Origin: Pseudomonas putida
Lineage (GTDB): Bacteria > Pseudomonadota > Gammaproteobacteria > Pseudomonadales > Pseudomonadaceae
Length of the DNA stretch: 64,000 bases
NCBI RefSeq assembly: GCF_005080685.1
Contig: NZ_CP039371.1
Span: forward strand, 6,324,001-6,388,000
Direction of reading: 5' to 3'
The translations under genes and the position numbers were made by a program. Positions 1-64,000 of the stretch are shown piece by piece (positions within the stretch are counted from its first letter, which is position 1; each line of letters begins with the position of its first letter). The notes under the pieces are model-generated. The model was not told where the DNA came from, made no database searches, and saw nothing but the letters and a program-made list of their open reading frames with translations.

Positions 1-8
1 GCATCCAC

Positions 9-338
9 TCAGATAGGGCGGCTGCCGTATTTGTTGTCCGGCTTCTTGGGCGGGTCGGCGACCACGTTGGCCTCGACTTCCTGAACCTTGCCGCCACGGG
101 CCAGGAACTCTTCCATGGCCTTGGCCAGGGCGTCACGCTCCTTCTGCTTGGCTTCCATGCTCGGCATCTCGTCTACCGAGACCGCCGCCTTGGATTTGCC
201 CTTGGCAGCCGGGGCGGGGCTGCTGTCGTCGTCGCCAGCGTCTTCGACGCTGTCGTCAGCGGCGGCTTCGAGGCCTTCATCACCCTCGTCTTCGTCGCCT
301 ACTTCGAGGTCATCATTTTCCAGATCGTCGTCGCTCAT
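9..338 (-). CDS. sutA: SutA, RNA polymerase-binding regulator of slow-growth transcription
   Basis: The 109-residue product has the SutA layout. A very acidic, probably disordered N-terminal third (about residues 1-40, rich in D/E) is followed by an alanine/lysine linker. The conserved C-terminal half contains KQKERDALAKAMEEFLARGG and ends in DNKYGSRPI. In P. aeruginosa SutA binds the beta subunit of RNA polymerase and raises transcription of rRNA and housekeeping genes in slow-growing cells; that role is inferred here from similarity. It sits alone, convergent to nothing in the window. A weak purine-rich ribosome site (GAGGT) precedes the ATG. The gene is complete, with 8 bases of window beyond its stop. 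Confidence 0.9.
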   Translation of the reverse strand: MSDDDLENDDLEVGDEDEGDEGLEAAADDSVEDAGDDDSSPAPAAKGKSKAAVSVDEMPSMEAKQKERDALAKAMEEFLARGGKVQEVEANVVADPPKKPDNKYGSRPI

Positions 339-721
339 GTTCTACCTCATGACTTGCGAAAAGCAGGTTAGTTATAGACCAGTGGTGCCGTAGACCGGCG
401 ACCACCAGTGAAAATTCAACTGGCCGTGGGTTAGGCCACTGCCCTTGAGCTGCGCTCCTGGTGGGAGCTGCCGCCCTGCAGGCCCTGCTCCTGGCAGAGC
501 CTGACGAAATCCTTGATACCTTGCTGGCCACGCGCCATTGGCAAGCCTAGCAAAGGCTGGCGAAGCGTGTGGACTGCTTCTCAAACACCTTCGGCGCGCA
601 TTCTAGCGCGCTTGCAGAAAAAGCAAAGCTCCATAAAGGCGCCAATAGTTGTAAGTTTTCAACCTACGTCACGAACAGATGTGATCAACCGTTTGCGCGT
701 CGGCAAAAGGCGAATTTCAGG
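339..721. other. Intergenic region between sutA and the amtB terminator
   Basis: About 380 bases upstream of sutA and downstream of amtB. It must hold the sutA promoter, but I cannot pick a convincing -35/-10 pair; TATAAC near 373-378 on the minus strand is a possible -10. Short open frames exist on both strands but none has a ribosome site or a recognisable product. Confidence 0.5.
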
Positions 722-755
722 CAAAAAAATGCCCGGCGAACCGGGCAAGTTTTTC
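722..755 (-). terminator. Intrinsic terminator of glnK-amtB
   Basis: A perfect 6-bp GC stem (GCCCGG at 731-736, CCGGGC at 741-746) with a CGAA loop lies just past the amtB stop. It is followed in the minus direction by seven T residues (the A-run at 723-729). A short T-run on the other side could make it work in both directions. Confidence 0.85.
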
Positions 756-766
756 CAGCGTCGCAG

Positions 767-2098
767 TTACAGGTTGTAGCCGCGTTCGTTGTGTTGAGCC
801 AGGTCGAGGCCGACCGACTCTTCTTCTTCGTTGACCCGCAGGCCCATCACCACGTCCAGCACCTTGAGAATCACGTAGGTGACGATGGCGGTGTAGACCA
901 CGGTGAAGATCACGCCCTTGGCCTGGATCCAGACCTGTGCACCGATATCGGTGACCGCGCCGAAGCCGCCCAGGGCGGGAGCTGCGAACACACCGGTGAG
1001 GATCGCGCCGATGATGCCGCCGATACCGTGTACGCCGAAGGCGTCCAGCGAGTCGTCATAGCCGAGCTTGCGCTTGAGGGTGGTGGCGCAGAAGTAGCAG
1101 ACCACACCCGAGACCAGGCCGATCACCAGGGCGCCCATCGGGCCGACGGTGCCGGCTGCCGGGGTGATGGCGACGAGGCCGGCGACCACACCCGAGGCGA
1201 TGCCCAGGGCGCTTGGTTTGCCGTGGCCGATCCACTCGGCGAACATCCAGCCCAGCGCGGCGGCAGCGGTGGCGATCTGGGTGACCAGCATGGCCATGCC
1301 CGCGGTGCCATTGGCGGCAGCGGCGGAACCTGCGTTGAAGCCGAACCAGCCGATCCACAGCATGGCTGCGCCCATCAGGGTGTAGCCCAGGTTGTGCGGC
1401 GCCATCGGGGTGGTCGGGTAGCCTTTGCGCTTGCCCAGCACCAGGCAGCAGACCAGGCCCGCAATACCGGCGTTGATGTGCACCACGGTGCCGCCGGCGA
1501 AGTCGAGCACGCCCCAGTCCCACATCAGTGCACCGTCACCGCTCCAGACCATGTGCGCGATCGGCGCATAGACCAGGGTGAACCAGATACCCATGAACAC
1601 CAGCATGGCGGAGAACTTCATGCGCTCGGCGAAGGCACCGACGATCAGCGCCGGGGTGATGATGGCGAAGGTCATCTGGAAGGTGATGAACACAGCCTCC
1701 GGGAACAGCGCGGCGGCGGAGGTCAGGCTGTCAGGGGTGACACCACTGAGGAAGGCCTTGGAGAAGCCGCCGACGAAGGAATTGAAGTTGAGCACGCCTT
1801 TTTCCATACCGGTGGTATCGAAGGCCATGCTGTAGCCGTAGACCATCCACAGGATGCTCATCAGACCGGTGATGGCGAAGCACTGCATCATCACCGACAG
1901 CACGTTCTTGGAACGCACCATGCCGCCGTAGAACAGCGCAAGACCCGGAATGGTCATGAACAGCACCAGCGCAGTTGCAGTCAGCATCCAGGCGGTGTCG
2001 CCGGAGTTCAGCACTGGGGCAGCTTCGTCTGCCAGGGCGAGCCCAGGCATTACGAGGGACAATAGGGCTCCTAGCCCTGCGATCTTACGCAGAGTCAT
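767..2098 (-). CDS. amtB: Ammonium transporter AmtB
   Basis: Inner-membrane ammonium/ammonia channel of 443 residues, usual for the Amt/Mep/Rh family. A cleavable signal peptide (residues about 1-23, ending GLALADEA) precedes eleven predicted membrane helices. The two pore histidines are visible in GGTVVHINAG and AFGVHGIGG. It follows glnK by 47 bases on the same strand, so the two form the classic glnK-amtB operon; GlnK plugs the channel when nitrogen is plentiful. The nearby sigma-54 promoter upstream of glnK should drive both. A strong terminator follows the stop. Confidence 0.97.
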   Translation of the reverse strand: MTLRKIAGLGALLSLVMPGLALADEAAPVLNSGDTAWMLTATALVLFMTIPGLALFYGGMVRSKNVLSVMMQCFAITGLMSILWMVYGYSMAFDTTGMEKGVLNFNSFVGGFSKAFLSGVTPDSLTSAAALFPEAVFITFQMTFAIITPALIVGAFAERMKFSAMLVFMGIWFTLVYAPIAHMVWSGDGALMWDWGVLDFAGGTVVHINAGIAGLVCCLVLGKRKGYPTTPMAPHNLGYTLMGAAMLWIGWFGFNAGSAAAANGTAGMAMLVTQIATAAAALGWMFAEWIGHGKPSALGIASGVVAGLVAITPAAGTVGPMGALVIGLVSGVVCYFCATTLKRKLGYDDSLDAFGVHGIGGIIGAILTGVFAAPALGGFGAVTDIGAQVWIQAKGVIFTVVYTAIVTYVILKVLDVVMGLRVNEEEESVGLDLAQHNERGYNL

Positions 2099-2145
2099 GT
2101 TGTTTTCTCCTGGGGCGTTGGGTTTGGTGAGGCTTTTGTTGTCGC

Positions 2146-3134
<989 letters not shown>

Positions 3135-3146
3135 CCCCCGCCACAC

Positions 3147-3590
3147 ATGGCGTGTTTCGCCAAGAACGTCAGTGCACGCAACGTTTTCGAAGGCACGGTC
3201 ACCAGCGTCCAACCCGGCGCGGTCAATGCCGAGGTGGAGCTGACGTTGGGCGGCGGCGAGAAACGGGTGGCGGTCGTCACCATGGCCAGCCTGCACAACC
3301 TCAACATCAACGTCGGCAACGAGGCCGTGGCCCTGGTCAAGGCTCCCTGGGTGGTGCTGCTGACCGACGCTGCCGGCTACAAGCTCTCGGCGCGCAACGC
3401 CCTCGCAGGCGAAGTGGTGCGCGCAGGTGATGGCGCGGTGAACGCCGACGTGGTGCTCAAGCTGGCCGGCGGCACCGAGGTATACGCCATCGTCACCCGC
3501 GAAGCCGTGCAGGAGCTGGGCCTGGCGCCGGGGGGCAAGGCTACTGCGTTGATCAAGGCCTCGCATATCATTCGAGGCGCCAAGGCCTGA
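3147..3590 (+). CDS. Di-TOBE (molbindin-like) oxyanion-binding protein
   Basis: The 147 residues hold two tandem copies of a TOBE/Mop domain, at about 9-72 and 80-145. Both repeat the pattern SARN-EG-V, A-VNA-V-L-GG, V-T-----LG/NV, A-ALVKA/LIKA. Proteins of this type bind molybdate or tungstate as small cytoplasmic stores or sensors; which ligand is bound here cannot be told. No DNA-binding domain is present, so it is not ModE. The ATG lies 12 bases past ubiK with a poor ribosome site, and a GTG five bases on is out of frame, so translation may be coupled or the true start may differ. Confidence 0.8.
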   Translation: MACFAKNVSARNVFEGTVTSVQPGAVNAEVELTLGGGEKRVAVVTMASLHNLNINVGNEAVALVKAPWVVLLTDAAGYKLSARNALAGEVVRAGDGAVNADVVLKLAGGTEVYAIVTREAVQELGLAPGGKATALIKASHIIRGAKA

Positions 3591-3743
3591 GCCTGTTGGC
3601 GAGGGATCAGCCCAGCTGACCAGGACCGCCTGCATGCCTGCAAAACGTTGACGCACTCTTCTGCCGGCCCCCCAGCAGCCGGCAACTAAGCTTGGGAGCA
3701 AGCCGCAGGAAGCGGTGCCCCCAACAGCGACAACGGAGCGTCC

Positions 3744-5231
3744 ATGTCCCTCGCCCTCGTCCACAGCCGCGCCCAGGTAGGCGTGCAGGCGCCGGCTGTC
3801 AGCGTCGAAACCCACCTGGCCAACGGCCTGCCCCACCTCACCCTGGTGGGTTTACCGGAAACCACGGTCAAGGAAAGCAAGGACCGGGTGCGCAGCGCCA
3901 TCGTCAACTCAAGCCTGAACTACCCCGCCCGGCGCATTACCCAGAACCTCGCCCCCGCCGACCTGCCGAAGGACGGCGGGCGCTACGACCTGGCCATCGC
4001 CCTGGGCATTCTTGCGGCAAGCGGCCAGGTGCCGGTGGCCAGCCTGGCCGACCTCGAATGCCTCGGCGAGCTGGCGCTGTCCGGCAAGCTGCGGCCAGTC
4101 CAGGGCGTGCTCCCCGCCGCATTGGCGGCGCGGGAGGCCGGGCGCGCCCTGGTGGTGCCCACGGAAAACGCCGAGGAAGCGAGCCTGGCCGGTGGGCTGG
4201 TGGTCTATGCCGTGGGCCACTTGCTGGAGCTGGTGGCCCACCTTAACGGCCAGGTGCCGCTGGCGCCCTATGCTGCCAACGGCCTGCTGCTGCAACAACG
4301 GCCCTATCCCGACCTCAGCGAGGTACAGGGCCAGGTAGCCGCCAAGCGTGCGCTGCTGCTGGCTGCAGCGGGAGCACACAACCTGTTGTTCACCGGGCCA
4401 CCGGGCACCGGCAAGACCTTGCTGGCCAGCCGGCTGCCGGGGTTGTTGCCGCCGCTGGACGAACACGAGGCATTGGAAGTCGCGGCCATCCGCTCGGTGT
4501 GCGGTGGCGCGCCGTTGCGAAGCTGGCCGCAGCGGCCGTTTCGTCACCCTCATCATTCGGCGTCGGGGCCTGCACTGGTGGGCGGCAGCAGCCGACCGCA
4601 ACCCGGCGAGATCACCCTCGCCCACCATGGCGTGCTGTTTCTCGACGAACTGCCCGAGTTCGAAAGGCGCGTGCTTGAGGTGCTGCGTGAGCCCATGGAA
4701 TCGGGTGAGATCGTTATCGCCAGGGCTCGCGACAAGGTGCGCTTCCCGGCCCGCTTCCAGCTGGTGGCGGCGATGAACCCCTGCCCCTGCGGCTACCTGG
4801 GCGATCCCTCCGGGCGCTGCCGCTGCAGCCCCGAACAAATCCAGCGCTATCGCAACAAGCTGTCCGGCCCGCTGCTCGACCGCATCGACCTGCACCTGAC
4901 CGTCGCCCGCGAAAGCACGACCCTGGCCTGCGCGCCCAGTGGCGATACCAGCGCCGCCGTCGGCGCCCGGGTCGCCGAGGCACGAGAGCTGCAGCAGCGC
5001 CGCCAGGGCTGCGCCAATGCCTTCCTCGACCTGCACGGCCTGCGCCGGCACTGCGCCCTGGAGCAAGCCGACCAGGCTTGGCTGGAAAGTGCCTGCGAGC
5101 GCCTGACGCTATCCCTGCGCGCCGCTCATCGGTTGCTCAAGGTGGCGCGAACGCTCGCCGACCTGGAAGGCGCACCTTCTATAGCCCGAGCACATCTGGC
5201 AGAAGCCCTGCAGTACCGGCCTGGTAGCTGA
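3744..5231 (+). CDS. comM: YifB/ComM family Mg-chelatase-like AAA+ ATPase
   Basis: A 495-residue ComM-family protein. Residues about 20-140 form the N-terminal Lon-protease-like/ChlI domain. The AAA+ core follows, with Walker A GPPGTGKT at 218-225, Walker B GVLFLDEL, the cysteine pair in NPCPCGYLGD, and arginine-finger region GPLLDRIDLH. A C-terminal Mg_chelatase_C lid ends the protein. In Vibrio, ComM is a hexameric helicase that drives branch migration during natural transformation; in pseudomonads its role is less clear. It is monocistronic, with a GGAG ribosome site 7 bases before the ATG. Confidence 0.92.
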   Translation: MSLALVHSRAQVGVQAPAVSVETHLANGLPHLTLVGLPETTVKESKDRVRSAIVNSSLNYPARRITQNLAPADLPKDGGRYDLAIALGILAASGQVPVASLADLECLGELALSGKLRPVQGVLPAALAAREAGRALVVPTENAEEASLAGGLVVYAVGHLLELVAHLNGQVPLAPYAANGLLLQQRPYPDLSEVQGQVAAKRALLLAAAGAHNLLFTGPPGTGKTLLASRLPGLLPPLDEHEALEVAAIRSVCGGAPLRSWPQRPFRHPHHSASGPALVGGSSRPQPGEITLAHHGVLFLDELPEFERRVLEVLREPMESGEIVIARARDKVRFPARFQLVAAMNPCPCGYLGDPSGRCRCSPEQIQRYRNKLSGPLLDRIDLHLTVARESTTLACAPSGDTSAAVGARVAEARELQQRRQGCANAFLDLHGLRRHCALEQADQAWLESACERLTLSLRAAHRLLKVARTLADLEGAPSIARAHLAEALQYRPGS

Positions 5232-5383
5232 ACGAAAACGCGATGGCACTGCCTGGCCAAACGTAATGCCGGCCTGCCGAGAAATATTTTGTCACAACCC
5301 GCAACAAATATTGGTTGTACGATGTCCTACCTACCGTGTTCGACTACGCCTCGATCTCACAAAAACAACAATGGAGACACCCG

Positions 5384-6685
5384 ATGTCGAGTATTCCTTC
5401 GGTCGAGGGCAGTGCTGCCGCACGCTCTCAAAACCGCTTCGTGCGGCTGGTAAAACTGCTTGGCCCAGGCATCATCGCGGTGCTCTCGTGGCTAGGCGCA
5501 GGTGATCTGATCACCTCGTCGGTGGCGGGCGCCAACTACGGCTACGCCATGATGTGGGTACTGGCGGTCTCGCTGCTGCTGCGTTACCTGATCGTCAACA
5601 TCATTGCCCGCTTCCAGCTGTGCAACAACCAGGGCATGACCATCCTCCAGGGCTATGCCCAACTGCACCCGGTATTCGCCTGGTTCCTGCTGGCCTACGC
5701 GCTGCTGATGGGCCACCTGATGAATGCCTACATGATCAAGGGCGCCGGCGAGGCGTTGGCGATGCTGTTGCGCATCGATTATCCGCTGCTGTGTTCCACC
5801 GCCGTGGTGTTGGCGGTGTGGCTGCTGGTGGGGCGCAACATCTACTCGATGATCGAGGGCGTGATGAAGGCCCTGTTGGCGATCATGACCCTGGCCTTCC
5901 TGGCCCTGGCGGTGATGTCCGGCCCGGACGTGGCCGGCATCGTCAAAGGCACCATCGGTTTCAGCATCCCGCCCGACGAGGGCGTGCATGGCGCGCTGCT
6001 GGTGGCGGTATCGGTGATCGGCGCGGTGGCAGGCTCGGTGGCCAACTTCGTGCACCCCTACGTGATGCGTGAAAAAGGCTGGGTCGGCCCACAGCACAAG
6101 CGCATCCAGCGTAACGATCTGCTGTTCGCGGTGTTCGTCGGCATCGTCATCAACCTGGCTATCTGGATCGTCGGCGCGGAAATCCTGCGCCCCAACGGCA
6201 TCGAAGTGAACACCCTCGGCGACCTGGGCAAGGCGCTGGAAATGTACTTCGGCTCGATCGGCTGGTACGTGTTCTTCATCGGCGTGTTCGCCACCCTGTT
6301 CGCCAGCATCTCTGGCAAGACCACCGCCTTCCCGATGCTGATCACCGACGCCTTCCAGCATGTGCGCCCGGAGCGCCGCGAACGCTATGGCAAGGAGTTC
6401 CACCGCGACCCGATGCACAAGTGGTTCATGCTGTTCATCCTGGTGACGCCACTGATCTGGTCGGTGCCCGGCATGCCTGACTTCGTGACCCTGACCATCG
6501 GTGTGAACGCCTTGAACATCATCGGCCTGCCGGTGATTTCGCTGGGGCTGCTGATCATGTCCAACCAGAAGTCGCTGCTCAAAAAGGAGTATCGCAACAA
6601 CCTGTTCGAGAACATCGCCCTGGCCTTTGCCACCGGCCTTGCGCTGTGGGTCGCGTTCCAGCTGGGCATGGAGCTGCTTGCCTGA
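5384..6685 (+). CDS. Divergent NRAMP-family transporter lacking the DPGN metal motif
   Basis: A 433-residue membrane protein with about eleven hydrophobic helices, alignable with NRAMP/MntH transporters from the first helix (LLGPGIIAVLSWLGAGD). Where NRAMPs have DPGN in helix 1 this protein has GAGD (residues 38-41). The helix-6 region reads GSVANFVHPYVM, without the usual methionine of the MPHN motif, so the transported ion is uncertain. The start at 5384 is preferred because GGAGA lies 8 bases upstream; an in-frame ATG at 5315 has no ribosome site. TTGGTTGTACGATGTCC (5311-5327) could be a GntR-type operator, but this is weak. Confidence 0.8.
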   Translation: MSSIPSVEGSAAARSQNRFVRLVKLLGPGIIAVLSWLGAGDLITSSVAGANYGYAMMWVLAVSLLLRYLIVNIIARFQLCNNQGMTILQGYAQLHPVFAWFLLAYALLMGHLMNAYMIKGAGEALAMLLRIDYPLLCSTAVVLAVWLLVGRNIYSMIEGVMKALLAIMTLAFLALAVMSGPDVAGIVKGTIGFSIPPDEGVHGALLVAVSVIGAVAGSVANFVHPYVMREKGWVGPQHKRIQRNDLLFAVFVGIVINLAIWIVGAEILRPNGIEVNTLGDLGKALEMYFGSIGWYVFFIGVFATLFASISGKTTAFPMLITDAFQHVRPERRERYGKEFHRDPMHKWFMLFILVTPLIWSVPGMPDFVTLTIGVNALNIIGLPVISLGLLIMSNQKSLLKKEYRNNLFENIALAFATGLALWVAFQLGMELLA

Positions 6686-6705
6686 GTCCGACCTGAACCA
6701 GCATC

Positions 6706-6728
6706 GCCGGCAAGCCCAGCTTGCCGGC
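6706..6728. terminator. REP-like hairpin between convergent genes
   Basis: A 9-bp perfect stem, GCCGGCAAG (6706-6714) and CTTGCCGGC (6720-6728), sits between the NRAMP-like gene and the facing winged-helix gene. It lacks a T-run but resembles the REP stems elsewhere in the window and could act as a weak bidirectional terminator. Confidence 0.55.
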
Positions 6729-6738
6729 ATCACGCCGG

Positions 6739-7167
6739 CTACTCGATCTGACAGGAAGCCAGCAGCTCCAGCAATACGCGCGCCTGGAGCGTGGTGACGA
6801 GCTCCCTGTCGCGCACCTTGATCGTGACTTCCACGGTGGCGTCATCCTCAACTGCCACGCCTTGGATGGGGGGCTCCAGCGCCACCGTGCGCGCCAGGCG
6901 ATAGCCGCGCCGCGCCACCGTCTGGATGAAGCCACGATCACCAAAGGCCTTGCGCAGCGACGACACCTGCACCTGCAGGTTGTTGTCCTCGACCACGGTG
7001 CCGGCCCACACTTCGCGCAGCAGCTGCTCCTTGCCGACCACCTGGCCTTTGGCCCGGATCAACGCCGCCAACACTTCGAAGGCCCTTCCGCCAAGCGCCA
7101 CGGGCTGGCCATCGAGAAAGGCTTCGCGGCGCTCCAGCGACACCCGGACATTGCCTGATCCGATCAT
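6739..7167 (-). CDS. Winged-helix (OmpR/CadC-type) DNA-binding protein
   Basis: A 142-residue protein with a trans_reg_C winged-helix domain at residues about 5-95. Typical segments are ALGGRAFEVLAALI, KEQLLREVWAG, NNLQVQVSSLRKAFG and the wing IQTVARRGYRL. There is no receiver domain and no membrane segment, so it is neither a classical response regulator nor a ToxR/CadC sensor. The C-terminal 45 residues are unrecognised. The ATG at 7167 follows a GGAAGG site by 10 bases. It may act with the adjacent AraC-type gene, which is on the same strand 179 bases upstream. Targets are unknown. Confidence 0.72.
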   Translation of the reverse strand: MIGSGNVRVSLERREAFLDGQPVALGGRAFEVLAALIRAKGQVVGKEQLLREVWAGTVVEDNNLQVQVSSLRKAFGDRGFIQTVARRGYRLARTVALEPPIQGVAVEDDATVEVTIKVRDRELVTTLQARVLLELLASCQIE

Positions 7168-7346
7168 GCTTTTCACACCTTCCAGGTTGGCACCCCCACA
7201 GCGTCGGGCTGCTCTACTGCGGGCTTCATGGCCTACGAGTATACGCAGCAGCGCTCGCTGCCCAGCCCAGGCGCGGACGGCTTGGCAGAATCGGGAACCA
7301 TCTTGACCGTTCTCGGCACCCGTCCTCGTACAACCCCTGCAAGCGC

Positions 7347-7712
7347 TCAGACGCTGGCGCGTGCGGCCAGGCGCCAGGCCTTGGGTGGCTGGCCAACCAG
7401 GCGGCTGAAGGCGCGGGTGAAATGGGCCTGATCGCAAAATCCGCATTCCAGGCCAACATCGGTGAGCGGTGCATCGGTGGCCAGCAGGCGCTTGGCTTTT
7501 TCCATCCGCGCCAATAGCCGCCAGGCTTGCGGCGACAGCCCGGTCGCCACCTTGAACGCACGCGAGAAATGGCTGCGGGTGAGGTTGCACAGGGCGGCAA
7601 TCTCGATGATCGAAAAACCGTTGTGGAGCATCAGTTCCTTGGCCCGCCGCAGCCGCACAGGGGTGAGTCCGCCAGGGCTGGGCGTGCGTTCCCGGGCCGT
7701 ACCTGTGGTCAT
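7347..7712 (-). CDS. Short AraC-family regulator (DNA-binding domain only)
   Basis: The 121 residues are almost entirely an AraC/XylS two-helix-turn-helix domain (SIIEIAALCNLTRSHFSRAF and LTDVGLECGFCDQAHFTRAF). No N-terminal effector domain is present, so it probably acts constitutively or with a partner. Such stand-alone domains resemble MarA/SoxS in size. It is divergent from the GlxA-family gene that starts 160 bases away, and upstream of the winged-helix gene on its own strand. Targets cannot be deduced. Confidence 0.78.
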   Translation of the reverse strand: MTTGTARERTPSPGGLTPVRLRRAKELMLHNGFSIIEIAALCNLTRSHFSRAFKVATGLSPQAWRLLARMEKAKRLLATDAPLTDVGLECGFCDQAHFTRAFSRLVGQPPKAWRLAARASV

Positions 7713-7872
7713 CGCGGTCCTCCTGTGGAATGCCCGAAGTCTGCCGCGCAGGCGATGACGAAGTCCTGAGCCAAAGCTGAAAAGTTCTTAATTGCGATGG
7801 ACTGTGCCGTAAGATGTCTGACGTGTTCCGCTTCAGGCCGCGGCAGCGGCCCAGACCAGGGCGAGAGAAGTT

Positions 7873-8847
7873 ATGCAGGAGAGTCGCGCACATCGCACCG
7901 TGGCCATGGTGTTGTTCAACGATGTGCTGTTGCTGGATGTGACCGGGCCGATGGACGCCTTCGCCATCGCCAACCGCTTTTTGCCGCCCGAGCGCCAGTA
8001 CCGCCTGGTTTCGGTGGCAGACGGTGCCGAGGCGGTGCGCAGTTCATGCGGGCTGAAGGTGTTGGCAGACCTGTGCTTGAGCGAATTGCCCACGGCCGTC
8101 GACCTGCTGCTGGTGCCAGGCGGGCCAGGCGCGTATGACGTCGCCCTGCCGGCGCTGGAAAACTGGCTCGGCCCAGCGGCGCGCTCGGCCAAACGGTTCG
8201 GCGCCATTTGTACCGGGGTGTTCCTGCTTGGCCGGGCCGGGTTGCTGGCGGGTTACCGTTGCACCACGCACTGGAATTACGTGCAGCGGCTGGCCAGTAG
8301 CTTCCCCCAGGCGAAGGTCGAGACCGAGCAGATCTACGTGGTGGACCGCAACCTGATCACCTCCGGCGGCATTACCGCAGGCATCGACCTGGCGCTGGCC
8401 GTGGTTGCCGAAGATCACGGCAAGTCCCTCGCTCTGGAAGTGGCCAAGGTGCTGCTGGTCGCCCGCCACCGTCAGGGTGGTCAGACGCCGTACGGCCCGC
8501 TGCTGGCCGCGGTGCCACGCGATGGCTCGCCGGTGGCGCGGGTGCAGGCCTACATCGTCGACCACATCGACCAGGCCTTCACCGTGCAGAAGATGGCCGA
8601 TCTGGTCGCGATGAGCAGCCGCAATTTCGCCCGGATCTTCCAGCGTGAGGTTGGCATCACGCCGTTGCAGTACTTGCAGAACGCCCGCATCGACCAGGCA
8701 CGCAGGCTGCTCGAAGGCAGCGATTTGCCCTTGAAGGTGGTGGCGGCGCAATGTGGGTTTGGTAGCGATCGGCACATGCGCAAGGTGTTCTGCGAGCGAA
8801 TCGGCATGACGCCGGCGCAATACCGTGCCCAATTTGGCGGAGCCTGA
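7873..8847 (+). CDS. GlxA-family AraC-type transcriptional regulator
   Basis: A 324-residue two-domain regulator. The N-terminal DJ-1/PfpI class-I amidotransferase-like domain spans about residues 12-190, with the cysteine elbow AICTGVFLLG and a following TTHWNY. The C-terminal AraC helix-turn-helix domain spans about 220-320 (MADLVAMSSRNFARIFQREVG and LKVVAAQCGFGSDRHMRKVF). Pseudomonas relatives control carnitine, glycine betaine, arginine or choline use. The ligand here is unknown and no obvious target operon adjoins. A REP element follows the stop. Confidence 0.9.
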   Translation: MQESRAHRTVAMVLFNDVLLLDVTGPMDAFAIANRFLPPERQYRLVSVADGAEAVRSSCGLKVLADLCLSELPTAVDLLLVPGGPGAYDVALPALENWLGPAARSAKRFGAICTGVFLLGRAGLLAGYRCTTHWNYVQRLASSFPQAKVETEQIYVVDRNLITSGGITAGIDLALAVVAEDHGKSLALEVAKVLLVARHRQGGQTPYGPLLAAVPRDGSPVARVQAYIVDHIDQAFTVQKMADLVAMSSRNFARIFQREVGITPLQYLQNARIDQARRLLEGSDLPLKVVAAQCGFGSDRHMRKVFCERIGMTPAQYRAQFGGA

Positions 8848-8861
8848 ACGCTCTGCTATCC

Positions 8862-8889
8862 CTGTAGGAGCCGGCTTGCCGGCGATAGC
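8862..8889 (+). repeat. REP element (GCCGGC class)
   Basis: Single REP with head CTGTAGGAGC and stem CCGGCTTGCCGGCGA, between the GlxA-family gene and the antiporter gene. Same class as those at 16921, 23311 and 60901. Confidence 0.8.
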
Positions 8890-9021
8890 GCCAGCCCAAC
8901 TGTCACTTGAAACAGGACAATATTTCTCCCGATCAGCAGATTGTCTGTTCCATCTCCATTCCCCAGAATTGTCCGTCAAACTGTTCAAACGCTGCCCCGG
9001 CAGCTCATGGAGTACGAGCCA

Positions 9022-10812
9022 ATGCCACATGAAGGCAGCCTTCTGCAAACCGCGGTGATCTTCCTGCTCGCCGCAGTCCTCGCCGTCCCCCTGGCCAAGC
9101 GCCTGCAACTGGGCGCCGTGATCGGCTACCTGCTGGCCGGCGTTGCCATCGGCCCCCAGGCCCTGGGCCTGATCCGCGATACCGAAAGCGTCGCGCACAT
9201 CTCTGAATTGGGCGTGGTCCTGCTGCTGTTCATCATCGGCCTGGAGCTATCGCCCAAGCGCCTGTGGCTGATGCGCAAGTCGGTATTCGGCGTCGGTAGC
9301 GCGCAGGTGTTGCTGACCGGTGCGGTCATCGGCGCCATCGCCCTGTTCGGCTTCGCCCAGTCCCTGCCAGCCGCCCTCGTGCTTGGCCTGGGCCTGGCGC
9401 TGTCGTCCACCGCGCTGGGCTTGCAGAGCCTGGCCGAGAGCAAGCAGCTCAACGCGCCCCATGGCCGCCTGGCCTTCGCCATCCTGCTGTTCCAGGACAT
9501 TGCCGCGATTCCGCTGATCGCCCTGGTCCCCCTGCTGGCCGCGAGCGGCCCGGACACCAGCCACGGCGACAGCCTGCAGCATGGCCTGAAGGTCTTCGCC
9601 AGCATCGCCGTGGTGATCGTCGGTGGTCGCTATCTATTGCGCCCGGTGTTCCGCACGGTGGCGCGTACCGGCCTGCCGGAGGTGTCCACCGCCACCGCGC
9701 TGCTGGTGGTTATCGGCACTGCCTGGCTGATGGAAGAGGCGGGTATTTCCATGGCGCTGGGTGCGTTTCTGGCCGGTTTGCTGTTGGCCGATTCGGAGTA
9801 CCGCCACGAGCTTGAGTCGCAGATCGAGCCGTTCAAGGGGCTGCTGCTGGGGCTGTTCTTCATCAGTGTCGGCATGGGCGCCAACCTGAGCCTGCTGCTG
9901 GAAATGCCACTGGTGTTGCTGGGCCTGACGCTGCTGCTGATCCTGGTCAAACTGACCCTGCTGATTCTGGTAGGGCGCCTGGCCGGCGGCCTGAACAAGG
10001 CCAGCGCCCTGCGCCTGGGCATGGTGCTGGCGGCGGGCGGTGAGTTTGCCTTCGTGGTGTTCAAGCTGGGTAAGGACCAGGGATTGTTCGACACCCAGAC
10101 CTACGACCTGCTGCTGATGACCATCACTCTGTCGATGGCCATCACGCCGCTGCTGATGCTTGGCTGCGCCCGCGCCCTCAAGCGCCCGCAACCGGCCCCG
10201 CGTGAAGTGCCCGAGCAGTACAAGCAGATCCAGGCCGATGCGCCGCGGGTGGTGATCGTCGGCATGGGCCGCATGGGCCAGATCGTCGCACGGATCCTGC
10301 GGGCGCAGAAAATTCCGTTCATTGCCCTGGAAACCTCGGTCGACAACATTGAAATGACGCGCATGTTCGAACAGGTACCGGTGTTCTACGGCGACCCGCT
10401 ACGTCCGGAGGTGCTGCATGCGGCCAAGGTCGGCGAGGCGGAGTATTTCGTCATCACCACCGACGACCCCGAGCTGACCACGCGCACCGCCGAGCAGGTC
10501 AAGCGCCAGTACCCGCACCTGAAGGTGCTGGCCCGTGCGCGTAACCGCCAGCATGTGCACAAACTGGTGGACGTGGGCGCCGAGCCGATTCGCGAGACGT
10601 TCTATTCCAGCCTTGAGCTGACCCGCCGTGCCTTGGTTGGGTTGGGCTTGAGCGATGAACAGGCGGCTGATCGCATCGCGCGCTTTACCCAGCACGATGA
10701 AGAAGTGCTGGTGGTACAGGGGCAGGTGCGCGATGACCGGGCCAAGGTGATGCAGACGGCCAAGGAGGCGCGGGTGGAGTTGGAGCGGTTGTTCGAGGCG
10801 GATGTGGATTGA
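9022..10812 (+). CDS. Kef-type CPA2 cation:proton antiporter with RCK domain
   Basis: A 596-residue monovalent cation:proton antiporter-2 protein. The membrane domain (about residues 5-390, 12-13 helices) contains the GLELSPKRLW and LFQDIAAIPLIA segments typical of KefB/KefC. An RCK_N/TrkA NAD-binding domain (VVIVGMGRMGQIVARILRAQ) spans about 410-530, and a short tail follows. Kef systems exchange K+ for H+ and acidify the cytoplasm during electrophile stress under glutathione control; whether this one is glutathione-gated is not visible. The start at 9022 (MPHEGSLL) has GGAG 9 bases upstream; starts at 9007 and 8941 are in frame but less likely. Confidence 0.9.
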   Translation: MPHEGSLLQTAVIFLLAAVLAVPLAKRLQLGAVIGYLLAGVAIGPQALGLIRDTESVAHISELGVVLLLFIIGLELSPKRLWLMRKSVFGVGSAQVLLTGAVIGAIALFGFAQSLPAALVLGLGLALSSTALGLQSLAESKQLNAPHGRLAFAILLFQDIAAIPLIALVPLLAASGPDTSHGDSLQHGLKVFASIAVVIVGGRYLLRPVFRTVARTGLPEVSTATALLVVIGTAWLMEEAGISMALGAFLAGLLLADSEYRHELESQIEPFKGLLLGLFFISVGMGANLSLLLEMPLVLLGLTLLLILVKLTLLILVGRLAGGLNKASALRLGMVLAAGGEFAFVVFKLGKDQGLFDTQTYDLLLMTITLSMAITPLLMLGCARALKRPQPAPREVPEQYKQIQADAPRVVIVGMGRMGQIVARILRAQKIPFIALETSVDNIEMTRMFEQVPVFYGDPLRPEVLHAAKVGEAEYFVITTDDPELTTRTAEQVKRQYPHLKVLARARNRQHVHKLVDVGAEPIRETFYSSLELTRRALVGLGLSDEQAADRIARFTQHDEEVLVVQGQVRDDRAKVMQTAKEARVELERLFEADVD

Positions 10813-10840
10813 GGGGGCATGGCGGTAGATTTTTAGCGGC

Positions 10841-10874
10841 CTCAAGATCGAGCGCCGCGCGGGCGGCGCTCGAT
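10841..10874. repeat. Flanking hairpin repeat, copy A
   Basis: A 12-bp perfect stem (10847-10858 with 10863-10874, loop GCGG) preceded by CTCAAG. Copy B at 11548-11581 has identical arms. A shared CAGGCACAT follows each copy at a variable distance. The two copies bracket the structured-RNA region and lie 707 bases apart in the same orientation. Confidence 0.85.
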
Positions 10875-11092
10875 GTCTGCCTGTCCACATCACCTGAGCC
10901 AGGCACATGCCCGCCCAGCCCGATTTCCGGTCAGGCCCATCTGCATCGGCCCAGTTCGCCACTCGTTCAGCAGCATCCTACATAACCACGCACACTTTCT
11001 TACGGAATCGATTTGCCCCGCGATTTACCCTACAAACCGTGTCGACGCCCGTCTGATTGTCCAGGGGAAGCCTGATCTCTAGGCTGACCTGG

Positions 11093-11249
11093 TCGCTGTT
11101 GGTTCAGCGATCGGGTGTGGAAACCCGAGTACTAATCGGAACGGTTGTCGCTATGGCAGCTGTACGCGGGAGGCCAAATGGCCTGCCGGGGTTCCGATAG
11201 CCCGGCTTTCCACTCCGCGTACAGCCGCCACCCTTCGTGTGGAAACGAA
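11093..11249 (+). ncRNA. Candidate structured leader RNA with pseudoknot
   Basis: The sequence folds compactly by eye. Hairpin 1 is TCGCTG/CAGCGA (11093-11110). Hairpin 2 is TCGGGT/ACCCGA with hexaloop GTGGAA (11111-11128). A 14-bp closing stem, with one mismatch, pairs 11155-11169 with 11215-11229. It encloses AGGCC/GGCCT (11171-11184) and GCCGGG/CCCGGC (11185-11206). The last loop, GTTCCGAT (11191-11198), is the exact complement of ATCGGAAC (11135-11142) and could form an 8-bp pseudoknot. A final hairpin TTCGT/ACGAA (11234-11249) repeats the GTGGAA loop. A GGAG ribosome site and TTG start follow at 11274 and 11285. I cannot name an Rfam family; a cis-regulatory leader is the best inference. 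Confidence 0.6.
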
Positions 11250-11284
11250 AGTTGCCGGTCAACATCATCTATCGGAGTTTGACC

Positions 11285-11435
11285 TTGAAAAAAATCGTTC
11301 CAGATCCCCCGCTTCGCCCAACCACCCAACACGCTCTCGACCGCTGCGATGCAGGTCAATCCGCACGCAGTGGAATTGGCAGATGTATGGGTCGAGGTGC
11401 TGTTGGATGGCATTGAGTCACAACCCGTGACGTGA
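11285..11435 (+). pseudogene. Decayed small gene behind the structured leader
   Basis: From a TTG start with GGAG 7 bases upstream, frame 1 encodes LKKIVPDPPLRPTTQHALD and then runs out in unrelated sequence, stopping at 11416. The next frame over the same region encodes a helix-like tail (VELADVWVEVLLDGIESQPVT) and stops at 11435. The KKIVPDPP opening and amphipathic tail resemble the small DUF3077-type proteins common in Pseudomonas, but the middle is missing, so I read this as a remnant with a deletion or frameshift. Family assignment is from memory and tentative. Confidence 0.4.
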
Positions 11436-11513
11436 GGTTGTGACACAGATTCGCTGGGCAGGGCGTGCAGACCGGCCTGCTCGGTTTGATGTATGACGTG
11501 AATCCTATTCGAG

Positions 11514-11537
11514 GCCTCCAGGCGCATGCCGGGAGGC
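11514..11537. terminator. Hairpin downstream of the remnant gene
   Basis: GCCTCC-a-GGC GCAT GCC-g-GGAGGC forms a 9-bp interrupted stem. No T-run follows. The rest of 10813-11730, outside the entries listed, shows nothing I can identify. Confidence 0.45.
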
Positions 11538-11547
11538 CTATGGCGCC

Positions 11548-11581
11548 CTCAAGATCGAGCGCCGCCCGCGCGGCGCTCGAT
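11548..11581. repeat. Flanking hairpin repeat, copy B
   Basis: Same CTCAAG head and same 12-bp arms (11554-11565 and 11570-11581) as copy A at 10841-10874; only the four-base loop differs (CCGC against GCGG). Confidence 0.85.
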
Positions 11582-11675
11582 CTCAATGCCACTAGAAATC
11601 TCCAGGCTTACACCTGCGCGCACCACCTTAAATCTCCCGCCAGGCACATCCCCCCCCAAAAAAAATCCGCACAAA

Positions 11676-11707
11676 CAAAAAGGCCGACCCCAATAGGAGC
11701 CGGCCTT
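11676..11707 (-). terminator. Intrinsic terminator of ycaC copy 1
   Basis: AAGGCCG (11680-11686) pairs with CGGCCTT (11701-11707). On the minus strand the stem is followed by a T-run (complement of the A's at 11677-11681). It lies 24 bases past the stop of the hydrolase gene. Confidence 0.7.
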
Positions 11708-11730
11708 AACCTGCTAGATTCACGCAGCGC

Positions 11731-12360
11731 TTACTTCCCAGCCGTCAGCGCGTTATAGCTGGTCATCAGATTCCGGTAGTCCGGAATGTGATTCGAGCAT
11801 AGCGCCGCCAGCCCTTCGATGTCGTTGCGCCAGTCGCGGTGCAGCTCACAAGCCACGCCGAACCAGGTCATCAGTTGCGCGCCGGCCTGGCTCATGCGGT
11901 TGTGCGCAGCGTCGCGGGTCATTTCGTTGAAGGTGCCGGAGGCATCGGTCACCACGAACACATCGAACTCTTCTTCCAGGGCCGCCAGGGCCGGGAAGGC
12001 CACGCACACTTCGGTCACTACGCCGGCGATGATCAGCTGCTTCTTGCCAGTGGCCTTGACTGCCTTGACGAAATCTTCGTTGTCCCAGGCGTTGATCTGG
12101 CCTGGGCGGGCGATGTAGGGGGCATCCGGGAACAGCGCTTTGAGCTCCGGCACCAGCGGGCCGTTGGGGCCTTGCTCGAAGCTGGTGGTGAGGATGGTCG
12201 GCAGGTTGAAGAACTTGGCAAGGTCGGCCAGGGCCAGCACGTTGTTCTTGAACTTGTCCGGCTCGATGTCACGCACCAGCGACAGCAGGCCAGCCTGGTG
12301 GTCGACCAGCAGAACAGCAGCGTCTTCTTTGTTCAGGCGGTTGTATTTGAAGTGGGTCAT
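11731..12360 (-). CDS. ycaC: YcaC-type isochorismatase-fold hydrolase, copy 1
   Basis: A cysteine hydrolase of 209 residues in the isochorismatase/nicotinamidase superfamily. Asp at DHQAG, Lys in the KKQLIIAG strand and Cys in GVVTEVCVAFPA form the expected catalytic set. YcaC crystal structures are octamers, and the natural substrate of the family is not settled. Residue for residue it is nearly identical to the gene at 19522-20151; differences include DKFK/DAFK and NALTAGK/NAFNAGK. The duplicated block extends through the promoter. It is divergent from a LysR gene 143 bases away, probably its regulator. A terminator follows the stop. Confidence 0.92.
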   Translation of the reverse strand: MTHFKYNRLNKEDAAVLLVDHQAGLLSLVRDIEPDKFKNNVLALADLAKFFNLPTILTTSFEQGPNGPLVPELKALFPDAPYIARPGQINAWDNEDFVKAVKATGKKQLIIAGVVTEVCVAFPALAALEEEFDVFVVTDASGTFNEMTRDAAHNRMSQAGAQLMTWFGVACELHRDWRNDIEGLAALCSNHIPDYRNLMTSYNALTAGK

Positions 12361-12469
12361 GGTCGTAGCTCCTAAGGTTTCGATCTTCAGTAAGTTGGGT
12401 GTTTCGCGTTGATGGGAGAAGATTAAAACCTGGACCTTTGAAGCGGTAGACAGCAAAATTCAGCCTTAG

Positions 12470-12487
12470 CGTTCTATTTTATGAACG
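12470..12487. promoter_or_regulatory. Candidate LysR operator, copy 1
   Basis: CGTTC-N8-GAACG (12470-12474 and 12483-12487) is a perfect 5-bp dyad with an AT-rich centre, 17 bases before the LysR start. It is conserved, including its spacing, upstream of the second ycaC at 20261-20278. Confidence 0.6.
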
Positions 12488-12503
12488 ATGCGGAGAGCGA
12501 TCA

Positions 12504-13415
12504 TTGGAAGACCTCAACTCCCTCTACTTCTTCACCCAGGTAGTCGAGCACGGCGGCTTCGCCCCGGCGGGTCGGGCGCTGAACATGCCCAAGTCGAAAC
12601 TCAGCCGACGTATCGCCGACCTCGAAGACCGCCTCGGTGTACGCCTGCTGCACCGCACCAGCCGGCTTTGCTCGCTCACCGAGATCGGCCAGGCCTACTA
12701 CAACCGTTGCCTGGCCATGCGCGTCGAGGCCGAGGGCGCGGCGGAAATCATCGAGCGCAACCGCAGCGAACCGCGCGGGCTGGTGCGCATCAGTTGCCCC
12801 ACCACGTTGCTCAACGCCTGGGTCGGCCCGATGCTGGCCCGCTACATGGCCAAGTACCCCCAGGTCGAACTGTTCATCGAAAGCACCAACCGCCGGGTCG
12901 ACCTGCTGCACGAAGGCTTCGACGTGGCGCTGCGGGTGCGTTTTCCACCCTTGGAGAACACCGACATGGTGATGAAGGTGCTGAGCAACAGCACCCAGTG
13001 CCTGGTCGGCCATCCGCAGTACCTTGAACAGTTGCCCAAGGGCTTCGACCCGCAGCTGCTCGGCCAACTGCCCAGCCTGCACTGGGGCGGCGCACAGCGT
13101 GATTACCAGTGGGAGCTGTTCCAGGGCGAGGACTCCAGCCGCAGCATCGTCATCGCACACACCCCGCGGGTGGTGACCGACGACCTGTTCGCCTTGCGCC
13201 ACTTCGTGGTCGCCGGCCTCGGTATCGCGCACCTGCCTCGGGTCGCGGTACGCGAAGACCTGGCCGCCGGCCGGCTGGTCGAGCTCTTGCCCGACTGGCA
13301 CCCACGTTGCGGCATCGTCCATGCGATCTTCCCGTCGCGGCGCGGCTTGCTGCCCTCGGTACGCTCGCTGATCGATCATCTCGCCGAGGAGTTCGTCGTC
13401 AGCGACATGGCCTGA
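12504..13415 (+). CDS. LysR-family transcriptional regulator
   Basis: A 303-residue LysR protein. The N-terminal winged helix (LNSLYFFTQVVEHGGFAPAG then RALNMPKSKLSRRIADLE) is followed by a periplasmic-binding-like effector domain from about residue 90. The start is a TTG at 12504, chosen because the frame has no upstream ATG, GGAG lies 8 bases before it, and it gives the family N-terminus. It is divergent from ycaC copy 1 and likely controls it. It may also control copy 2, which keeps the same upstream dyad. The effector is unknown. The stop lies one base from the end of the facing MFS gene. Confidence 0.92.
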   Translation: MEDLNSLYFFTQVVEHGGFAPAGRALNMPKSKLSRRIADLEDRLGVRLLHRTSRLCSLTEIGQAYYNRCLAMRVEAEGAAEIIERNRSEPRGLVRISCPTTLLNAWVGPMLARYMAKYPQVELFIESTNRRVDLLHEGFDVALRVRFPPLENTDMVMKVLSNSTQCLVGHPQYLEQLPKGFDPQLLGQLPSLHWGGAQRDYQWELFQGEDSSRSIVIAHTPRVVTDDLFALRHFVVAGLGIAHLPRVAVREDLAAGRLVELLPDWHPRCGIVHAIFPSRRGLLPSVRSLIDHLAEEFVVSDMA

Positions 13416-13416
13416 A

Positions 13417-14604
13417 TCAAACCCGGACGGCTGCGCTGCGTGGCTCGCCACGCAGCAGCAGGTCGGCGACCAGGGCCAGTACTATCGCCCCCGCCGCCAC
13501 GGCGAACAGGACGCCGTAGCCGCCAGCGGTAGCGGCGAACAGCGCCGAATAAGCGTATCCGGCAATGGCCTGGAAGCTGGCGAACGACACCGTCGCTCGG
13601 CTCCAGATCGCATTCTGCCGGGCATGCCCCTCCACCAACTGATGCACACGGGCCAGTGCCAGGGGCACGATGCCTGGCGGAAATGAACCGATAATCAACG
13701 CCGCACCGCCAAGCACACGCAAGTCATGACTGCCCAGCAATACGCCGAGGGCGATCAGTTGCGCCAACAGTACCAGGCGGATACCGCCACGAGCGCCCAG
13801 GTGGTCGGCAAGCGATCCGTACAACACCGGGCCGACAATCGCGCCCAAGCCGTATAACCCCCAGATCACCGCCGCGCCGTGACTGCCCGCACCGAGCCCC
13901 CGGCTGACGTAGTCGACCAGGAACATCATCGGAGCCACCAGTGCCGTCGCCATCAATGCATACTGGCCAAACAGCACGATAATCGCCGGCGATGTCACGG
14001 TTGCGCAGGGCGTATGCGTCGGCTGGTCGGGTATAGGGTCATCCGGCCAGCCCGCCCAACTGCTGGCAGTCAACACCAGCGACAGCGCAGCGAGCCCCAG
14101 CCAGGTCTGCTGCACTCCCCGACCCAACAACCACGGCACCAGGCTCGCGGCAACGGCGATACCCAAGCCGATACCCAGGAAGATCGCACCGCTGGCCAGG
14201 CCGCGGCGCGAGGCCTGTACGTGAGGAAGGATCGAACCGGCTGCCAACACCATGATTACCCCACCCGCCACACCAGACAGCAGCCGCCAGCCGAAAAACC
14301 AGGCTACCGATAGCGGCCAGGCACACGCCAGGAACGCCAGCGCGACAAGCACCATCATGCCACGCAGCACTGCCCGGCTCGACCAGCGCACCGCCAGCGG
14401 TCGGCCAACCAAGGCTCCGATTAGATAGCCAGCCAGGTTGGCCGCTCCGAGGTAAACCACCGCCGCACTGGTGAACCAACGTGCGTCGATCAGCGCCGGC
14501 ACCAGCGGGGTATAGGCAAACCGCGCCAGGCCGATGCCGACCAGGCTGGCACATAGCCCAGCCCAGATCAGCAACCAAGGCGCACGTTGACGTGAGGCGT
14601 TCAT
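13417..14604 (-). CDS. YbfB/YjiJ-family MFS transporter
   Basis: A 395-residue membrane protein with twelve predicted helices. It opens with the YbfB/YjiJ-type N-terminus (WLLIWAGLCASLVGIGLARFAYTPLVPALI), which marks this MFS subfamily. Substrates of the family are unknown; several are thought to be exporters. The ATG at 14604 has GGGAA upstream and gives the usual length, although the frame stays open to 14778. It is divergent from a LysR gene starting 129 bases away, its likely regulator, and converges with the LysR gene ending at 13415. Confidence 0.88.
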   Translation of the reverse strand: MNASRQRAPWLLIWAGLCASLVGIGLARFAYTPLVPALIDARWFTSAAVVYLGAANLAGYLIGALVGRPLAVRWSSRAVLRGMMVLVALAFLACAWPLSVAWFFGWRLLSGVAGGVIMVLAAGSILPHVQASRRGLASGAIFLGIGLGIAVAASLVPWLLGRGVQQTWLGLAALSLVLTASSWAGWPDDPIPDQPTHTPCATVTSPAIIVLFGQYALMATALVAPMMFLVDYVSRGLGAGSHGAAVIWGLYGLGAIVGPVLYGSLADHLGARGGIRLVLLAQLIALGVLLGSHDLRVLGGAALIIGSFPPGIVPLALARVHQLVEGHARQNAIWSRATVSFASFQAIAGYAYSALFAATAGGYGVLFAVAAGAIVLALVADLLLRGEPRSAAVRV

Positions 14605-14732
14605 GAGGTTCCCTTGCGCCGGTACGGCGCTTGTCGATGAAGATGGGAAAAGCATAAAGTCACCGCTCGATGAATAAACGCAGCGAGTTCTCATCGCTGC
14701 ACTGCACTTTTGCATCACCAAGGACACCTGCG

Positions 14733-15590
14733 ATGAACTGGGACGACACCCGCGTATTCCTCGCCCTATGCCGTGCACAGACCCTACGCGCCGCCGCCCG
14801 CAGCCTCGGTGTCGACCAGGCCACCGTGGGTCGCCGCCTCGCTTCGCTGGAAGCCGCCCTGGACGCGACCCTGTTCCTGCGCGCCTCGAACGGCTACGTA
14901 CTGACCGCAGCCGGCGAGGTGGTCATGCGTGCGGCGTTGGACATGGAGGCATCCGCCTCCAGTCTGGAGCGACAGATTCTCGGCCTGGACGAGCGCCTGA
15001 GCGGCGTGGTGAGGGTGACCACCACCGACTCGTTCGCACTGGACTTCATCATTCCAGCCGTGGCCAGGTTGCGCTTGGAGCATCCGTCCATCGAAGTGCA
15101 ACTGCAGGCCTCGACGCAGATGCTCAATCTGAGCAAGCGCGAGGCGGACATCGCCGTGCGCACGCATAAGCCGGACAACCCCGAACTGGTGGTGCGTCGC
15201 CTGGCACGCTGGCACAGCGGCTTGTTCGCCTCGCGCGCCTATCTCGAACGCCAAGGCGAACCCGCGCAAGGCACTGCCTTCGCCGGGCATGATCTGGTGA
15301 TCTACCAGCCATACCTGGACAGCGGCAAGGAGGTGGGCCTGGTAGGCGAGCCCATCGCCCAGGGGCGAATCGCCCTGACCTGTACCTCAGGCTTGATGGT
15401 GCGCCAGGCGCTTGCCCAGGGTCTTGGCCTCGGCGAATTGCCGGTGCCGCTGGGGGAGCGCGACGGCCTGTGCAAGGTGTGGCAAACCCGCAAACCGTAT
15501 GATGTATGGCTGGTAACGCACCAGGATGTGCGGCATACGGCGCGCGTACGGGCGGTGATCGAAGCGATTGCCGAGGCATTTGCGGACTAG
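14733..15590 (+). CDS. LysR-family transcriptional regulator
   Basis: A 285-residue LysR protein with helix-turn-helix at residues about 5-60 (VFLALCRAQTLRAAARSLGV then QATVGRRLASLEAALDATLF) and an effector domain after residue 85. The ATG at 14733 follows AAGGACAC. An in-frame ATG at 14670 would add 21 residues with no LysR similarity. It is divergent from the YbfB-type MFS gene and probably regulates it. The stop faces the OprD porin gene, 16 bases apart. Confidence 0.9.
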   Translation: MNWDDTRVFLALCRAQTLRAAARSLGVDQATVGRRLASLEAALDATLFLRASNGYVLTAAGEVVMRAALDMEASASSLERQILGLDERLSGVVRVTTTDSFALDFIIPAVARLRLEHPSIEVQLQASTQMLNLSKREADIAVRTHKPDNPELVVRRLARWHSGLFASRAYLERQGEPAQGTAFAGHDLVIYQPYLDSGKEVGLVGEPIAQGRIALTCTSGLMVRQALAQGLGLGELPVPLGERDGLCKVWQTRKPYDVWLVTHQDVRHTARVRAVIEAIAEAFAD

Positions 15591-15606
15591 GCCGACGCAG
15601 GCCTCT

Positions 15607-16869
15607 TCAAAATCGCCCTTTGAGCGGATACTCGACGATCAGGTAGATGCGGTCGATGTCGTCCCCCGCCTGGGCCTGGTTGGCGCGGTGGCTGACGTGG
15701 GAAAACGACAGGCTGAGGTCCTTGGCGGCCCCGGCCTGTACCACGTACTTGAGGTCGATATCCCGTTCCCAATGCCGCCCGCCCTGCCCTTGCTGGCCCA
15801 CGTATGCCCCACCGGCCGGGGCATGGCTGCCGTCGATGCCACTGCCACTGACGTAGCGTCCCATCAGGCTAAGCCCGGGTACGCCCAGGGTGGCGAAGTC
15901 GAGGTCGTAGCGCAGTTGCCACGAACGCTCGCCGGGGCCGTTGAAGTCGGCGTACTTGATGGAGTTGGCCAGGTAGATGGAGTCGCCACCGACGAAGTCG
16001 AATGGGGTGTCGCCTTCGATCTTCTGGTAGGCAAGCGTCAGTGCCTGGGCACCGGCCAGGTACTTGGCGGCGACGCTGTAGGCCAGGGTGTCGATGGCCC
16101 CTGCGCTGGCGGCGCCGGTGTCGCGGGTCTGGTACAGGTTGCCGTCGAGGCGCCAGCGGCCCTGGGCCCAGTTCAGGTTGAGGTAGGCCTGGCGCCAGGT
16201 GTCTTGCAACTGGCCGGCGTACAGCGCGCCGCCGAACGGGCCGCCGGGTGCGAAGGTGGCTCCGGCCAGGCTCATGGCGCGGCCTTCGGTGGTGGCGCCG
16301 TAGCCGCTGAAATCGCCGCGGGTGGCGCTGTTGTCCTGGTTGTTGAAGGCGGTGAAGCGCCCGGCCTGCAAGCGCCAGCCAGGCAGGCTGGTGTTCTCCA
16401 GCAGCCAGCCGGTGGCGTATTCGGGGTGCAGGCGCTTGTCGCCAGTGTCGAACACGGGTGTTTCCACGGTCATTTCGCCCAGGCGCAGTTGGGTTTCACC
16501 CAAGCGCAGTTTCAGCGCAGCGCCGGCACTTGAATAACTTGACTCAGCGCGCCCATCGCTATCGCGCGGCAACAGGCCAGTGCCTGCATGGCCGCGGCCG
16601 CCGTCGAGCTTGATGCCGATGAAACCGTGTGCGTCCAGACCCACGCCCACGGTGCCTTCGGTGAAGCCGGAGCGGATTTCGCCGATGAAGCCCTGGGCCC
16701 ATTCCTGGCGGTAGTTCTGCCGGGCTCCCGCCGGTGAGCGGAAGTCGCTGTGCAGGAAGTAGTTGCGGCTGAGCAGCGACCATTCGGCGTCCTGCGCATG
16801 GCCAAGCACCGGGCACAGGGCCAGGGTGGCCAGCAGGGCACGGCCTGGGCCTTGGAGGGTGGGGGTCAT
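15607..16869 (-). CDS. OprD-family outer-membrane porin
   Basis: A 420-residue OprD-type specific channel. A signal peptide ends near residue 25 (LGHAQDAEW), then comes the characteristic start of the barrel (SLLSRNYFLHSDFRSPAG). The protein continues as alternating beta strands and closes with the terminal aromatic YLIVEYPLKGRF. OprD porins admit amino acids, aromatic acids or small peptides. Substrate is unknown here, but the neighbouring amidohydrolase on the same strand suggests uptake of an amide or amino-acid derivative. A REP pair separates it from the amidohydrolase gene, so they may be separate transcripts. Confidence 0.93.
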   Translation of the reverse strand: MTPTLQGPGRALLATLALCPVLGHAQDAEWSLLSRNYFLHSDFRSPAGARQNYRQEWAQGFIGEIRSGFTEGTVGVGLDAHGFIGIKLDGGRGHAGTGLLPRDSDGRAESSYSSAGAALKLRLGETQLRLGEMTVETPVFDTGDKRLHPEYATGWLLENTSLPGWRLQAGRFTAFNNQDNSATRGDFSGYGATTEGRAMSLAGATFAPGGPFGGALYAGQLQDTWRQAYLNLNWAQGRWRLDGNLYQTRDTGAASAGAIDTLAYSVAAKYLAGAQALTLAYQKIEGDTPFDFVGGDSIYLANSIKYADFNGPGERSWQLRYDLDFATLGVPGLSLMGRYVSGSGIDGSHAPAGGAYVGQQGQGGRHWERDIDLKYVVQAGAAKDLSLSFSHVSHRANQAQAGDDIDRIYLIVEYPLKGRF

Positions 16870-16920
16870 GGGTGGCGTCCGGTTTTAGAGGTGTTGCAAG
16901 AAAGTAGAGGCGGTTTTGAA

Positions 16921-17001
16921 GGCCTCATCGCCGGCAAGCCGGCTCCTACAGGGGGCTAGGTGCTGCACCTGTAGGAGCCGGCTTGCCGGCGATGGGGCCG
17001 G
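16921..17001. repeat. Inverted REP pair (GCCGGC class)
   Basis: Two REPs in opposite orientation (ATCGCCGGCAAGCCGGCTCC and its inverted partner) with 26 bases between them, in the gap between the porin and amidohydrolase genes. The arrangement can fold into one long stem. Confidence 0.85.
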
Positions 17002-17023
17002 CCCAGCCAGCCCTGGGCTCAGG

Positions 17024-19006
17024 TCAGAACGCGAAGCACGAACAACCCAACGCGCCCCAGAAGCCCTGGAAGTCGTTCACCGGCACACTCGAATGCCGCG
17101 CTTTCTCATGGCTGTGCGCATGCACCCCGCAAGGCCCGACGCACTGGTGCGCCATTGCAGCCAGCGACGGCGTACCCACACGCCAGTGCCCAGGCACCTT
17201 GGCCACCGGCGACCACTCCGGCAGCACCGGCACCTGCGGTGGGCCGAGACGGTCGAACTCGCCGGCGGCGTACACCACCTTGCCGTCGACGATGGTCAGC
17301 ACCGACTCGATGCCCTTGATCGCTTCTTCCTCGACGCTGAAGAAGTCCAGCGACAACGCCGCCAGGTCGGCCAGTTGGCCTACCTTGATCTGCCCCTTCT
17401 TGCCCTGCTCGCTGGAGAACCAGGCGCTGCCCTGAGTGAACAACTGCAGCGCGGTATCCCGGTCCAGGCCTTCCGGATACAGCTCCATGCCACCCACGGT
17501 CTTGCCGCTGACCAACCAGTACAGCGAAGTCCACGGGTTGTAGCTGGACACGCGGGTAGCGTCGGTGCCGGCCCCGACCGGTACGCCCATCTCGAGCATG
17601 CGCTTGACCGGCGGGGTCTGCTCGGCGGCCTTGGCACCATAGCGGTCGACGAAATACTCACCCTGGAAGGCCATGCGGTCCTGGATCGCGATGCCGCCGC
17701 CCAGGGCGCGCACACGCTCGATGTTCTGCGGGGTGATGGTTTCGGCGTGGTCGAAGAACCACGGCAGACCATTGAACGGAATGTCGCGGTTGACCTTCTC
17801 GAACACGTCGAGCATGCGGGTGATCGATTCGTTGTAGGTGGCGTGCAGGCGGAACGGCCAGCGCTGCTCGACCAAGTGGCGCACCACCGGCTCCAGTTCT
17901 TCTTCCATGGTCTGCGGCAGGTCCGGGCGCGGTTCGAGGAAGTCCTCGAAGTCGGCGGCAGAGAACACCAGCATCTCGCCAGCACCGTTGTGGCGCAGGA
18001 AGTCGGTTCCGCTGTGCAGCTTGACGCTGGAGGTCCACTTGCGGAAGTCGTCCAGCTCTTCCTTGGGCTTTTGAGTGAACAGGTTGTAGGCGATGCGCAC
18101 GGTCAACTGGTTGTTGTCGGCCAGCTCCTGGATCACCGAGTAATCGTCAGGGAAGTTCTGGTAGCCGCCGCCAGCATCGATGGCGCTGGTCAGGCCCAAC
18201 CGGTTGAGCTCACGCATGAACTGGCGGGTGGAATTGACCTGATATTCCAACGGCAGCTTCGGCCCTTTGGCCAAGGTCGCGTAGAGGATCATCGCGTTGG
18301 GGCGGGCGATCAGCATGCCGGTCGGGTTACCGAACTTGTCACGCTGGATCTCGCCACCCGGTGGGTTCGGCGTGCTCTTGTCGTAGCCGACCGCCTTGAG
18401 CGCAGCGCGGTTGAGCAGCGCACGGTCATACAGGTGCAGCAGGAACACCGGGGTGTCGGGCGCCGCCTGGTTGATTTCCTCCAGGGTCGGCATGCGCTTT
18501 TCGGCGAACTGGAATTCGTTCCAGCCGCCGACCACGCGGACCCACTGCGGGGTCGGCGTACGTGCGGCCTGGTCCTTGAGCATGCGCAGGGCATCGGCCA
18601 CCGACGGCACGCCTTCCCAGCGCAATTCGAGGTTGTAGTTGAGGCCGCCGCGGATCAGGTGCAGGTGCGAGTCGTTGAGGCCGGGAATGACCGTGCGTTG
18701 CTTGAGGTCGACGATCTGCGTGGCTGCGCCCTTGTGGGCCATGGCCTCGGCATCGTTGCCCACGGCGATGAAACGCCCGTCCTTGATGGCAACGGCGGTG
18801 GCAGTGGGCTTTTCGCGGTCAACGGTGTGCAGTTTACCGTTGAACAGGATGAGGTCGGCGGTCATGGAGCCTCCTTGGGCGGATGCATGGGCGGAACCGG
18901 CTGAGCCGGCGAAGGGCAATGCGGACCAGAGCGCGCCGGCGGCACCGAGCACGGTGCTGGTGGCGAGGAACTGGCGACGGCTCTTGTCGTTGGGGTCCTG
19001 GGACAT
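17024..19006 (-). CDS. Tat-exported YtcJ-type amidohydrolase
   Basis: A 660-residue metal-dependent hydrolase of the amidohydrolase_3/YtcJ type. The N-terminus carries a twin-arginine signal (SRRQFL at residues 9-14) followed by a hydrophobic stretch and an AHA cleavage region, so the folded enzyme should be periplasmic. Metal-site segments are visible: DSHLHLI, RLHATYN, FDHAET and GAGTDATRV. The ATG at 19006 has AAGGAG 6 bases upstream; the ATG at 19012 overlaps that site too closely. It shares strand with the small membrane gene and ycaC copy 2 upstream. Substrate is unknown; the family hydrolyses varied cyclic amides, formamides and esters. Confidence 0.88.
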   Translation of the reverse strand: MSQDPNDKSRRQFLATSTVLGAAGALWSALPFAGSAGSAHASAQGGSMTADLILFNGKLHTVDREKPTATAVAIKDGRFIAVGNDAEAMAHKGAATQIVDLKQRTVIPGLNDSHLHLIRGGLNYNLELRWEGVPSVADALRMLKDQAARTPTPQWVRVVGGWNEFQFAEKRMPTLEEINQAAPDTPVFLLHLYDRALLNRAALKAVGYDKSTPNPPGGEIQRDKFGNPTGMLIARPNAMILYATLAKGPKLPLEYQVNSTRQFMRELNRLGLTSAIDAGGGYQNFPDDYSVIQELADNNQLTVRIAYNLFTQKPKEELDDFRKWTSSVKLHSGTDFLRHNGAGEMLVFSAADFEDFLEPRPDLPQTMEEELEPVVRHLVEQRWPFRLHATYNESITRMLDVFEKVNRDIPFNGLPWFFDHAETITPQNIERVRALGGGIAIQDRMAFQGEYFVDRYGAKAAEQTPPVKRMLEMGVPVGAGTDATRVSSYNPWTSLYWLVSGKTVGGMELYPEGLDRDTALQLFTQGSAWFSSEQGKKGQIKVGQLADLAALSLDFFSVEEEAIKGIESVLTIVDGKVVYAAGEFDRLGPPQVPVLPEWSPVAKVPGHWRVGTPSLAAMAHQCVGPCGVHAHSHEKARHSSVPVNDFQGFWGALGCSCFAF

Positions 19007-19109
19007 GGTCATCTCCTTATGTGTACGCCGGCGGCTGGTGCAACCGCGGAGCATGCCGGTTGCGGTGCAGTCAGGGATTGAATGGATGTGCGGTGCAGGT
19101 GGTGCAAGC

Positions 19110-19418
19110 TTAGCCTTGCAACCACTTCGCGCTGCGTCGGGTTACCCAGGGCATGATGTAGAAGACCACGGGCAAGATGACGAACACGTTGACGATCAGG
19201 TTGCCGGCAATCGGGCCGCCGAGTTGTGGGAAGCGGGCGAACAGCGGCGCCAGCAGTTGCGGGACGACCATGGTCATCGGACAGATCACCAGGTAGGTCA
19301 GCAGCGCCTGCTTCCAGCGCGGCGGTTGCGCCGCCGTAGTGCCGGGCGGGCTTTCAAGAACCTGGTGTTGCAGGCATACGGTTACCACTTCGCGGTTGTT
19401 CTGGAGTGCGGTGTTCAT
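19110..19418 (-). CDS. Small membrane protein, two helices
   Basis: The 102-residue product has a polar N-terminal 35 residues and two predicted membrane helices (about 38-58 and 70-92). It opens the membrane part with WKQALLTYLVICP and ends with IMPWVTRRSAKWLQG. This resembles the C-terminal membrane part of Pseudomonas proteins that carry an antibiotic-biosynthesis-monooxygenase domain, but the enzyme domain itself is absent. It lies between the amidohydrolase and ycaC copy 2 on the same strand, about 104 bases from each, so all three may form one operon. Function unknown. Confidence 0.65.
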   Translation of the reverse strand: MNTALQNNREVVTVCLQHQVLESPPGTTAAQPPRWKQALLTYLVICPMTMVVPQLLAPLFARFPQLGGPIAGNLIVNVFVILPVVFYIMPWVTRRSAKWLQG

Positions 19419-19521
19419 CGGCGTTCCTTGGGATGAGCGTGCCCGCATCCACGGTGCAACGGCAGACGGGCTGGGATTCAGAGGGGTGTGCTGCCCCAGG
19501 CGTGCCCGGGGCAGGTTCGGT

Positions 19522-20151
19522 TTACTTGCCGGCGTTGAAGGCGTTGTAGCTGGTCATCAGGTTGCGGTAGTCGGGGATGTGGTTGGAGCACAGCGCCGCC
19601 AGACCTTCGATATCGTTGCGCCAGTCGCGGTGCAGCTCACAAGCCACGCCGAACCAGGTCATCAGTTGCGCGCCGGCCTGGCTCATGCGGTTGTGTGCGG
19701 CGTCGCGGGTCATTTCGTTGAAGGTGCCGGAAGCATCGGTGACCACGAACACATCGAACTCTTCTTCCAGGGCCGCCAGCGCCGGGAAGGCCACGCACAC
19801 TTCGGTCACTACGCCGGCGATGATCAGCTGCTTCTTGCCGGTGGCCTTCACTGCCTTGACGAAGTCTTCGTTGTCCCAGGCGTTGATCTGGCCTGGGCGG
19901 GCGATGTAGGGGGCATCCGGGAACAGCGCTTTGAGCTCCGGCACCAGCGGGCCGTTGGGGCCTTGCTCGAAGCTGGTGGTGAGGATGGTCGGCAGGTTGA
20001 AGAACTTGGCCAGATCGGCCAGGGCCAGCACGTTGTTCTTGAATGCGTCCGGCTCGATGTCACGCACCAGGGACAGCAGGCCAGCCTGGTGGTCCACCAG
20101 CAGAACAGCGGCGTCGTCTTTGTTCAGGCGGTTGTATTTGAAGTGGGTCAT
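19522..20151 (-). CDS. ycaC: YcaC-type isochorismatase-fold hydrolase, copy 2
   Basis: A 209-residue paralogue of the gene at 11731-12360, identical except for a few residues, with the same catalytic Asp, Lys and Cys. The upstream 100 bases, including the leader and the CGTTC-N8-GAACG dyad, are duplicated too; similarity ends shortly after the dyad at about 20278. Unlike copy 1 it is not divergent from a regulator. It appears to be the first gene of a possible operon with the small membrane protein and the Tat amidohydrolase. Confidence 0.92.
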   Translation of the reverse strand: MTHFKYNRLNKDDAAVLLVDHQAGLLSLVRDIEPDAFKNNVLALADLAKFFNLPTILTTSFEQGPNGPLVPELKALFPDAPYIARPGQINAWDNEDFVKAVKATGKKQLIIAGVVTEVCVAFPALAALEEEFDVFVVTDASGTFNEMTRDAAHNRMSQAGAQLMTWFGVACELHRDWRNDIEGLAALCSNHIPDYRNLMTSYNAFNAGK

Positions 20152-20260
20152 GGTCGTAGCTCCTAAGGTTTCGATCTTCAGTAAGTTGGGTGTTTCGCGT
20201 TGATGGGAGAAGATTAAAACCTGGACCTTTGGAGCGGTAGACGGTGTTTTTTGGCTTTAG

Positions 20261-20278
20261 CGTTCTATTTTGTGAACG
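20261..20278. promoter_or_regulatory. Candidate LysR operator, copy 2
   Basis: CGTTC-N8-GAACG, matching copy 1 at 12470-12487 apart from one base in the spacer. It is about 110 bases upstream of ycaC copy 2. Confidence 0.6.
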
Positions 20279-20295
20279 GTGGATTGGTGGTGGAT

Positions 20296-20322
20296 GCTTC
20301 GCGGGCAAGCCCGCTCCCACAG
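20296..20322. repeat. REP element (CGGGC class)
   Basis: Single REP CTTCGCGGGCAAGCCCGCTC followed by CCACAGG, just outside the end of the ycaC duplication and before the MscS-type gene. Confidence 0.8.
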
Positions 20323-20409
20323 GAGTTGAAGCACTGCGCAATCTCTGTTGCCCGGCGCACGAACCTGCTCTATTACTACCCACAGCCCTCCCCCTGCCCC
20401 GAGACCATC

Positions 20410-21837
20410 ATGCTGGCGTTCATCCAGTCGTCCCCGTTGTTGCTCGGCACTTCCCTGATCCTGCTCGACCTCATCCTCTGGCAGCTCATTCCCATCCACC
20501 AGCGGGCCTGGCGCATCGGTGCGCGGCTGGCGATCTTCCTGCTGTTCAGCGTGGTGCTGCTGGCCGCCGGAATGAGCCCGCTGCAACCGCCCCCCTGGCC
20601 CGATGACATGGCCCGCAATCTCATGGCCACGGTCCTGGCCATCGGCTGGTGGTTGTTCGGCGCACGCACGGTGACCGTGGTGTTCGGGCTGTTGCTCGGC
20701 GCCCGTGGCAGCCATGGCGGGCGCTTGCTGCAGGATGTACTGGGGGCGTTGATCTTCCTGGCGGCCGTGGTCGCCGCCGCTGGCTACGTGATGCAGCTGC
20801 CGGTCAAGGGCCTCCTGGCCACCTCCGGGGTGATGGCCATCGTCATCGGCCTGGCGTTGCAGAGCACCCTGGCCGACGTGTTCAGCGGCATCGTGCTGAA
20901 CACCACGCGGCCCTACCAGATCGGCGATTCGATCTCCATCGACGGCACCGAGGGCAAGGTGCTGGACATCGACTGGCGCGCCACCCGCCTGCTGACCGGC
21001 ACCGGCAGCCTGGCGGTGATCCCCAACTCGGTGGCGGCCAAGGCACGCTTGCTCAACCACAGCCGCCCACCCGATGTGCACGGGGTTTCGATCAGCGTGG
21101 TGGTGCCGGCCAAGGTACGCCCCAGGCGGGTGTTCGATGCCTTGGAAAAGGCCCTGCAGGGTACTCGGGCGATCCTCTCCTCGCCGCCGCCCAGGGTCTC
21201 GGTGAAAAGCTCGACCCTGGACGCGGTGGAATACGAGGCCAGCGGTTTCATCGCCGACATGGCCGGCAAGGGCGATGCACGCAACCAGTTGTTCGACCTG
21301 GCGCACCGCCACCTGGAGGCCAGCGGCGTGGTGTGGAACGTCGACCTGGCGATGCCACCACGCAGCCGCCAGCGCGAGGTGCTGGACGAAGTGCGGGTGT
21401 TCCGCTCGCTGAGCGAGGACGAGCGCGATGCCCTGAGCCAGCGCATGACCGCCGTGGAGTACCTGGCCGACCAGGTGATCCTCGAAGTGGGCGCGCACTC
21501 CGACTCTCTGCTGGTGATCGGCAGCGGCGTGGTGTCGGCCTCGGTGCGCGATGGCGACAAACTGCTCGAAGCCGGGCGCATGGGGCCGGGCGAGGTGCTG
21601 GGGATCGAGGGCATCGTCGACGAGGATGATTCGCTGGCCGAGTTCAGGACGCTGACCAGCTGCGTGCTGTATCGCATCGACAAGGCACAGGTGAAGAGCT
21701 GCCTGGAGCAGCGGGGCGAAGTGCAGGTGGCATTGAACAAGCTGCAGCGGTTTCGCCGTCAGAACCGAGAGTCGTTGTTGTTGCAGAAGCCAGCTTCAGT
21801 CAAGAAAGGCGGCTTTCTCAGCTGGTTGCATCGATAG
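20410..21837 (+). CDS. MscS-family channel with C-terminal cyclic-nucleotide-binding domain
   Basis: A 475-residue inner-membrane protein. Four N-terminal helices lead to the MscS pore helix and beta domain (GVMAIVIGLALQSTLADVFSG, then RPYQIGDSI). After the MscS domain (to about residue 335) there is a cNMP-binding-like domain at about 340-455 (VEYLADQVILEVGAHSDSLL, GEVLGIEGI). Such fusions are known as bCNG channels; the nucleotide-binding arginine/glutamate set is only partly visible. The ATG at 20410 is chosen because it opens the first helix and follows the REP; an upstream in-frame ATG at 20251 would run through the REP. Confidence 0.88.
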   Translation: MLAFIQSSPLLLGTSLILLDLILWQLIPIHQRAWRIGARLAIFLLFSVVLLAAGMSPLQPPPWPDDMARNLMATVLAIGWWLFGARTVTVVFGLLLGARGSHGGRLLQDVLGALIFLAAVVAAAGYVMQLPVKGLLATSGVMAIVIGLALQSTLADVFSGIVLNTTRPYQIGDSISIDGTEGKVLDIDWRATRLLTGTGSLAVIPNSVAAKARLLNHSRPPDVHGVSISVVVPAKVRPRRVFDALEKALQGTRAILSSPPPRVSVKSSTLDAVEYEASGFIADMAGKGDARNQLFDLAHRHLEASGVVWNVDLAMPPRSRQREVLDEVRVFRSLSEDERDALSQRMTAVEYLADQVILEVGAHSDSLLVIGSGVVSASVRDGDKLLEAGRMGPGEVLGIEGIVDEDDSLAEFRTLTSCVLYRIDKAQVKSCLEQRGEVQVALNKLQRFRRQNRESLLLQKPASVKKGGFLSWLHR

Positions 21838-21859
21838 GATCGCAGCTCATGGCATGGAC

Positions 21860-21980
21860 CCTGTGGGAGCGGCCTTGCGTCGCGAACGGACCGCGCAGCG
21901 GTCCCAGGGCATTGGAGGCGCCGCACAAACCCTAGGGCCGCTGCGCGCCCCTTTCGCGACGCAAGGCCGCTCCCACAGCG
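21860..21980. repeat. Inverted REP pair (GGCCTTGCGTCGCGA class)
   Basis: CTGTGGGAGCGGCCTTGCGT at the left end and its inverted copy at the right end, each next to a small GGACCGC/GCGGTCC or GGGCCGCTGCGCGCCC palindrome. They lie between convergent genes (MscS-type and amaA). Confidence 0.85.
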
Positions 21981-21982
21981 CT

Positions 21983-23269
21983 CTAGAGCACCACCCGCAA
22001 ACACTGCCCCGCGTGATACAGCGAGAACCCCGATTCATAGAACGCCGTGCGCAACGAAGGCGCGCTCACGCCCTTCATCGGCGAGAACGGAATCGGCAGC
22101 CCGTCGGGATCATCCTTGAGCAGGAACTCGGCGAACGCCCGTCCGATCACGGTCCCCGTGGTATTGCCGCGCCCGTTGTAGCCCGTCACCGCCACCAGCC
22201 CCGGCGCCGGCTCGAACAAGCGCATCAGGTGGTCCGGCGTGAAGTCGATGCAGCCGGTCCAATGCATTTCCCATTCGACCTTGCCCAGTTCCGGGTAGTA
22301 ATGACTCTGGATCCGGTCGGCCCAGCTGCGCACGAACCACGCCGGCTTGTTGTCGACCCGGCCGAGGCTGCCGAGCAGCAGGCGGCCCTGATCGTCGCGG
22401 CGGATGCTGCTCAGTACCGTGCGCGTGTCCCACGAGCCCTGGCCATGGGACAAGACCTTGTCGGCGGCAGAGCCGTGCAGCGGCTTGGAAGCCACCTGAT
22501 AGTAGTAACCGCGGAAGAACTGCTTCTGCAGGTTGCTCCAGTCGCCTTCGGTGTAGGCGCCCGTGGAAATCACCACCTTGTCGGCGTGCACCGAGCCGCG
22601 TGCGGTCTTCACCCGCCAGGCATCGCCTTCACGGGTCAGGCCCTCGACCGCGGACTGCTGGAACAGCTTGCCACCCAGGCGCACCACGGCAGCCGCCAGG
22701 CCTTGGGTGTAACCCATGGGGTTGATGGTGCCGGCGCGGCGGTCGAGCAGCGCGGCGGAGATCTTGTCGGTACCGCAATATTCCTGGCACTGGGCGCCGG
22801 TCAGCAGTTCGACGTCGGCGCCGCGACGGCTCCACTGGGCGTGGCGCGCCTCGAGGTCGGCGATGCCGGTGGCGTTGTGCGCCATGTGCAGGGTGCCCTT
22901 GTGCTGCGCTTGGCAGTCGATGCCAAGGCGCTCGATCATGGCGAACACCTCGCCAGGCGCATCGCCGAGCACCTTGTTCAGGCGGCTGCCCTGCTGCTGG
23001 CCAAGCGTGGCCTCGACATCGTCGGGGCGGATCCAGGTGCCGGCGTTGACCAGCCCGACGTTACGCCCGGAGCCACCATGGCCGATCTGCCAGGCCTCCA
23101 GCAGAATCACCGACTTGCCCTGTTCGAGCAGGTGGATAGCTGCCGACAGGCCCGTGATGCCGCCGCCGATGACGCATACGTCGGCCTTGTGTTCACCGGC
23201 CAGGGCCTGGGCGGTAACGGCCGGTTTGCTGACAAATTCCCACAAGCATTGTTGACGCAGTTCGGACAT
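21983..23269 (-). CDS. amaA: L-pipecolate oxidase AmaA
   Basis: A 428-residue FAD-dependent amine oxidase of the DAO/PuuB family. The N-terminal dinucleotide site is VCVIGGGITGLSAAIHLLEQ, and the C-terminal FAD segment is VTGYNGRGNTTGTVIGRAFAE. Oxidises L-pipecolate to 1-piperideine-6-carboxylate in D-lysine catabolism. Assignment rests on its place next to amaB, a LysR gene and hglS, which is the P. putida order (PP_5257 to PP_5260 in KT2440). The ATG at 23269 has GGAG 7 bases upstream. A REP cluster separates it from amaB on the same strand. Confidence 0.9.
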   Translation of the reverse strand: MSELRQQCLWEFVSKPAVTAQALAGEHKADVCVIGGGITGLSAAIHLLEQGKSVILLEAWQIGHGGSGRNVGLVNAGTWIRPDDVEATLGQQQGSRLNKVLGDAPGEVFAMIERLGIDCQAQHKGTLHMAHNATGIADLEARHAQWSRRGADVELLTGAQCQEYCGTDKISAALLDRRAGTINPMGYTQGLAAAVVRLGGKLFQQSAVEGLTREGDAWRVKTARGSVHADKVVISTGAYTEGDWSNLQKQFFRGYYYQVASKPLHGSAADKVLSHGQGSWDTRTVLSSIRRDDQGRLLLGSLGRVDNKPAWFVRSWADRIQSHYYPELGKVEWEMHWTGCIDFTPDHLMRLFEPAPGLVAVTGYNGRGNTTGTVIGRAFAEFLLKDDPDGLPIPFSPMKGVSAPSLRTAFYESGFSLYHAGQCLRVVL

Positions 23270-23310
23270 GGCCCGGCTCCAGCACATTGTTCTTGTTGGG
23301 GCCGCCCTGC

Positions 23311-23400
23311 GGCCCATCGCCGGCAAGCCGGCTCCTACAGGCGACCTCGATCCCCTGTGGGAGCGGGCTTGCCCGCGAACCGGGGGCACTGCCCCCGGCC
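23311..23400. repeat. REP cluster between amaB and amaA
   Basis: A GCCGGC-class REP (ATCGCCGGCAAGCCGGCTCC) faces a CGGGC-class REP (GTGGGAGCGGGCTTGCCCGC), followed by a perfect GGGGGCACTGCCCCC hairpin. Mixed-class pair within what is probably one operon; it may attenuate or stabilise the mRNA. Confidence 0.85.
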
Positions 23401-23416
23401 ATGCAGCATCAATCGA

Positions 23417-24907
23417 TCAGTCGAACACGATCCCCTGCGCCAGCGGCAGCTCACGCGAGTAGTTCACGGTATTGGTCTGACGACGCATGTAGCCTTTCCA
23501 CGCATCGGAACCGGACTCACGCCCACCGCCTGTCTCCTTCTCGCCGCCGAACGCACCGCCAATCTCGGCGCCGCTGGTGCCGATGTTGACGTTGGCGATG
23601 CCGCAGTCGCTGCCCGAAGCGCTCTGGAAGCGCTCTGCCTCACGGATATCGGTGGTGAAGATGCACGACGACAGGCCCTGTGGCACTTCGTTGTTCAGGC
23701 GCAGGGCTTCTTCGAAGTCATCGTAGGCCAGTACGTAGAGAATCGGCGCGAAGGTCTCGTGGCGCACCACGTCGCTCTGCGCCGGCATCTCGGCAATGGC
23801 CGGCGACACGTAGTAGGCGTTCGGGTACTGCTCGGCCAGTTGGCGCTCGCCGCCGAACACCTGGCCGCCTTCGTCACGCGCCTTGGCCAACGCGCCCTGC
23901 ATGGCATCGAACGACTGCTTGTCGATCAGCGGGCCGACCAGGTTGTCCTTGCGTGGGTCGCCGATGCGCACCTTGCCATAGGCGGCCTTGACCCGGGCCA
24001 CTACCTCGTCCTTGATCGAGCGGTGCACGATCAGCCGGCGCAGGGTGGTGCAGCGCTGGCCGGCGGTGCCGACGGCGGAGAACAGGATGCCGCGTACGGC
24101 CAGGTCGAGATCGGCGCTCGGCGCCAGGATCATGGCGTTGTTGCCACCCAGCTCGAGGATGCTGCGGCCGAAGCGCGCCGCCACCCGTGGGCCGACTTCG
24201 CGCCCCATGCGGGTGCTGCCGGTAGCGCTGACCAGCGGGACACGCGGGTCGTCGACCAGGGCTTCGCCGGCTTCGCGGCCACCGATCACCAGGTGCGCCA
24301 AGCCTGCCGGCGCATCACCGAAGGCCTTCAGGGCTTTGTCGAACAGTGCCTGGCAGGCCAGCGCGGTCAGCGGGGTCTTCTCCGAAGGCTTCCACACCAC
24401 CGCGTTGCCGGCCACCAGCGCCAGCGCGGTGTTCCAGGCCCACACGGCCACCGGGAAGTTGAAGGCGCTGATCACCCCGACCACGCCCAGCGGGTGCCAG
24501 GTTTCACGCATGTGGTGGCCTGGGCGCTCGGAAGCGATGGTCAGGCCGTACAGTTGGCGCGACAAGCCGACGGCAAAGTCGCAGATGTCGATCATTTCCT
24601 GAACTTCGCCCAGGCCTTCCTGGGTGATCTTGCCGGCTTCGATCGAGACCAGCTCGCCAAGGTCGGCCTTGTGCGCACGCAGCACCTCGCCGAACAGGCG
24701 CACCAACTCGCCACGACGCGGGGCCGGCACACTGCGCCAGGCTTCGAAGGCGCTGTGGGCCTGATCGATGCGGGCGGTGGTCTCGGCCTTGCCAAGCAGT
24801 TTCACCGAGGCGATCTGGCTGCCGTCGATCGGCGTGTGAACAGGGTAGTCGCCCTGGGTGTAAGCCTCGGCGGCAACGCCAAGGCGCTCGAGCAATCCAG
24901 CAACCAT
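23417..24907 (-). CDS. amaB: Piperideine-6-carboxylate / 2-aminoadipate-semialdehyde dehydrogenase AmaB
   Basis: A 496-residue NAD(P)-dependent aldehyde dehydrogenase of the ALDH7 (antiquitin) type. The catalytic glutamate is in ILELGGNNA and the catalytic cysteine in GTAGQRCTTLRRL. Converts aminoadipate semialdehyde, in equilibrium with piperideine-6-carboxylate made by AmaA, to 2-aminoadipate. It is upstream of amaA on the same strand and divergent from a LysR gene, with 135 bases between the starts. Complete. Confidence 0.93.
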   Translation of the reverse strand: MVAGLLERLGVAAEAYTQGDYPVHTPIDGSQIASVKLLGKAETTARIDQAHSAFEAWRSVPAPRRGELVRLFGEVLRAHKADLGELVSIEAGKITQEGLGEVQEMIDICDFAVGLSRQLYGLTIASERPGHHMRETWHPLGVVGVISAFNFPVAVWAWNTALALVAGNAVVWKPSEKTPLTALACQALFDKALKAFGDAPAGLAHLVIGGREAGEALVDDPRVPLVSATGSTRMGREVGPRVAARFGRSILELGGNNAMILAPSADLDLAVRGILFSAVGTAGQRCTTLRRLIVHRSIKDEVVARVKAAYGKVRIGDPRKDNLVGPLIDKQSFDAMQGALAKARDEGGQVFGGERQLAEQYPNAYYVSPAIAEMPAQSDVVRHETFAPILYVLAYDDFEEALRLNNEVPQGLSSCIFTTDIREAERFQSASGSDCGIANVNIGTSGAEIGGAFGGEKETGGGRESGSDAWKGYMRRQTNTVNYSRELPLAQGIVFD

Positions 24908-24949
24908 TTGTGCATCTCCTACATCGGGTGATGGGGTGGAAAATGATGT

Positions 24950-24965
24950 GGATCAGTATTAATCC
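24950..24965. promoter_or_regulatory. Possible LysR site between amaB and its regulator
   Basis: GGAT-N8-ATCC dyad (GGATCAGTATTAATCC) in the divergent promoter region. Length and symmetry suit a LysR box, but there is no second copy to support it. Confidence 0.35.
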
Positions 24966-25042
24966 GATCACACCCGTGCAACAAACGACCTTTATTCCGC
25001 ATATCATTCCGTCAGGTAATGATTCGAGCCGCAGAGACCGCT

Positions 25043-25933
25043 ATGTCCAAACGCCTGGTGCCTTCCATGACCGCGCTGCAATGCTTCGAGGCCGCAGCCC
25101 GTCACCTGAGCTTTACCCGTGCCGCCGAAGAACTGCACCTGACCCAGAGCGCGGTCAGCAAGCAGGTGGCGCAGCTCGAGGAGATGCTGCGCCATCACCT
25201 GTTCCTGCGCATTCGCCGGCGCCTGCAGCTGACCCCGGCCGGCAGCTTGTACCTGGCCGAGGTCAACAAGATCCTCACCCAGGTCGATATGTCCAGTCGC
25301 TACGTGCTGACCTACGGCGAGCAGACCGAGATATTGAAGGTAGCCACCCAACCGAGCTTCGGCGTGCGCTGGCTGATCCCGCACCTCAAGGGGTTTGGCA
25401 AGCGCCACCCGAACATCCATCTGGACATCCGCAACGAGATGGAGCCGTTCGCGTTGCTGCAAGGCTCGGCCGACGTGGTGTTCTTCTATGGCCAGGGCAC
25501 CTGGCCGGGCGCCACCTGCGTGGAATTGTTCGGTGAGCAAGTGGTGCCGGTGTGCGCGCCGGAGTTGCTGGCCGGACGTGAACTGGGCGATGCCACGCAG
25601 CTGGCCGAGTTGGTGCTGCTGCAGAGCACCTCACGGCCGCAGGCCTGGCACGAGTGGTTCCTGGAGTTGGGGCTGCACAGCGTCAGCGCCTACCACGGGC
25701 CGCGCTTCGACACCTTCTACATGGCCCTGAGCGCGGCGCAGTCCGGCTGCGGGGTAGCGTTGGTGCCGCGTTACCTGGCGGCCAAGGAGCTGGCCGAGGG
25801 GAGCCTGGTCATACCCTGGAATCATCCGATGCGCAGCGCCGGGGCGCATTACCTGGCGTATGCCGAGCATGCGGCCGAAGTGCCGAAGGTGCGGGCGTTG
25901 GTGGAGTGGATTCGCGAGCAGTTGCAGCCCTGA
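25043..25933 (+). CDS. LysR-family regulator of the ama/hgl lysine genes
   Basis: A 296-residue LysR protein of the GcvA-like type. The helix-turn-helix is at about residues 5-62 (LQCFEAAARHLSFTRAAEEL then TQSAVSKQVAQLE), with the substrate-binding domain after residue 90. The ATG at 25043 (MSKRLVPS) fits the family; an ATG at 25019 in frame adds eight residues. Its place between divergent amaB and downstream hglS suggests that it senses a lysine-pathway intermediate and controls both sides; this is inference from position. Confidence 0.88.
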   Translation: MSKRLVPSMTALQCFEAAARHLSFTRAAEELHLTQSAVSKQVAQLEEMLRHHLFLRIRRRLQLTPAGSLYLAEVNKILTQVDMSSRYVLTYGEQTEILKVATQPSFGVRWLIPHLKGFGKRHPNIHLDIRNEMEPFALLQGSADVVFFYGQGTWPGATCVELFGEQVVPVCAPELLAGRELGDATQLAELVLLQSTSRPQAWHEWFLELGLHSVSAYHGPRFDTFYMALSAAQSGCGVALVPRYLAAKELAEGSLVIPWNHPMRSAGAHYLAYAEHAAEVPKVRALVEWIREQLQP

Positions 25934-26033
25934 TGGCCTCTTCGCGGGACAAGCCCGCTCCCACAGGTACTCCACAGCCTTTGAAGACCATGGGGTACCT
26001 GTAGGAGCGGGCTTGTCCCGCGAAGAGGCCCTC
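25934..26033. repeat. Inverted REP pair (CGGGACAAGCCCGC class)
   Basis: CCTCTTCGCGGGACAAGCCC and its inverted partner, with about 40 bases between, after the LysR stop. The two arms can pair over more than 20 bases. Confidence 0.85.
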
Positions 26034-26137
26034 AAGGTCGATCATAAAAGGAATGACTCACACACTTTTTTTCGCTTGTGGCCAAAGTGCATTCCCAGCT
26101 TTCATGTAAGCGTCCGAACCCAACCAGGAAGCTTGCG

Positions 26138-27532
26138 ATGCCCGCCCACGATTTCGTCAGCCCCGACAGCATCCGCGCGCAGTTCTCTGCCGCCATGTCG
26201 CTCATGTACAAACAGGAAGTGCCGCTGTACGGCACGCTGCTGGAGCTGGTGAGCGAAATAAACCAGCAGGTCATGGCCGAGCAGCCCGAGATCGCCCAGG
26301 CCCTGCGCTGGACCGGCGAGATCGAGCGCCTCGACCAGGAGCGCCACGGCGCCATCCGCGTCGGCACGCCCGAGGAATTGGCCACCATCGCCCGCCTGTT
26401 CGCGGTCATGGGCATGCAGCCGGTCGGCTACTACGACTTGAGTTCGGCCGGCGTGCCGGTGCACTCCACCGCCTTCCGCGCCGTGCACGAGCAAGCGCTG
26501 CACGTCAGCCCGTTCCGTGTATTCACCTCGTTGCTGCGCCTGGAACTGATCGACAACCCACAATTGCGCGCACTGGCCGAAGGCATCCTGGCCAAGCGCC
26601 AGATCTTCACCCCCCGCGTGCTCGAACTGATCGCCCAGGGCGAACGCGACGGCGGCCTGAACGCCGAGGACGCCGACGCCTTCGTGCAGGAAGCCCTGCA
26701 CACGTTCCGCTGGCACCAGGACGCCACGGTCAGTGCCGAGCAGTACCAGCAACTGCACGACCAGCACCGCCTGATCGCCGACGTGGTGGCCTTCAAGGGC
26801 CCGCACATCAACCACCTGACCCCGCGCACCCTGGACATCGACGCCATCCAGCGCGGCATGCCGGCCAAGGGCATTCCACCCAAGGCCGTGGTCGAAGGCC
26901 CGCCCACCCGCCGTCACCCGATCCTGCTACGCCAGACCAGCTTCAAGGCGCTGCAGGAAAAGGTCGCCTTCAGCGGCCAGCAAGGCCACGAAGGCAGCCA
27001 CACCGCACGTTTCGGCGAGATCGAGCAACGCGGCGCGGCCCTGACGCCCAAAGGCCGTCAGCTGTACGACAGGCTGCTCGATGCCACCCGGGCCGCCCTT
27101 GGCGGTGCACCGGCCGAGGCCAATGCCGAGCGCTACATGGGGCTGCTGCAGGAAAGCTTCGCCGCGTTCCCCGACGACCTCGCGCAGATGCGTGAACAGG
27201 GCCTGGCGTACTTCCGTTATTTCCCCACGGACAAGGGCCTGGCCGCCCGCGGCGAGCAAGACCGTCCGGCGACCCTGGAGGGCCTGATCGAGGCCGGCCA
27301 TGTGCATTTCGAGGCATTGGTGTACGAAGACTTCCTGCCGGTGAGCGCGGCGGGGATCTTCCAGTCCAACCTGGGCGACGATGCCCAGGCCGAGTACGGC
27401 AGCAATGCCAACCGCGAGGCCTTCGAGGCGGCGTTGGGGCTGCAGGTGCAGGATGAGCTGGCGTTGTATGCGCAGAGCGAGCAGCGGTCGGTGCAGGCCT
27501 GTGCGCGGGCGTTGGGGCTGGTGTCGCTTTAA
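26138..27532 (+). CDS. hglS: 2-oxoadipate dioxygenase/decarboxylase HglS (DUF1338)
   Basis: A 464-residue DUF1338/YdcJ protein. HglS is an Fe(II) enzyme that turns 2-oxoadipate into D-2-hydroxyglutarate, closing the D-lysine/2-aminoadipate route in P. putida. The reported metal ligands fall exactly in place with this start: His70 in QERHGAIRVGT, His226 in HINHLTPRT and Glu294 in RFGEIEQRG. The active site therefore looks intact. An AGGAAG ribosome site lies 6 bases before the ATG. It sits with amaA, amaB and a LysR gene, matching the known pathway order. Confidence 0.93.
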   Translation: MPAHDFVSPDSIRAQFSAAMSLMYKQEVPLYGTLLELVSEINQQVMAEQPEIAQALRWTGEIERLDQERHGAIRVGTPEELATIARLFAVMGMQPVGYYDLSSAGVPVHSTAFRAVHEQALHVSPFRVFTSLLRLELIDNPQLRALAEGILAKRQIFTPRVLELIAQGERDGGLNAEDADAFVQEALHTFRWHQDATVSAEQYQQLHDQHRLIADVVAFKGPHINHLTPRTLDIDAIQRGMPAKGIPPKAVVEGPPTRRHPILLRQTSFKALQEKVAFSGQQGHEGSHTARFGEIEQRGAALTPKGRQLYDRLLDATRAALGGAPAEANAERYMGLLQESFAAFPDDLAQMREQGLAYFRYFPTDKGLAARGEQDRPATLEGLIEAGHVHFEALVYEDFLPVSAAGIFQSNLGDDAQAEYGSNANREAFEAALGLQVQDELALYAQSEQRSVQACARALGLVSL

Positions 27533-27540
27533 GATCCGAG

Positions 27541-27835
27541 AATGCCGGGGGCGCTTTGCGCCCCTATCGCGACACAAGGCCGCTCCCACAGCGTCCTGCC
27601 CAGCTTCTGGCTGGTGGCATCTTGTAGGAGCAACTGTCTTGCTCAATTTCTACAAGCGGGTGCGCCCCCTGTGGGAGCGGGCTCGCCCGCGAACACCGGC
27701 GAAGCCGGTGCCATTCACCGCGGCGTCTGCTTCGCGGGCAAGCCCGCTCCAGGATCTTCGCCGCTGTCAGGGCCTGTGCCGTACCTGTGGGAGCGGCCTT
27801 GTGTCGCGATAGGGCCGCGCAGCGGCCCCGGCAAT
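27541..27835. repeat. Dense REP cluster (about five elements)
   Basis: The whole 300-base gap between hglS and the facing chemoreceptor gene is REP-derived. It holds GGCCTTGTGTCGCGA-class elements at both ends in opposite orientation, CGGGCTCGCCCGCGAA and GCGGGCAAGCCCGC elements in the middle, and a degenerate TGTAGGAGCAACTGTCTTGC element. No gene is seen. Confidence 0.85.
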
Positions 27836-27836
27836 C

Positions 27837-29735
27837 TCAACGAAACCGATCCACTTCCTGACGCAACTGCGCCGCCAACCCTTCCAGCTCCCGCGCAGTA
27901 AAGGCCAGCTCATTGGCCACGTCGCGCTGCTCGCTGTTGGCCTGGGCAATGCTCTGCAGGTTGCGGCTAAGCACCGTGGCGGTGCTGCTCTGCTCCTGGG
28001 TCGCAGTACTGATCACGGCAAACTGCTCCCCCGCCGCCCGGCTCTGTTCGTCGATGCGCGCCAGCGCCTCGGCCACCTTGTCGTTGCGCTCCAGCCCTTC
28101 GCGCATCAGCTGGTTACCTTGCTCCAACGTGGTGATCGCATGCCCGGTCTGCTGCTGGATGCTGCCGATCATTCCGGAAATCTCATCGGTGGCCTGGCGG
28201 GTACGCGCCGCAAGCCCACGCACTTCGTCGGCGACCACGGCGAACCCCCGGCCCTGCTCGCCTGCCCGCGCCGCCTCGATGGCGGCATTGAGCGCCAACA
28301 GGTTGGTCTGCTCGGCAATCGCGGTGATCACGCTGATGATCCCGCCGATCTCCTGGGAGCGCGCGCCCAGGCTGTCCATCACCGTCGCCGTACCGCCCAG
28401 CGCCTCGGCGATCTGGTGCAGCGAGCGCGACGCCTCGTCCATGGCGCTGCGGCCAATGCGGGTCTGCTGGGCGTTGTCGCGGGCCATGCGCTCGGTGCCG
28501 GCCATGTTGTCGGCGATGTTCATCGAAGTGGCGCTGAACTCCTCCACCGCACCGGCCATGCTGGTGATTTCGCCGGACTGCTGATCCATGCCCTCGCACG
28601 CACCGGCCGACAACCCCGCCAGGGATCGAGCACGGCCGCTGACCTGCTCGGAGGCGCCACGGATGTGCTCGACCATGGCCGCCAGGGCCTCGCCCATCCT
28701 GTTGAAGCTGCCCGCCAGTTGGCCGATCTCGTCGTGGCTGGTCACCGTCAGACGTGCGTTCAGGTCGCCAGCGCCCAGGGCCTCGGCCTGGCGCACCAGA
28801 TCATCGAGCGGGCGCAGCTTGCGCCGCAGCAGCCACAGGGTGGCGGCCACCGCCAGGAGCATGGCCAGCAGGCTACCGATGGCCAGGCGCAGGCCGACAC
28901 TCCAGGTCACCTCGCGGATTTCGGCCTTGGGCATGCTCGCCACCACGGTCCAGGGGCCTTCGGCGAACGGTGCGGAGATACTGAACAGGTCCTGCGCGGC
29001 ATTGGCCGGCGGCACCAGCCATTGGCCCTGCTCGTCGCGCAGGGCCAACGAGCCGGTCTGGCCGATGCGGAAGCGCTTGAGGTTGGCGAACTGCGTGTTC
29101 TGCGCGTCGGTGTAGTCGAAGCCGACGAACAACACCGCGATCACCCGGCCAGCGGCATCGCTGACCGGCACGTAGCGGGTCATGTAGTTGCGTTCGAACA
29201 GTACCGCGCGGCCCACGTACATCTGCCCGGCCATCAGCTTGGCATAGGCCGGGTGCTGGCGGTCGAGCTGGGTGCCGATGGCGCGGCTGCCGTCCTGCTT
29301 CTTCAGGTTGGTAGTGATGCGGACGAAGTCGTCGCCGCTGCGCACGAACAGCGTCGCGATGCCAGCGGTCATCTGCTGGAATTCGTCGACCTGCTCGAAG
29401 TCGTTGTTGAGCAGGTGGTCGCCCAGGTACAGGGCCGGGGTCGCCACGCCTGCAACATCGACGCGCTCGTCGGCATGCAGCGTCAGGCCCGAGGCGAAAC
29501 GGCGCTCGAACAAACCGCTCAGGCGCTGGGTGTTGTCCTTGAGCGAGCTGTGGAAGGTGGTCAGCTGGTCGGCCAGCAGCCGCGCCTCGCTGCCCAGGTG
29601 TTGCTCGCGGGTAGCGAAGTTGGCGTCGTCCAGCGCACGCAGGGCGAACAAGGTACTGCCGGTGATCACCAGCGCCAGCACGATGGCGAGGGCGACACCG
29701 AGCTGGGAGGCGATGCGGGCACGCGGTTTAGACAT
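27837..29735 (-). CDS. Methyl-accepting chemotaxis protein with Cache-type sensor
   Basis: A 632-residue chemoreceptor. Helix 1 is at about 10-32, and a periplasmic Cache_3/Cache_2 sensor of about 240 residues follows. Helix 2 is near 280-305, then HAMP, then the cytoplasmic signalling domain with the conserved tip [18 protein letters not shown] and [15 protein letters not shown]. It lacks a C-terminal CheR-tethering pentapeptide. The ligand is unknown; Cache_3 sensors in pseudomonads often bind organic acids. A sigma-28-like promoter lies upstream. The 3' end faces the REP cluster. Confidence 0.93.
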
Positions 29736-29793
29736 GTGGAAGCTCCAGGCAAGAGGCCGGGATCGTCCTGATCACGCTGACCACCCGCTTTTC

Positions 29794-29821
29794 TTATCGA
29801 CGGGAAAGCGCGTCCTCTTGC
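29794..29821 (-). promoter_or_regulatory. Possible FliA (sigma-28) promoter of the chemoreceptor gene
   Basis: On the minus strand GCAAG-N15-GTCGATAA resembles the flagellar consensus TAAA-N15-GCCGATAA. The -10 matches 7 of 8 bases and lies about 60 bases upstream of the start codon. Chemoreceptor genes are commonly FliA-dependent. Confidence 0.55.
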
Positions 29822-29905
29822 GGGACGCTGGTGCCAATGGATCGGCTTGATGGAGCAATACTTGAGTGCCTGGCCTGGGTATTCGCAAACCTTTGCGATA
29901 CTCCA

Positions 29906-30832
29906 TCACAACCGGGGCAGGATACTTACCACCGGCAATGCCACGGCAGCGGCTTCTTCCTGCAGGAACAGGCTCAGCCGCCTCAGGCGCTCACCACCGG
30001 GTCGAGTCCGTGGCCACACCATGTAATAGTCCATGCCGCTGGGCACGGCGGTCGGCCACGGCAGGCTCAGGCGCCCCTGGGCGACGTCCTCGGCCACCAT
30101 CAACAAGTCGCCCATGGAAATCCCGTACCCGCGTGCTGCGGCGATCATGCCCAGCTCCAGGGTATCGAACACCTGCCCGCCCTTGAGCGAGACCTTGTCG
30201 CCGAGCCCCATGCGCTCGAGCCATTCGCGCCAGTCGCGCTTGTCCGGGGTCGGGTGCAGCAACTCGATGCCGGCCAGCCGGCGCTCGTCCCACGGGCCTT
30301 CGTCGAGCAGGTCCGGTGCGCCGACCGGGATCAGCAGTTCGGCGAACAGCCGGCGTACTTCCCAGTCCGGCGGGAACACGCCATCGCTGAGCAGTACCGC
30401 GCAGTCGAACGGCTCCTGGTTGAAGTCGACGTGGTCGACGTCCATCCAGGCACTGGTCAACTGCACTTCGTTGCCCGGCTGCAAGTGACGAAAGCGGCTC
30501 AGGCGCGCCAGCAACCAACGCATGGTCAGGGTCGAAGGCGCTTTCATGCGCACGATGTCGTCTTCACCACGCAAGGTATCGCACGCCCGCTCCAGGGCGG
30601 CGAAGCCCTCGCGCACACCGGGCAGCAGCACCCGCGCCGCCTCGGTCAGTTGCAGGCTGCGGCCACTGCGCACGAACAGGCGGCAGGCGAAGTGCTCCTC
30701 GAGTGTGCGGATATGCCGGCTGACCGCGCTCTGGGTGATCGACAATTCCTCCCCGGCGCGGGTGAACGAGCTCAGCCGGGCGGCCGCTTCGAATGCGCGC
30801 AAGGCATACAACGGGGGTAGCTGTCTGGACAT
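29906..30832 (-). CDS. LysR-family regulator (GcvA type)
   Basis: A 308-residue LysR protein. The helix-turn-helix LYALRAFEAAARLSSFTRAG then EELSITQSAVSRHIRTLE is at about residues 7-60, followed by an effector domain with the GcvA-like MRWLLARLSRF. The ATG at 30832 is preferred over 30877 because it gives the family N-terminus (MSRQLPPLYALRAFE). It is divergent from the MATE pump gene (155 bases between starts) and is a plausible regulator of it, though GcvA-type regulators often act elsewhere. Confidence 0.88.
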   Translation of the reverse strand: MSRQLPPLYALRAFEAAARLSSFTRAGEELSITQSAVSRHIRTLEEHFACRLFVRSGRSLQLTEAARVLLPGVREGFAALERACDTLRGEDDIVRMKAPSTLTMRWLLARLSRFRHLQPGNEVQLTSAWMDVDHVDFNQEPFDCAVLLSDGVFPPDWEVRRLFAELLIPVGAPDLLDEGPWDERRLAGIELLHPTPDKRDWREWLERMGLGDKVSLKGGQVFDTLELGMIAAARGYGISMGDLLMVAEDVAQGRLSLPWPTAVPSGMDYYMVWPRTRPGGERLRRLSLFLQEEAAAVALPVVSILPRL

Positions 30833-30986
30833 GGGGCACCTGTGAAACGGGGAGGCTGATCGAACGCCTGTGATCATATATGCATGAGTTCAACTCATGC
30901 CAACCATCGCTTTTATCCTTTTGTGCAAAGCTGACCGAAGCCTCAGAATCGTCGCCTCGCTCAGATCCAGGCACAAGGACTTCACC

Positions 30987-32375
30987 ATGCACGTCGCGCC
31001 CGCCACAGAACTCAAGGCTTTGCTGCGCCTGGCCGGTCCCCTGGTGGCCTCGCAGCTGGCGCACATGCTGATGGTGCTCACCGACACCCTGATGATGGCC
31101 CGCATCAGCCCGCAGGCACTGGCCGGGGGTGGCCTGGGCGCGGCGAGCTATTCGTTCGTGTCGATTTTCTGCCTCGGCGTGATCGCTGCGGTCGGCACCC
31201 TGGTGGCTATCCGCAAGGGCGCCAACGATGTCGCCGGCGCCACCCGCCTGGCGCAGAACGGCGTGTGGCTGGCCTGGGGCCTGGCGCTGATGGCGACGCT
31301 GGTGCTGTGGAACCTCAAGCCGGTGCTGTTGCTGTTCGGCCAGCAGCCGGACAACGTCGAGGCGGCGGCCGAGTTCCTCACCCTGCTGCCGCTGGCCTTG
31401 CCCAGCTACCTGACCTTCATGGCCCTGCGCGGCTTCACCAGCGCGCTCGGCCACTCGACCCCGGTGATGGTCATCAGCCTGGTCGGCACGGTGCTCAACT
31501 ACCTGTTCAACCATGCCTTGATCGAAGGCATGTTCGGCCTGCCCAAGCTGGGCCTGATGGGCATCGGCCTGGTCACGGCGGTGGTTTCGCTGGGCATGGC
31601 CATCGCCCTGGCCCTTTACATCCGCTGGCACCGCACCTACGACGCCTACCCGCTGCGCCAGGGGCTGTGGCGCCCATCGCTCACCGCGCTGCGCGAGCTG
31701 TGGCGGCTGGGCCTGCCGATCGGCGGCACCTACATGGTCGAGGTCGGCCTGTTCGCCTTCGCCGCCTTGTGCATGGGCGTGCTCGGCAGCACCCAGCTGG
31801 CGGCGCACCAGATCGCCCTGCAGATCGTTTCGACCGCGTTCATGGTGCCCACCGGCCTTTCGTACGCGGTGACCATGCGCGTGGGGTTGTACTACGGCGG
31901 CGGCAACCTGCTGGCAGCACGCAGCGCCGGGCGGGTGGGGATCGCCTTTGGCGCGATGATCATGTTCGGCTTCGCGGCGCTGTTCTGGCTGCTGCCGGAG
32001 GCGCTGGTGGGGCTGTTCATCGACCGTGACGACCCGGCCTTCGCGGCGATCTTCCAGCTGGCGGTGCAATTGCTGATGGTGGCCGCCTGGTTCGAGCTGT
32101 TCGATGGCATGCAGACCATCGCCATGGGCTCGATCCGCGGGCTCAAGGACGCCAAGACCACGTTCCTGATCGGCCTGGTCTGCTACTGGCTGGTGGGCGC
32201 GCCGAGCGCCTGGCTGTTCACCTTCACCCTGGGCGGCGGCGCGCTGGGCGTGTGGTGGGGGTTGGCGCTGGGGCTGGCTTGCGCGGCGGTGGCGCTGACG
32301 GTTGGGTTCGAGTGGCGGGTGAAGCGGATGATGCGCAAGGCGCAGAGGCGCGCTGGAGCTGCCGTTTCGGCCTGA
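30987..32375 (+). CDS. MATE-family multidrug/toxin efflux pump
   Basis: A 462-residue protein with twelve membrane helices in two MatE repeats (about 15-175 and 240-400), of the NorM/PmpM type. Characteristic segments are RLAGPLVASQLAHMLMVLTDTLMM and LGLPIGGTYMVEVGLFAFAAL. Exports cationic drugs in exchange for Na+ or H+. The start at 30987 follows AAGGAC; an ATG 90 bases upstream in frame lacks support. A symmetrical hairpin follows the stop. Confidence 0.93.
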   Translation: MHVAPATELKALLRLAGPLVASQLAHMLMVLTDTLMMARISPQALAGGGLGAASYSFVSIFCLGVIAAVGTLVAIRKGANDVAGATRLAQNGVWLAWGLALMATLVLWNLKPVLLLFGQQPDNVEAAAEFLTLLPLALPSYLTFMALRGFTSALGHSTPVMVISLVGTVLNYLFNHALIEGMFGLPKLGLMGIGLVTAVVSLGMAIALALYIRWHRTYDAYPLRQGLWRPSLTALRELWRLGLPIGGTYMVEVGLFAFAALCMGVLGSTQLAAHQIALQIVSTAFMVPTGLSYAVTMRVGLYYGGGNLLAARSAGRVGIAFGAMIMFGFAALFWLLPEALVGLFIDRDDPAFAAIFQLAVQLLMVAAWFELFDGMQTIAMGSIRGLKDAKTTFLIGLVCYWLVGAPSAWLFTFTLGGGALGVWWGLALGLACAAVALTVGFEWRVKRMMRKAQRRAGAAVSA

Positions 32376-32381
32376 CGCCAT

Positions 32382-32414
32382 GGCCTCTTCGCGGCGGTTC
32401 GGCGCGAAGAGGCC
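32382..32414. terminator. REP-derived bidirectional terminator hairpin
   Basis: A 12-bp perfect stem, GGCCTCTTCGCG (32382-32393) and CGCGAAGAGGCC (32403-32414), fills the gap between two convergent genes. No T-run, but the stem is strong. Confidence 0.65.
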
Positions 32415-34082
32415 CTAGAGCGCAGCCACCAGATCCCGCTCGGGCACCTGCCGTAAATACCCCACCAGTTCCTCCACCGGCAGCGGCTTGCTCACCAGGA
32501 AGCCCTGCACCTGGTCACAACCGAATTCGCGCAGCAACGCCATCTGCTCCGGGCTCTCGACGCCCTCGGCCACCACCTCGAGGTTGAGGTTGTGGGCCAG
32601 GTTGATCATGGCATGGACAAGCTTGCGGTTCTCTTCGCGCATCTCCATCTCGGCGACGAAGCTGCGGTCGACCTTGAGCAAGGCGATCGGCAGGCTGTTC
32701 AGGTGCACGAACGAGGAGAACCCGGTGCCGAAATCGTCGAGCGAGAAACGCACGCCGAGTCGCCCCAACGCATCCATGGTCTGACGCACCAGCTCGTTGC
32801 GTCGCATCACGGCGGTTTCGGTCAGTTCGAACTCCAGCCAGCGGGCATCCACGCCATGTTCGATGATCAGCCGGCTCAGCGTCGCCAGGAGCTGGCTGTC
32901 CTGGAACTGACGGAAGCTCAGGTTCACCGCCATGTGCAGCGGCGCCAGGCCACTTTCGCGCAGCGCCTGCATGTCGCGCAGGGCACGGGAGATGACCCAA
33001 TAGCCCAGCGGTACGATCAACCCGCTCTGCTCGGCCAGGGGCACGAACTCGCTGGGCGGCAACAGGCCGCGCTCGGCGTGGCGCCAGCGCACCAGCGCCT
33101 CCAGGCCGACGATGGCACCATCGGCCAGGTTCAGTCGGGGCTGGTAATGCAGCTCCAGTTCGTCGCGGCGCAGCGCCCGGCGCAACTCGCCTTCGAGGTC
33201 GGCCAGGCTGCGGGCGTTGCGGTTGATGCGCTCATCGAAGACATGGAAGGTGCAGCCCTGGTTGGCCTTGGCCTGGCGCATGGCAATGTGCGCGTGCCAC
33301 ATCAACGGGTCGGGGCCAGCATGGGCGCGAGCATGGGCCAGGCCCAGGCTGCAGCCCAGCAGCAGGCTCTCGCCGTCGATCCAGTAGGGTTCGGTGAGCA
33401 CCTCGACGATGCGCTCGGCGACCCACTCGGCGCGGCTGGCATCGCGGCGCGTGTCGATCAACAGGGCGAACTCGTCGCTGCCCAGGCGCGCCAGCTGGTC
33501 GCCGGCCTCCAACTGCTGCTTGAGCCGCGCCACCACCTGCAGGATCAGGCGGTCACCGCCCTGGTGGCCGAGGGCATCGTTGACATGGCGGAAGTTGTCC
33601 AGGTCCAGGTGGCCCAAGGCCACGCCGCGGCCATCGTGCTCGGCCAGGCGTGCGCTGAGCAGAGCCTGGAAGCCCTGGCGGTTGGCGATGCCGGTGAGCG
33701 GGTCCTGCTCGGCCAGGCGCTGCAAGGTGGCCACCAGCACGCCACGCTCACGCACATGGCGCAGCGAACGGCGCAGGGCATCGGCCGTCAGTTGTTCACG
33801 CACCAGCCAGTCGCTGACCGCGGTCGGCGGCTTTTCCGGTTCGTCTTCGAGCAGCAGGATGGTTGGCAGCTCGCAGCGCCCGGGGGCAGGTTGCAAGGCG
33901 GGGGTGGCGAGGATCACTGCCTGGCGGTCATGGCTGAAAATGCTGTCCACCGCCTCCCAGTTCGGCGCGGTCAACAGCACCGCGCGGCCCTCCAGGGGCA
34001 GCAGGCATTGGCGCAACAGGGCAGCCCATTCCGGCTCATCAGCCAACAGCAGCAAACGCACAGGTTCGACAGGCGTGGACAA
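32415..34082 (-). CDS. GGDEF/EAL cyclic-di-GMP protein, probably a phosphodiesterase
   Basis: A 555-residue cytoplasmic protein. Residues 1-115 form a divergent receiver-like domain, the GGDEF domain is at about 120-285, and the EAL domain at about 300-545. The GGDEF signature is GSDEF (201-205), so cyclase activity is doubtful. The EAL site looks intact: EALVRW at 328, FELTETAVM, DDFGTGFSS, LKVDRSFV and AEGVES. Breakdown of c-di-GMP is therefore the likely activity. It stands beside rep, as does PA5295 (ProE) in P. aeruginosa, a known phosphodiesterase. It has its own promoter region shared with rep. Confidence 0.88.
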   Translation of the reverse strand: MSTPVEPVRLLLLADEPEWAALLRQCLLPLEGRAVLLTAPNWEAVDSIFSHDRQAVILATPALQPAPGRCELPTILLLEDEPEKPPTAVSDWLVREQLTADALRRSLRHVRERGVLVATLQRLAEQDPLTGIANRQGFQALLSARLAEHDGRGVALGHLDLDNFRHVNDALGHQGGDRLILQVVARLKQQLEAGDQLARLGSDEFALLIDTRRDASRAEWVAERIVEVLTEPYWIDGESLLLGCSLGLAHARAHAGPDPLMWHAHIAMRQAKANQGCTFHVFDERINRNARSLADLEGELRRALRRDELELHYQPRLNLADGAIVGLEALVRWRHAERGLLPPSEFVPLAEQSGLIVPLGYWVISRALRDMQALRESGLAPLHMAVNLSFRQFQDSQLLATLSRLIIEHGVDARWLEFELTETAVMRRNELVRQTMDALGRLGVRFSLDDFGTGFSSFVHLNSLPIALLKVDRSFVAEMEMREENRKLVHAMINLAHNLNLEVVAEGVESPEQMALLREFGCDQVQGFLVSKPLPVEELVGYLRQVPERDLVAAL

Positions 34083-34335
34083 GCGGGCTCCTTAGGGCGT
34101 GGACGGGAAACGTTCAAGGCGGGGCATGCTAGCGCAACAATGGCTCCCGACGCATTCTGACGTGCATCCTGCGCGAAACGGGGCCGCCCGGCAATGCGAT
34201 TTTGCCAGGTCCGCAAGGCGCGGGTAATAGCCCTCTGCCTGCAAAAGTCTGACTCACGCGTCAGACGGTCGCGCCACAACCGCCCCATGCCTGTTAGAAT
34301 GCGCGGCTATTTTCTGGCGACCCCCGGTTTCTAGC

Positions 34336-36344
34336 ATGTCCCGACTCAATCCCCGGCAACAGGAAGCCCGTGACTACGTCGGCGGCCCTCTTTTGGTGCT
34401 CGCCGGTGCAGGCTCCGGCAAGACCAGCGTGATCACGCGCAAGATTGCCCACCTCATCCAGAACTGCGGCATCCGTGCCCAGTACATCGTCGCGATGACC
34501 TTCACCAACAAGGCCGCGCGCGAGATGAAGGAGCGGGTCGGCACCCTGCTGCGTCCGGGGAAGGCCGCGGCCTGACGGTGTGCACCTTCCACAACCTGGG
34601 CCTGAACATCATCCGCAAGGAGCACGAGCGCCTCGGCTACAAGCCGGGCTTCTCGATCTTCGATGAATCCGACATCAAGGCGTTGCTGTCGGACATCATG
34701 CAGAAGGAATACTCCGGCGACGACGGCATCGACGAGATCAAGAACATGATCGGTGCCTGGAAGAACGACCTGATCCTGCCCGCCGAGGCCCTGGAAAACG
34801 CCCGCAACCCCCGCGAGCAGACCGCCGCCATCGTCTACACCCATTACCAGCGCACGCTCAAGGCGTTCAATGCGGTGGACTTCGACGACCTGATCCTGCT
34901 GCCGGTCAAGCTGTTCCAGGAAAACCCGGACGTGCTCGAACGCTGGCAGAATCGCGTGCGCTACCTGCTGGTCGACGAATACCAGGACACCAACGCCAGC
35001 CAGTACCTGCTGGTGAAGATGCTGATCGGCATGCGCAACCAGTTCACCGTGGTCGGCGACGACGACCAGTCGATCTACGCCTGGCGTGGCGCCCGGCCAG
35101 AAAACCTCATGCTGCTCAAGGAGGACTACCCCTCCCTGAAGGTGGTGATGCTGGAGCAGAACTACCGCTCCACCAGTCGCATCCTGCGCTGCGCCAACGT
35201 ACTCATCGCCAACAACCCGCACGCCTTCGAGAAACAGCTGTGGAGCGAGATGGGCGTGGGCGACGAGATCCGCGTGATCCGCTGCAAGAACGAGGAAGCC
35301 GAGGCCGAACGCGTGGCCATGGAAATCCTCACCCTGCACCTTCGCACCAACCGCCCGTACAGCGACTTCGCCATCCTCTACCGGGGTAACTACCAGGCCA
35401 AGCTGATCGAATTGAAGCTGCAGCACCACCAGGTGCCGTATCGCCTGTCGGGCGGCAACAGCTTCTTCGGCCGCCAGGAGGTCAAGGACCTGATGGCCTA
35501 CCTGCGCCTGCTGGTGAACCCGGACGATGACAACGCTTACCTGCGGGTGATCAACGTACCGCGCCGGGAAATCGGCTCGACGACCCTGGAAAAGCTCGGT
35601 AACTACGCCACCGAGCGGCGCATCTCGATGTACGCCGCCAGCGAGGAAATGGGCCTGGGCGAGCACCTCGACGCGCGCTACACCGAACGCTTGCAGCGCT
35701 TCAAGCACTGGCTCGACGGGGTGCGCCACAAGGTCGCCCTGGAAGACCCGATCGCCGCGTTGCACGAAATGATCCGCGACATCGACTACGAGAACTGGAT
35801 CCGCCAGCAGACCGCCAGCGACAAGGCCGCGGAGTTTCGTATCAGCAACGTCTGGTTCCTGCTCGAAGCGCTGAAGAACACCCTCGAAAAGGACGAAGAG
35901 GGTGACATGACCATCGAGGACGCCATCGGCAAGCTGGTGCTGCGCGACATGCTCGAGCGCCAGCAGGAAGAGGAAGAGAACGCCGAGGGTGTGCAGATGA
36001 TGACCCTGCACGCCTCCAAGGGCCTGGAATTCCCTTACGTGTTCATCATGGGCATGGAGGAGGAGATCCTCCCCCACCGCTCCAGCATCGAGGCCGACAC
36101 CATCGAGGAGGAGCGCCGCCTGGCCTACGTGGGCATCACCCGCGCACGCCAGACCCTGGCCTTCACTTTCGCCGCCAAGCGCAAGCAGTACGGCGAGATC
36201 ATCGACTGCACGCCCAGCCGGTTCCTCGACGAACTGCCGCCGGACGACTTGGCCTGGGAAGGCCTGGACGATGCGCCCGTGGAAGTCAAAGCGGCACGCG
36301 GCAACAACGCCCTGGCCGATATCCGGGCAATGCTCAAACGCTGA
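34336..36344 (+). pseudogene. rep: ATP-dependent DNA helicase Rep, interrupted by a 1-base frameshift
   Basis: The N-terminal frame (34336-34575) carries Walker A ([15 protein letters not shown]) and stops early. The rest (from about 34561) continues in the next frame from TVCTFHNLGLNIIRKEHERL to the end, with VDEYQDTNASQ and WRGARPENL. One G missing from the run at 34557-34560 explains the break; restoring it gives 669 residues, the normal length of Rep. Rep is a 3'-5' superfamily-1 helicase that helps replication forks past bound proteins. I think a sequencing indel is more likely than real loss, because everything else is intact. Confidence 0.9.
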
Positions 36345-36362
36345 TCAACCATTACTCTTTAA

Positions 36363-36980
<618 letters not shown>

Positions 36981-36983
36981 TCG

Positions 36984-37112
36984 CCATTGGGGCCGCTTCG
37001 CGCCCCATCCGACCGGTCCGACGCCCCGGCAAGTCCGCTCCCACATGTACCCCCACAGCATTTGAAAACAGTGGGGTACTTGTGGGAGCGGCCTTGCGTC
37101 GCGCAGCGGCCC
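36984..37112. repeat. REP pair between convergent genes
   Basis: A degenerate CCCGGCAAGTCCGCTCCCAC element and an inverted GTGGGAGCGGCCTTGCGTCG element, plus GGGGCCGCTTCGCGCCCC. They fill the gap between xpt and the CoA-hydrolase gene. Confidence 0.75.
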
Positions 37113-37121
37113 CGGCAATCG

Positions 37122-38978
37122 TCAAGTCGCCGCCAACCCCGCCAACAGCAACCGCTGGTACAACTCCTCCTTGAGCCCCTGCGGATCCTCCAACCCCATC
37201 CGCAGCAGATGCGCCTCGTACCCTTCCGGCCCCGGCGCCTCCAGCGTAGCCTTGCCCAACTCCAGCACCTCGCTGAGCTTGAACTTGCTCTTCAACCAGT
37301 TCAGCGCGCGTAGCAGGTCCTGCTCCTGCGTGGTGAAGTCGGTCCCCAGTGGATACTCCGGAAACAACCGCCCATGCTGCGCCTCGATGGCCTGCAGACG
37401 CTGCGGCGTGTTGTCGGTAAACCGCTCATCGAGCTGGAAATCCTTGGCCAGCTTGCCCGCGCCCTTGGCCTGCTCCATCAGCTCGCCCTGAAAGCGCGAA
37501 TCGCTGATCGCCAACAACCGCGCAATCACCTCGCTGTCGGTCTGCCCGCGCAGATCGGCGATGCCGTATTCGGTCACCACGATGTCGCGCAAATGACGGG
37601 GAATGGTGCAGTGGCCGTACTGCCAGAACAGGTTGGAGGTTACCTCGCCCCCGGCCTCGCGCCAGCTGCGCAGCAGCAGGATCGAGCGCCCGCCCTCCAG
37701 CGCATGGCCCTGGGCGACGAAGTTGTATTGCCCGCCCACACCACTGAGCACACGCCCGTCTTCGAGTTGGTCGGCGACCCCGGCGCCGAGCAGGGTCATG
37801 CCGAACACGGTGTTGACGAAGCGCGCGTCGCGGCGCTGGCGGCGCTTGAGCGCCTCGTCGCCATAGAGCTCGTTGATGAAGCTGATGCCAGTCATGGCGA
37901 ACCGTGCCCGTAGCGCCAGCGGCATGTCCCGCAGACGCTGATAGAACGCCTGCGGCCCGAGGAAGAAGCCGCCATGCACCAGGGCGCCCTGCTCGTCCGC
38001 CGGGCGCCGCACCACACCGGCCTCGGCCAGTGCCAACAGGCCGTTGACGAACATCTCGCTGCAGCCGTAAAGGCCTTCGGCAAAGGGCTCGAGGCCGCCT
38101 TCACGTGCGATCAGCGCCTGCCACGGGGCGATGTCCAGTGCCCAGAGCAGGGCCTGGTAGCCGGCGTTGTCGCGTTCGCGGGCCAGCAGCGCCGCCGCCA
38201 CGGCATCGCCCATGGCGCCGATGCCGATCTGCAGGGTGCCGCCATCGCGCACCAGGGTGCTGGCGTGCAGGCCGATGCAATGGTCCTGAAGGCTGACCGG
38301 CATGTTGGGCGTGGAGAACAGCCGGCGCTGCTCGGCTTCGTCGATCAGCAGGTCGAAAGCCTCGATGCCCAGTTCCGCATCGCCGGGCATGTAAGGCAGT
38401 TCGCTGTGCACCTGCCCGAGCATCAGGATGGTTTCGCCGGCGGCGCGACGCTTGGCGATCATCGGCAGCAAGTCGAGGGTGATGTCGGGGTTGCAGGCCA
38501 GGCTCAGGTGAACGGGCCTCTCCGGCGTGGCGGCCACCAGCTGGGCGATCAGGTTCAGGCCCTTGGCATTGATGTCGCGGGCGGCGTGGCTGTAGTTGCT
38601 GCTGACGTAGTCCTGCTGCGCGGCCTGGCTGTGCAGCAGGCTGCCGGGCTGCATGAAGAACTGCTCGACGCGGATGTTGGGCGGCAGGCTGTCGTTGCGC
38701 AGGTCGGCGAGGTAGGAGAGTTCTTCGTAGTCGGCGAAGACGCGCTCGACGAAAGGTTCGAGAAAGCGCCGCTGCAGGCCATCGCCCAGGGGCGGGCGGC
38801 CGAGGGATAGGGCGGTGTAGATAGTCAGGCGGCGCTCGGGCAGCTCGCGCACACGGGCATAGAGGGCGTTGACGAAGGCGTTGGGCTTGCCCAGGCCCAG
38901 CGGCAGGCCCATGCGGATATGGGCCGGCAAACGTGCCAGGGCCTGCTCGACGGCTTGTTCGAGGGAACACAGGTGCAT
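37122..38978 (-). CDS. Acetyl-CoA hydrolase/transferase family protein
   Basis: A 618-residue protein with an N-terminal CoA-transferase-like domain and the C-terminal AcetylCoA_hyd_C domain at about 390-560, including FVNTVFGMTLLGAGVADQL, GVGGQYNFVAQG and VVTEYGIADLRG. The Glu of TEYGIADL-type proteins and the glycine-rich GGQYNF loop are present. The family hydrolyses acetyl-CoA or moves CoA between short acids; which one is not visible. AGGAGG lies 5 bases before the ATG at 38978. The protein is about 100 residues longer than typical Cat1-type enzymes. Confidence 0.85.
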   Translation of the reverse strand: MHLCSLEQAVEQALARLPAHIRMGLPLGLGKPNAFVNALYARVRELPERRLTIYTALSLGRPPLGDGLQRRFLEPFVERVFADYEELSYLADLRNDSLPPNIRVEQFFMQPGSLLHSQAAQQDYVSSNYSHAARDINAKGLNLIAQLVAATPERPVHLSLACNPDITLDLLPMIAKRRAAGETILMLGQVHSELPYMPGDAELGIEAFDLLIDEAEQRRLFSTPNMPVSLQDHCIGLHASTLVRDGGTLQIGIGAMGDAVAAALLARERDNAGYQALLWALDIAPWQALIAREGGLEPFAEGLYGCSEMFVNGLLALAEAGVVRRPADEQGALVHGGFFLGPQAFYQRLRDMPLALRARFAMTGISFINELYGDEALKRRQRRDARFVNTVFGMTLLGAGVADQLEDGRVLSGVGGQYNFVAQGHALEGGRSILLLRSWREAGGEVTSNLFWQYGHCTIPRHLRDIVVTEYGIADLRGQTDSEVIARLLAISDSRFQGELMEQAKGAGKLAKDFQLDERFTDNTPQRLQAIEAQHGRLFPEYPLGTDFTTQEQDLLRALNWLKSKFKLSEVLELGKATLEAPGPEGYEAHLLRMGLEDPQGLKEELYQRLLLAGLAAT

Positions 38979-39048
38979 CCGGGCCTCCTGAGACATCCGT
39001 GGGTTCAGGGGTTGGACACGAGGTTGGGCGGGTTGGTTGCCAGTACTG

Positions 39049-39124
39049 GCCCGTTCGCGGGTAAACCCGCTCCTACAGGACCACCACAATCCCTGTAGGA
39101 GCGGGTTTACCCGCGAAAGGGCCG
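39049..39124. repeat. Inverted REP pair (CGGGTAAACCCGC class)
   Basis: TTCGCGGGTAAACCCGCTCC and its exact inverted partner around a 15-base spacer. The arms pair over about 30 bases, one of the strongest REP palindromes in the window. It lies between the cytochrome c5 and CoA-hydrolase genes on the minus strand. Confidence 0.88.
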
Positions 39125-39202
39125 GTACTGGCAACCCAAAAACAAAGCCCGCCATCGGGGGCGGGCTTGGTGCGATTCAGTGCTGACTCATTCAGTGCTG
39201 AC

Positions 39203-39625
39203 TCACAACCCCGACATCTTCTTGATCGCCCCTTTGAGGTCTTCATCCGAACAATCGGCGCAGGTCCCCTTCGGCGGCATGGCGTTCAAGCCGGTGATGG
39301 CCTTGGCGAGAATGCCATCGAGACCACCCTGGTGGTCGGCACGCTCCTTCCAGGCCGCCGTGTCGCCGATCTTCGGCGCGCCCAGCAGCCCACTGCCATG
39401 GCAGGCGTTGCAGTGCTTGGCAATGATGTCGTCCGGCGTCTTGGCACCGCCACCGCCCGCCGAGGCGGCCACCTCCATGCCCTTGCACTCCTGACCCTGC
39501 ACGCACACCTGTCCAACGGGCTCGAGGCGCTTGGCGAGGTCATCGTTGGTAGCGGCGGTTGCGCTCATTGCCCAGAGGGCGAAAACGGCTGCTGGTACGG
39601 CCAGCATCTTCTTGATTTGGTTCAC
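39203..39625 (-). CDS. Cytochrome c5-type monohaem protein
   Basis: A 140-residue periplasmic cytochrome. Signal peptide residues 1-24 end at SATAATND. The haem motif is CNACH, and the axial Met lies in NAMPPKG. Extra cysteines in CVQGQEC and CADCSDED are as in cytochrome c5, where one pair forms a disulfide. Carries electrons to terminal oxidases. The start is GTG at 39625, giving a proper signal peptide; the frame's ATG at 39664 adds residues without one. Confidence 0.9.
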   Translation of the reverse strand: MNQIKKMLAVPAAVFALWAMSATAATNDDLAKRLEPVGQVCVQGQECKGMEVAASAGGGGAKTPDDIIAKHCNACHGSGLLGAPKIGDTAAWKERADHQGGLDGILAKAITGLNAMPPKGTCADCSDEDLKGAIKKMSGL

Positions 39626-39761
39626 GCGTACACCCTCATGGTGGCTAATCACGCCCGCGGCCACGGTATTGCGAGCGTTGAAAAGTATAGCGGGAACCCG
39701 GAGGCCGTGAAACGACCCTACTCGGGAAAGGGGTATTGCCGCGTCAATGCACTGCGCTGGA

Positions 39762-40310
39762 TCAAAAGTTCGAAGGCGTGGCCGCGCTGATCAAACGTGC
39801 CGGCTCATCGAACGGATTGCGAAAACGGTGCGGACGGCTGCTCTCGAAGTAGTAGCTGTCGCCCTCTTCGAGGATGAAGGTCTCGGTGCCGACCACCAGT
39901 TCCAGGCGGCCTTCGAGCAGGATGCCGGTCTCTTCGCCGTCGTGGGTGAGCATCTCTTCGCCAGTGTCCGCACCCGGTGGGTAGACTTCATTGAGGAAGG
40001 CGATGGCCCGATTGGGATGCGACTTGCCGACCAGCTTCATGGTCACCGCACCGTCGGAGATATCGATCAGCTCGTGGGCCTTGTAGACGATCTGCGCCGG
40101 GCTTTCGGCCTCCAGCTCCACCGAGAAGAACTCGACCATGGACATGGGAATGCCGCTCAGCACCTTGCGCAGCGAGCTGATCGACGGGCTCACGCTGTTT
40201 TTCTCGATCATCGAGATGGTGCTGTTGGTGACACCCGCACGCTTGGCTAGCTCACGCTGGGACAGGCCCTTGAGCTTGCGGATCGCTTGCAGTCGTTCGC
40301 CGACGTCCAA
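39762..40310 (-). CDS. pauR: PauR-type XRE/cupin repressor of polyamine catabolism
   Basis: 182 residues: an XRE helix-turn-helix at about 5-60 (LQAIRKLKGLSQRELAKRAG then TNSTISMIEK) and a cupin_2 effector domain at about 105-180. Similar in layout and position to PA5301 (PauR) of P. aeruginosa, which represses the pau genes for putrescine and other polyamines. The polyamine oxidase and aldehyde dehydrogenase genes a few kilobases away are plausible targets. Symbol by synteny and domain match. Confidence 0.82.
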   Translation of the reverse strand: MDVGERLQAIRKLKGLSQRELAKRAGVTNSTISMIEKNSVSPSISSLRKVLSGIPMSMVEFFSVELEAESPAQIVYKAHELIDISDGAVTMKLVGKSHPNRAIAFLNEVYPPGADTGEEMLTHDGEETGILLEGRLELVVGTETFILEEGDSYYFESSRPHRFRNPFDEPARLISAATPSNF

Positions 40311-40422
40311 AGCTGGAGCCTCCTGAATCGGTAGGGATGGGCGGGGTGGATGTGAACGATATCATGGCAACGCCGTTCAGTATTTACAACACACCACGCC
40401 TCAACCTGTCCGCTTCAGCGGC

Positions 40423-41496
40423 TCATTCGCCGAAATAGTCCAGCGGCACGCGCTTGAGGTTGCAGAAGAGCTGGTAAGGAATGCTGCCGGCGCGCTGGGC
40501 CAGGTCGCTGGCCAGCACCTGCTTGCCCCACAGTTCGACCGGGCTGCCGACAGTGGCCTCGGGCACGTCGGTGAGGTCGATGCAGAGCATGTCCATCGAC
40601 ACTCGGCCGATCAGTTCGGCACGCTTGCCGGCGACCACCACCGGGGTGCCGCTTGGGGCGTGACGCGGGTAGCCGTCGGCATAGCCCATGGCGACCACGC
40701 CAACGCGGGTCGGGCGCTGGCCGACGAATTTGGCGCCATAACCCACCGGCTCGCCGGCCGGCAGTTCACGCACGCTGATCACCCGCGATTGCAGGGTCAT
40801 CACCGGTTGCAAGCGCTCGGCCTGGGCCTGCGGTTGCTCGAACGGCGTGGCGCCGTACAGCATGATGCCCGGGCGCACCCAGTCGCTCGGGGCCTGTGGC
40901 CAGGCCAGCACGCCAGGGGAGTTGCGCAGGCTGCATTCGGCGCTGAGGCCTTCACGTGCGGCCTGGAACACGGCGATCTGTTGCTCGGTGGTATCGGCAT
41001 CCGGCTCGTCGGCACGGGCGAAATGGCTCATCAGCACGATGCGCACCACTTTGCCGCTGGCCAGCAGGCGCTGGTAGGCGTCGTGGTAGTCCTTGGGGTG
41101 CAGGCCGACCCGGTGCATGCCGGTGTCGAGCTTGAGCCAGAGGGTGAGCGGCTTGTGCACGGCGGTGGCTTCGAGGGCCTCGAGCTGCCACAGCGAGTGC
41201 ACCACGCACCACAGGTCGTGCTCGGCGATCAGCGCCAGCTCGCTGGCCTCGAAAAAGCCTTCCAGCAGCAGGATCGGCGCCTTGATGCCAGCAGCGCGCA
41301 GCTCCAGCGCTTCCTCGATGCAGGCCACGGCGAAGCCATCGGCCTCGGGCTCCAGCGCCAGGGCGCAACGCACGGCGCCATGGCCGTAGGCATCGGCCTT
41401 GACCACGGCGAGGGCCTTGGCACCGGACAGTTCGCGGGCCAGGCGGTAGTTGTGACGGAGTGCTTGCAAGTCGATCAGGGCGCGGGCGGGGCGCAT
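40423..41496 (-). CDS. alr: Alanine racemase
   Basis: A 357-residue PLP racemase. Lys33 in [10 protein letters not shown] binds PLP and the second catalytic base is the Tyr in VGYGAKF. Placed 163 bases downstream of dadA on the same strand, it is the catabolic (DadX-type) enzyme that converts L- to D-alanine for oxidation by DadA. The ATG at 41496 gives the standard N-terminus [10 protein letters not shown]; the frame stays open much further. A REP pair occupies the gap to dadA. Confidence 0.95.
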
Positions 41497-41538
41497 GGGG
41501 GGTGCCTTATGCTGGTTCACAAGTTGAAAACGGTATTG

Positions 41539-41648
41539 GCTTCTTCGCGGGGCTTGCCCGCTCCCACAGGTACCGCGCAACCTGTGGGTCTGCGCAAACC
41601 CTGTGGGAGCGGGCTTGTCGGGGCGCCGAACCGCCGCGAAGAGGCCGG
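41539..41648. repeat. Inverted REP pair between dadA and alr
   Basis: TTCGCGGGGCTTGCCCGCTC and an inverted CTGTGGGAGCGGGCTTGTCG element around a short spacer. It lies inside the probable dadA-alr operon and might set the ratio of the two messages. Confidence 0.8.
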
Positions 41649-41659
41649 TGCAGACGACC

Positions 41660-42964
41660 TTACTGCTGGTGGGCAGGCTCGGTCCGACCGTGCTTGGCCA
41701 CTTCCCGCTCGTTGCCATAGCGCGAAATGTCCAGCCCTTCGGCACTGATCTGCGGCTTCTTGCGCGCGATCAGGTCAGCCAGCAGGCGACCGGAACCGCA
41801 CGCCATGGTCCAACCCAACGTCCCGTGGCCGGTGTTGAGGAACAGGTTGCGGAACGCGGTAGCACCCACGATCGGCGTGCCGTCCGGAGTGGCCGGGCGC
41901 AAGCCGGTCCAGAAACTGGCCTGGCTCAGATCGCCGCCGCGAGGATAAAGGTCGTTGACGATCATCTCCAGCGTTTCGCGTCGACGCGGGTTTAGCGAAA
42001 GGTCGAAGCCGGCGATCTCGGCCATGCCACCCACACGGATGCGGTTGTCGAAACGGGTGATCGCCACCTTGTAGGTTTCGTCGAGAATGGTCGAGGTCGG
42101 CGCCATGTCGCCGTTGGTGATCGGCACGGTCAGCGAGTAACCCTTGAGCGGATACACCGGCGCGCGAATGCCCAGCGGCTTGAGCATCTGCGGCGAGTAA
42201 CTGCCCAGCGCCAGCACGTAGCGGTCGGCGGTTTCGAGCTTGCCGTCGATCCACACGCCATTGATGCGATCGCCGGCGAAGTCCAGGCGCTGGATGTCCT
42301 GGCCAAAGCGGAATTCGACACCCAGCTTGACGGCCATGTCGGCCAGCTTGGTGGTGAACATCTGGCAGTCGCCGGTCTGGTCGTTGGGCAGGCGCAGGGC
42401 GCCGGCAAGAATATCCTTGACCCCGGCCAGAGCCGGCTCGACACGGGCGATGCCGTCGCGATCGAGCAGTTCGTAGGGCACGCCGGACTGTTCGAGCACG
42501 GCGATGTCCTTGGCCGCGGCATCCAGTTGCGCCTGGGTGCGGAACAGCTGGGTGGTACCCAGGGTGCGGCTTTCGTAGGCGATGCCGGTTTCGCGGCGCA
42601 GTTCGTCGAGGCAGTCACGGCTGTACTCGGACAAGCGCACCATGCGCTCCTTGTTCACCGCGTAGCGGCTGGCGGTGCAGTTGCGCAGCATCTGCGCCAT
42701 CCACAGGTACTGGTCAACATCGCCGGTGAGCTTGATGGCCAGCGGCGCATGGCGTTCGAGCAGCCACTTGATGGCCTTGAGCGGCACGCCTGGGGCGGCC
42801 CAGGGCGAGGCATAGCCGGGCGAGATCTGGCCGGCGTTGGCGAAGCTGGTTTCCATGGCGACCGCTGGTTGGCGGTCGACCACCGTGACTTCGAAGCCTT
42901 GTCGCGCCAGATAGTAGGCACTGGCGGTCCCGATCACACCGCTACCTAATACCAGAACTCGCAT
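41660..42964 (-). CDS. dadA: D-amino acid dehydrogenase small subunit DadA
   Basis: A 434-residue FAD enzyme, full length. The N-terminal FAD site is [20 protein letters not shown], and the C-terminal segment [19 protein letters not shown] is typical. Oxidises D-alanine and other D-amino acids to the keto acid at the inner membrane, passing electrons to quinone. First gene of dadA-alr, divergent from lrp, whose product normally activates dadA in response to L-alanine. Complete. Confidence 0.96.
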
Positions 42965-43117
42965 CGTCTAATCCTCGCACCGGCTACACGGCCTGTTTAT
43001 TGAAATGGCATGGATGGGCGCAGTATAAGAAGACAACACCAGTGCAATTCACTATATAAAAACCTATTATTGGCGAGAATTCTCGGCAAAATCGCCTTTC
43101 ACGGAGGGGCATCCCCT

Positions 43118-43606
43118 ATGAGAACCCAGCACCAGAGCAAGCGTGAACTGGATAAGATCGACCGCAACATCCTGCGAATCCTGCAGAATGACGGGCGTAT
43201 TTCCTTCACCGAACTGGGCGAGAAAGTTGGGCTTTCCACCACCCCTTGCACCGAGCGCGTTCGCCGCCTGGAACGCGAGGGCATCATCATGGGCTACAAC
43301 GCCCGGCTCAATCCGCAGCACCTCAAGGGCAGCCTGTTGGTGTTCGTCGAGATCAGCCTGGACTACAAGTCCGGCGACACCTTCGAGGAGTTCCGCCGCG
43401 CGGTGCTCAAGCTGCCCCATGTGCTGGAGTGCCACCTGGTTTCGGGTGACTTCGACTACCTGGTGAAAGCGCGCATTTCGGAAATGGCCTCGTACCGCAA
43501 GCTGCTCGGCGACATCCTGTTGAAGCTGCCGCACGTGCGCGAATCCAAGAGCTACATCGTCATGGAAGAGGTGAAAGAGAGCCTCTGCCTGCCGATTCCG
43601 GATTGA
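43118..43606 (+). CDS. lrp: Lrp-family regulator, probable activator of dadA
   Basis: A 162-residue Lrp/AsnC regulator. Helix-turn-helix at about 10-60 (DRNILRILQNDGRISFTELG then GLSTTPCTERVRRLE) and a RAM effector domain at about 75-150 (VFVEISLDYKSGDTFEEF, GDFDYLVKA). The ATG at 43118 follows CGGAGGGG. It is divergent from dadA, with 153 bases between starts that include an AT-rich stretch (TATATAAAAACCTATTAT) suited to Lrp binding. P. aeruginosa has the same arrangement. Confidence 0.92.
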   Translation: MRTQHQSKRELDKIDRNILRILQNDGRISFTELGEKVGLSTTPCTERVRRLEREGIIMGYNARLNPQHLKGSLLVFVEISLDYKSGDTFEEFRRAVLKLPHVLECHLVSGDFDYLVKARISEMASYRKLLGDILLKLPHVRESKSYIVMEEVKESLCLPIPD

Positions 43607-43607
43607 T

Positions 43608-43961
43608 TCAGACCAGCACCTGGCGGGTGCTGGCGATGAACTGGTGCACCAGTTGTTCGGCCTCGGGCTCGATCGGCTGTTCCGGGCCACGACCACGTGG
43701 GCAGGCCAGGCGCGGGGTGGTGCCGAACAGCCGGCAGATCATCGGGCGCTCTTCGTACACCGTGCAACCGTTGGGGCCCAGGTGCACGCAGTCCAGACGC
43801 TCCAGGGCCGCGTCCTGTTCGGCCTGCGATTTGCGCGGCAGGCGCGCCATTTCCTCGGCCGAAGTGGTGACCGGGCCGCAGCAGTCGTGGCAGCCGGGCT
43901 CGCACTCGAAGGAGGGGATGAGTTCGCGCAGGAAGTGGATCTTGTGGCGGTTGCAGGACAT
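43608..43961 (-). CDS. YkgJ-family cysteine-cluster protein
   Basis: A 117-residue cytoplasmic protein with eight or more cysteines: CNRHK, CEPGCHDCC, LDCVHL, NGCTVYE, MICRLF and LACPRG. The pattern matches the CxxCxxCC zinc/iron-cluster family (UPF0153/YkgJ), of unknown function. Its stop is one base from the lrp stop (convergent). The ATG at 43961 is the only reasonable start; the same frame stays open for 1.5 kb upstream, antisense to the FAD oxidase gene, without coding signals. Confidence 0.82.
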   Translation of the reverse strand: MSCNRHKIHFLRELIPSFECEPGCHDCCGPVTTSAEEMARLPRKSQAEQDAALERLDCVHLGPNGCTVYEERPMICRLFGTTPRLACPRGRGPEQPIEPEAEQLVHQFIASTRQVLV

Positions 43962-43999
43962 GACGGGTAACACATCGGCGATTGAGGTTGAATTATAGG

Positions 44000-44027
44000 G
44001 CCAATCGCCGGCAAGCCGGCGATTGGC
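44000..44027. repeat. REP hairpin (GCCGGC class)
   Basis: CCAATCGCCGG CAAG CCGGCGATTGG forms an 11-bp perfect stem between the YkgJ-type gene and the divergent FAD oxidase gene. Confidence 0.8.
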
Positions 44028-44093
44028 CTGTTGCCGCCCCCAATACCGCGGCTTATCCTCCTTTCCCCAGCCCACAGCCAGCAGGCCCGCCCC

Positions 44094-45386
44094 ATGACCC
44101 AGAGCGCGCAGCACGCCGCCTCCTACTATGCCGCCAGCAGCGCGCCACACCCGGACCATTCCTTTCTGCAAGGCGAGCACGCCGCCGACGTGTGCATCGT
44201 CGGCGGTGGCTATTCGGGCCTCAATACCGCCATCGAGCTGGCTGAGCGCGGCTTCTCGGTCATCGTGGTGGAAGCCCGCAAGCTGGGCTGGGGCGCCAGC
44301 GGACGCAATGGCGGGCAACTGATCCGTGGCGTGGGCCATGGCCTCGAACAATTCCTCCCGGTGATCGGCGAGCAAGGCGTGCGCAGCCTGAAGCTGATGG
44401 GCCTCGAGGCCGTGGACATCGTACGCGAGCGCGTCGAGCGCCACGCCATCGCCTGCGACCTGACCTGGGGCTACTGCGACCTGGCCAACAAGCCCGCCGA
44501 GCTGCAAGGCTTCGCCGAAGATGCCGAAGAACTGCGCAGCCTGGGCTACCGCCACGACGTACGCCTGGTCGGCCAGGACGACATCCACAGCGTGGTCGGC
44601 TCCGACCGCTATGTCGGCGGCCTGATCGACATGGGTTCGGGCCACCTGCACCCCCTCAACCTCGCCCTGGGCGAAGCGGCCGTGGCCAGCCGCCTGGGCG
44701 TGAAGCTGTTCGAGCAGTCCGAGGTCACCGGCATCGACTACGGCCCGCAGGTGCAGGTGCACACTGCCCAGGGCCGGGTACGCGCCAAGACCCTGGTGCT
44801 GTGCTGCAATGCCTATCTGAACGGCCTCAACCGCGAGCTGGGCGGCAAGGTATTGCCCGCCGGCAGCTACATCATCGCCACCGAGCCGCTCGGCGAAGAA
44901 CGTGCGCGCCAGTTGCTGCCGCAGAACATGGCGGTGTGCGACCAGCGCGTGGCCCTGGACTACTATCGCCTGTCCGCCGACCACCGGCTGCTGTTCGGCG
45001 GCGCCTGCCATTACTCGGGCCGCGACCCGAAGGACATCGCCGGCTACATGCGACCGAAAATGCTCAAGGTATTCCCGCAACTGGCCGACGTGCGCATCGA
45101 CTACCAGTGGGGCGGCATGATCGGCATTGGCGCCAACCGCTTGCCGCAGGTCGGTCGCCTGGCCAGCCAGCCCAACGTCTATTACGCCCAGGCTTACGCG
45201 GGGCACGGGCTCAACGCCACGCACCTGGCCGCACGCTTGCTCGGCGAGGCGATCAGCGGCCAGGAAAGCGGGCGCTTCGACCTGTTCGCGAAAGTGCCGC
45301 ACATCACCTTCCCCGGCGGCAAGCACCTGCGCTCGCCGCTGCTGGCGCTGGGCATGCTCTGGCACCGGCTCAAGGAACTGGCCTGA
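44094..45386 (+). CDS. FAD-dependent oxidoreductase, gamma-glutamylputrescine oxidase type
   Basis: A 430-residue DAO-family oxidase like PuuB/PauB. FAD site VCIVGGGYSGLNTAIELAER at about 33-52, the ASGRNGGQL motif, and the C-terminal QAYAGHGLNATHLAARLL. Expected reaction is oxidation of gamma-glutamylputrescine to the aldehyde; P. aeruginosa keeps a pau paralogue at this locus. The start at 44094 lies past a weak purine-rich site. The last 28 codons lie inside the first unit of a 334-bp triplication, so two extra copies of its tail follow downstream. The gene itself is complete. Confidence 0.88.
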   Translation: MTQSAQHAASYYAASSAPHPDHSFLQGEHAADVCIVGGGYSGLNTAIELAERGFSVIVVEARKLGWGASGRNGGQLIRGVGHGLEQFLPVIGEQGVRSLKLMGLEAVDIVRERVERHAIACDLTWGYCDLANKPAELQGFAEDAEELRSLGYRHDVRLVGQDDIHSVVGSDRYVGGLIDMGSGHLHPLNLALGEAAVASRLGVKLFEQSEVTGIDYGPQVQVHTAQGRVRAKTLVLCCNAYLNGLNRELGGKVLPAGSYIIATEPLGEERARQLLPQNMAVCDQRVALDYYRLSADHRLLFGGACHYSGRDPKDIAGYMRPKMLKVFPQLADVRIDYQWGGMIGIGANRLPQVGRLASQPNVYYAQAYAGHGLNATHLAARLLGEAISGQESGRFDLFAKVPHITFPGGKHLRSPLLALGMLWHRLKELA

Positions 45387-45404
45387 AAGCTCACACCCCT
45401 CTCC

Positions 45405-45528
45405 TTGTGGGAGCGGCCTTGTGTCGCGAAAGGGCCGCAAAGCGGCCCCAGCAATTTGTGCATCTACGCTGAAACCCTGGGGCTGCTGCGCAGCCCTTTC
45501 GCGACACAAGGCCGCTCCCACAAGCGGA
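45405..45528. repeat. Inverted REP pair in unit 1 (repeated in units 2 and 3)
   Basis: TGTGGGAGCGGCCTTGTGTC and its inverted partner, with GGGCCGCAAAGCGGCCC and GGGCTGCTGCGCAGCCC hairpins between them. The same pair recurs 334 and 668 bases downstream. Confidence 0.85.
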
Positions 45529-45533
45529 CTTGA

Positions 45534-45634
45534 TCAGTCCTTCCAGAAGGGTTTTCGCCCTTCTGTACGGGCCTGCTCCTTGCTCAGGCCGATATCGCAC
45601 AGCGCGTCATCGCTCAACTCCAACAGCGCCCTGC
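45534..45634 (-). pseudogene. 3' fragment of the DUF1127 gene (unit 1)
   Basis: Copies the last 33 codons of the gene at 46202-46432 (LLELSDDALCDIGLSKEQ and on to WKD). Upstream of the junction the frame runs into copied oxidase sequence, so it has no start of its own. Confidence 0.88.
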
Positions 45635-45720
45635 ACATCACCTTCCCCGGCGGCAAGCACCTGCGCTCGCCGCTGCTGGCGCTGGGCATGCTCTGGCACC
45701 GGCTCAAGGAACTGGCCTGA
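45635..45720 (+). pseudogene. 3' fragment of the FAD oxidase gene (unit 2)
   Basis: Encodes the tail ITFPGGKHLRSPLLALGM to the stop in the same form as 45301-45386, but is cut off from the rest of the gene by the duplication joint. Confidence 0.9.
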
Positions 45721-45867
45721 AAGCTCACACCCCTCTCCTTGTGGGAGCGACCTTGTGTCGCGAAAGGGCCGCAAAGCGGCCCCAGCAATTTGTGCATCTA
45801 CGCTGAAACCCTGGGGCTGCTGCGCAGCCCTTTCGCGACACAAGGCCGCTCCCACAAGCGGACTTGA

Positions 45868-45968
45868 TCAGTCCTTCCAGAAGGGTTTTCGCCCTTCTGT
45901 ACGGGCCTGCTCCTTGCTCAGCCCGATATCGCACAGCGCGTCATCGCTCAACTCCAACAGCGCCCTGC
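45868..45968 (-). pseudogene. 3' fragment of the DUF1127 gene (unit 2)
   Basis: Second copy of the last 33 codons of the DUF1127 gene, ended upstream by the duplication joint. Confidence 0.88.
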
Positions 45969-46054
45969 ACATCACCTTCCCCGGCGGCAAGCACCTGCGC
46001 TCGCCGCTGCTGGCGCTGGGCATGCTCTGGCACCGGCTCAAGGAACTGACCTGA
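45969..46054 (+). pseudogene. 3' fragment of the FAD oxidase gene (unit 3)
   Basis: Third copy of the oxidase tail; one change converts the final Ala codon to Thr (KELT). Confidence 0.9.
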
Positions 46055-46201
46055 AAGCTCACATCGCTCTCCTTGTGGGAGCGGCCTTGTGTCGCGAAAG
46101 GGCCGCAAAGCGGCCCCAGCAATTTGTGCATCTACGCTGAAACCCTGGGGCTGCTGCGCAGCCCTTTCGCGACACAAGGCCGCTCCCACAAGCGGACTTG
46201 A

Positions 46202-46432
46202 TCAGTCCTTCCAGAAGGGTTTTCGCCCTTCTGTACGGGCCTGCTCCTTGCTCAGCCCGATATCGCACAGCGCGTCATCGCTCAACTCCAACAGCGCCCT
46301 GCGGGTGTGCCAGCGATGCAGCATCAGCCCCCAACGCCCAAGCCCCACCGGCGCGTCGAAGACCTGGTTGTGCTGCTCGGCTTCCAGTTCCCTGGCCAAC
46401 AATTGCAATCGCACATCGCTCATGCCACCCAT
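46202..46432 (-). CDS. DUF1127 small protein
   Basis: A 76-residue basic protein with a DUF1127-type segment (LMLHRWHTRRALLELSDDAL then CDIGLSKEQARTEGRKPFW). Related small arginine-rich proteins bind RNA and affect phosphate or carbon metabolism in alphaproteobacteria; the role in pseudomonads is unknown. This is the only intact copy; its 3' part belongs to the third triplication unit. The ATG at 46432 has GGAG 7 bases upstream; ATG 46423 is an alternative. Confidence 0.8.
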   Translation of the reverse strand: MGGMSDVRLQLLARELEAEQHNQVFDAPVGLGRWGLMLHRWHTRRALLELSDDALCDIGLSKEQARTEGRKPFWKD

Positions 46433-46491
46433 CGCTGCTCTCCCATTGCGTAGTTACCGTGGGAGAAAGCATGCCGCCGACAAGTACTACA

Positions 46492-46530
46492 ATACAGATC
46501 CACTACCGGAGTAATATTTCCATACAGATC
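46492..46530 (+). promoter_or_regulatory. Direct-repeat operator upstream of the MocR gene
   Basis: ATACAGATC occurs twice in direct orientation (46492-46500 and 46522-46530), exactly 30 bases apart, close to three helical turns. MocR/PdxR regulators typically bind spaced direct repeats, so this is a good candidate for autoregulation. Confidence 0.6.
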
Positions 46531-46608
46531 TGACAGCCAGGCAGCTGAATGCCCAATTTTCGGCCTAACTGTACTGGTCCGCGCCACCCTGCCGCCCAGG
46601 AGTATGCC

Positions 46609-48039
46609 GTGACGCTCTACCTCAACCTCGCCGAACTGCTCGGCACCCGCATCGAGCAGGGCCTCTACCGCCCCGGCCAGCGCCTGCCATCGGTACGCGC
46701 CCTGAGCGTCGAGCATGGCGTCAGCCTGAGCACGGTGCAGCAGGCCTACCGCATGCTCGAAGACAGCGGCATGGTCTCGCCCCGGCCAAAATCCGGCTAC
46801 TTCGTCAGTGAAAACCGCCACCTCCCCGCCCTACCCGCCATCAGCCGCCCGGTCCAGCGCCCTGTGGATATCTCCCAGTGGGAACAGGTGCTGGAGCTGG
46901 TGCGCAGTACCCCGCGCCAGAACGTGATCCAGCTCGGCCGGGGCATGCCCGACATCGACAGCCCCACCCTCAAGCCGTTGCTGCGCAGCCTCGCCCAACT
47001 CAGCCGGCGCCAGGACATGCCCGGCCTGTACTACGACAACATCCACGGTAACCTGGCGCTGCGCGAACAGATCGCCCGGTTGATGCTCGACTCCGGCTGC
47101 CGCCTGGGCCCGGCCGATCTGGTGGTGACCACCGGCTGCCACGAAGCGCTGTCGTGCAGCATTCGCGCGGTATGCGAGCCAGGCGATATCGTCGCGGTGG
47201 ACTCGCCCAGCTTCCACGGCGCCATGCAAACCCTGAAAGGCCTTGGCATGAAAGCCCTGGAGATCCCCACCGACCCGGTCACCGGGATCAGCCTCGAAGC
47301 CCTGGAACTGGCGCTCGAACAGTGGCCGATCAAGCTCATCCAGATCACCCCCAGCTGCAACAACCCCCTGGGCTACATCATGCCCGAGGCGCGCAAGAAG
47401 GCCCTGCTCAACCTGGCGCAGCGCTACGACGTGGCGATTCTGGAAGACGACGTGTATGGCGACCTGGCCTACACCTACCCTCGCCCGCGCACCCTCAAGT
47501 CGTTCGACGACGATGGCCGGGTCCTGCTCTGCAGTTCGTTCTCCAAGACCCTGGCCCCAGGCCTGCGCATCGGCTGGGTCGCCCCCGGACGCTACCTGGA
47601 GCGGGTGCTGCACATGAAGTACATCAGCACCGGCAGCACCGCCAGCCAGCCGCAACTGGCCATCGCCGACTTCATCCAGGGCGGCCACTACCAGCCCCAC
47701 GTACGCCGCATGCGCAGCCAGTACCAGCGCAGCCGCGATCTGATGAGCGACTGGGTGACCCGCTACTTTCCCGCCGGCACCCGTATCAGTCGGCCCCAGG
47801 GCGGGTTCATGCTATGGGTGGAGCTTGCGGAACATTTCGACACGCTGCGGCTGAACCGCGCTTTACTTGAGCAGAACGTGCAGGTTGCCGTGGGCAGCAT
47901 CTTCTCGGCCTCGGGCAAGTTCCGCCATTGCCTGCGCATGAACTTCGCGGCGCGGCCGACCCCGCAGATCGAGGAGGCCGTGCGCAAGGTCGGTGAAACC
48001 GCCCTTCGTCTACTGGAGCAAGATGCAAACCAGGCGTAA
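46609..48039 (+). CDS. MocR-type (GntR-aminotransferase) transcriptional regulator
   Basis: 476 residues: a GntR winged helix at about 2-75 (YLNLAELLGTRIEQGLYRPG then QRLPSVRALSVEHGVSLSTV) and a fold-type-I aminotransferase domain at about 110-470, with the PLP lysine in SSFSKTLAPGLRIGW and PSCNNPLGY. Such regulators sense PLP with an amine or amino acid; the gene may sense a polyamine or GABA because of its neighbours. The start is GTG at 46609 with CAGGAG 7 bases upstream. Confidence 0.9.
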   Translation: MTLYLNLAELLGTRIEQGLYRPGQRLPSVRALSVEHGVSLSTVQQAYRMLEDSGMVSPRPKSGYFVSENRHLPALPAISRPVQRPVDISQWEQVLELVRSTPRQNVIQLGRGMPDIDSPTLKPLLRSLAQLSRRQDMPGLYYDNIHGNLALREQIARLMLDSGCRLGPADLVVTTGCHEALSCSIRAVCEPGDIVAVDSPSFHGAMQTLKGLGMKALEIPTDPVTGISLEALELALEQWPIKLIQITPSCNNPLGYIMPEARKKALLNLAQRYDVAILEDDVYGDLAYTYPRPRTLKSFDDDGRVLLCSSFSKTLAPGLRIGWVAPGRYLERVLHMKYISTGSTASQPQLAIADFIQGGHYQPHVRRMRSQYQRSRDLMSDWVTRYFPAGTRISRPQGGFMLWVELAEHFDTLRLNRALLEQNVQVAVGSIFSASGKFRHCLRMNFAARPTPQIEEAVRKVGETALRLLEQDANQA

Positions 48040-48099
48040 CTTTGCGCCGCCCTCGACAGTCCAACCTTCCAAGACCGTGCCGCACAGGACCCTGCCCCC

Positions 48100-49653
48100 T
48101 TGAGACTCCCGCGAGCTCTGCCTATTTTGCTGGCACTGCTGCTTGCCCTGAGTGGCTGCGCCAGCACCGACGGCCCGCGCAAGGTCAGCCAGGCGCTGGC
48201 CGCCAGCGACTCGGCCCTCGGCCGCTCGGTACTGCGCCAGGCCGCGCCCTACCAAGGGCGCTCGGGCTTTCGCCTGCTGCCCAACAGCAACGAGGCGTTC
48301 CGCGCCCGCGCCGAGCTGATCCGCAACGCCCAGGCGAGCATCGACCTGCAGTACTACATCGTCCACGACGGCCTCAGCACCCGCGCCCTGGTGCACGAGC
48401 TGCTGCGCGCCGCAGACCGCGGCGTGCGCATCCGCATTCTGCTCGACGACACCACCAGCGACGGCCTGGACACCTTGATCGGCACCCTCGATGCCCATCC
48501 CAACATCCATATCCGCCTGTTCAACCCGCTGCACCTGGGGCGCAGCACCGGCGCCACCCGCGCCATGGGTCGGCTGTTCAACCTGTCGCGCCAGCATCGA
48601 CGCATGCACAACAAGCTGTTCGTGGTGGACAACGCCATGGCCATCGTCGGCGGGCGCAACCTGGGTGACGAGTACTTCGACGCCGAGCCCAACCTCAACT
48701 TCACCGACATCGACCTGCTGGGCGTGGGGCCGGTGGCCGAGCAGCTCGGGCACGGTTTCGACCAGTACTGGAACAGCGCCCTGAGCCGACCGATAGGTGA
48801 ATTCCTCTGGCACAAGCCCGATGCCGACGACCTGCACGCCAGCCGTCGACGCCTGGAGGTGTCGCTGGCCGAGGCGCGCACCCAACGCAAGGCCCTGTAC
48901 GACCGCCTGATGGCCTATCAATCGCAGCCACGCCTGGACATCTGGCGCAACGAGTTGATCTGGGCCCATAGCCAGGCCCTGTGGGATGCACCGAGCAAGG
49001 TCCTGGCCGACGACGAACCGGACCCTCAGTTGCTGATGACCCAACAACTGGCACCGGACCTGAACAGCGTGCACCGCGAACTGATCATGGTGTCGGCGTA
49101 CTTCGTGCCCGGCGAGTCCGGGCTGCTGTACCTCACCGGGCGCGCTGACCGGGGGACCTCGGTGAAGCTGCTGACCAATTCGCTGGAAGCGACCGATGTG
49201 CCTGCCGTGCATGGCGGCTACGCGCCCTATCGCCGTGCACTGCTCGAACATGGCGTGCAACTGTATGAATTGCGCCGCCAGCCCGGCGACCCCAGCGCCG
49301 GGCGCTTGAGCTTTCGCGGCAGTTCCGACTCGAGCCTGCACAGCAAGGCCATCGTGCTGGACAGGCGCAAGACCTTCATCGGCTCGTTCAACTTCGACCC
49401 GCGCTCGGTGTTGTGGAACACCGAAGTGGGCGTGATGGTGGACAGCCCGGAACTGGCCGAGTACACCCGCGAGCTGGCCTTGCAGGGCATGGCGCCGGCG
49501 CTGAGCTATCAGGTCAAGTTGGTGGACGACAAGATGGTCTGGGCCACCGAAGACGACGGCCACCGGCACATGCTCACCTCGGAGCCGGGTGGGCTGTGGC
49601 GGCAGTTCAATGCCTGGGTCAGCAAGGCAGTCGGGTTGGAGAAGATGTTGTAG
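48100..49653 (+). CDS. Phospholipase D-family lipoprotein (cardiolipin synthase-like)
   Basis: 517 residues with a lipoprotein signal ending at Cys20 (LALSGC). Two HKD catalytic motifs are visible: HNKLFVVDNAMAIVGGRN and HSKAIVLDRRKTFIGSFNFD. This matches YmdC/ClsC-like proteins that use phosphatidyl groups; attachment to the outer membrane is likely from the lipobox. Hydrolase or transferase cannot be told. The start is a TTG at 48100; the frame has no better codon that keeps the signal peptide, and AGGAC lies 10 bases upstream. It follows the MocR gene by 60 bases. Confidence 0.88.
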   Translation: MRLPRALPILLALLLALSGCASTDGPRKVSQALAASDSALGRSVLRQAAPYQGRSGFRLLPNSNEAFRARAELIRNAQASIDLQYYIVHDGLSTRALVHELLRAADRGVRIRILLDDTTSDGLDTLIGTLDAHPNIHIRLFNPLHLGRSTGATRAMGRLFNLSRQHRRMHNKLFVVDNAMAIVGGRNLGDEYFDAEPNLNFTDIDLLGVGPVAEQLGHGFDQYWNSALSRPIGEFLWHKPDADDLHASRRRLEVSLAEARTQRKALYDRLMAYQSQPRLDIWRNELIWAHSQALWDAPSKVLADDEPDPQLLMTQQLAPDLNSVHRELIMVSAYFVPGESGLLYLTGRADRGTSVKLLTNSLEATDVPAVHGGYAPYRRALLEHGVQLYELRRQPGDPSAGRLSFRGSSDSSLHSKAIVLDRRKTFIGSFNFDPRSVLWNTEVGVMVDSPELAEYTRELALQGMAPALSYQVKLVDDKMVWATEDDGHRHMLTSEPGGLWRQFNAWVSKAVGLEKML

Positions 49654-49679
49654 CCATCATCGCCGGTACCCGGCGACCG

Positions 49680-49742
49680 ATGTGGGAGCGGCCTTGCCGG
49701 AGCGCCGGACCGGTCGGATCGGGCCGCAAAGCGGCCCCAAGA
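49680..49742. repeat. REP element with hairpin
   Basis: GTGGGAGCGGCCTTGCCGGA followed by GGGCCGCAAAGCGGCCC, between convergent genes. The CCGGACCGGTCGG palindrome inside it is unlike the other REPs. Confidence 0.75.
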
Positions 49743-49746
49743 TCTG

Positions 49747-50886
49747 TCAGGCAGAAGCCGGCTCGAACGCCCCACGCCGCTGGGTCAAGACCACCAACCC
49801 CGCCGCCCCCGCCGCCATCAGCCACAGCAACGCATGGCCGCTGATCCACTGGCTGCCGGCCCCGGCCAGCAGCGGCCCGAGCAGGCAACCGATACCCCAC
49901 AGCTGCGCCACGTGGGCATTGGCGCGCACCAGCGCGTCATCCCGATAACGCTCGCCGATCAGTACCAACGACAAGGTGAACAACCCGCCCGCGCTGGCCC
50001 CGAACAGCACCCACAACGGCCAGATCAGCGGGGTCTGCAGCAGCAGCGGGATCGCCAGGCTGGAGCCCAGCAACGCCACCGCGCATCCGGTGAACAGGGT
50101 ACGCCGCGACATGCGGTCGGCCAGGGCGCCGATCGGCAATTGCAGCACCGCATCGCCGACCACCACGGTGCTGACCATGAACAGCGCGATTTCGGTGCTG
50201 AAGCCCTGTTGCAAGCAGTAAACCGGCAGCAGGGTGAGAATCATCGCCTCGAACGCGGCGAACAGGGCGATGGCCCAGGCGATCACCGGCAGCCGTCGGC
50301 AGAAGCCGAACAGGTCGGCGAAGGTGACGCTGCACGCTTCGGTGCTGGGCGCCCCGCCGCGGCCCAGCAGCAACAAAGGTGCGAGCAGCAGCAGGCCGGT
50401 CGCGGCCCAGAAGCCGAAGTCGTCGTCAGAGCCGAGAAAGCCCAGCACCAGCGGCCCGGCCAGTTGGCTCAAGGCATAGCTGCTGCCGTAAAGCGCCACC
50501 AGGCGACCGCGCCACTGCTCGACCACCAGCTGGTTGATCCAGCTCTCGCCAAGAATGAACACCACGGTCAGCGACATACCGATCAACAGGCGCAGCGCCA
50601 GCCACAGCGGGTAGCTCGGCAGCAATGCCAGCAAGCCGATCGACAGCGCCCCGCCCCATAGGCACAGGCGCATCGCTGAAGGCACGCCGACCCAGCCGGC
50701 CAGGCGGCTGGCCAGGCTGGCGCCGAGCAGCACGCCGATGGCCGGCATCGCCGCCATCACGCCAATGGCGAACCCGCCGTAGCCCCAGCCCTCCAGGCGC
50801 AAGGACACCAGCGGCATGCTCACGCCGAGCGCAAGCCCGACACTGAGCACCGACGCCAGCACGGCAAAGTAGGTTCCCCAACGCAT
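49747..50886 (-). CDS. MFS transporter
   Basis: 379 residues, twelve predicted helices, of the sugar-transporter-like YcaD type (opening GTYFAVLASVLSVGLALG; ESWINQLVVEQWRGR between helices 4 and 5). Substrate unknown. The ATG at 50886 has GGGAGG 5 bases upstream; an upstream ATG at 50919 is in frame but poorly placed. It lies downstream of the aldehyde dehydrogenase gene on the same strand, separated by a REP pair. Confidence 0.85.
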   Translation of the reverse strand: MRWGTYFAVLASVLSVGLALGVSMPLVSLRLEGWGYGGFAIGVMAAMPAIGVLLGASLASRLAGWVGVPSAMRLCLWGGALSIGLLALLPSYPLWLALRLLIGMSLTVVFILGESWINQLVVEQWRGRLVALYGSSYALSQLAGPLVLGFLGSDDDFGFWAATGLLLLAPLLLLGRGGAPSTEACSVTFADLFGFCRRLPVIAWAIALFAAFEAMILTLLPVYCLQQGFSTEIALFMVSTVVVGDAVLQLPIGALADRMSRRTLFTGCAVALLGSSLAIPLLLQTPLIWPLWVLFGASAGGLFTLSLVLIGERYRDDALVRANAHVAQLWGIGCLLGPLLAGAGSQWISGHALLWLMAAGAAGLVVLTQRRGAFEPASA

Positions 50887-50919
50887 AGCGGCCTCCCAGG
50901 CAGATTTTTCCAGGTCCAT

Positions 50920-51022
50920 TCGCGGGACAAGCCCGCTCCCACAGGTTTACCACCGGCATCGAAAGCCGTGGAGAACCTGTGGGAGCGGGCTTGTCCCGCG
51001 AATGGGCCGCAAAGCGGCCCCA
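50920..51022. repeat. Inverted REP pair (CGGGACAAGCCCGC class)
   Basis: ATTCGCGGGACAAGCCCGCT and its inverted partner, followed by GGGCCGCAAAGCGGCCC just after the aldehyde dehydrogenase stop; the last hairpin may end that transcript. Confidence 0.85.
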
Positions 51023-51027
51023 GCGAC

Positions 51028-52521
51028 TTACAGCTTGATCCAGGTCGCCTTCAGCTCGGTGTACTTCTCCAGTGCGTGCAGCGACTTGTCACGGCCGTTG
51101 CCCGACTGCTTGAAGCCACCGAACGGCGCGGTCATGTCGCCGCCGTCGTACTGGTTGACCCAGACGCTGCCAGCGCGCACGGCACGGGCGGTCTTGTGCG
51201 CCTTGGAGATGTCCGAGGTCCAGATGCCGGCGGCCAGGCCATACGGGGTGTCGTTGGCGATGGCGATGGCTTCTTCGGCGGTGTCGAAGGCGATCACCGA
51301 CAGCACTGGGCCGAAGATCTCTTCCTGGGCGATCTTCATGGCGTTGGTGACGCCGTCGAAGATGGTCGGCTCAACGTAGGTGCCGCCGGTTTCCTCCAAG
51401 GTGCGCTTGCCACCGGCCAGCAGCTTGGCGCCATCCTTGTGGCCGGCGTCGATGTACGACAGCACGGTGTTCATCTGCTGGGTGTCGACCAGGGCACCGA
51501 CAGTGGTTTGTGGGTCCAGCGGGTTGCCTGGCTTCCAGCCTTTGAGGGCCTCGACCACCATGGGCAGGAACTTGTCCTTGATCGAGCGCTCGACCAGCAG
51601 GCGGGAACCGGCGGTGCAGACTTCGCCCTGGTTGAAGGCGATAGCGCTGGCGGCGGATTCGGCGGCGGCTTGCAGGTCCGGGGCGTCGGCGAAGACGATG
51701 TTCGGGCTCTTGCCACCGGCTTCCAGCCAGATGCGCTTCATGTTCGACTCGCCCGCGTAGATCATCAGTTGCTTGGCGATCTTGGTGGAGCCGGTGAACA
51801 CCAGGGTATCGACGTCCATGTGCAGGGCCAGGGCCTTGCCCACGGTGTGGCCATAGCCTGGCAGCACGTTGAGCACGCCGGCCGGGATGCCGGCATCGAT
51901 GGCCAACTGGGCGATGCGGATGGCCGTCAGCGGCGATTTTTCGGACGGCTTGAGCACCACCGAGTTACCGGTGGCCAGGGCTGGGCCGAGTTTCCAGCAG
52001 GCCATCAGCAGCGGGAAGTTCCACGGTACGATGGCACCGACTACGCCAACTGGCTCACGGGTGACCAGGCCCAGCTGGTCGTGTGGAGTCGGGGCGACTT
52101 CGTCGTAGACCTTGTCGATGGCCTCGGCGGTCCAGTGGATGGCATTGGCCGCGCCTGGAACGTCGATACTGGAGGAGTCGCCGATCGGCTTGCCCATGTC
52201 CAGGGTTTCGAGCAGCGCCAGCTCTTCGACGTTCTTGCGCAAGAGGTCTGCGAAGCGGATCAGCTTGGCCTTGCGCTTGGCTGGAGCCAGCTGCGACCAG
52301 ACGCCGGAATCGAAGGTAGCGCGGGCGTTTTCCACGGCGCGGTTGGCATCGGCCAGGTCGCAGCTGGCGATCTTGGCCAGGAAGCGTCCGTCGACCGGGC
52401 TCAGGCAGTCGAAGGTTTCACCGGATGCGGCATCGGTGTATTCGCCGTTGATGAAGGCGCGACCTTCGATCTTCAATTGCTGGGCACGTTGTTCCCAGTC
52501 CGCACGAGTCAGGGTGGTCAT
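51028..52521 (-). CDS. kauB: Aldehyde dehydrogenase, KauB/PuuC type
   Basis: A 497-residue NAD(P)-dependent enzyme. Catalytic Glu267 in WLEAGGKSPN and Cys302 in NQGEVCTAGS sit at the classical ALDH positions. By synteny with PA5312 it should oxidise 4-guanidinobutyraldehyde, gamma-glutamylaminobutyraldehyde or related aldehydes from polyamine and arginine breakdown. GAGGAG lies 8 bases before the ATG. It is divergent from a cupin gene with 196 bases between starts. Confidence 0.88.
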   Translation of the reverse strand: MTTLTRADWEQRAQQLKIEGRAFINGEYTDAASGETFDCLSPVDGRFLAKIASCDLADANRAVENARATFDSGVWSQLAPAKRKAKLIRFADLLRKNVEELALLETLDMGKPIGDSSSIDVPGAANAIHWTAEAIDKVYDEVAPTPHDQLGLVTREPVGVVGAIVPWNFPLLMACWKLGPALATGNSVVLKPSEKSPLTAIRIAQLAIDAGIPAGVLNVLPGYGHTVGKALALHMDVDTLVFTGSTKIAKQLMIYAGESNMKRIWLEAGGKSPNIVFADAPDLQAAAESAASAIAFNQGEVCTAGSRLLVERSIKDKFLPMVVEALKGWKPGNPLDPQTTVGALVDTQQMNTVLSYIDAGHKDGAKLLAGGKRTLEETGGTYVEPTIFDGVTNAMKIAQEEIFGPVLSVIAFDTAEEAIAIANDTPYGLAAGIWTSDISKAHKTARAVRAGSVWVNQYDGGDMTAPFGGFKQSGNGRDKSLHALEKYTELKATWIKL

Positions 52522-52682
52522 ACGAAACTCCTCCTCTTGTTTAAGTGCAACGCCGCACTGAGGACTCACTGGCGTTGTCGGAATTCTGGCCGGGCGACGA
52601 GCGCACACTGGCAAGCGATACCCTAAACCAGGCAGTGTAAACTATCAATATATTTGACACGAAAGGCTCAAAAGCCTACTGA

Positions 52683-52700
52683 TGTTCATTTTATTAAACA
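52683..52700. promoter_or_regulatory. Imperfect dyad upstream of the cupin gene
   Basis: TGTTCA-N6-TAAACA (5 of 6 symmetric positions) in the divergent region between the aldehyde dehydrogenase and cupin genes. A possible repressor site, perhaps for the PauR-like protein; no second copy is seen here. Confidence 0.3.
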
Positions 52701-52717
52701 ATAACAGGAGCCGCACC

Positions 52718-53077
52718 ATGAGCATTGCCAGCATCGTCGATTTCGCCCAGGCGCAAACCCAGGTCGAACGCTACCGCCCAGCGGCGGAAAAAATCCTCAA
52801 GGGCGAGCCGGACCAGGCCGTCTACAACCATTACTCCAGCCCATGCGAACAGTTCGCTGCCGGCGTGTGGGAAGGTGAAGTAGGGCAATGGACAGTGAAC
52901 TACACCGAGCACGAGTACTGTGAGATCGTCCAGGGCGTTTCGGTGCTGCGTGACCAGGAAGGTAACGCCAAGACATTGCGCGCTGGTGACCGTTTCGTCA
53001 TCCCGGCCGGCTTCAAGGGTACCTGGGAGGTGCTGGAGCCTTGCCGCAAGATCTATGTGATGTTCGAGAGCAAGTGA
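52718..53077 (+). CDS. Cupin protein
   Basis: A 119-residue single-domain cupin of the cupin_3/DUF861 type. Motif 1 is EHEYCEIVQGVSVL and motif 2 is GDRFVIPAGFKGTWEVLE. The metal ligands are only partly the classic His set. Small cupins of this kind occur with polyamine and ureide catabolism genes, and the divergent aldehyde dehydrogenase supports that. AGGAGC lies 7 bases before the ATG at 52718. Reaction unknown. Confidence 0.82.
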   Translation: MSIASIVDFAQAQTQVERYRPAAEKILKGEPDQAVYNHYSSPCEQFAAGVWEGEVGQWTVNYTEHEYCEIVQGVSVLRDQEGNAKTLRAGDRFVIPAGFKGTWEVLEPCRKIYVMFESK

Positions 53078-53174
53078 ACATTGGCGCGGGTGGTATCCGG
53101 CTAACGCCAGCCAGCGGGGCAGCCACTGGATCATCGTGCCGTCCAGTCCGGACACTCAATCACGGAGAAACACC

Positions 53175-53375
53175 ATGACCACCGATATCCTCGCCCCTGC
53201 CCGTCACGTCGTTGCCAGCTGCTACGTCGAAACCGTCAAGCCGTACATCCTCGAACTGACCGGCCTGACCACGGCCGCCGGCCCGAATGACATCACCACC
53301 AAGGACATCCGCAGTGACCGCGTGATGATCATCGTCGATGACAATGGCATCATCACCGGCCTGAAAATCCAGTAA
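53175..53375 (+). CDS. Small protein, possibly I78 inhibitor-like
   Basis: A 66-residue cytoplasmic protein without signal peptide. CGGAGA lies 7 bases before the ATG. The C-terminal part (RSDRVMIIVDDNGIITGLKI) resembles the strand-loop-strand end of I78/potato-inhibitor-I-like small proteins, but the cysteines of that family are missing. It sits between the cupin gene and a terminator and could be co-transcribed with the cupin gene. I do not recognise a firm family. Confidence 0.55.
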   Translation: MTTDILAPARHVVASCYVETVKPYILELTGLTTAAGPNDITTKDIRSDRVMIIVDDNGIITGLKIQ

Positions 53376-53392
53376 GCCCCCCGGGGACGAAG

Positions 53393-53417
53393 AGGCGCCT
53401 GTCGAGGCGCCTTTTTT
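53393..53417 (+). terminator. Intrinsic terminator
   Basis: AGGCGCC (53393-53399) pairs with GGCGCCT (53406-53412), followed by a T-run. Ends transcripts of the cupin and small-protein genes. Confidence 0.88.
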
Positions 53418-53423
53418 CATGCG

Positions 53424-53462
53424 CAAAAAAAACCCGCGTCCTTGCGGATGCGGGCTTTTTTC
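53424..53462 (-). terminator. Intrinsic terminator of rpmB-rpmG
   Basis: CCCGC/GCGGG stem with an inner GGAT/GTCC arm, flanked by eight A's on the left and six T's on the right. On the minus strand it ends the ribosomal protein operon; it may also work on the plus strand. Confidence 0.85.
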
Positions 53463-53476
53463 AGGTTGCCGATCAA

Positions 53477-53632
53477 TTACTTGATCTTGGCTTCCTTGTA
53501 CACCACGTGCTTGCGAACAACCGGATCGTATTTCTTGATCTCGATTTTGTCCGGGGTGGTGCGCTTGTTCTTGTCGGTGGTGTAGAAGTGGCCGGTACCG
53601 GCACTCGAAACCAGACGGATCAATTCACGCAT
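53477..53632 (-). CDS. rpmG: Ribosomal protein bL33
   Basis: 51 residues, read from the minus strand: [20 protein letters not shown] and on through [19 protein letters not shown]. This is the cysteine-free (zinc-independent) form of L33. Eleven bases separate it from rpmB, so the two form the usual rpmB-rpmG operon. Large ribosomal subunit. Confidence 0.97.
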
Positions 53633-53643
53633 GATGTTCTCCC

Positions 53644-53880
53644 TTAAACCTTGGCGCCAGCTTTGCGGATGTCAACCAGAACGGCGTCGATACCGCGCTT
53701 GTCGATGATACGCATGCCTTTGGCGGAAACGCGCAGACGCACGAAGCGCTTCTCGGATTCAACCCAGAAACGGTGGTGCTGCAGGTTCGGCAGGAAACGA
53801 CGACGGGTTTTGTTGTTTGCGTGGGAAATGTTGTTCCCGGTTACTGGACCCTTACCAGTAACTTGACAGACTCTCGACAT
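53644..53880 (-). CDS. rpmB: Ribosomal protein bL28
   Basis: 78 residues, full length, beginning [20 protein letters not shown] with the basic stretch [11 protein letters not shown]. It has a single cysteine (Cys5) and lacks the CxxC pairs of zinc-binding L28, matching the cysteine-free L33 next to it. First gene of rpmB-rpmG. Confidence 0.97.
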
Positions 53881-54027
53881 GACTCAGCCCTCTAAAACCA
53901 CATGCCCAACCCGGCATGGGTTGGCCGCTTAATCTCTCAGTCTTTGGCGCCAGGCGCCGTGATTCTGGAGGTCTTATCGACCGGATCCGCTTATGCGACA
54001 GGCCGAGCCCCTAGAAAAGAGCGCTGC

Positions 54028-54056
54028 TTTATACCAGAAAGACTACGCCACAACAA
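54028..54056 (-). promoter_or_regulatory. Probable sigma-70 promoter of rpmB-rpmG
   Basis: On the minus strand TTGTTG-N17-TATAAA, giving a start near 54021 and a leader of about 140 bases. The rest of 53881-54242 holds that leader and the short upstream region of the peptide-binding-protein gene; nothing else is recognised. Confidence 0.6.
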
Positions 54057-54242
54057 CAGATGATGAGCATCCGCACGCTGCAAAATGCGCGCGAGCAGCA
54101 TAGCGACTCGCCCGGCGCCGTGTCGACCGCTCGTCGCCAACTGAGGTAAAAAGAAGGTAGTCATTTGCTTTATCCCACACTAGGGTAGGACGTTTCCAGA
54201 CTGCACCGGTCAGATAGGTCACTGACCCTCCAAGGAGCTCCA

Positions 54243-55832
54243 ATGCGCGCCGCCGCCCTTTCCTTATTGTTCACCTCCTTGCTCGCCGCAGGAATCGCCC
54301 AGGCCGCCCCTTTGAGCGTGTGCAGCGAAGCCAGCCCCGAGGGCTTCGACGTCGTCCAGTACAACTCGCTCACCACCACCAATGCCTCGGCGGACGTGCT
54401 GATGAACCGGCTGGTCGAGTTCGATGCCGCACAGGGCAAGGTGGTGCCGAGCCTGGCGCAGAGCTGGAGCGTCTCGGCCGATGGCCTCACCTATGATTTC
54501 AAGCTGCGCGATGGGGTGAAGTTTCACACCACCGCCTACTTCAAGCCGACCCGCGAACTGAACGCAGACGACGTGCTGTTCAGCTTCCAGCGTATGCTCT
54601 ATCCGGCCCATGCCTGGCACAAGACCGCACCGGGCGGCTACCCGCACGCCCAGTCGCTGCAACTGGGCAGCCTGATCAAGGCTATCGAGGCCCCTGACCC
54701 GCAGACCGTGCGCTTCACCCTGAGCCACGCCGATGCCACCTTCCTCGCCACCCTGAGCATGGGCTTCGCCTCGATCTATTCGGCCGAATACGCCGACCAG
54801 TTGCTCAAGGCCGGCAGCCCGGAAAAGCTCAACAGCCAGCCAATCGGCACCGGCCCGTTCGTTTTCCAGCGTTTCCAGAAGGACGCGGTGGTGCGTTACC
54901 GCGCCAACCCCGACTACTTCGCTGGCAAGCCTGCCGTCGACCCGCTGATCTTCGCCATCACCACCGACGCCAACGTGCGCCTGCAGAAGCTCAAGCGTGG
55001 CGAATGCCAGGTCGCCCTTTCGCCCAAGCCGCTGGACATCGCCGAAGCGGCCCAGGACAGCAACCTCCAGGTCGCCCAGACCCCGGCCTTCATGACCGCC
55101 TTCGTCGCCATCAACAGCGAGCACCCGCCGCTGGACAAGCCCGAGGTCCGCCAGGCGATCAACCTGGCGTTCGACAAGCAGGCCTATCTCAAGGCGGTGT
55201 TCGAAGGTACCGCCACTGCAGCCAACGGTCCTTACCCAGCCAACACCTGGAGCTACGCCAAGGACCTGCCGGGCTATCCGCTGGACCTGGCCAAGGCCAA
55301 GGCCCTGCTGGCCAAGGCAGGCCTTGCCGAGGGCTTCAGCACGACGATCTGGACCCGCCCCTCGGGCAGCCTGCTCAACCCCAACCCGAGCCTGGGCGCG
55401 CAGATGCTCCAGGCCGACCTTGCCAAGGTCGGCATCAAGGCCGAGATCCGCGTGATCGAGTGGGGCGAGCTGATCCGTCGCGCCAAGGCTGGCGAGCACG
55501 ACCTGCTGTTCATGGGCTGGGCCGGTGACAACGGCGACCCGGACAACTTCCTCAGCCCGCAGTTTTCCTGCGCCGCGGTGAAGTCGGGGACCAACTTCGC
55601 GCGGTTCTGCGACAACCGTTTGGACCAACTCATCAGCGCCGGGCGCACGACCAACGACCAGAGCGTGCGCAGCCGGCTGTACCAGCAGGCGCAGACCCTG
55701 ATCCAGCAGCAGGCGCTGTGGGTGCCGCTGGCGCATCCGACTGCAGCGACGTTGCTGCGCAAGGGCGTCGAGGGGTATCAGGTGAGCCCGTTCGGGCGGC
55801 TGGATTTCAGTAAGGTGTCGACAACCCGCTGA
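54243..55832 (+). CDS. Periplasmic peptide-binding protein (DppA-like)
   Basis: A 529-residue SBP_bac_5 solute-binding protein. Signal peptide residues 1-22 end at AQAAPLS. Family segments are visible at LVEFDAAQGKVVPSLAQSWS, IGTGPFVFQRF and MGWAGDNGDPDNFLSPQFSC. It corresponds by locus to PA5317 (DppA5) of P. aeruginosa, which loads di- and tripeptides onto the DppBCDF transporter. No permease or ATPase gene is nearby. Strong AAGGAGC site 7 bases upstream. A REP pair follows. Confidence 0.9.
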   Translation: MRAAALSLLFTSLLAAGIAQAAPLSVCSEASPEGFDVVQYNSLTTTNASADVLMNRLVEFDAAQGKVVPSLAQSWSVSADGLTYDFKLRDGVKFHTTAYFKPTRELNADDVLFSFQRMLYPAHAWHKTAPGGYPHAQSLQLGSLIKAIEAPDPQTVRFTLSHADATFLATLSMGFASIYSAEYADQLLKAGSPEKLNSQPIGTGPFVFQRFQKDAVVRYRANPDYFAGKPAVDPLIFAITTDANVRLQKLKRGECQVALSPKPLDIAEAAQDSNLQVAQTPAFMTAFVAINSEHPPLDKPEVRQAINLAFDKQAYLKAVFEGTATAANGPYPANTWSYAKDLPGYPLDLAKAKALLAKAGLAEGFSTTIWTRPSGSLLNPNPSLGAQMLQADLAKVGIKAEIRVIEWGELIRRAKAGEHDLLFMGWAGDNGDPDNFLSPQFSCAAVKSGTNFARFCDNRLDQLISAGRTTNDQSVRSRLYQQAQTLIQQQALWVPLAHPTAATLLRKGVEGYQVSPFGRLDFSKVSTTR

Positions 55833-55842
55833 AACCTGCACC

Positions 55843-55930
55843 GGCCTCTTCGCGGGCAAGCCCGCAGGGACAGCACAACACTCAAGGTGGGTGCGGTACC
55901 TGTGGGAGCGGGCTTGCCCGCGAAGAGGCC
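55843..55930. repeat. Inverted REP pair (CGGGCAAGCCCGC class)
   Basis: CCTCTTCGCGGGCAAGCCCG and its inverted partner between convergent genes (peptide-binding protein and radC). Confidence 0.88.
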
Positions 55931-55950
55931 GGCTCAGATAGCGCAAAAGC

Positions 55951-56631
55951 CTAGGCCACCACCCACCCCTGCTCGACCATCGACAACGGCTCCCCATCGC
56001 CAATGATGATGTGATCGAGCACCCGCACATCGATCAACCCCAGCCCCCGCTTCAACGACAACGTCAGGTGCACGTCATCCTGGCTCGGCTCGCTGTGCCC
56101 CGAAGGATGGTTATGGCACAGGATCAACGCCGCGGCATTGTGTACCAGCGCACGCCGCACCACCTCCCGTGGATAGACGCTGGCCCGGTCGATGGTGCCC
56201 CTGAACAGGATCTCGAACGCAATCGGCCTGTGCTTGGTATCCATGAACAGGCAACCGAATACCTCGCAGGCTTCATGTCGCAGCATGGATTTCAGGTAAC
56301 GTCGCACAGAAGCTGGGCTGTCCAGGACCGGGCCGCGCTCGATGGACTCCTCCAGATAACGCCTGCCAATCTCAAGCAGCGCCTGTAACTGCGCATACTT
56401 CGCCAACCCCAGTCCCGGTTCGCGCAGCACAGCCTCGCGGTCAGCCTCCAGAAACTGCCTGAGCCCACCAAAGCGCGCCAAAAGCCCCCGTGCAAGGTCC
56501 AGCACATTGCGACCGGCAACCCCCGACCCCAGCAACACGGCCAGTAACTCGGCATCCGACAGCACAGCCGCCCCACGCTGCAACAACTTCTCCCTCGGCC
56601 GCTCTTGCGCCGGCCACTCCCTGATATTCAT
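55951..56631 (-). CDS. radC: RadC/YeeS-family JAB-domain protein
   Basis: 226 residues: an N-terminal UPF0758 helix-hairpin-helix-like part (about 1-100) and a C-terminal JAB/MPN metalloprotease-like domain with the zinc motif [14 protein letters not shown]. Once named as a DNA-repair gene, RadC's activity is unproven. The start at 56631 gives the family N-terminus [17 protein letters not shown] with GGAG 5 bases upstream. It is divergent from coaBC. Confidence 0.92.
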
Positions 56632-56758
56632 CCCCACTCCCTGGTCCTGCTGCGGCACGTTTCGGCCCTGTGTTAATCTATTTCGCCTCGTACATGCGAC
56701 GTTCTGCCGCAGGCAGTCTTTTCGTCGCCGCCCGCTCTCACTGGAAAAAGGCAAGCCT

Positions 56759-57970
56759 ATGCAGCGGCTGTATCGCAAGCGCATCGTTCTCGGCGTAGGG
56801 GGTGGCATCGCCGCCTACAAGAGTGCCGAGCTGATCCGCCGACTCCTGGAGCACGGCGCGCAGGTGCGCGTCGTCATGACCCGCGGGGGTGCCGAGTTCA
56901 TCACCCCGCTGACCCTGCAGGCGCTGTCCGGCCACCCGGTGCACATGGATCTGCTCGACCCTGCCGCCGAAGCGGCCATGGGCCATATCGAACTGGCCAA
57001 GTGGGCCGACCTGGTACTCATCGCCCCCGCCACCGCCGACCTCATGGCGCGACTGGCCCAGGGCATGGCCGATGACCTGCTGACCACCCTGGTGCTGGCC
57101 ACCGACGCCACCGTGGCCGTGGCCCCGGCAATGAACCAGGCGATGTGGCGCGACCCGGCCACCCAGGCCAACCTCGACCTGCTCAAAAGCCGTGGCATCC
57201 AGGTGTTCGGCCCGGCATCGGGCAGCCAGGCCTGCGGCGACGTGGGCCTGGGGCGCATGCTCGAAGCCACTGACCTGGCCTGGTGCGCCGCGGAAAGCTT
57301 CAAGCGCCAGGCGCTCACCGGCAAGCACGTGCTGATCACCGCAGGCCCGACCCAGGAAAACATCGACCCGGTGCGCTACATCACCAATCATAGCTCCGGA
57401 AAGATGGGCTTCGCCCTGGCCGAGGCGGCCGCCGAGGCCGGTGCTCGGGTGACCCTGGTCACCGGCCCGGTGCACCTGTCGACGCCCGACCGGGTCAACC
57501 GCATCGACGTGGTCAGCGCGCGGGACATGCTCGCGGCCTGCGAGGCGGCGATGCCGTGCGACCTGTTCATCGCCTCCGCTGCGGTCGCGGACTACCGCCC
57601 TGAGGTGGTCGCCCCGCAGAAGCTCAAGAAAGACCCTACGACGGGTGACGGCATGTTGCTGCAGATGGTGCGCAATCCCGATATCCTTGCCACCATTGCT
57701 GGCCGTGCCGACCGCCCGTTCAGCGTCGGCTTCGCCGCCGAGACCGAACACTTGCTCGATTACGCCACGCGCAAGCTCAAGGACAAGAACCTCGACCTGA
57801 TCGTCGCCAACGATGTGGCCAACCCCAGCATCGGCTTCAACAGCGAGGAGAACGCCCTGACCGTGATCGACCGCCAGCAGCACCAGACCCTCTTTGCGCA
57901 GACCAGCAAGGGCAAGATCGCCCGCCAGCTGGTTGCCTTCATCGCCGAACGGCTCAACCAGGTTCAATAG
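56759..57970 (+). CDS. coaBC: Bifunctional phosphopantothenoylcysteine synthetase/decarboxylase
   Basis: 403 residues. The flavin CoaC decarboxylase domain spans about 1-190 ([29 protein letters not shown], and the active-site cysteine region [14 protein letters not shown]). The CoaB ligase domain spans about 190-400 ([33 protein letters not shown]-like KLKK). Catalyses two consecutive steps of coenzyme A synthesis. Starts a run of same-strand genes coaBC-dut-algC-argB, as in other pseudomonads. Ribosome site is weak (AAAAAGG). Confidence 0.96.
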
Positions 57971-57974
57971 TTAC

Positions 57975-58430
57975 ATGCACGCTCTTCAAGCCAAGATCCT
58001 CGACCCGCGCCTGGGTACCGAATTCCCCCTGCCGCAATACGCCACCCCAGGCTCGGCGGGCCTCGACCTGCGCGCCCTGCTCAAGCAGGACACCGTTCTC
58101 GAGCCCGGCCAGACCCTGCTGATTCCCACCGGCCTGTCGATCTACATCGGCGACCCGGGCCTGGCGGCGATGATCCTGCCGCGCTCGGGCCTGGGCCACA
58201 AACACGGCATCGTGCTCGGCAACCTGGTCGGCCTGATCGACTCGGACTACCAGGGCGAGCTGATGGTGTCGTGCTGGAACCGCGGCAACACCCCATTCAC
58301 CATCGCCGTTGGCGAGCGTATCGCCCAGCTGGTGCTGGTGCCGGTGGTACAAGCGCATTTCGACATCGTCGAGCAGTTCGACGAGAGCCAGCGCGGCACC
58401 GGCGGCTTTGGCCATTCCGGCAGCCACTGA
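57975..58430 (+). CDS. dut: dUTP diphosphatase
   Basis: 151 residues, the usual length of trimeric dUTPase. All five motifs are present, including [36 protein letters not shown] and the C-terminal [10 protein letters not shown]. Hydrolyses dUTP to dUMP, keeping uracil out of DNA and feeding thymidylate synthesis. It begins four bases after the coaBC stop, so translation is probably coupled. Confidence 0.97.
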
Positions 58431-58544
58431 GTCGATCAAGCGACCGTTCGGGCCATGGATGGCGAACTCTCTGGCGAAACCACCGTCCAAGCGTGCAGTT
58501 TGCGCCTGCCCAGACAGCCTTTGACTAACGGAGCTCCCAAAGAG

Positions 58545-60879
<2,335 letters not shown>

Positions 60880-60900
60880 CCCGCAGCTGACACCGGTCCC

Positions 60901-60957
60901 AATCGCCGGCAAGACGTCTCCTACACGTAGGAGCTGGCTTGCCGGCGATTTTTTTTG
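60901..60957 (+). terminator. REP-built intrinsic terminator after argB
   Basis: Two facing GCCGGC-class REP stems form AATCGCCGGCAAG (60901-60913) pairing with CTTGCCGGCGATT (60938-60950), immediately followed by a run of T's (60949-60956). This is a proper intrinsic terminator made from a REP pair. Confidence 0.85.
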
Positions 60958-61015
60958 CCTCGGACATGGCAAAATGCCCGCCGCAATACCTTGATCTATC
61001 TATTGGAGAAATCGC

Positions 61016-61696
61016 GTGAAATACGCTTCACAAGGACTCGTGCTGGCAGCTGCCGTTGCGTTCGGGTCGATCGCCGGCTGTGCTACCGAAACCTCCACCG
61101 CCGTTGCCGTGCAACAGGTCGAAAGCGTCAACCGCCCCTACAGCGGCGTACGCGCCCCCATCGCCGTGGGCAAGTTCGACAACCGCTCCAGCTACATGCG
61201 TGGCATCTTCTCCGATGGCGTCGACCGCCTCGGCGGCCAGGCCAAGACCATCCTGATCACCCACCTGCAGCAGACCAACCGCTTCAACGTGCTCGATCGC
61301 GACAACATGAGCGAGATCCAGCAGGAAGCCGCCATCAAGGGCCAGGCCCAGCGCTTGAAGGGTGCCGACTTCGTGGTCACCGGCGACGTCACCGAGTTCG
61401 GCCGCAAGGAAGTGGGCGACCAGCAACTGTTCGGCCTCCTCGGCCGCGGCAAGACCCAGGTCGCCTACGCCAAGGTGGCACTGAACATCGTCAACATCAG
61501 CACCTCCGAGGTGGTCTACTCGAGCCAGGGCGCAGGCGAGTACGCCCTGTCCAACCGCGAGATCATTGGCTTCGGCGGTACCGCCAGCTACGACTCGACC
61601 CTCAACGGCAAGGTCCTCGACCTGGCCATGCGCGAGGCGGTGAACAAGCTGGTCGGCGCCGTGGAAAGCGGCCAGTGGAAGCCACAACTGCAATAA
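61016..61696 (+). CDS. CsgG/HfaB-family lipoprotein
   Basis: 226 residues with a lipobox ending at Cys22 (GSIAGC). The body matches the CsgG/HfaB fold (PIAVGKFDNRSSYMRGIFSD, QTNRFNVLDRDNM, KGADFVVTGDVTEFG). It lacks the long transmembrane region and extra length of the true curli pore CsgG. It leads a three-gene lipoprotein operon with DUF4810 and DUF799 proteins, a set also found in Neisseria and other proteobacteria. Start is GTG at 61016 with TTGGAG upstream. Function unknown; no curli genes are near. Confidence 0.88.
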   Translation: MKYASQGLVLAAAVAFGSIAGCATETSTAVAVQQVESVNRPYSGVRAPIAVGKFDNRSSYMRGIFSDGVDRLGGQAKTILITHLQQTNRFNVLDRDNMSEIQQEAAIKGQAQRLKGADFVVTGDVTEFGRKEVGDQQLFGLLGRGKTQVAYAKVALNIVNISTSEVVYSSQGAGEYALSNREIIGFGGTASYDSTLNGKVLDLAMREAVNKLVGAVESGQWKPQLQ

Positions 61697-61721
61697 GTCA
61701 CTCGTTCAAGGAAGATTCCCC

Positions 61722-62090
61722 ATGAGCATTACTCTCCCGGCCATGCGCGCCTGCGCCGGCCTCCTGCTGGGCAGCCTGCTGCTGGCCGGCTGCAACGCAC
61801 CCAAGCCCCTGTACCAGTGGGAAAGCTATCAGCCCCAGGTCTACGGCTACCTCAAGGGCGACTCGAAAGAGGAACAGGTCACCGCGCTGGAGCGCGACCT
61901 GGAGAAGATCAAGGCCAAGAATGGCGCCGTGCCGCCGGGTTACCACGCGCAATTGGGCCTGCTGTATTCCAGCCTGGGCAAGGATGACCAGATGATGCAG
62001 CAGTTTCGCACCGAAAAAGCGCTGTTCCCGGAATCGGCGGCCTACATGGACTTTCTGATGAGCAACGCCAGCAAGGGAGCCAAGCAATGA
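61722..62090 (+). CDS. DUF4810 lipoprotein
   Basis: 122 residues, lipobox Cys24 (LLLAGC), followed by PLYQWESYQPQVYGYLKGD, the DUF4810 hallmark, and a TPR-like C-terminal half (GYHAQLGLLYSSLGKDDQM). Middle gene of the lipoprotein operon; its last four bases overlap the next start (ATGA), so the two proteins are made in step. An AAGGAAG site precedes the ATG. Confidence 0.88.
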   Translation: MSITLPAMRACAGLLLGSLLLAGCNAPKPLYQWESYQPQVYGYLKGDSKEEQVTALERDLEKIKAKNGAVPPGYHAQLGLLYSSLGKDDQMMQQFRTEKALFPESAAYMDFLMSNASKGAKQ

Positions 62091-62746
62091 TCAAGCGCCT
62101 CACCCAGCTGCTGGTCGGCGCCTGCGTCCTGGCCCTGTTCGCCGGCTGCGCCGAGCGCAAGACCATCGACTACTCGGCCTACAAGCAAGCCCGGCCGAAG
62201 TCGATCCTGATCCTGCCGCCGCTCAACGATTCGCCGGACGTCAAGGCGACCTACAGCATGCTGTCGCAGGTCACCTACCCGCTGGCCGAGGCCGGCTACT
62301 ACGTGATGCCAGTGGCGCTGGTGGATGAAACCTTCCGCCAGAACGGCATGACCACGCCCGCCGACATCCACCAGTTGCCAACGGCCAAGCTGCACGAGAT
62401 CTTCGGTGCCGACGCAGGTCTGTACGTGACGGTATCGGACTACGGCACCCGCTACATGGTGCTGAGCAGCGCGACCATCGTCACCGCCAACGCCAAGCTG
62501 GTCGACCTGAAGACCGGCACCACCCTGTGGACTGGCAGCGCCACGGCCTCCAGCCAGGAGAACCAGCAGAACCAGGGCGGGCTCATCGGCATGCTGATCA
62601 CCGCGGCGGTGAACCAGATCATCAGCAGCGTGCAGGACGACGCGGGCTACCCGATCGCCGGCATGACCAGCGCCCGGCTGCTGACGCCGCATGCCAACGG
62701 CGGGCTGCTGTATGGACCGCGGTCGCCGAAGTACGGCACTGACTGA
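62087..62746 (+). CDS. DUF799 (GNA1162-like) lipoprotein
   Basis: 219 residues, lipobox Cys21 (LFAGC), then the DUF799 domain (RPKSILILPPLNDSPDVKAT, MPVALVDETFRQNGM, DAGLYVTVSDYGTRY). The Neisseria homologue GNA1162 has a fold like the N-terminal domain of TolB and was studied as a vaccine antigen. Overlaps the DUF4810 gene by four bases. Presumably the three lipoproteins form one envelope complex. Confidence 0.88.
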   Translation: MIKRLTQLLVGACVLALFAGCAERKTIDYSAYKQARPKSILILPPLNDSPDVKATYSMLSQVTYPLAEAGYYVMPVALVDETFRQNGMTTPADIHQLPTAKLHEIFGADAGLYVTVSDYGTRYMVLSSATIVTANAKLVDLKTGTTLWTGSATASSQENQQNQGGLIGMLITAAVNQIISSVQDDAGYPIAGMTSARLLTPHANGGLLYGPRSPKYGTD

Positions 62747-62756
62747 GCAGGACCTT

Positions 62757-62856
62757 ACCGGCCCTTTCGCGGGACAAGCCCGCTCCCACAGATACATCGC
62801 CGCACTTGAGAAGAGTGATGACCCTGTGGGAGCGGGCTTGCCCGCGAAGAGGCCGG
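62757..62856. repeat. Inverted REP pair
   Basis: CCCTTTCGCGGGACAAGCCC and inverted GTGGGAGCGGGCTTGCCCGC, mixing two REP classes, between the lipoprotein operon and pyrE (convergent). Confidence 0.85.
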
Positions 62857-62869
62857 GACAGGCGATACG

Positions 62870-62897
62870 AAAAAGGCGACCTGCAGAGGTCGCCTTT
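62870..62897. terminator. Bidirectional intrinsic terminator
   Basis: GGCGACCT GCAG AGGTCGCC, an 8-bp perfect stem with A-run on the left and TTTCTC on the right. In the minus direction the T-run ends pyrE. Confidence 0.85.
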
Positions 62898-62915
62898 CTC
62901 ATTACCGGGCCAGGA

Positions 62916-63556
62916 TCAGATCCCGTACTGCGCCCGATAGGCTTCGACAGCCGGCAGGTGCTGCTTGAGCTGCGGATCGTCGGCGAGGAACTCCAGCACC
63001 TGGGTCAGCGAGACGATGCTCACCACCGGAATGCCGAAGTCGCGCTCCACTTCCTGGATCGCCGACAGCTCGCCGTTGCCACGCTCTTCGCGGTTCAGCG
63101 CGATCAGCACGCCAGCGGCCTTGGCCTGCTGGGCGTTGATGATCTGCATGACCTCGCGGATGGCGGTGCCAGCGGTGATCACGTCGTCGATGATCAGCAC
63201 GTCACCGGCCAGCGGGGCGCCGACCAGGCTGCCGCCTTCGCCGTGATCCTTGGCTTCCTTGCGGTTGAAACACCATGGCACGTCGAGCTCATGCTGCTCG
63301 GCCAGGGCCACGGCAGTGGCCGCCGCCAGGGGAATGCCCTTGTACGCGGGCCGAACAACACGTCGAAGGGGATCTTGCTGTCGACGATGGCCGCGGCGTA
63401 GCAACGCCCCAACTGGGCCAGGGCGGAACCGCTGCTGAACAGGCCGGCATTGAAGAAATACGGGCTGGTACGCCCCGATTTCAGAGTGAATTCACCGAAA
63501 CGCAGGACCCCGCGATCGATGGCAAAACGGATAAAGTCGCGCTGATACGGCTGCAT
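62916..63556 (-). pseudogene. pyrE: Orotate phosphoribosyltransferase, interrupted by a 1-base frameshift
   Basis: From 63556 the frame reads [20 protein letters not shown] to DVLFGP, then goes wrong. The other frame takes up at [18 protein letters not shown] and runs to the stop with the PRPP loop [17 protein letters not shown] intact. One missing base next to 63347 (GGCCCG-CGTAC for GGCCCGGCGTAC) accounts for it; with it restored the product is 213 residues, normal for PyrE. As pyrimidine synthesis is needed in wild bacteria, a sequence error is the likelier reading. Divergent from crc. Confidence 0.9.
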
Positions 63557-63577
63557 GGAAAGTCCCGGACACCACGG

Positions 63578-63589
63578 ATTTAGCTAAAT
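63578..63589. promoter_or_regulatory. 12-bp palindrome in the pyrE-crc promoter region
   Basis: ATTTAGCTAAAT is a perfect dyad between the divergent pyrE and crc starts. It may be an operator or part of overlapping -10 elements; no assignment is possible. Confidence 0.35.
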
Positions 63590-63636
63590 GGGTTGAGCTC
63601 GGGTATCATACACGCACGAGATTTATGGGGCCATTT

Positions 63637-64000
63637 ATGCGGATCATCAGTGTGAACGTTAATGGCATTCAGGCTGCGGCCGAGCGAGGATTGCTCAGCT
63701 GGTTGCAAGCCCAGAATGCCGACGTCATCTGCCTTCAGGATACCCGCGCCTCGGCCTTTGAACTCGACGACCCAGCTTTCCAGCTCGATGGCTATTTCCT
63801 TTATGCCTGCGACGCGGAGGTACCCGCCCAAGGTGGCGTGGCACTTTACTCGCGCATGCAGCCCAAGGCAGTCATCACCGGCCTGGGCTTCGAGACAGCC
63901 GACCGCTACGGGCGTTATCTGCAAGCAGATTTCGACAAAGTCAGTATTGCCAGCTTGCTGCTGCCTTCGGGCATGAACGGCGACGAAGACTTGAACCAGA
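63637..64000 (+). CDS. crc: Catabolite repression control protein Crc (5' part)
   Basis: The first 121 codons are in the window; the gene runs off the end. The sequence MRIISVNVNGIQAAAERGLL and the continuing VICLQDTRASAFELDDPAFQ and GLGFETADRYGRYLQADFDK are those of Pseudomonas Crc, an exonuclease III-fold protein without nuclease activity. Crc works with Hfq to block translation of catabolic mRNAs when preferred carbon sources are present. No internal break is seen in the visible part. Confidence 0.95.
   Translation, partial: MRIISVNVNGIQAAAERGLLSWLQAQNADVICLQDTRASAFELDDPAFQLDGYFLYACDAEVPAQGGVALYSRMQPKAVITGLGFETADRYGRYLQADFDKVSIASLLLPSGMNGDEDLNQ

Follow-up and report, generated by a model that had tools for sequence, protein, structure and literature searches.

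What is the compact, structured RNA that precedes a small and apparently broken gene in Pseudomonas putida (contig NZ_CP039371.1), and what would it control? The stretch of DNA analysed, called the window here, comprises 64,000 nucleotides (positions 6,324,001 to 6,388,000 of the contig), and all feature coordinates are window positions on the forward (+) strand. C4 antisense-RNA switches are a kind of control first known from phage P1, where C4 control is known as a phage lysis-lysogeny switch. The C4 RNA is about 77 nt long, is cut from its precursor by RNase P and represses its target in trans. We propose, with a probability of about 0.87, that positions 11079-11279 are a control region built on a C4-type antisense RNA, as in P1 and P7, and that the small DUF6124/DUF3077-type gene behind it later broke. 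Because its RNA elements appear undamaged while its coding part does not, the window copy is most probably a unit in decay, one of a chromosomal family of about 30.

The identity of the RNA follows from Rfam. The first-pass annotation had found no Rfam family to name, but two families exceed their cut-offs in this region. The C4 antisense RNA family (RF01695) matches 11149-11235 with 68.8 bits against a cut-off of 45, and its model is fully covered (1-87). The C4 a1/b1 target family (RF03163) matches 11079-11131 with 47.9 bits, narrowly over its cut-off of 46.7. The parts of the unit begin with a candidate promoter (11057-11085), judged by eye in a stretch common to the leaders, which consists of TTGTCC (11057-11062), a 17-base gap and TAGGCT (11080-11085); a consensus scan of this region for a sigma-70-type promoter returned none. 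Within RF03163, a hairpin at 11092-11111, placed by the Rfam alignment, lies 5' of the a1 hairpin (11112-11127), whose target site a1, GTGGAAA (11117-11123), is the complement of the antisense segment a'. Target site b1, ATCGGAAC (11135-11142), follows at an interval of 12 bases from the C4 RNA. The mature C4 RNA is predicted to span 11155-11232, with end points taken from an alignment with the c4 of phage P1, and would have 78 bases where that of the phage has 77. Its P1 stem (11154-11230, with arms at 11154-11170 and 11214-11230) encloses the P2 hairpin (11171-11184), the P3 hairpin (11185-11206) with the antisense loop b' (11191-11200), and the antisense segment a', TTTCCAC (11207-11213), which complements both GTGGAAA loops. 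The second of these loops is target site a2 (11239-11245) in the a2 hairpin (11234-11249). Target site b2 (11269-11279) lies over the ribosome site, GGAG at 11274-11277, and can form 11 pairs with b' when G-U is included, 8 of them consecutive Watson-Crick pairs.

All features listed in the first-pass annotation were present where it had placed them. The same loop occurs twice (GTGTGGAAA at 11115-11123 and at 11237-11245), the 8-base complement between ATCGGAAC in b1 and GTTCCGAT (11191-11198) in b' is exact, the long stem around two hairpins spans 17 Rfam-model positions of which one is an A-C mismatch, and the GGAG stands 24 bases past 11249. Loop b' has a second complement, TCCGATAG (11193-11200) against CTATCGGA (11269-11276), across the ribosome site. 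Judged by these complements, the supposed pseudoknot is the antisense loop b' set against site b1, and the twin GTGGAA loops correspond to target sites a1 and a2 of the C4 RNA.

The structure is far more stable than expected from composition, since the fold of 11080-11290 has -97.5 kcal/mol against a shuffled mean of -73.5 (sd 4.85, z -4.94) and 0 of 200 dinucleotide shuffles fold as stably. Covariation was measured over 36 loci, 30 from the same genome and 6 from other species. Standard pairs make up 93.2% of the stems against a shuffled mean of 83.2, in a structure that was drawn from the window and the Rfam model and is hence favoured over slid controls. None of five covariation measures was reached by any of 500 shuffles. 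The compensatory changes in homologues on which the claim of a selected RNA had been staked beforehand were found, with both sides changing at 28 of 43 pairs. By stem, this was seen at 6 of 7 pairs in the hairpin 5' of a1, at 10 of 17 in P1 (97.5% of cells paired), at 5 of 5 in P2, at 1 of 5 in P3 and at 4 of 5 in the a2 hairpin, which is the weakest stem (77.1% of cells paired). The three C4 stems P1, P2 and P3 are thus maintained by compensatory change, with little variation in P3. The Rfam matches, the shuffle test and the covariation together bear out the view that this is a selected RNA structure and not chance or a plain REP. REP-like repeats are found at 10814-10877 and 11521-11584, are 81% alike over 64 bases, and only flank the unit, outside its bounds.

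The gene behind this RNA is best understood from its relative L113, a locus of another Pseudomonas whose leader is 80% identical to that of the window over 289 bases. In the window, the head of the first ORF (11285-11416; TTG start, 43 codons, KKIVPDPP) lacks a middle stretch present in L113. The tail (11349-11435, ending ...DGIESQPVT) lies in another frame and is similar to how L113 and the alignment A1 proteins end. The L113 gene is open, encodes 97 aa and scores 29.6 bits against a cut-off of 27 and 24.2 against 21 (DUF6124/DUF3077; PF19619, PF11275). By alignment with L113, the window gene is assigned as a DUF6124/DUF3077-type remnant; because the frame is open there and interrupted here, the window holds an intact-looking RNA and an apparently broken gene. 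A search for a DUF3077 ORF behind the window C4 gave no match, and the window copy lacks the P1-type layout, in which a C4 is followed by two ORFs, the first of them small and open.

The window unit has many sisters. The same genome has at least 30 C4 matches, all over cut-off and spread from 0.37 to 6.47 Mb, among 150 scored of 2179 candidates. A small first ORF with a PDPP-like (KIVPDPP-like) head follows 28 of the 30 listed C4 units and is absent at 2 loci; 20 of these ORFs have at least 78 aa and 8, the window's included, are under 50 aa. In 24 of the 30 units a DUF3077 match follows on the same strand at a distance of up to 1,200 bases, and all 25 DUF3077 matches listed (genome total 27) come after a C4. 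Likewise, all 23 sites in this genome that encode KIVPDPP with at most 1 mismatch lie 50-65 bases past a C4, and a reversed-pattern control in this genome gave none. Units L006 and L012 are 7 kb apart and encode an identical first ORF, and L017, L021 and L024 lie inside 4 kb near 1.94 Mb; both the pair and the group show signs of local duplication.

The association extends to other genomes. In sets of 20 loci each, taken from those fetched and mostly one per genome, a C4 lies 49-68 bases upstream of KIVPDPP in 20 of 20 and upstream of DUF3077 in 19 of 20 (all but L177). These loci and the sister units bear out the tie to DUF3077-type genes of pseudomonads that the first-pass annotation had proposed. 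A C4 is present in 110 of 119 sampled Pseudomonas genomes, including this one, with a median of at least 13 per genome; at most 33 candidates were scored per genome, so copy numbers are minimum values, and 16 genomes stand at 33. Across the class, C4 was found in 24 of 369 genomes drawn, this one included, with at most 11 candidates scored per genome and copy numbers that are lower bounds. Among 40 genomes searched for both C4 and DUF3077, 30 have DUF3077 and all 30 of these have C4, 6 have C4 only and 4 have neither. Exact KIVPDPP occurs in 20 of 59 Pseudomonas genomes, so the distribution of C4 is wider than that of this partner. The loci of the class search (L084-L111) mostly have other ORFs behind the C4, so KIVPDPP is not a partner of C4 in general. 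The top Rfam scorers (L031-L060) are consensus-biased and were excluded from all rates, and many of them precede other ORFs. In a number of these other-Pseudomonas loci (L031-L034, L044, L047, L048, L050, L051, L055, L058, L039, L041-L046, L049) the C4 often stands before a 52-54 aa ORF (xALNPS...) or a 150-aa anti-repressor-like ORF. The best-scoring loci are probably classic prophage C4 units.

The fit of the antisense segments to their own targets differs from site to site. A run of at least 7 between a' and a1 is found at 30 of 30 loci of this genome, and a' is complementary to a2 at 29 of 30. The a boxes of these units fall into 15 CTGTCAA, 8 TCTCAC, 5 TTCCAC and 2 others (n=30), and with so few types specificity would lie mainly in b'. 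Watson-Crick runs of at least 7 between b' and its own ribosome site occur at 21 of 26 loci, whereas mismatched combinations give 17 of 650, and 0 of 20000 permutations did as well. This test covers 26 of the 30 loci, since L002 and L017 have no ORF and L022 and L027 were missed by the motif. In other species the same match is found at 9 of 17 loci against 8 of 272 mismatched combinations and 0 of 20000 permutations, for the 17 of 20 loci that remain after L142, L143 and L161, in which the script found no P3. The loop b' is strictly best for its own ribosome site at 18 of 26 loci of this genome and at 7 of 17 in other species. Separation is blunter when G-U is allowed (25 of 26 own against 168 of 650 mismatched combinations in this genome), and when duplex energy is computed for the entire P3 arm, 9 of 30 C4 RNAs score best on their own target. 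The weakest site is b1, which b' matches at 14 of 30 and 9 of 26 loci of this genome and at 3 of 17 in other species, where 162 of 20000 permutations are equally good. Across sister units, b' tracks its own b2. The predicted occlusion of the ribosome site by b' is well supported by this covariation.

The order a1, b1, C4, a2, b2 and small ORF is the same in the window and in the immI operon of P1/P7 (c4-icd-ant1/ant2). The annotated phage P1 record lists promoters, a1, b1, a 77-nt c4, a2, b2, icd and ant1, and the spacing between a2 and the start codon is similar to that of the window. The b1-to-C4 distance is 66 bases in the phage instead of the 12 of the window. The P1 a box TTGACAG, with the complement CTGTCAA, is the same in 15 of the 30 units, whereas that of the window is GTGGAAA. 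Unlike P1/P7, the Pseudomonas units are chromosomal, occur many times per genome and encode KIVPDPP and DUF3077/DUF6124 proteins. The second ORF is an anti-repressor in immI and a DUF3077 ORF in most sister units, and a search for anti-repressor similarity among sister-unit proteins, made without Icd and Ant themselves, matched no anti-repressor family.

The action of C4 in P1 is the basis for the block that we predict at b2 (PMC8198154, PMC8546580 and PMC5320573, each as far as its accessible text goes). A working unit would be transcribed as a single RNA with a1/b1, the C4 RNA, a2/b2 and the gene, from which C4 would be excised and then fold. The segment a' would dock on the GTGGAAA loop and b' would pair with the ribosome site b2, so that translation of the first ORF would be blocked. 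A second ORF, where present, would be blocked too, via coupling or early termination. We infer transcription, processing, repression and coupling of the units from this comparison. ORF spacing was measured in 15 sister units, with L021 and L022 having a short first ORF. A 4-base overlap of the two ORFs, like that of icd and ant1 in P1, is found in L013, L026, L029 and L030, and an 8-base overlap in L028. A gap of 4 bases separates the two in L014 and L019, and one of 149-223 bases in 8 of 15. Overlap or close spacing is confined to part of the units, and icd-ant-like coupling is therefore plausible in those only.

Another leader of similar build is isrK-orf45-anrP of the Salmonella prophage Gifsy-1, in which, according to the accessible part of the source, IsrK activates translation in trans and a leader RNA and short ORF are followed by a second ORF overlapping by AUGA (PMC4825925), a layout that resembles the C4 units. 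The window differs in that it has no Rfam isrK match above cut-off, and isrK was rejected as the identity of its RNA. Three of 40 scanned loci (L148, L160, L186) have an isrK match (RF01394) that overlaps their a1/b1 region, which suggests that isrK and C4 leaders may be related.

For the family as a whole, a further reading stands at a little under even odds: Pseudomonas chromosomes would harbour phage-immunity-type operons that have been amplified and domesticated, reaching 30 or more per genome in certain species. In every small KIVPDPP/DUF3077 operon a dedicated C4 would act as the lock, and joint change of b' and ribosome site would leave these parallel RNA locks largely insulated from each other. 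The set would perhaps be toxin-antitoxin-like, or could serve as heteroimmunity memory against elements that carry matching sites.

That the sister units are outright toxin-antitoxin-like modules, with growth-harming small proteins and the C4 RNA as antisense antitoxin, is doubtful. Small proteins under a self-matched antisense RNA in many copies fit this idea, as does their frequent breakage (first ORF under 50 aa in 8 of 30 units and absent in 2). Icd of P1, which occupies the corresponding position, acts on FtsZ to block division, according to the part of PMC11897509 available. This analogy makes a growth-inhibiting role worth testing but does not itself count as evidence. A comparison that left out Icd itself showed no similarity to a known toxin, PADLOC gave no match for the 3 proteins given to it, and the sister-unit proteins matched no family of known function. 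Their predicted folds are plain two-helix hairpins with no significant matches. A separate observation comes from an evolved furfural-tolerant P. putida, reported to carry a one-base insertion in a DUF3077 gene whose annotation is that of a pseudogene (PMC9630843, accessible portion).

The window C4 might instead be kept as a free trans-acting sRNA that regulates sister units or incoming elements, with the broken gene irrelevant. Its RNA looks intact despite the broken gene, the short-ORF units L008, L015, L016, L020, L021 and L024 also retain b'/b2 pairing, and the TTCCAC-type a box is common to 5 of 30 units. The precedent is Group 1 of Acinetobacter baumannii, 21 C4-like sRNAs (15 of them full length) in which read coverage is higher across the C4 part, and like our genome it has many C4-type RNAs on one chromosome (PMC5320573, in its accessible text). 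In the same text those sRNAs have no identified cis target and vary mainly in a', whereas 28 of 30 units here stand before a small ORF whose ribosome site b' fits, and b' varies most. By exact matching, the a2+b2 pair of the window C4 has a single occurrence in the genome, within the unit's own leader, and b' is mostly private to its unit. Recent decay accounts equally for an intact RNA, and a free sRNA is unlikely.

It is quite improbable that the window unit is the remnant of a prophage immunity region. The site order is that of P1, and some other-Pseudomonas C4 loci precede anti-repressor-like ORFs, with a phrog_2977 match (E 8.2e-6) for one 60-aa piece. PHROG 36471 matches the DUF3077 ORF of L004 (E 3.7e-46), so some virus-labelled sequence carries such an ORF, and about 100 bases of C4 core are common to one phage and two plasmids. 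Against this, the neighbours of the window unit are an antiporter gene and an isochorismatase-like gene, and the antiporter is also found upstream in L113 (86% identity over the compared part). The upstream neighbours of ten chosen sister units (of 30) belong to transport, channel, receptor or metabolic families in nine cases and to an N-acetylmuramidase in one. No match to the L004 DUF3077 protein or the L113 protein turned up among 50,697 phage records, and viral contigs gave none for the former. In our reading the units are phage-type control elements that form a family on the chromosome and may have had a mobile or prophage origin. The ligand- or protein-binding leader (riboswitch) proposed at first, which a compact conserved fold ahead of a gene would suit, is hardly tenable, because Rfam assigns antisense families, C4 target and antisense sites account for the repeated loops and the 8-base complement, and b' varies between units in step with its target as a ligand pocket would not.

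The C4-type control region of the window thus belongs to an RNA family that is already known, and what is apparently new, as not found in print, is the scale and the partner. The main texts of the literature searched gave no description of C4 with the DUF3077 family in Pseudomonas, and the additional file of Weinberg 2010 (PMC2864571) may say more. C4 control emerges as a dispersed chromosomal family across Pseudomonas that is tied to DUF3077/DUF6124 proteins, and these orphan families thereby gain a regulatory context. With about 30 natural antisense-target pairs in one cell, it also offers material for learning how RNA regulators stay apart.
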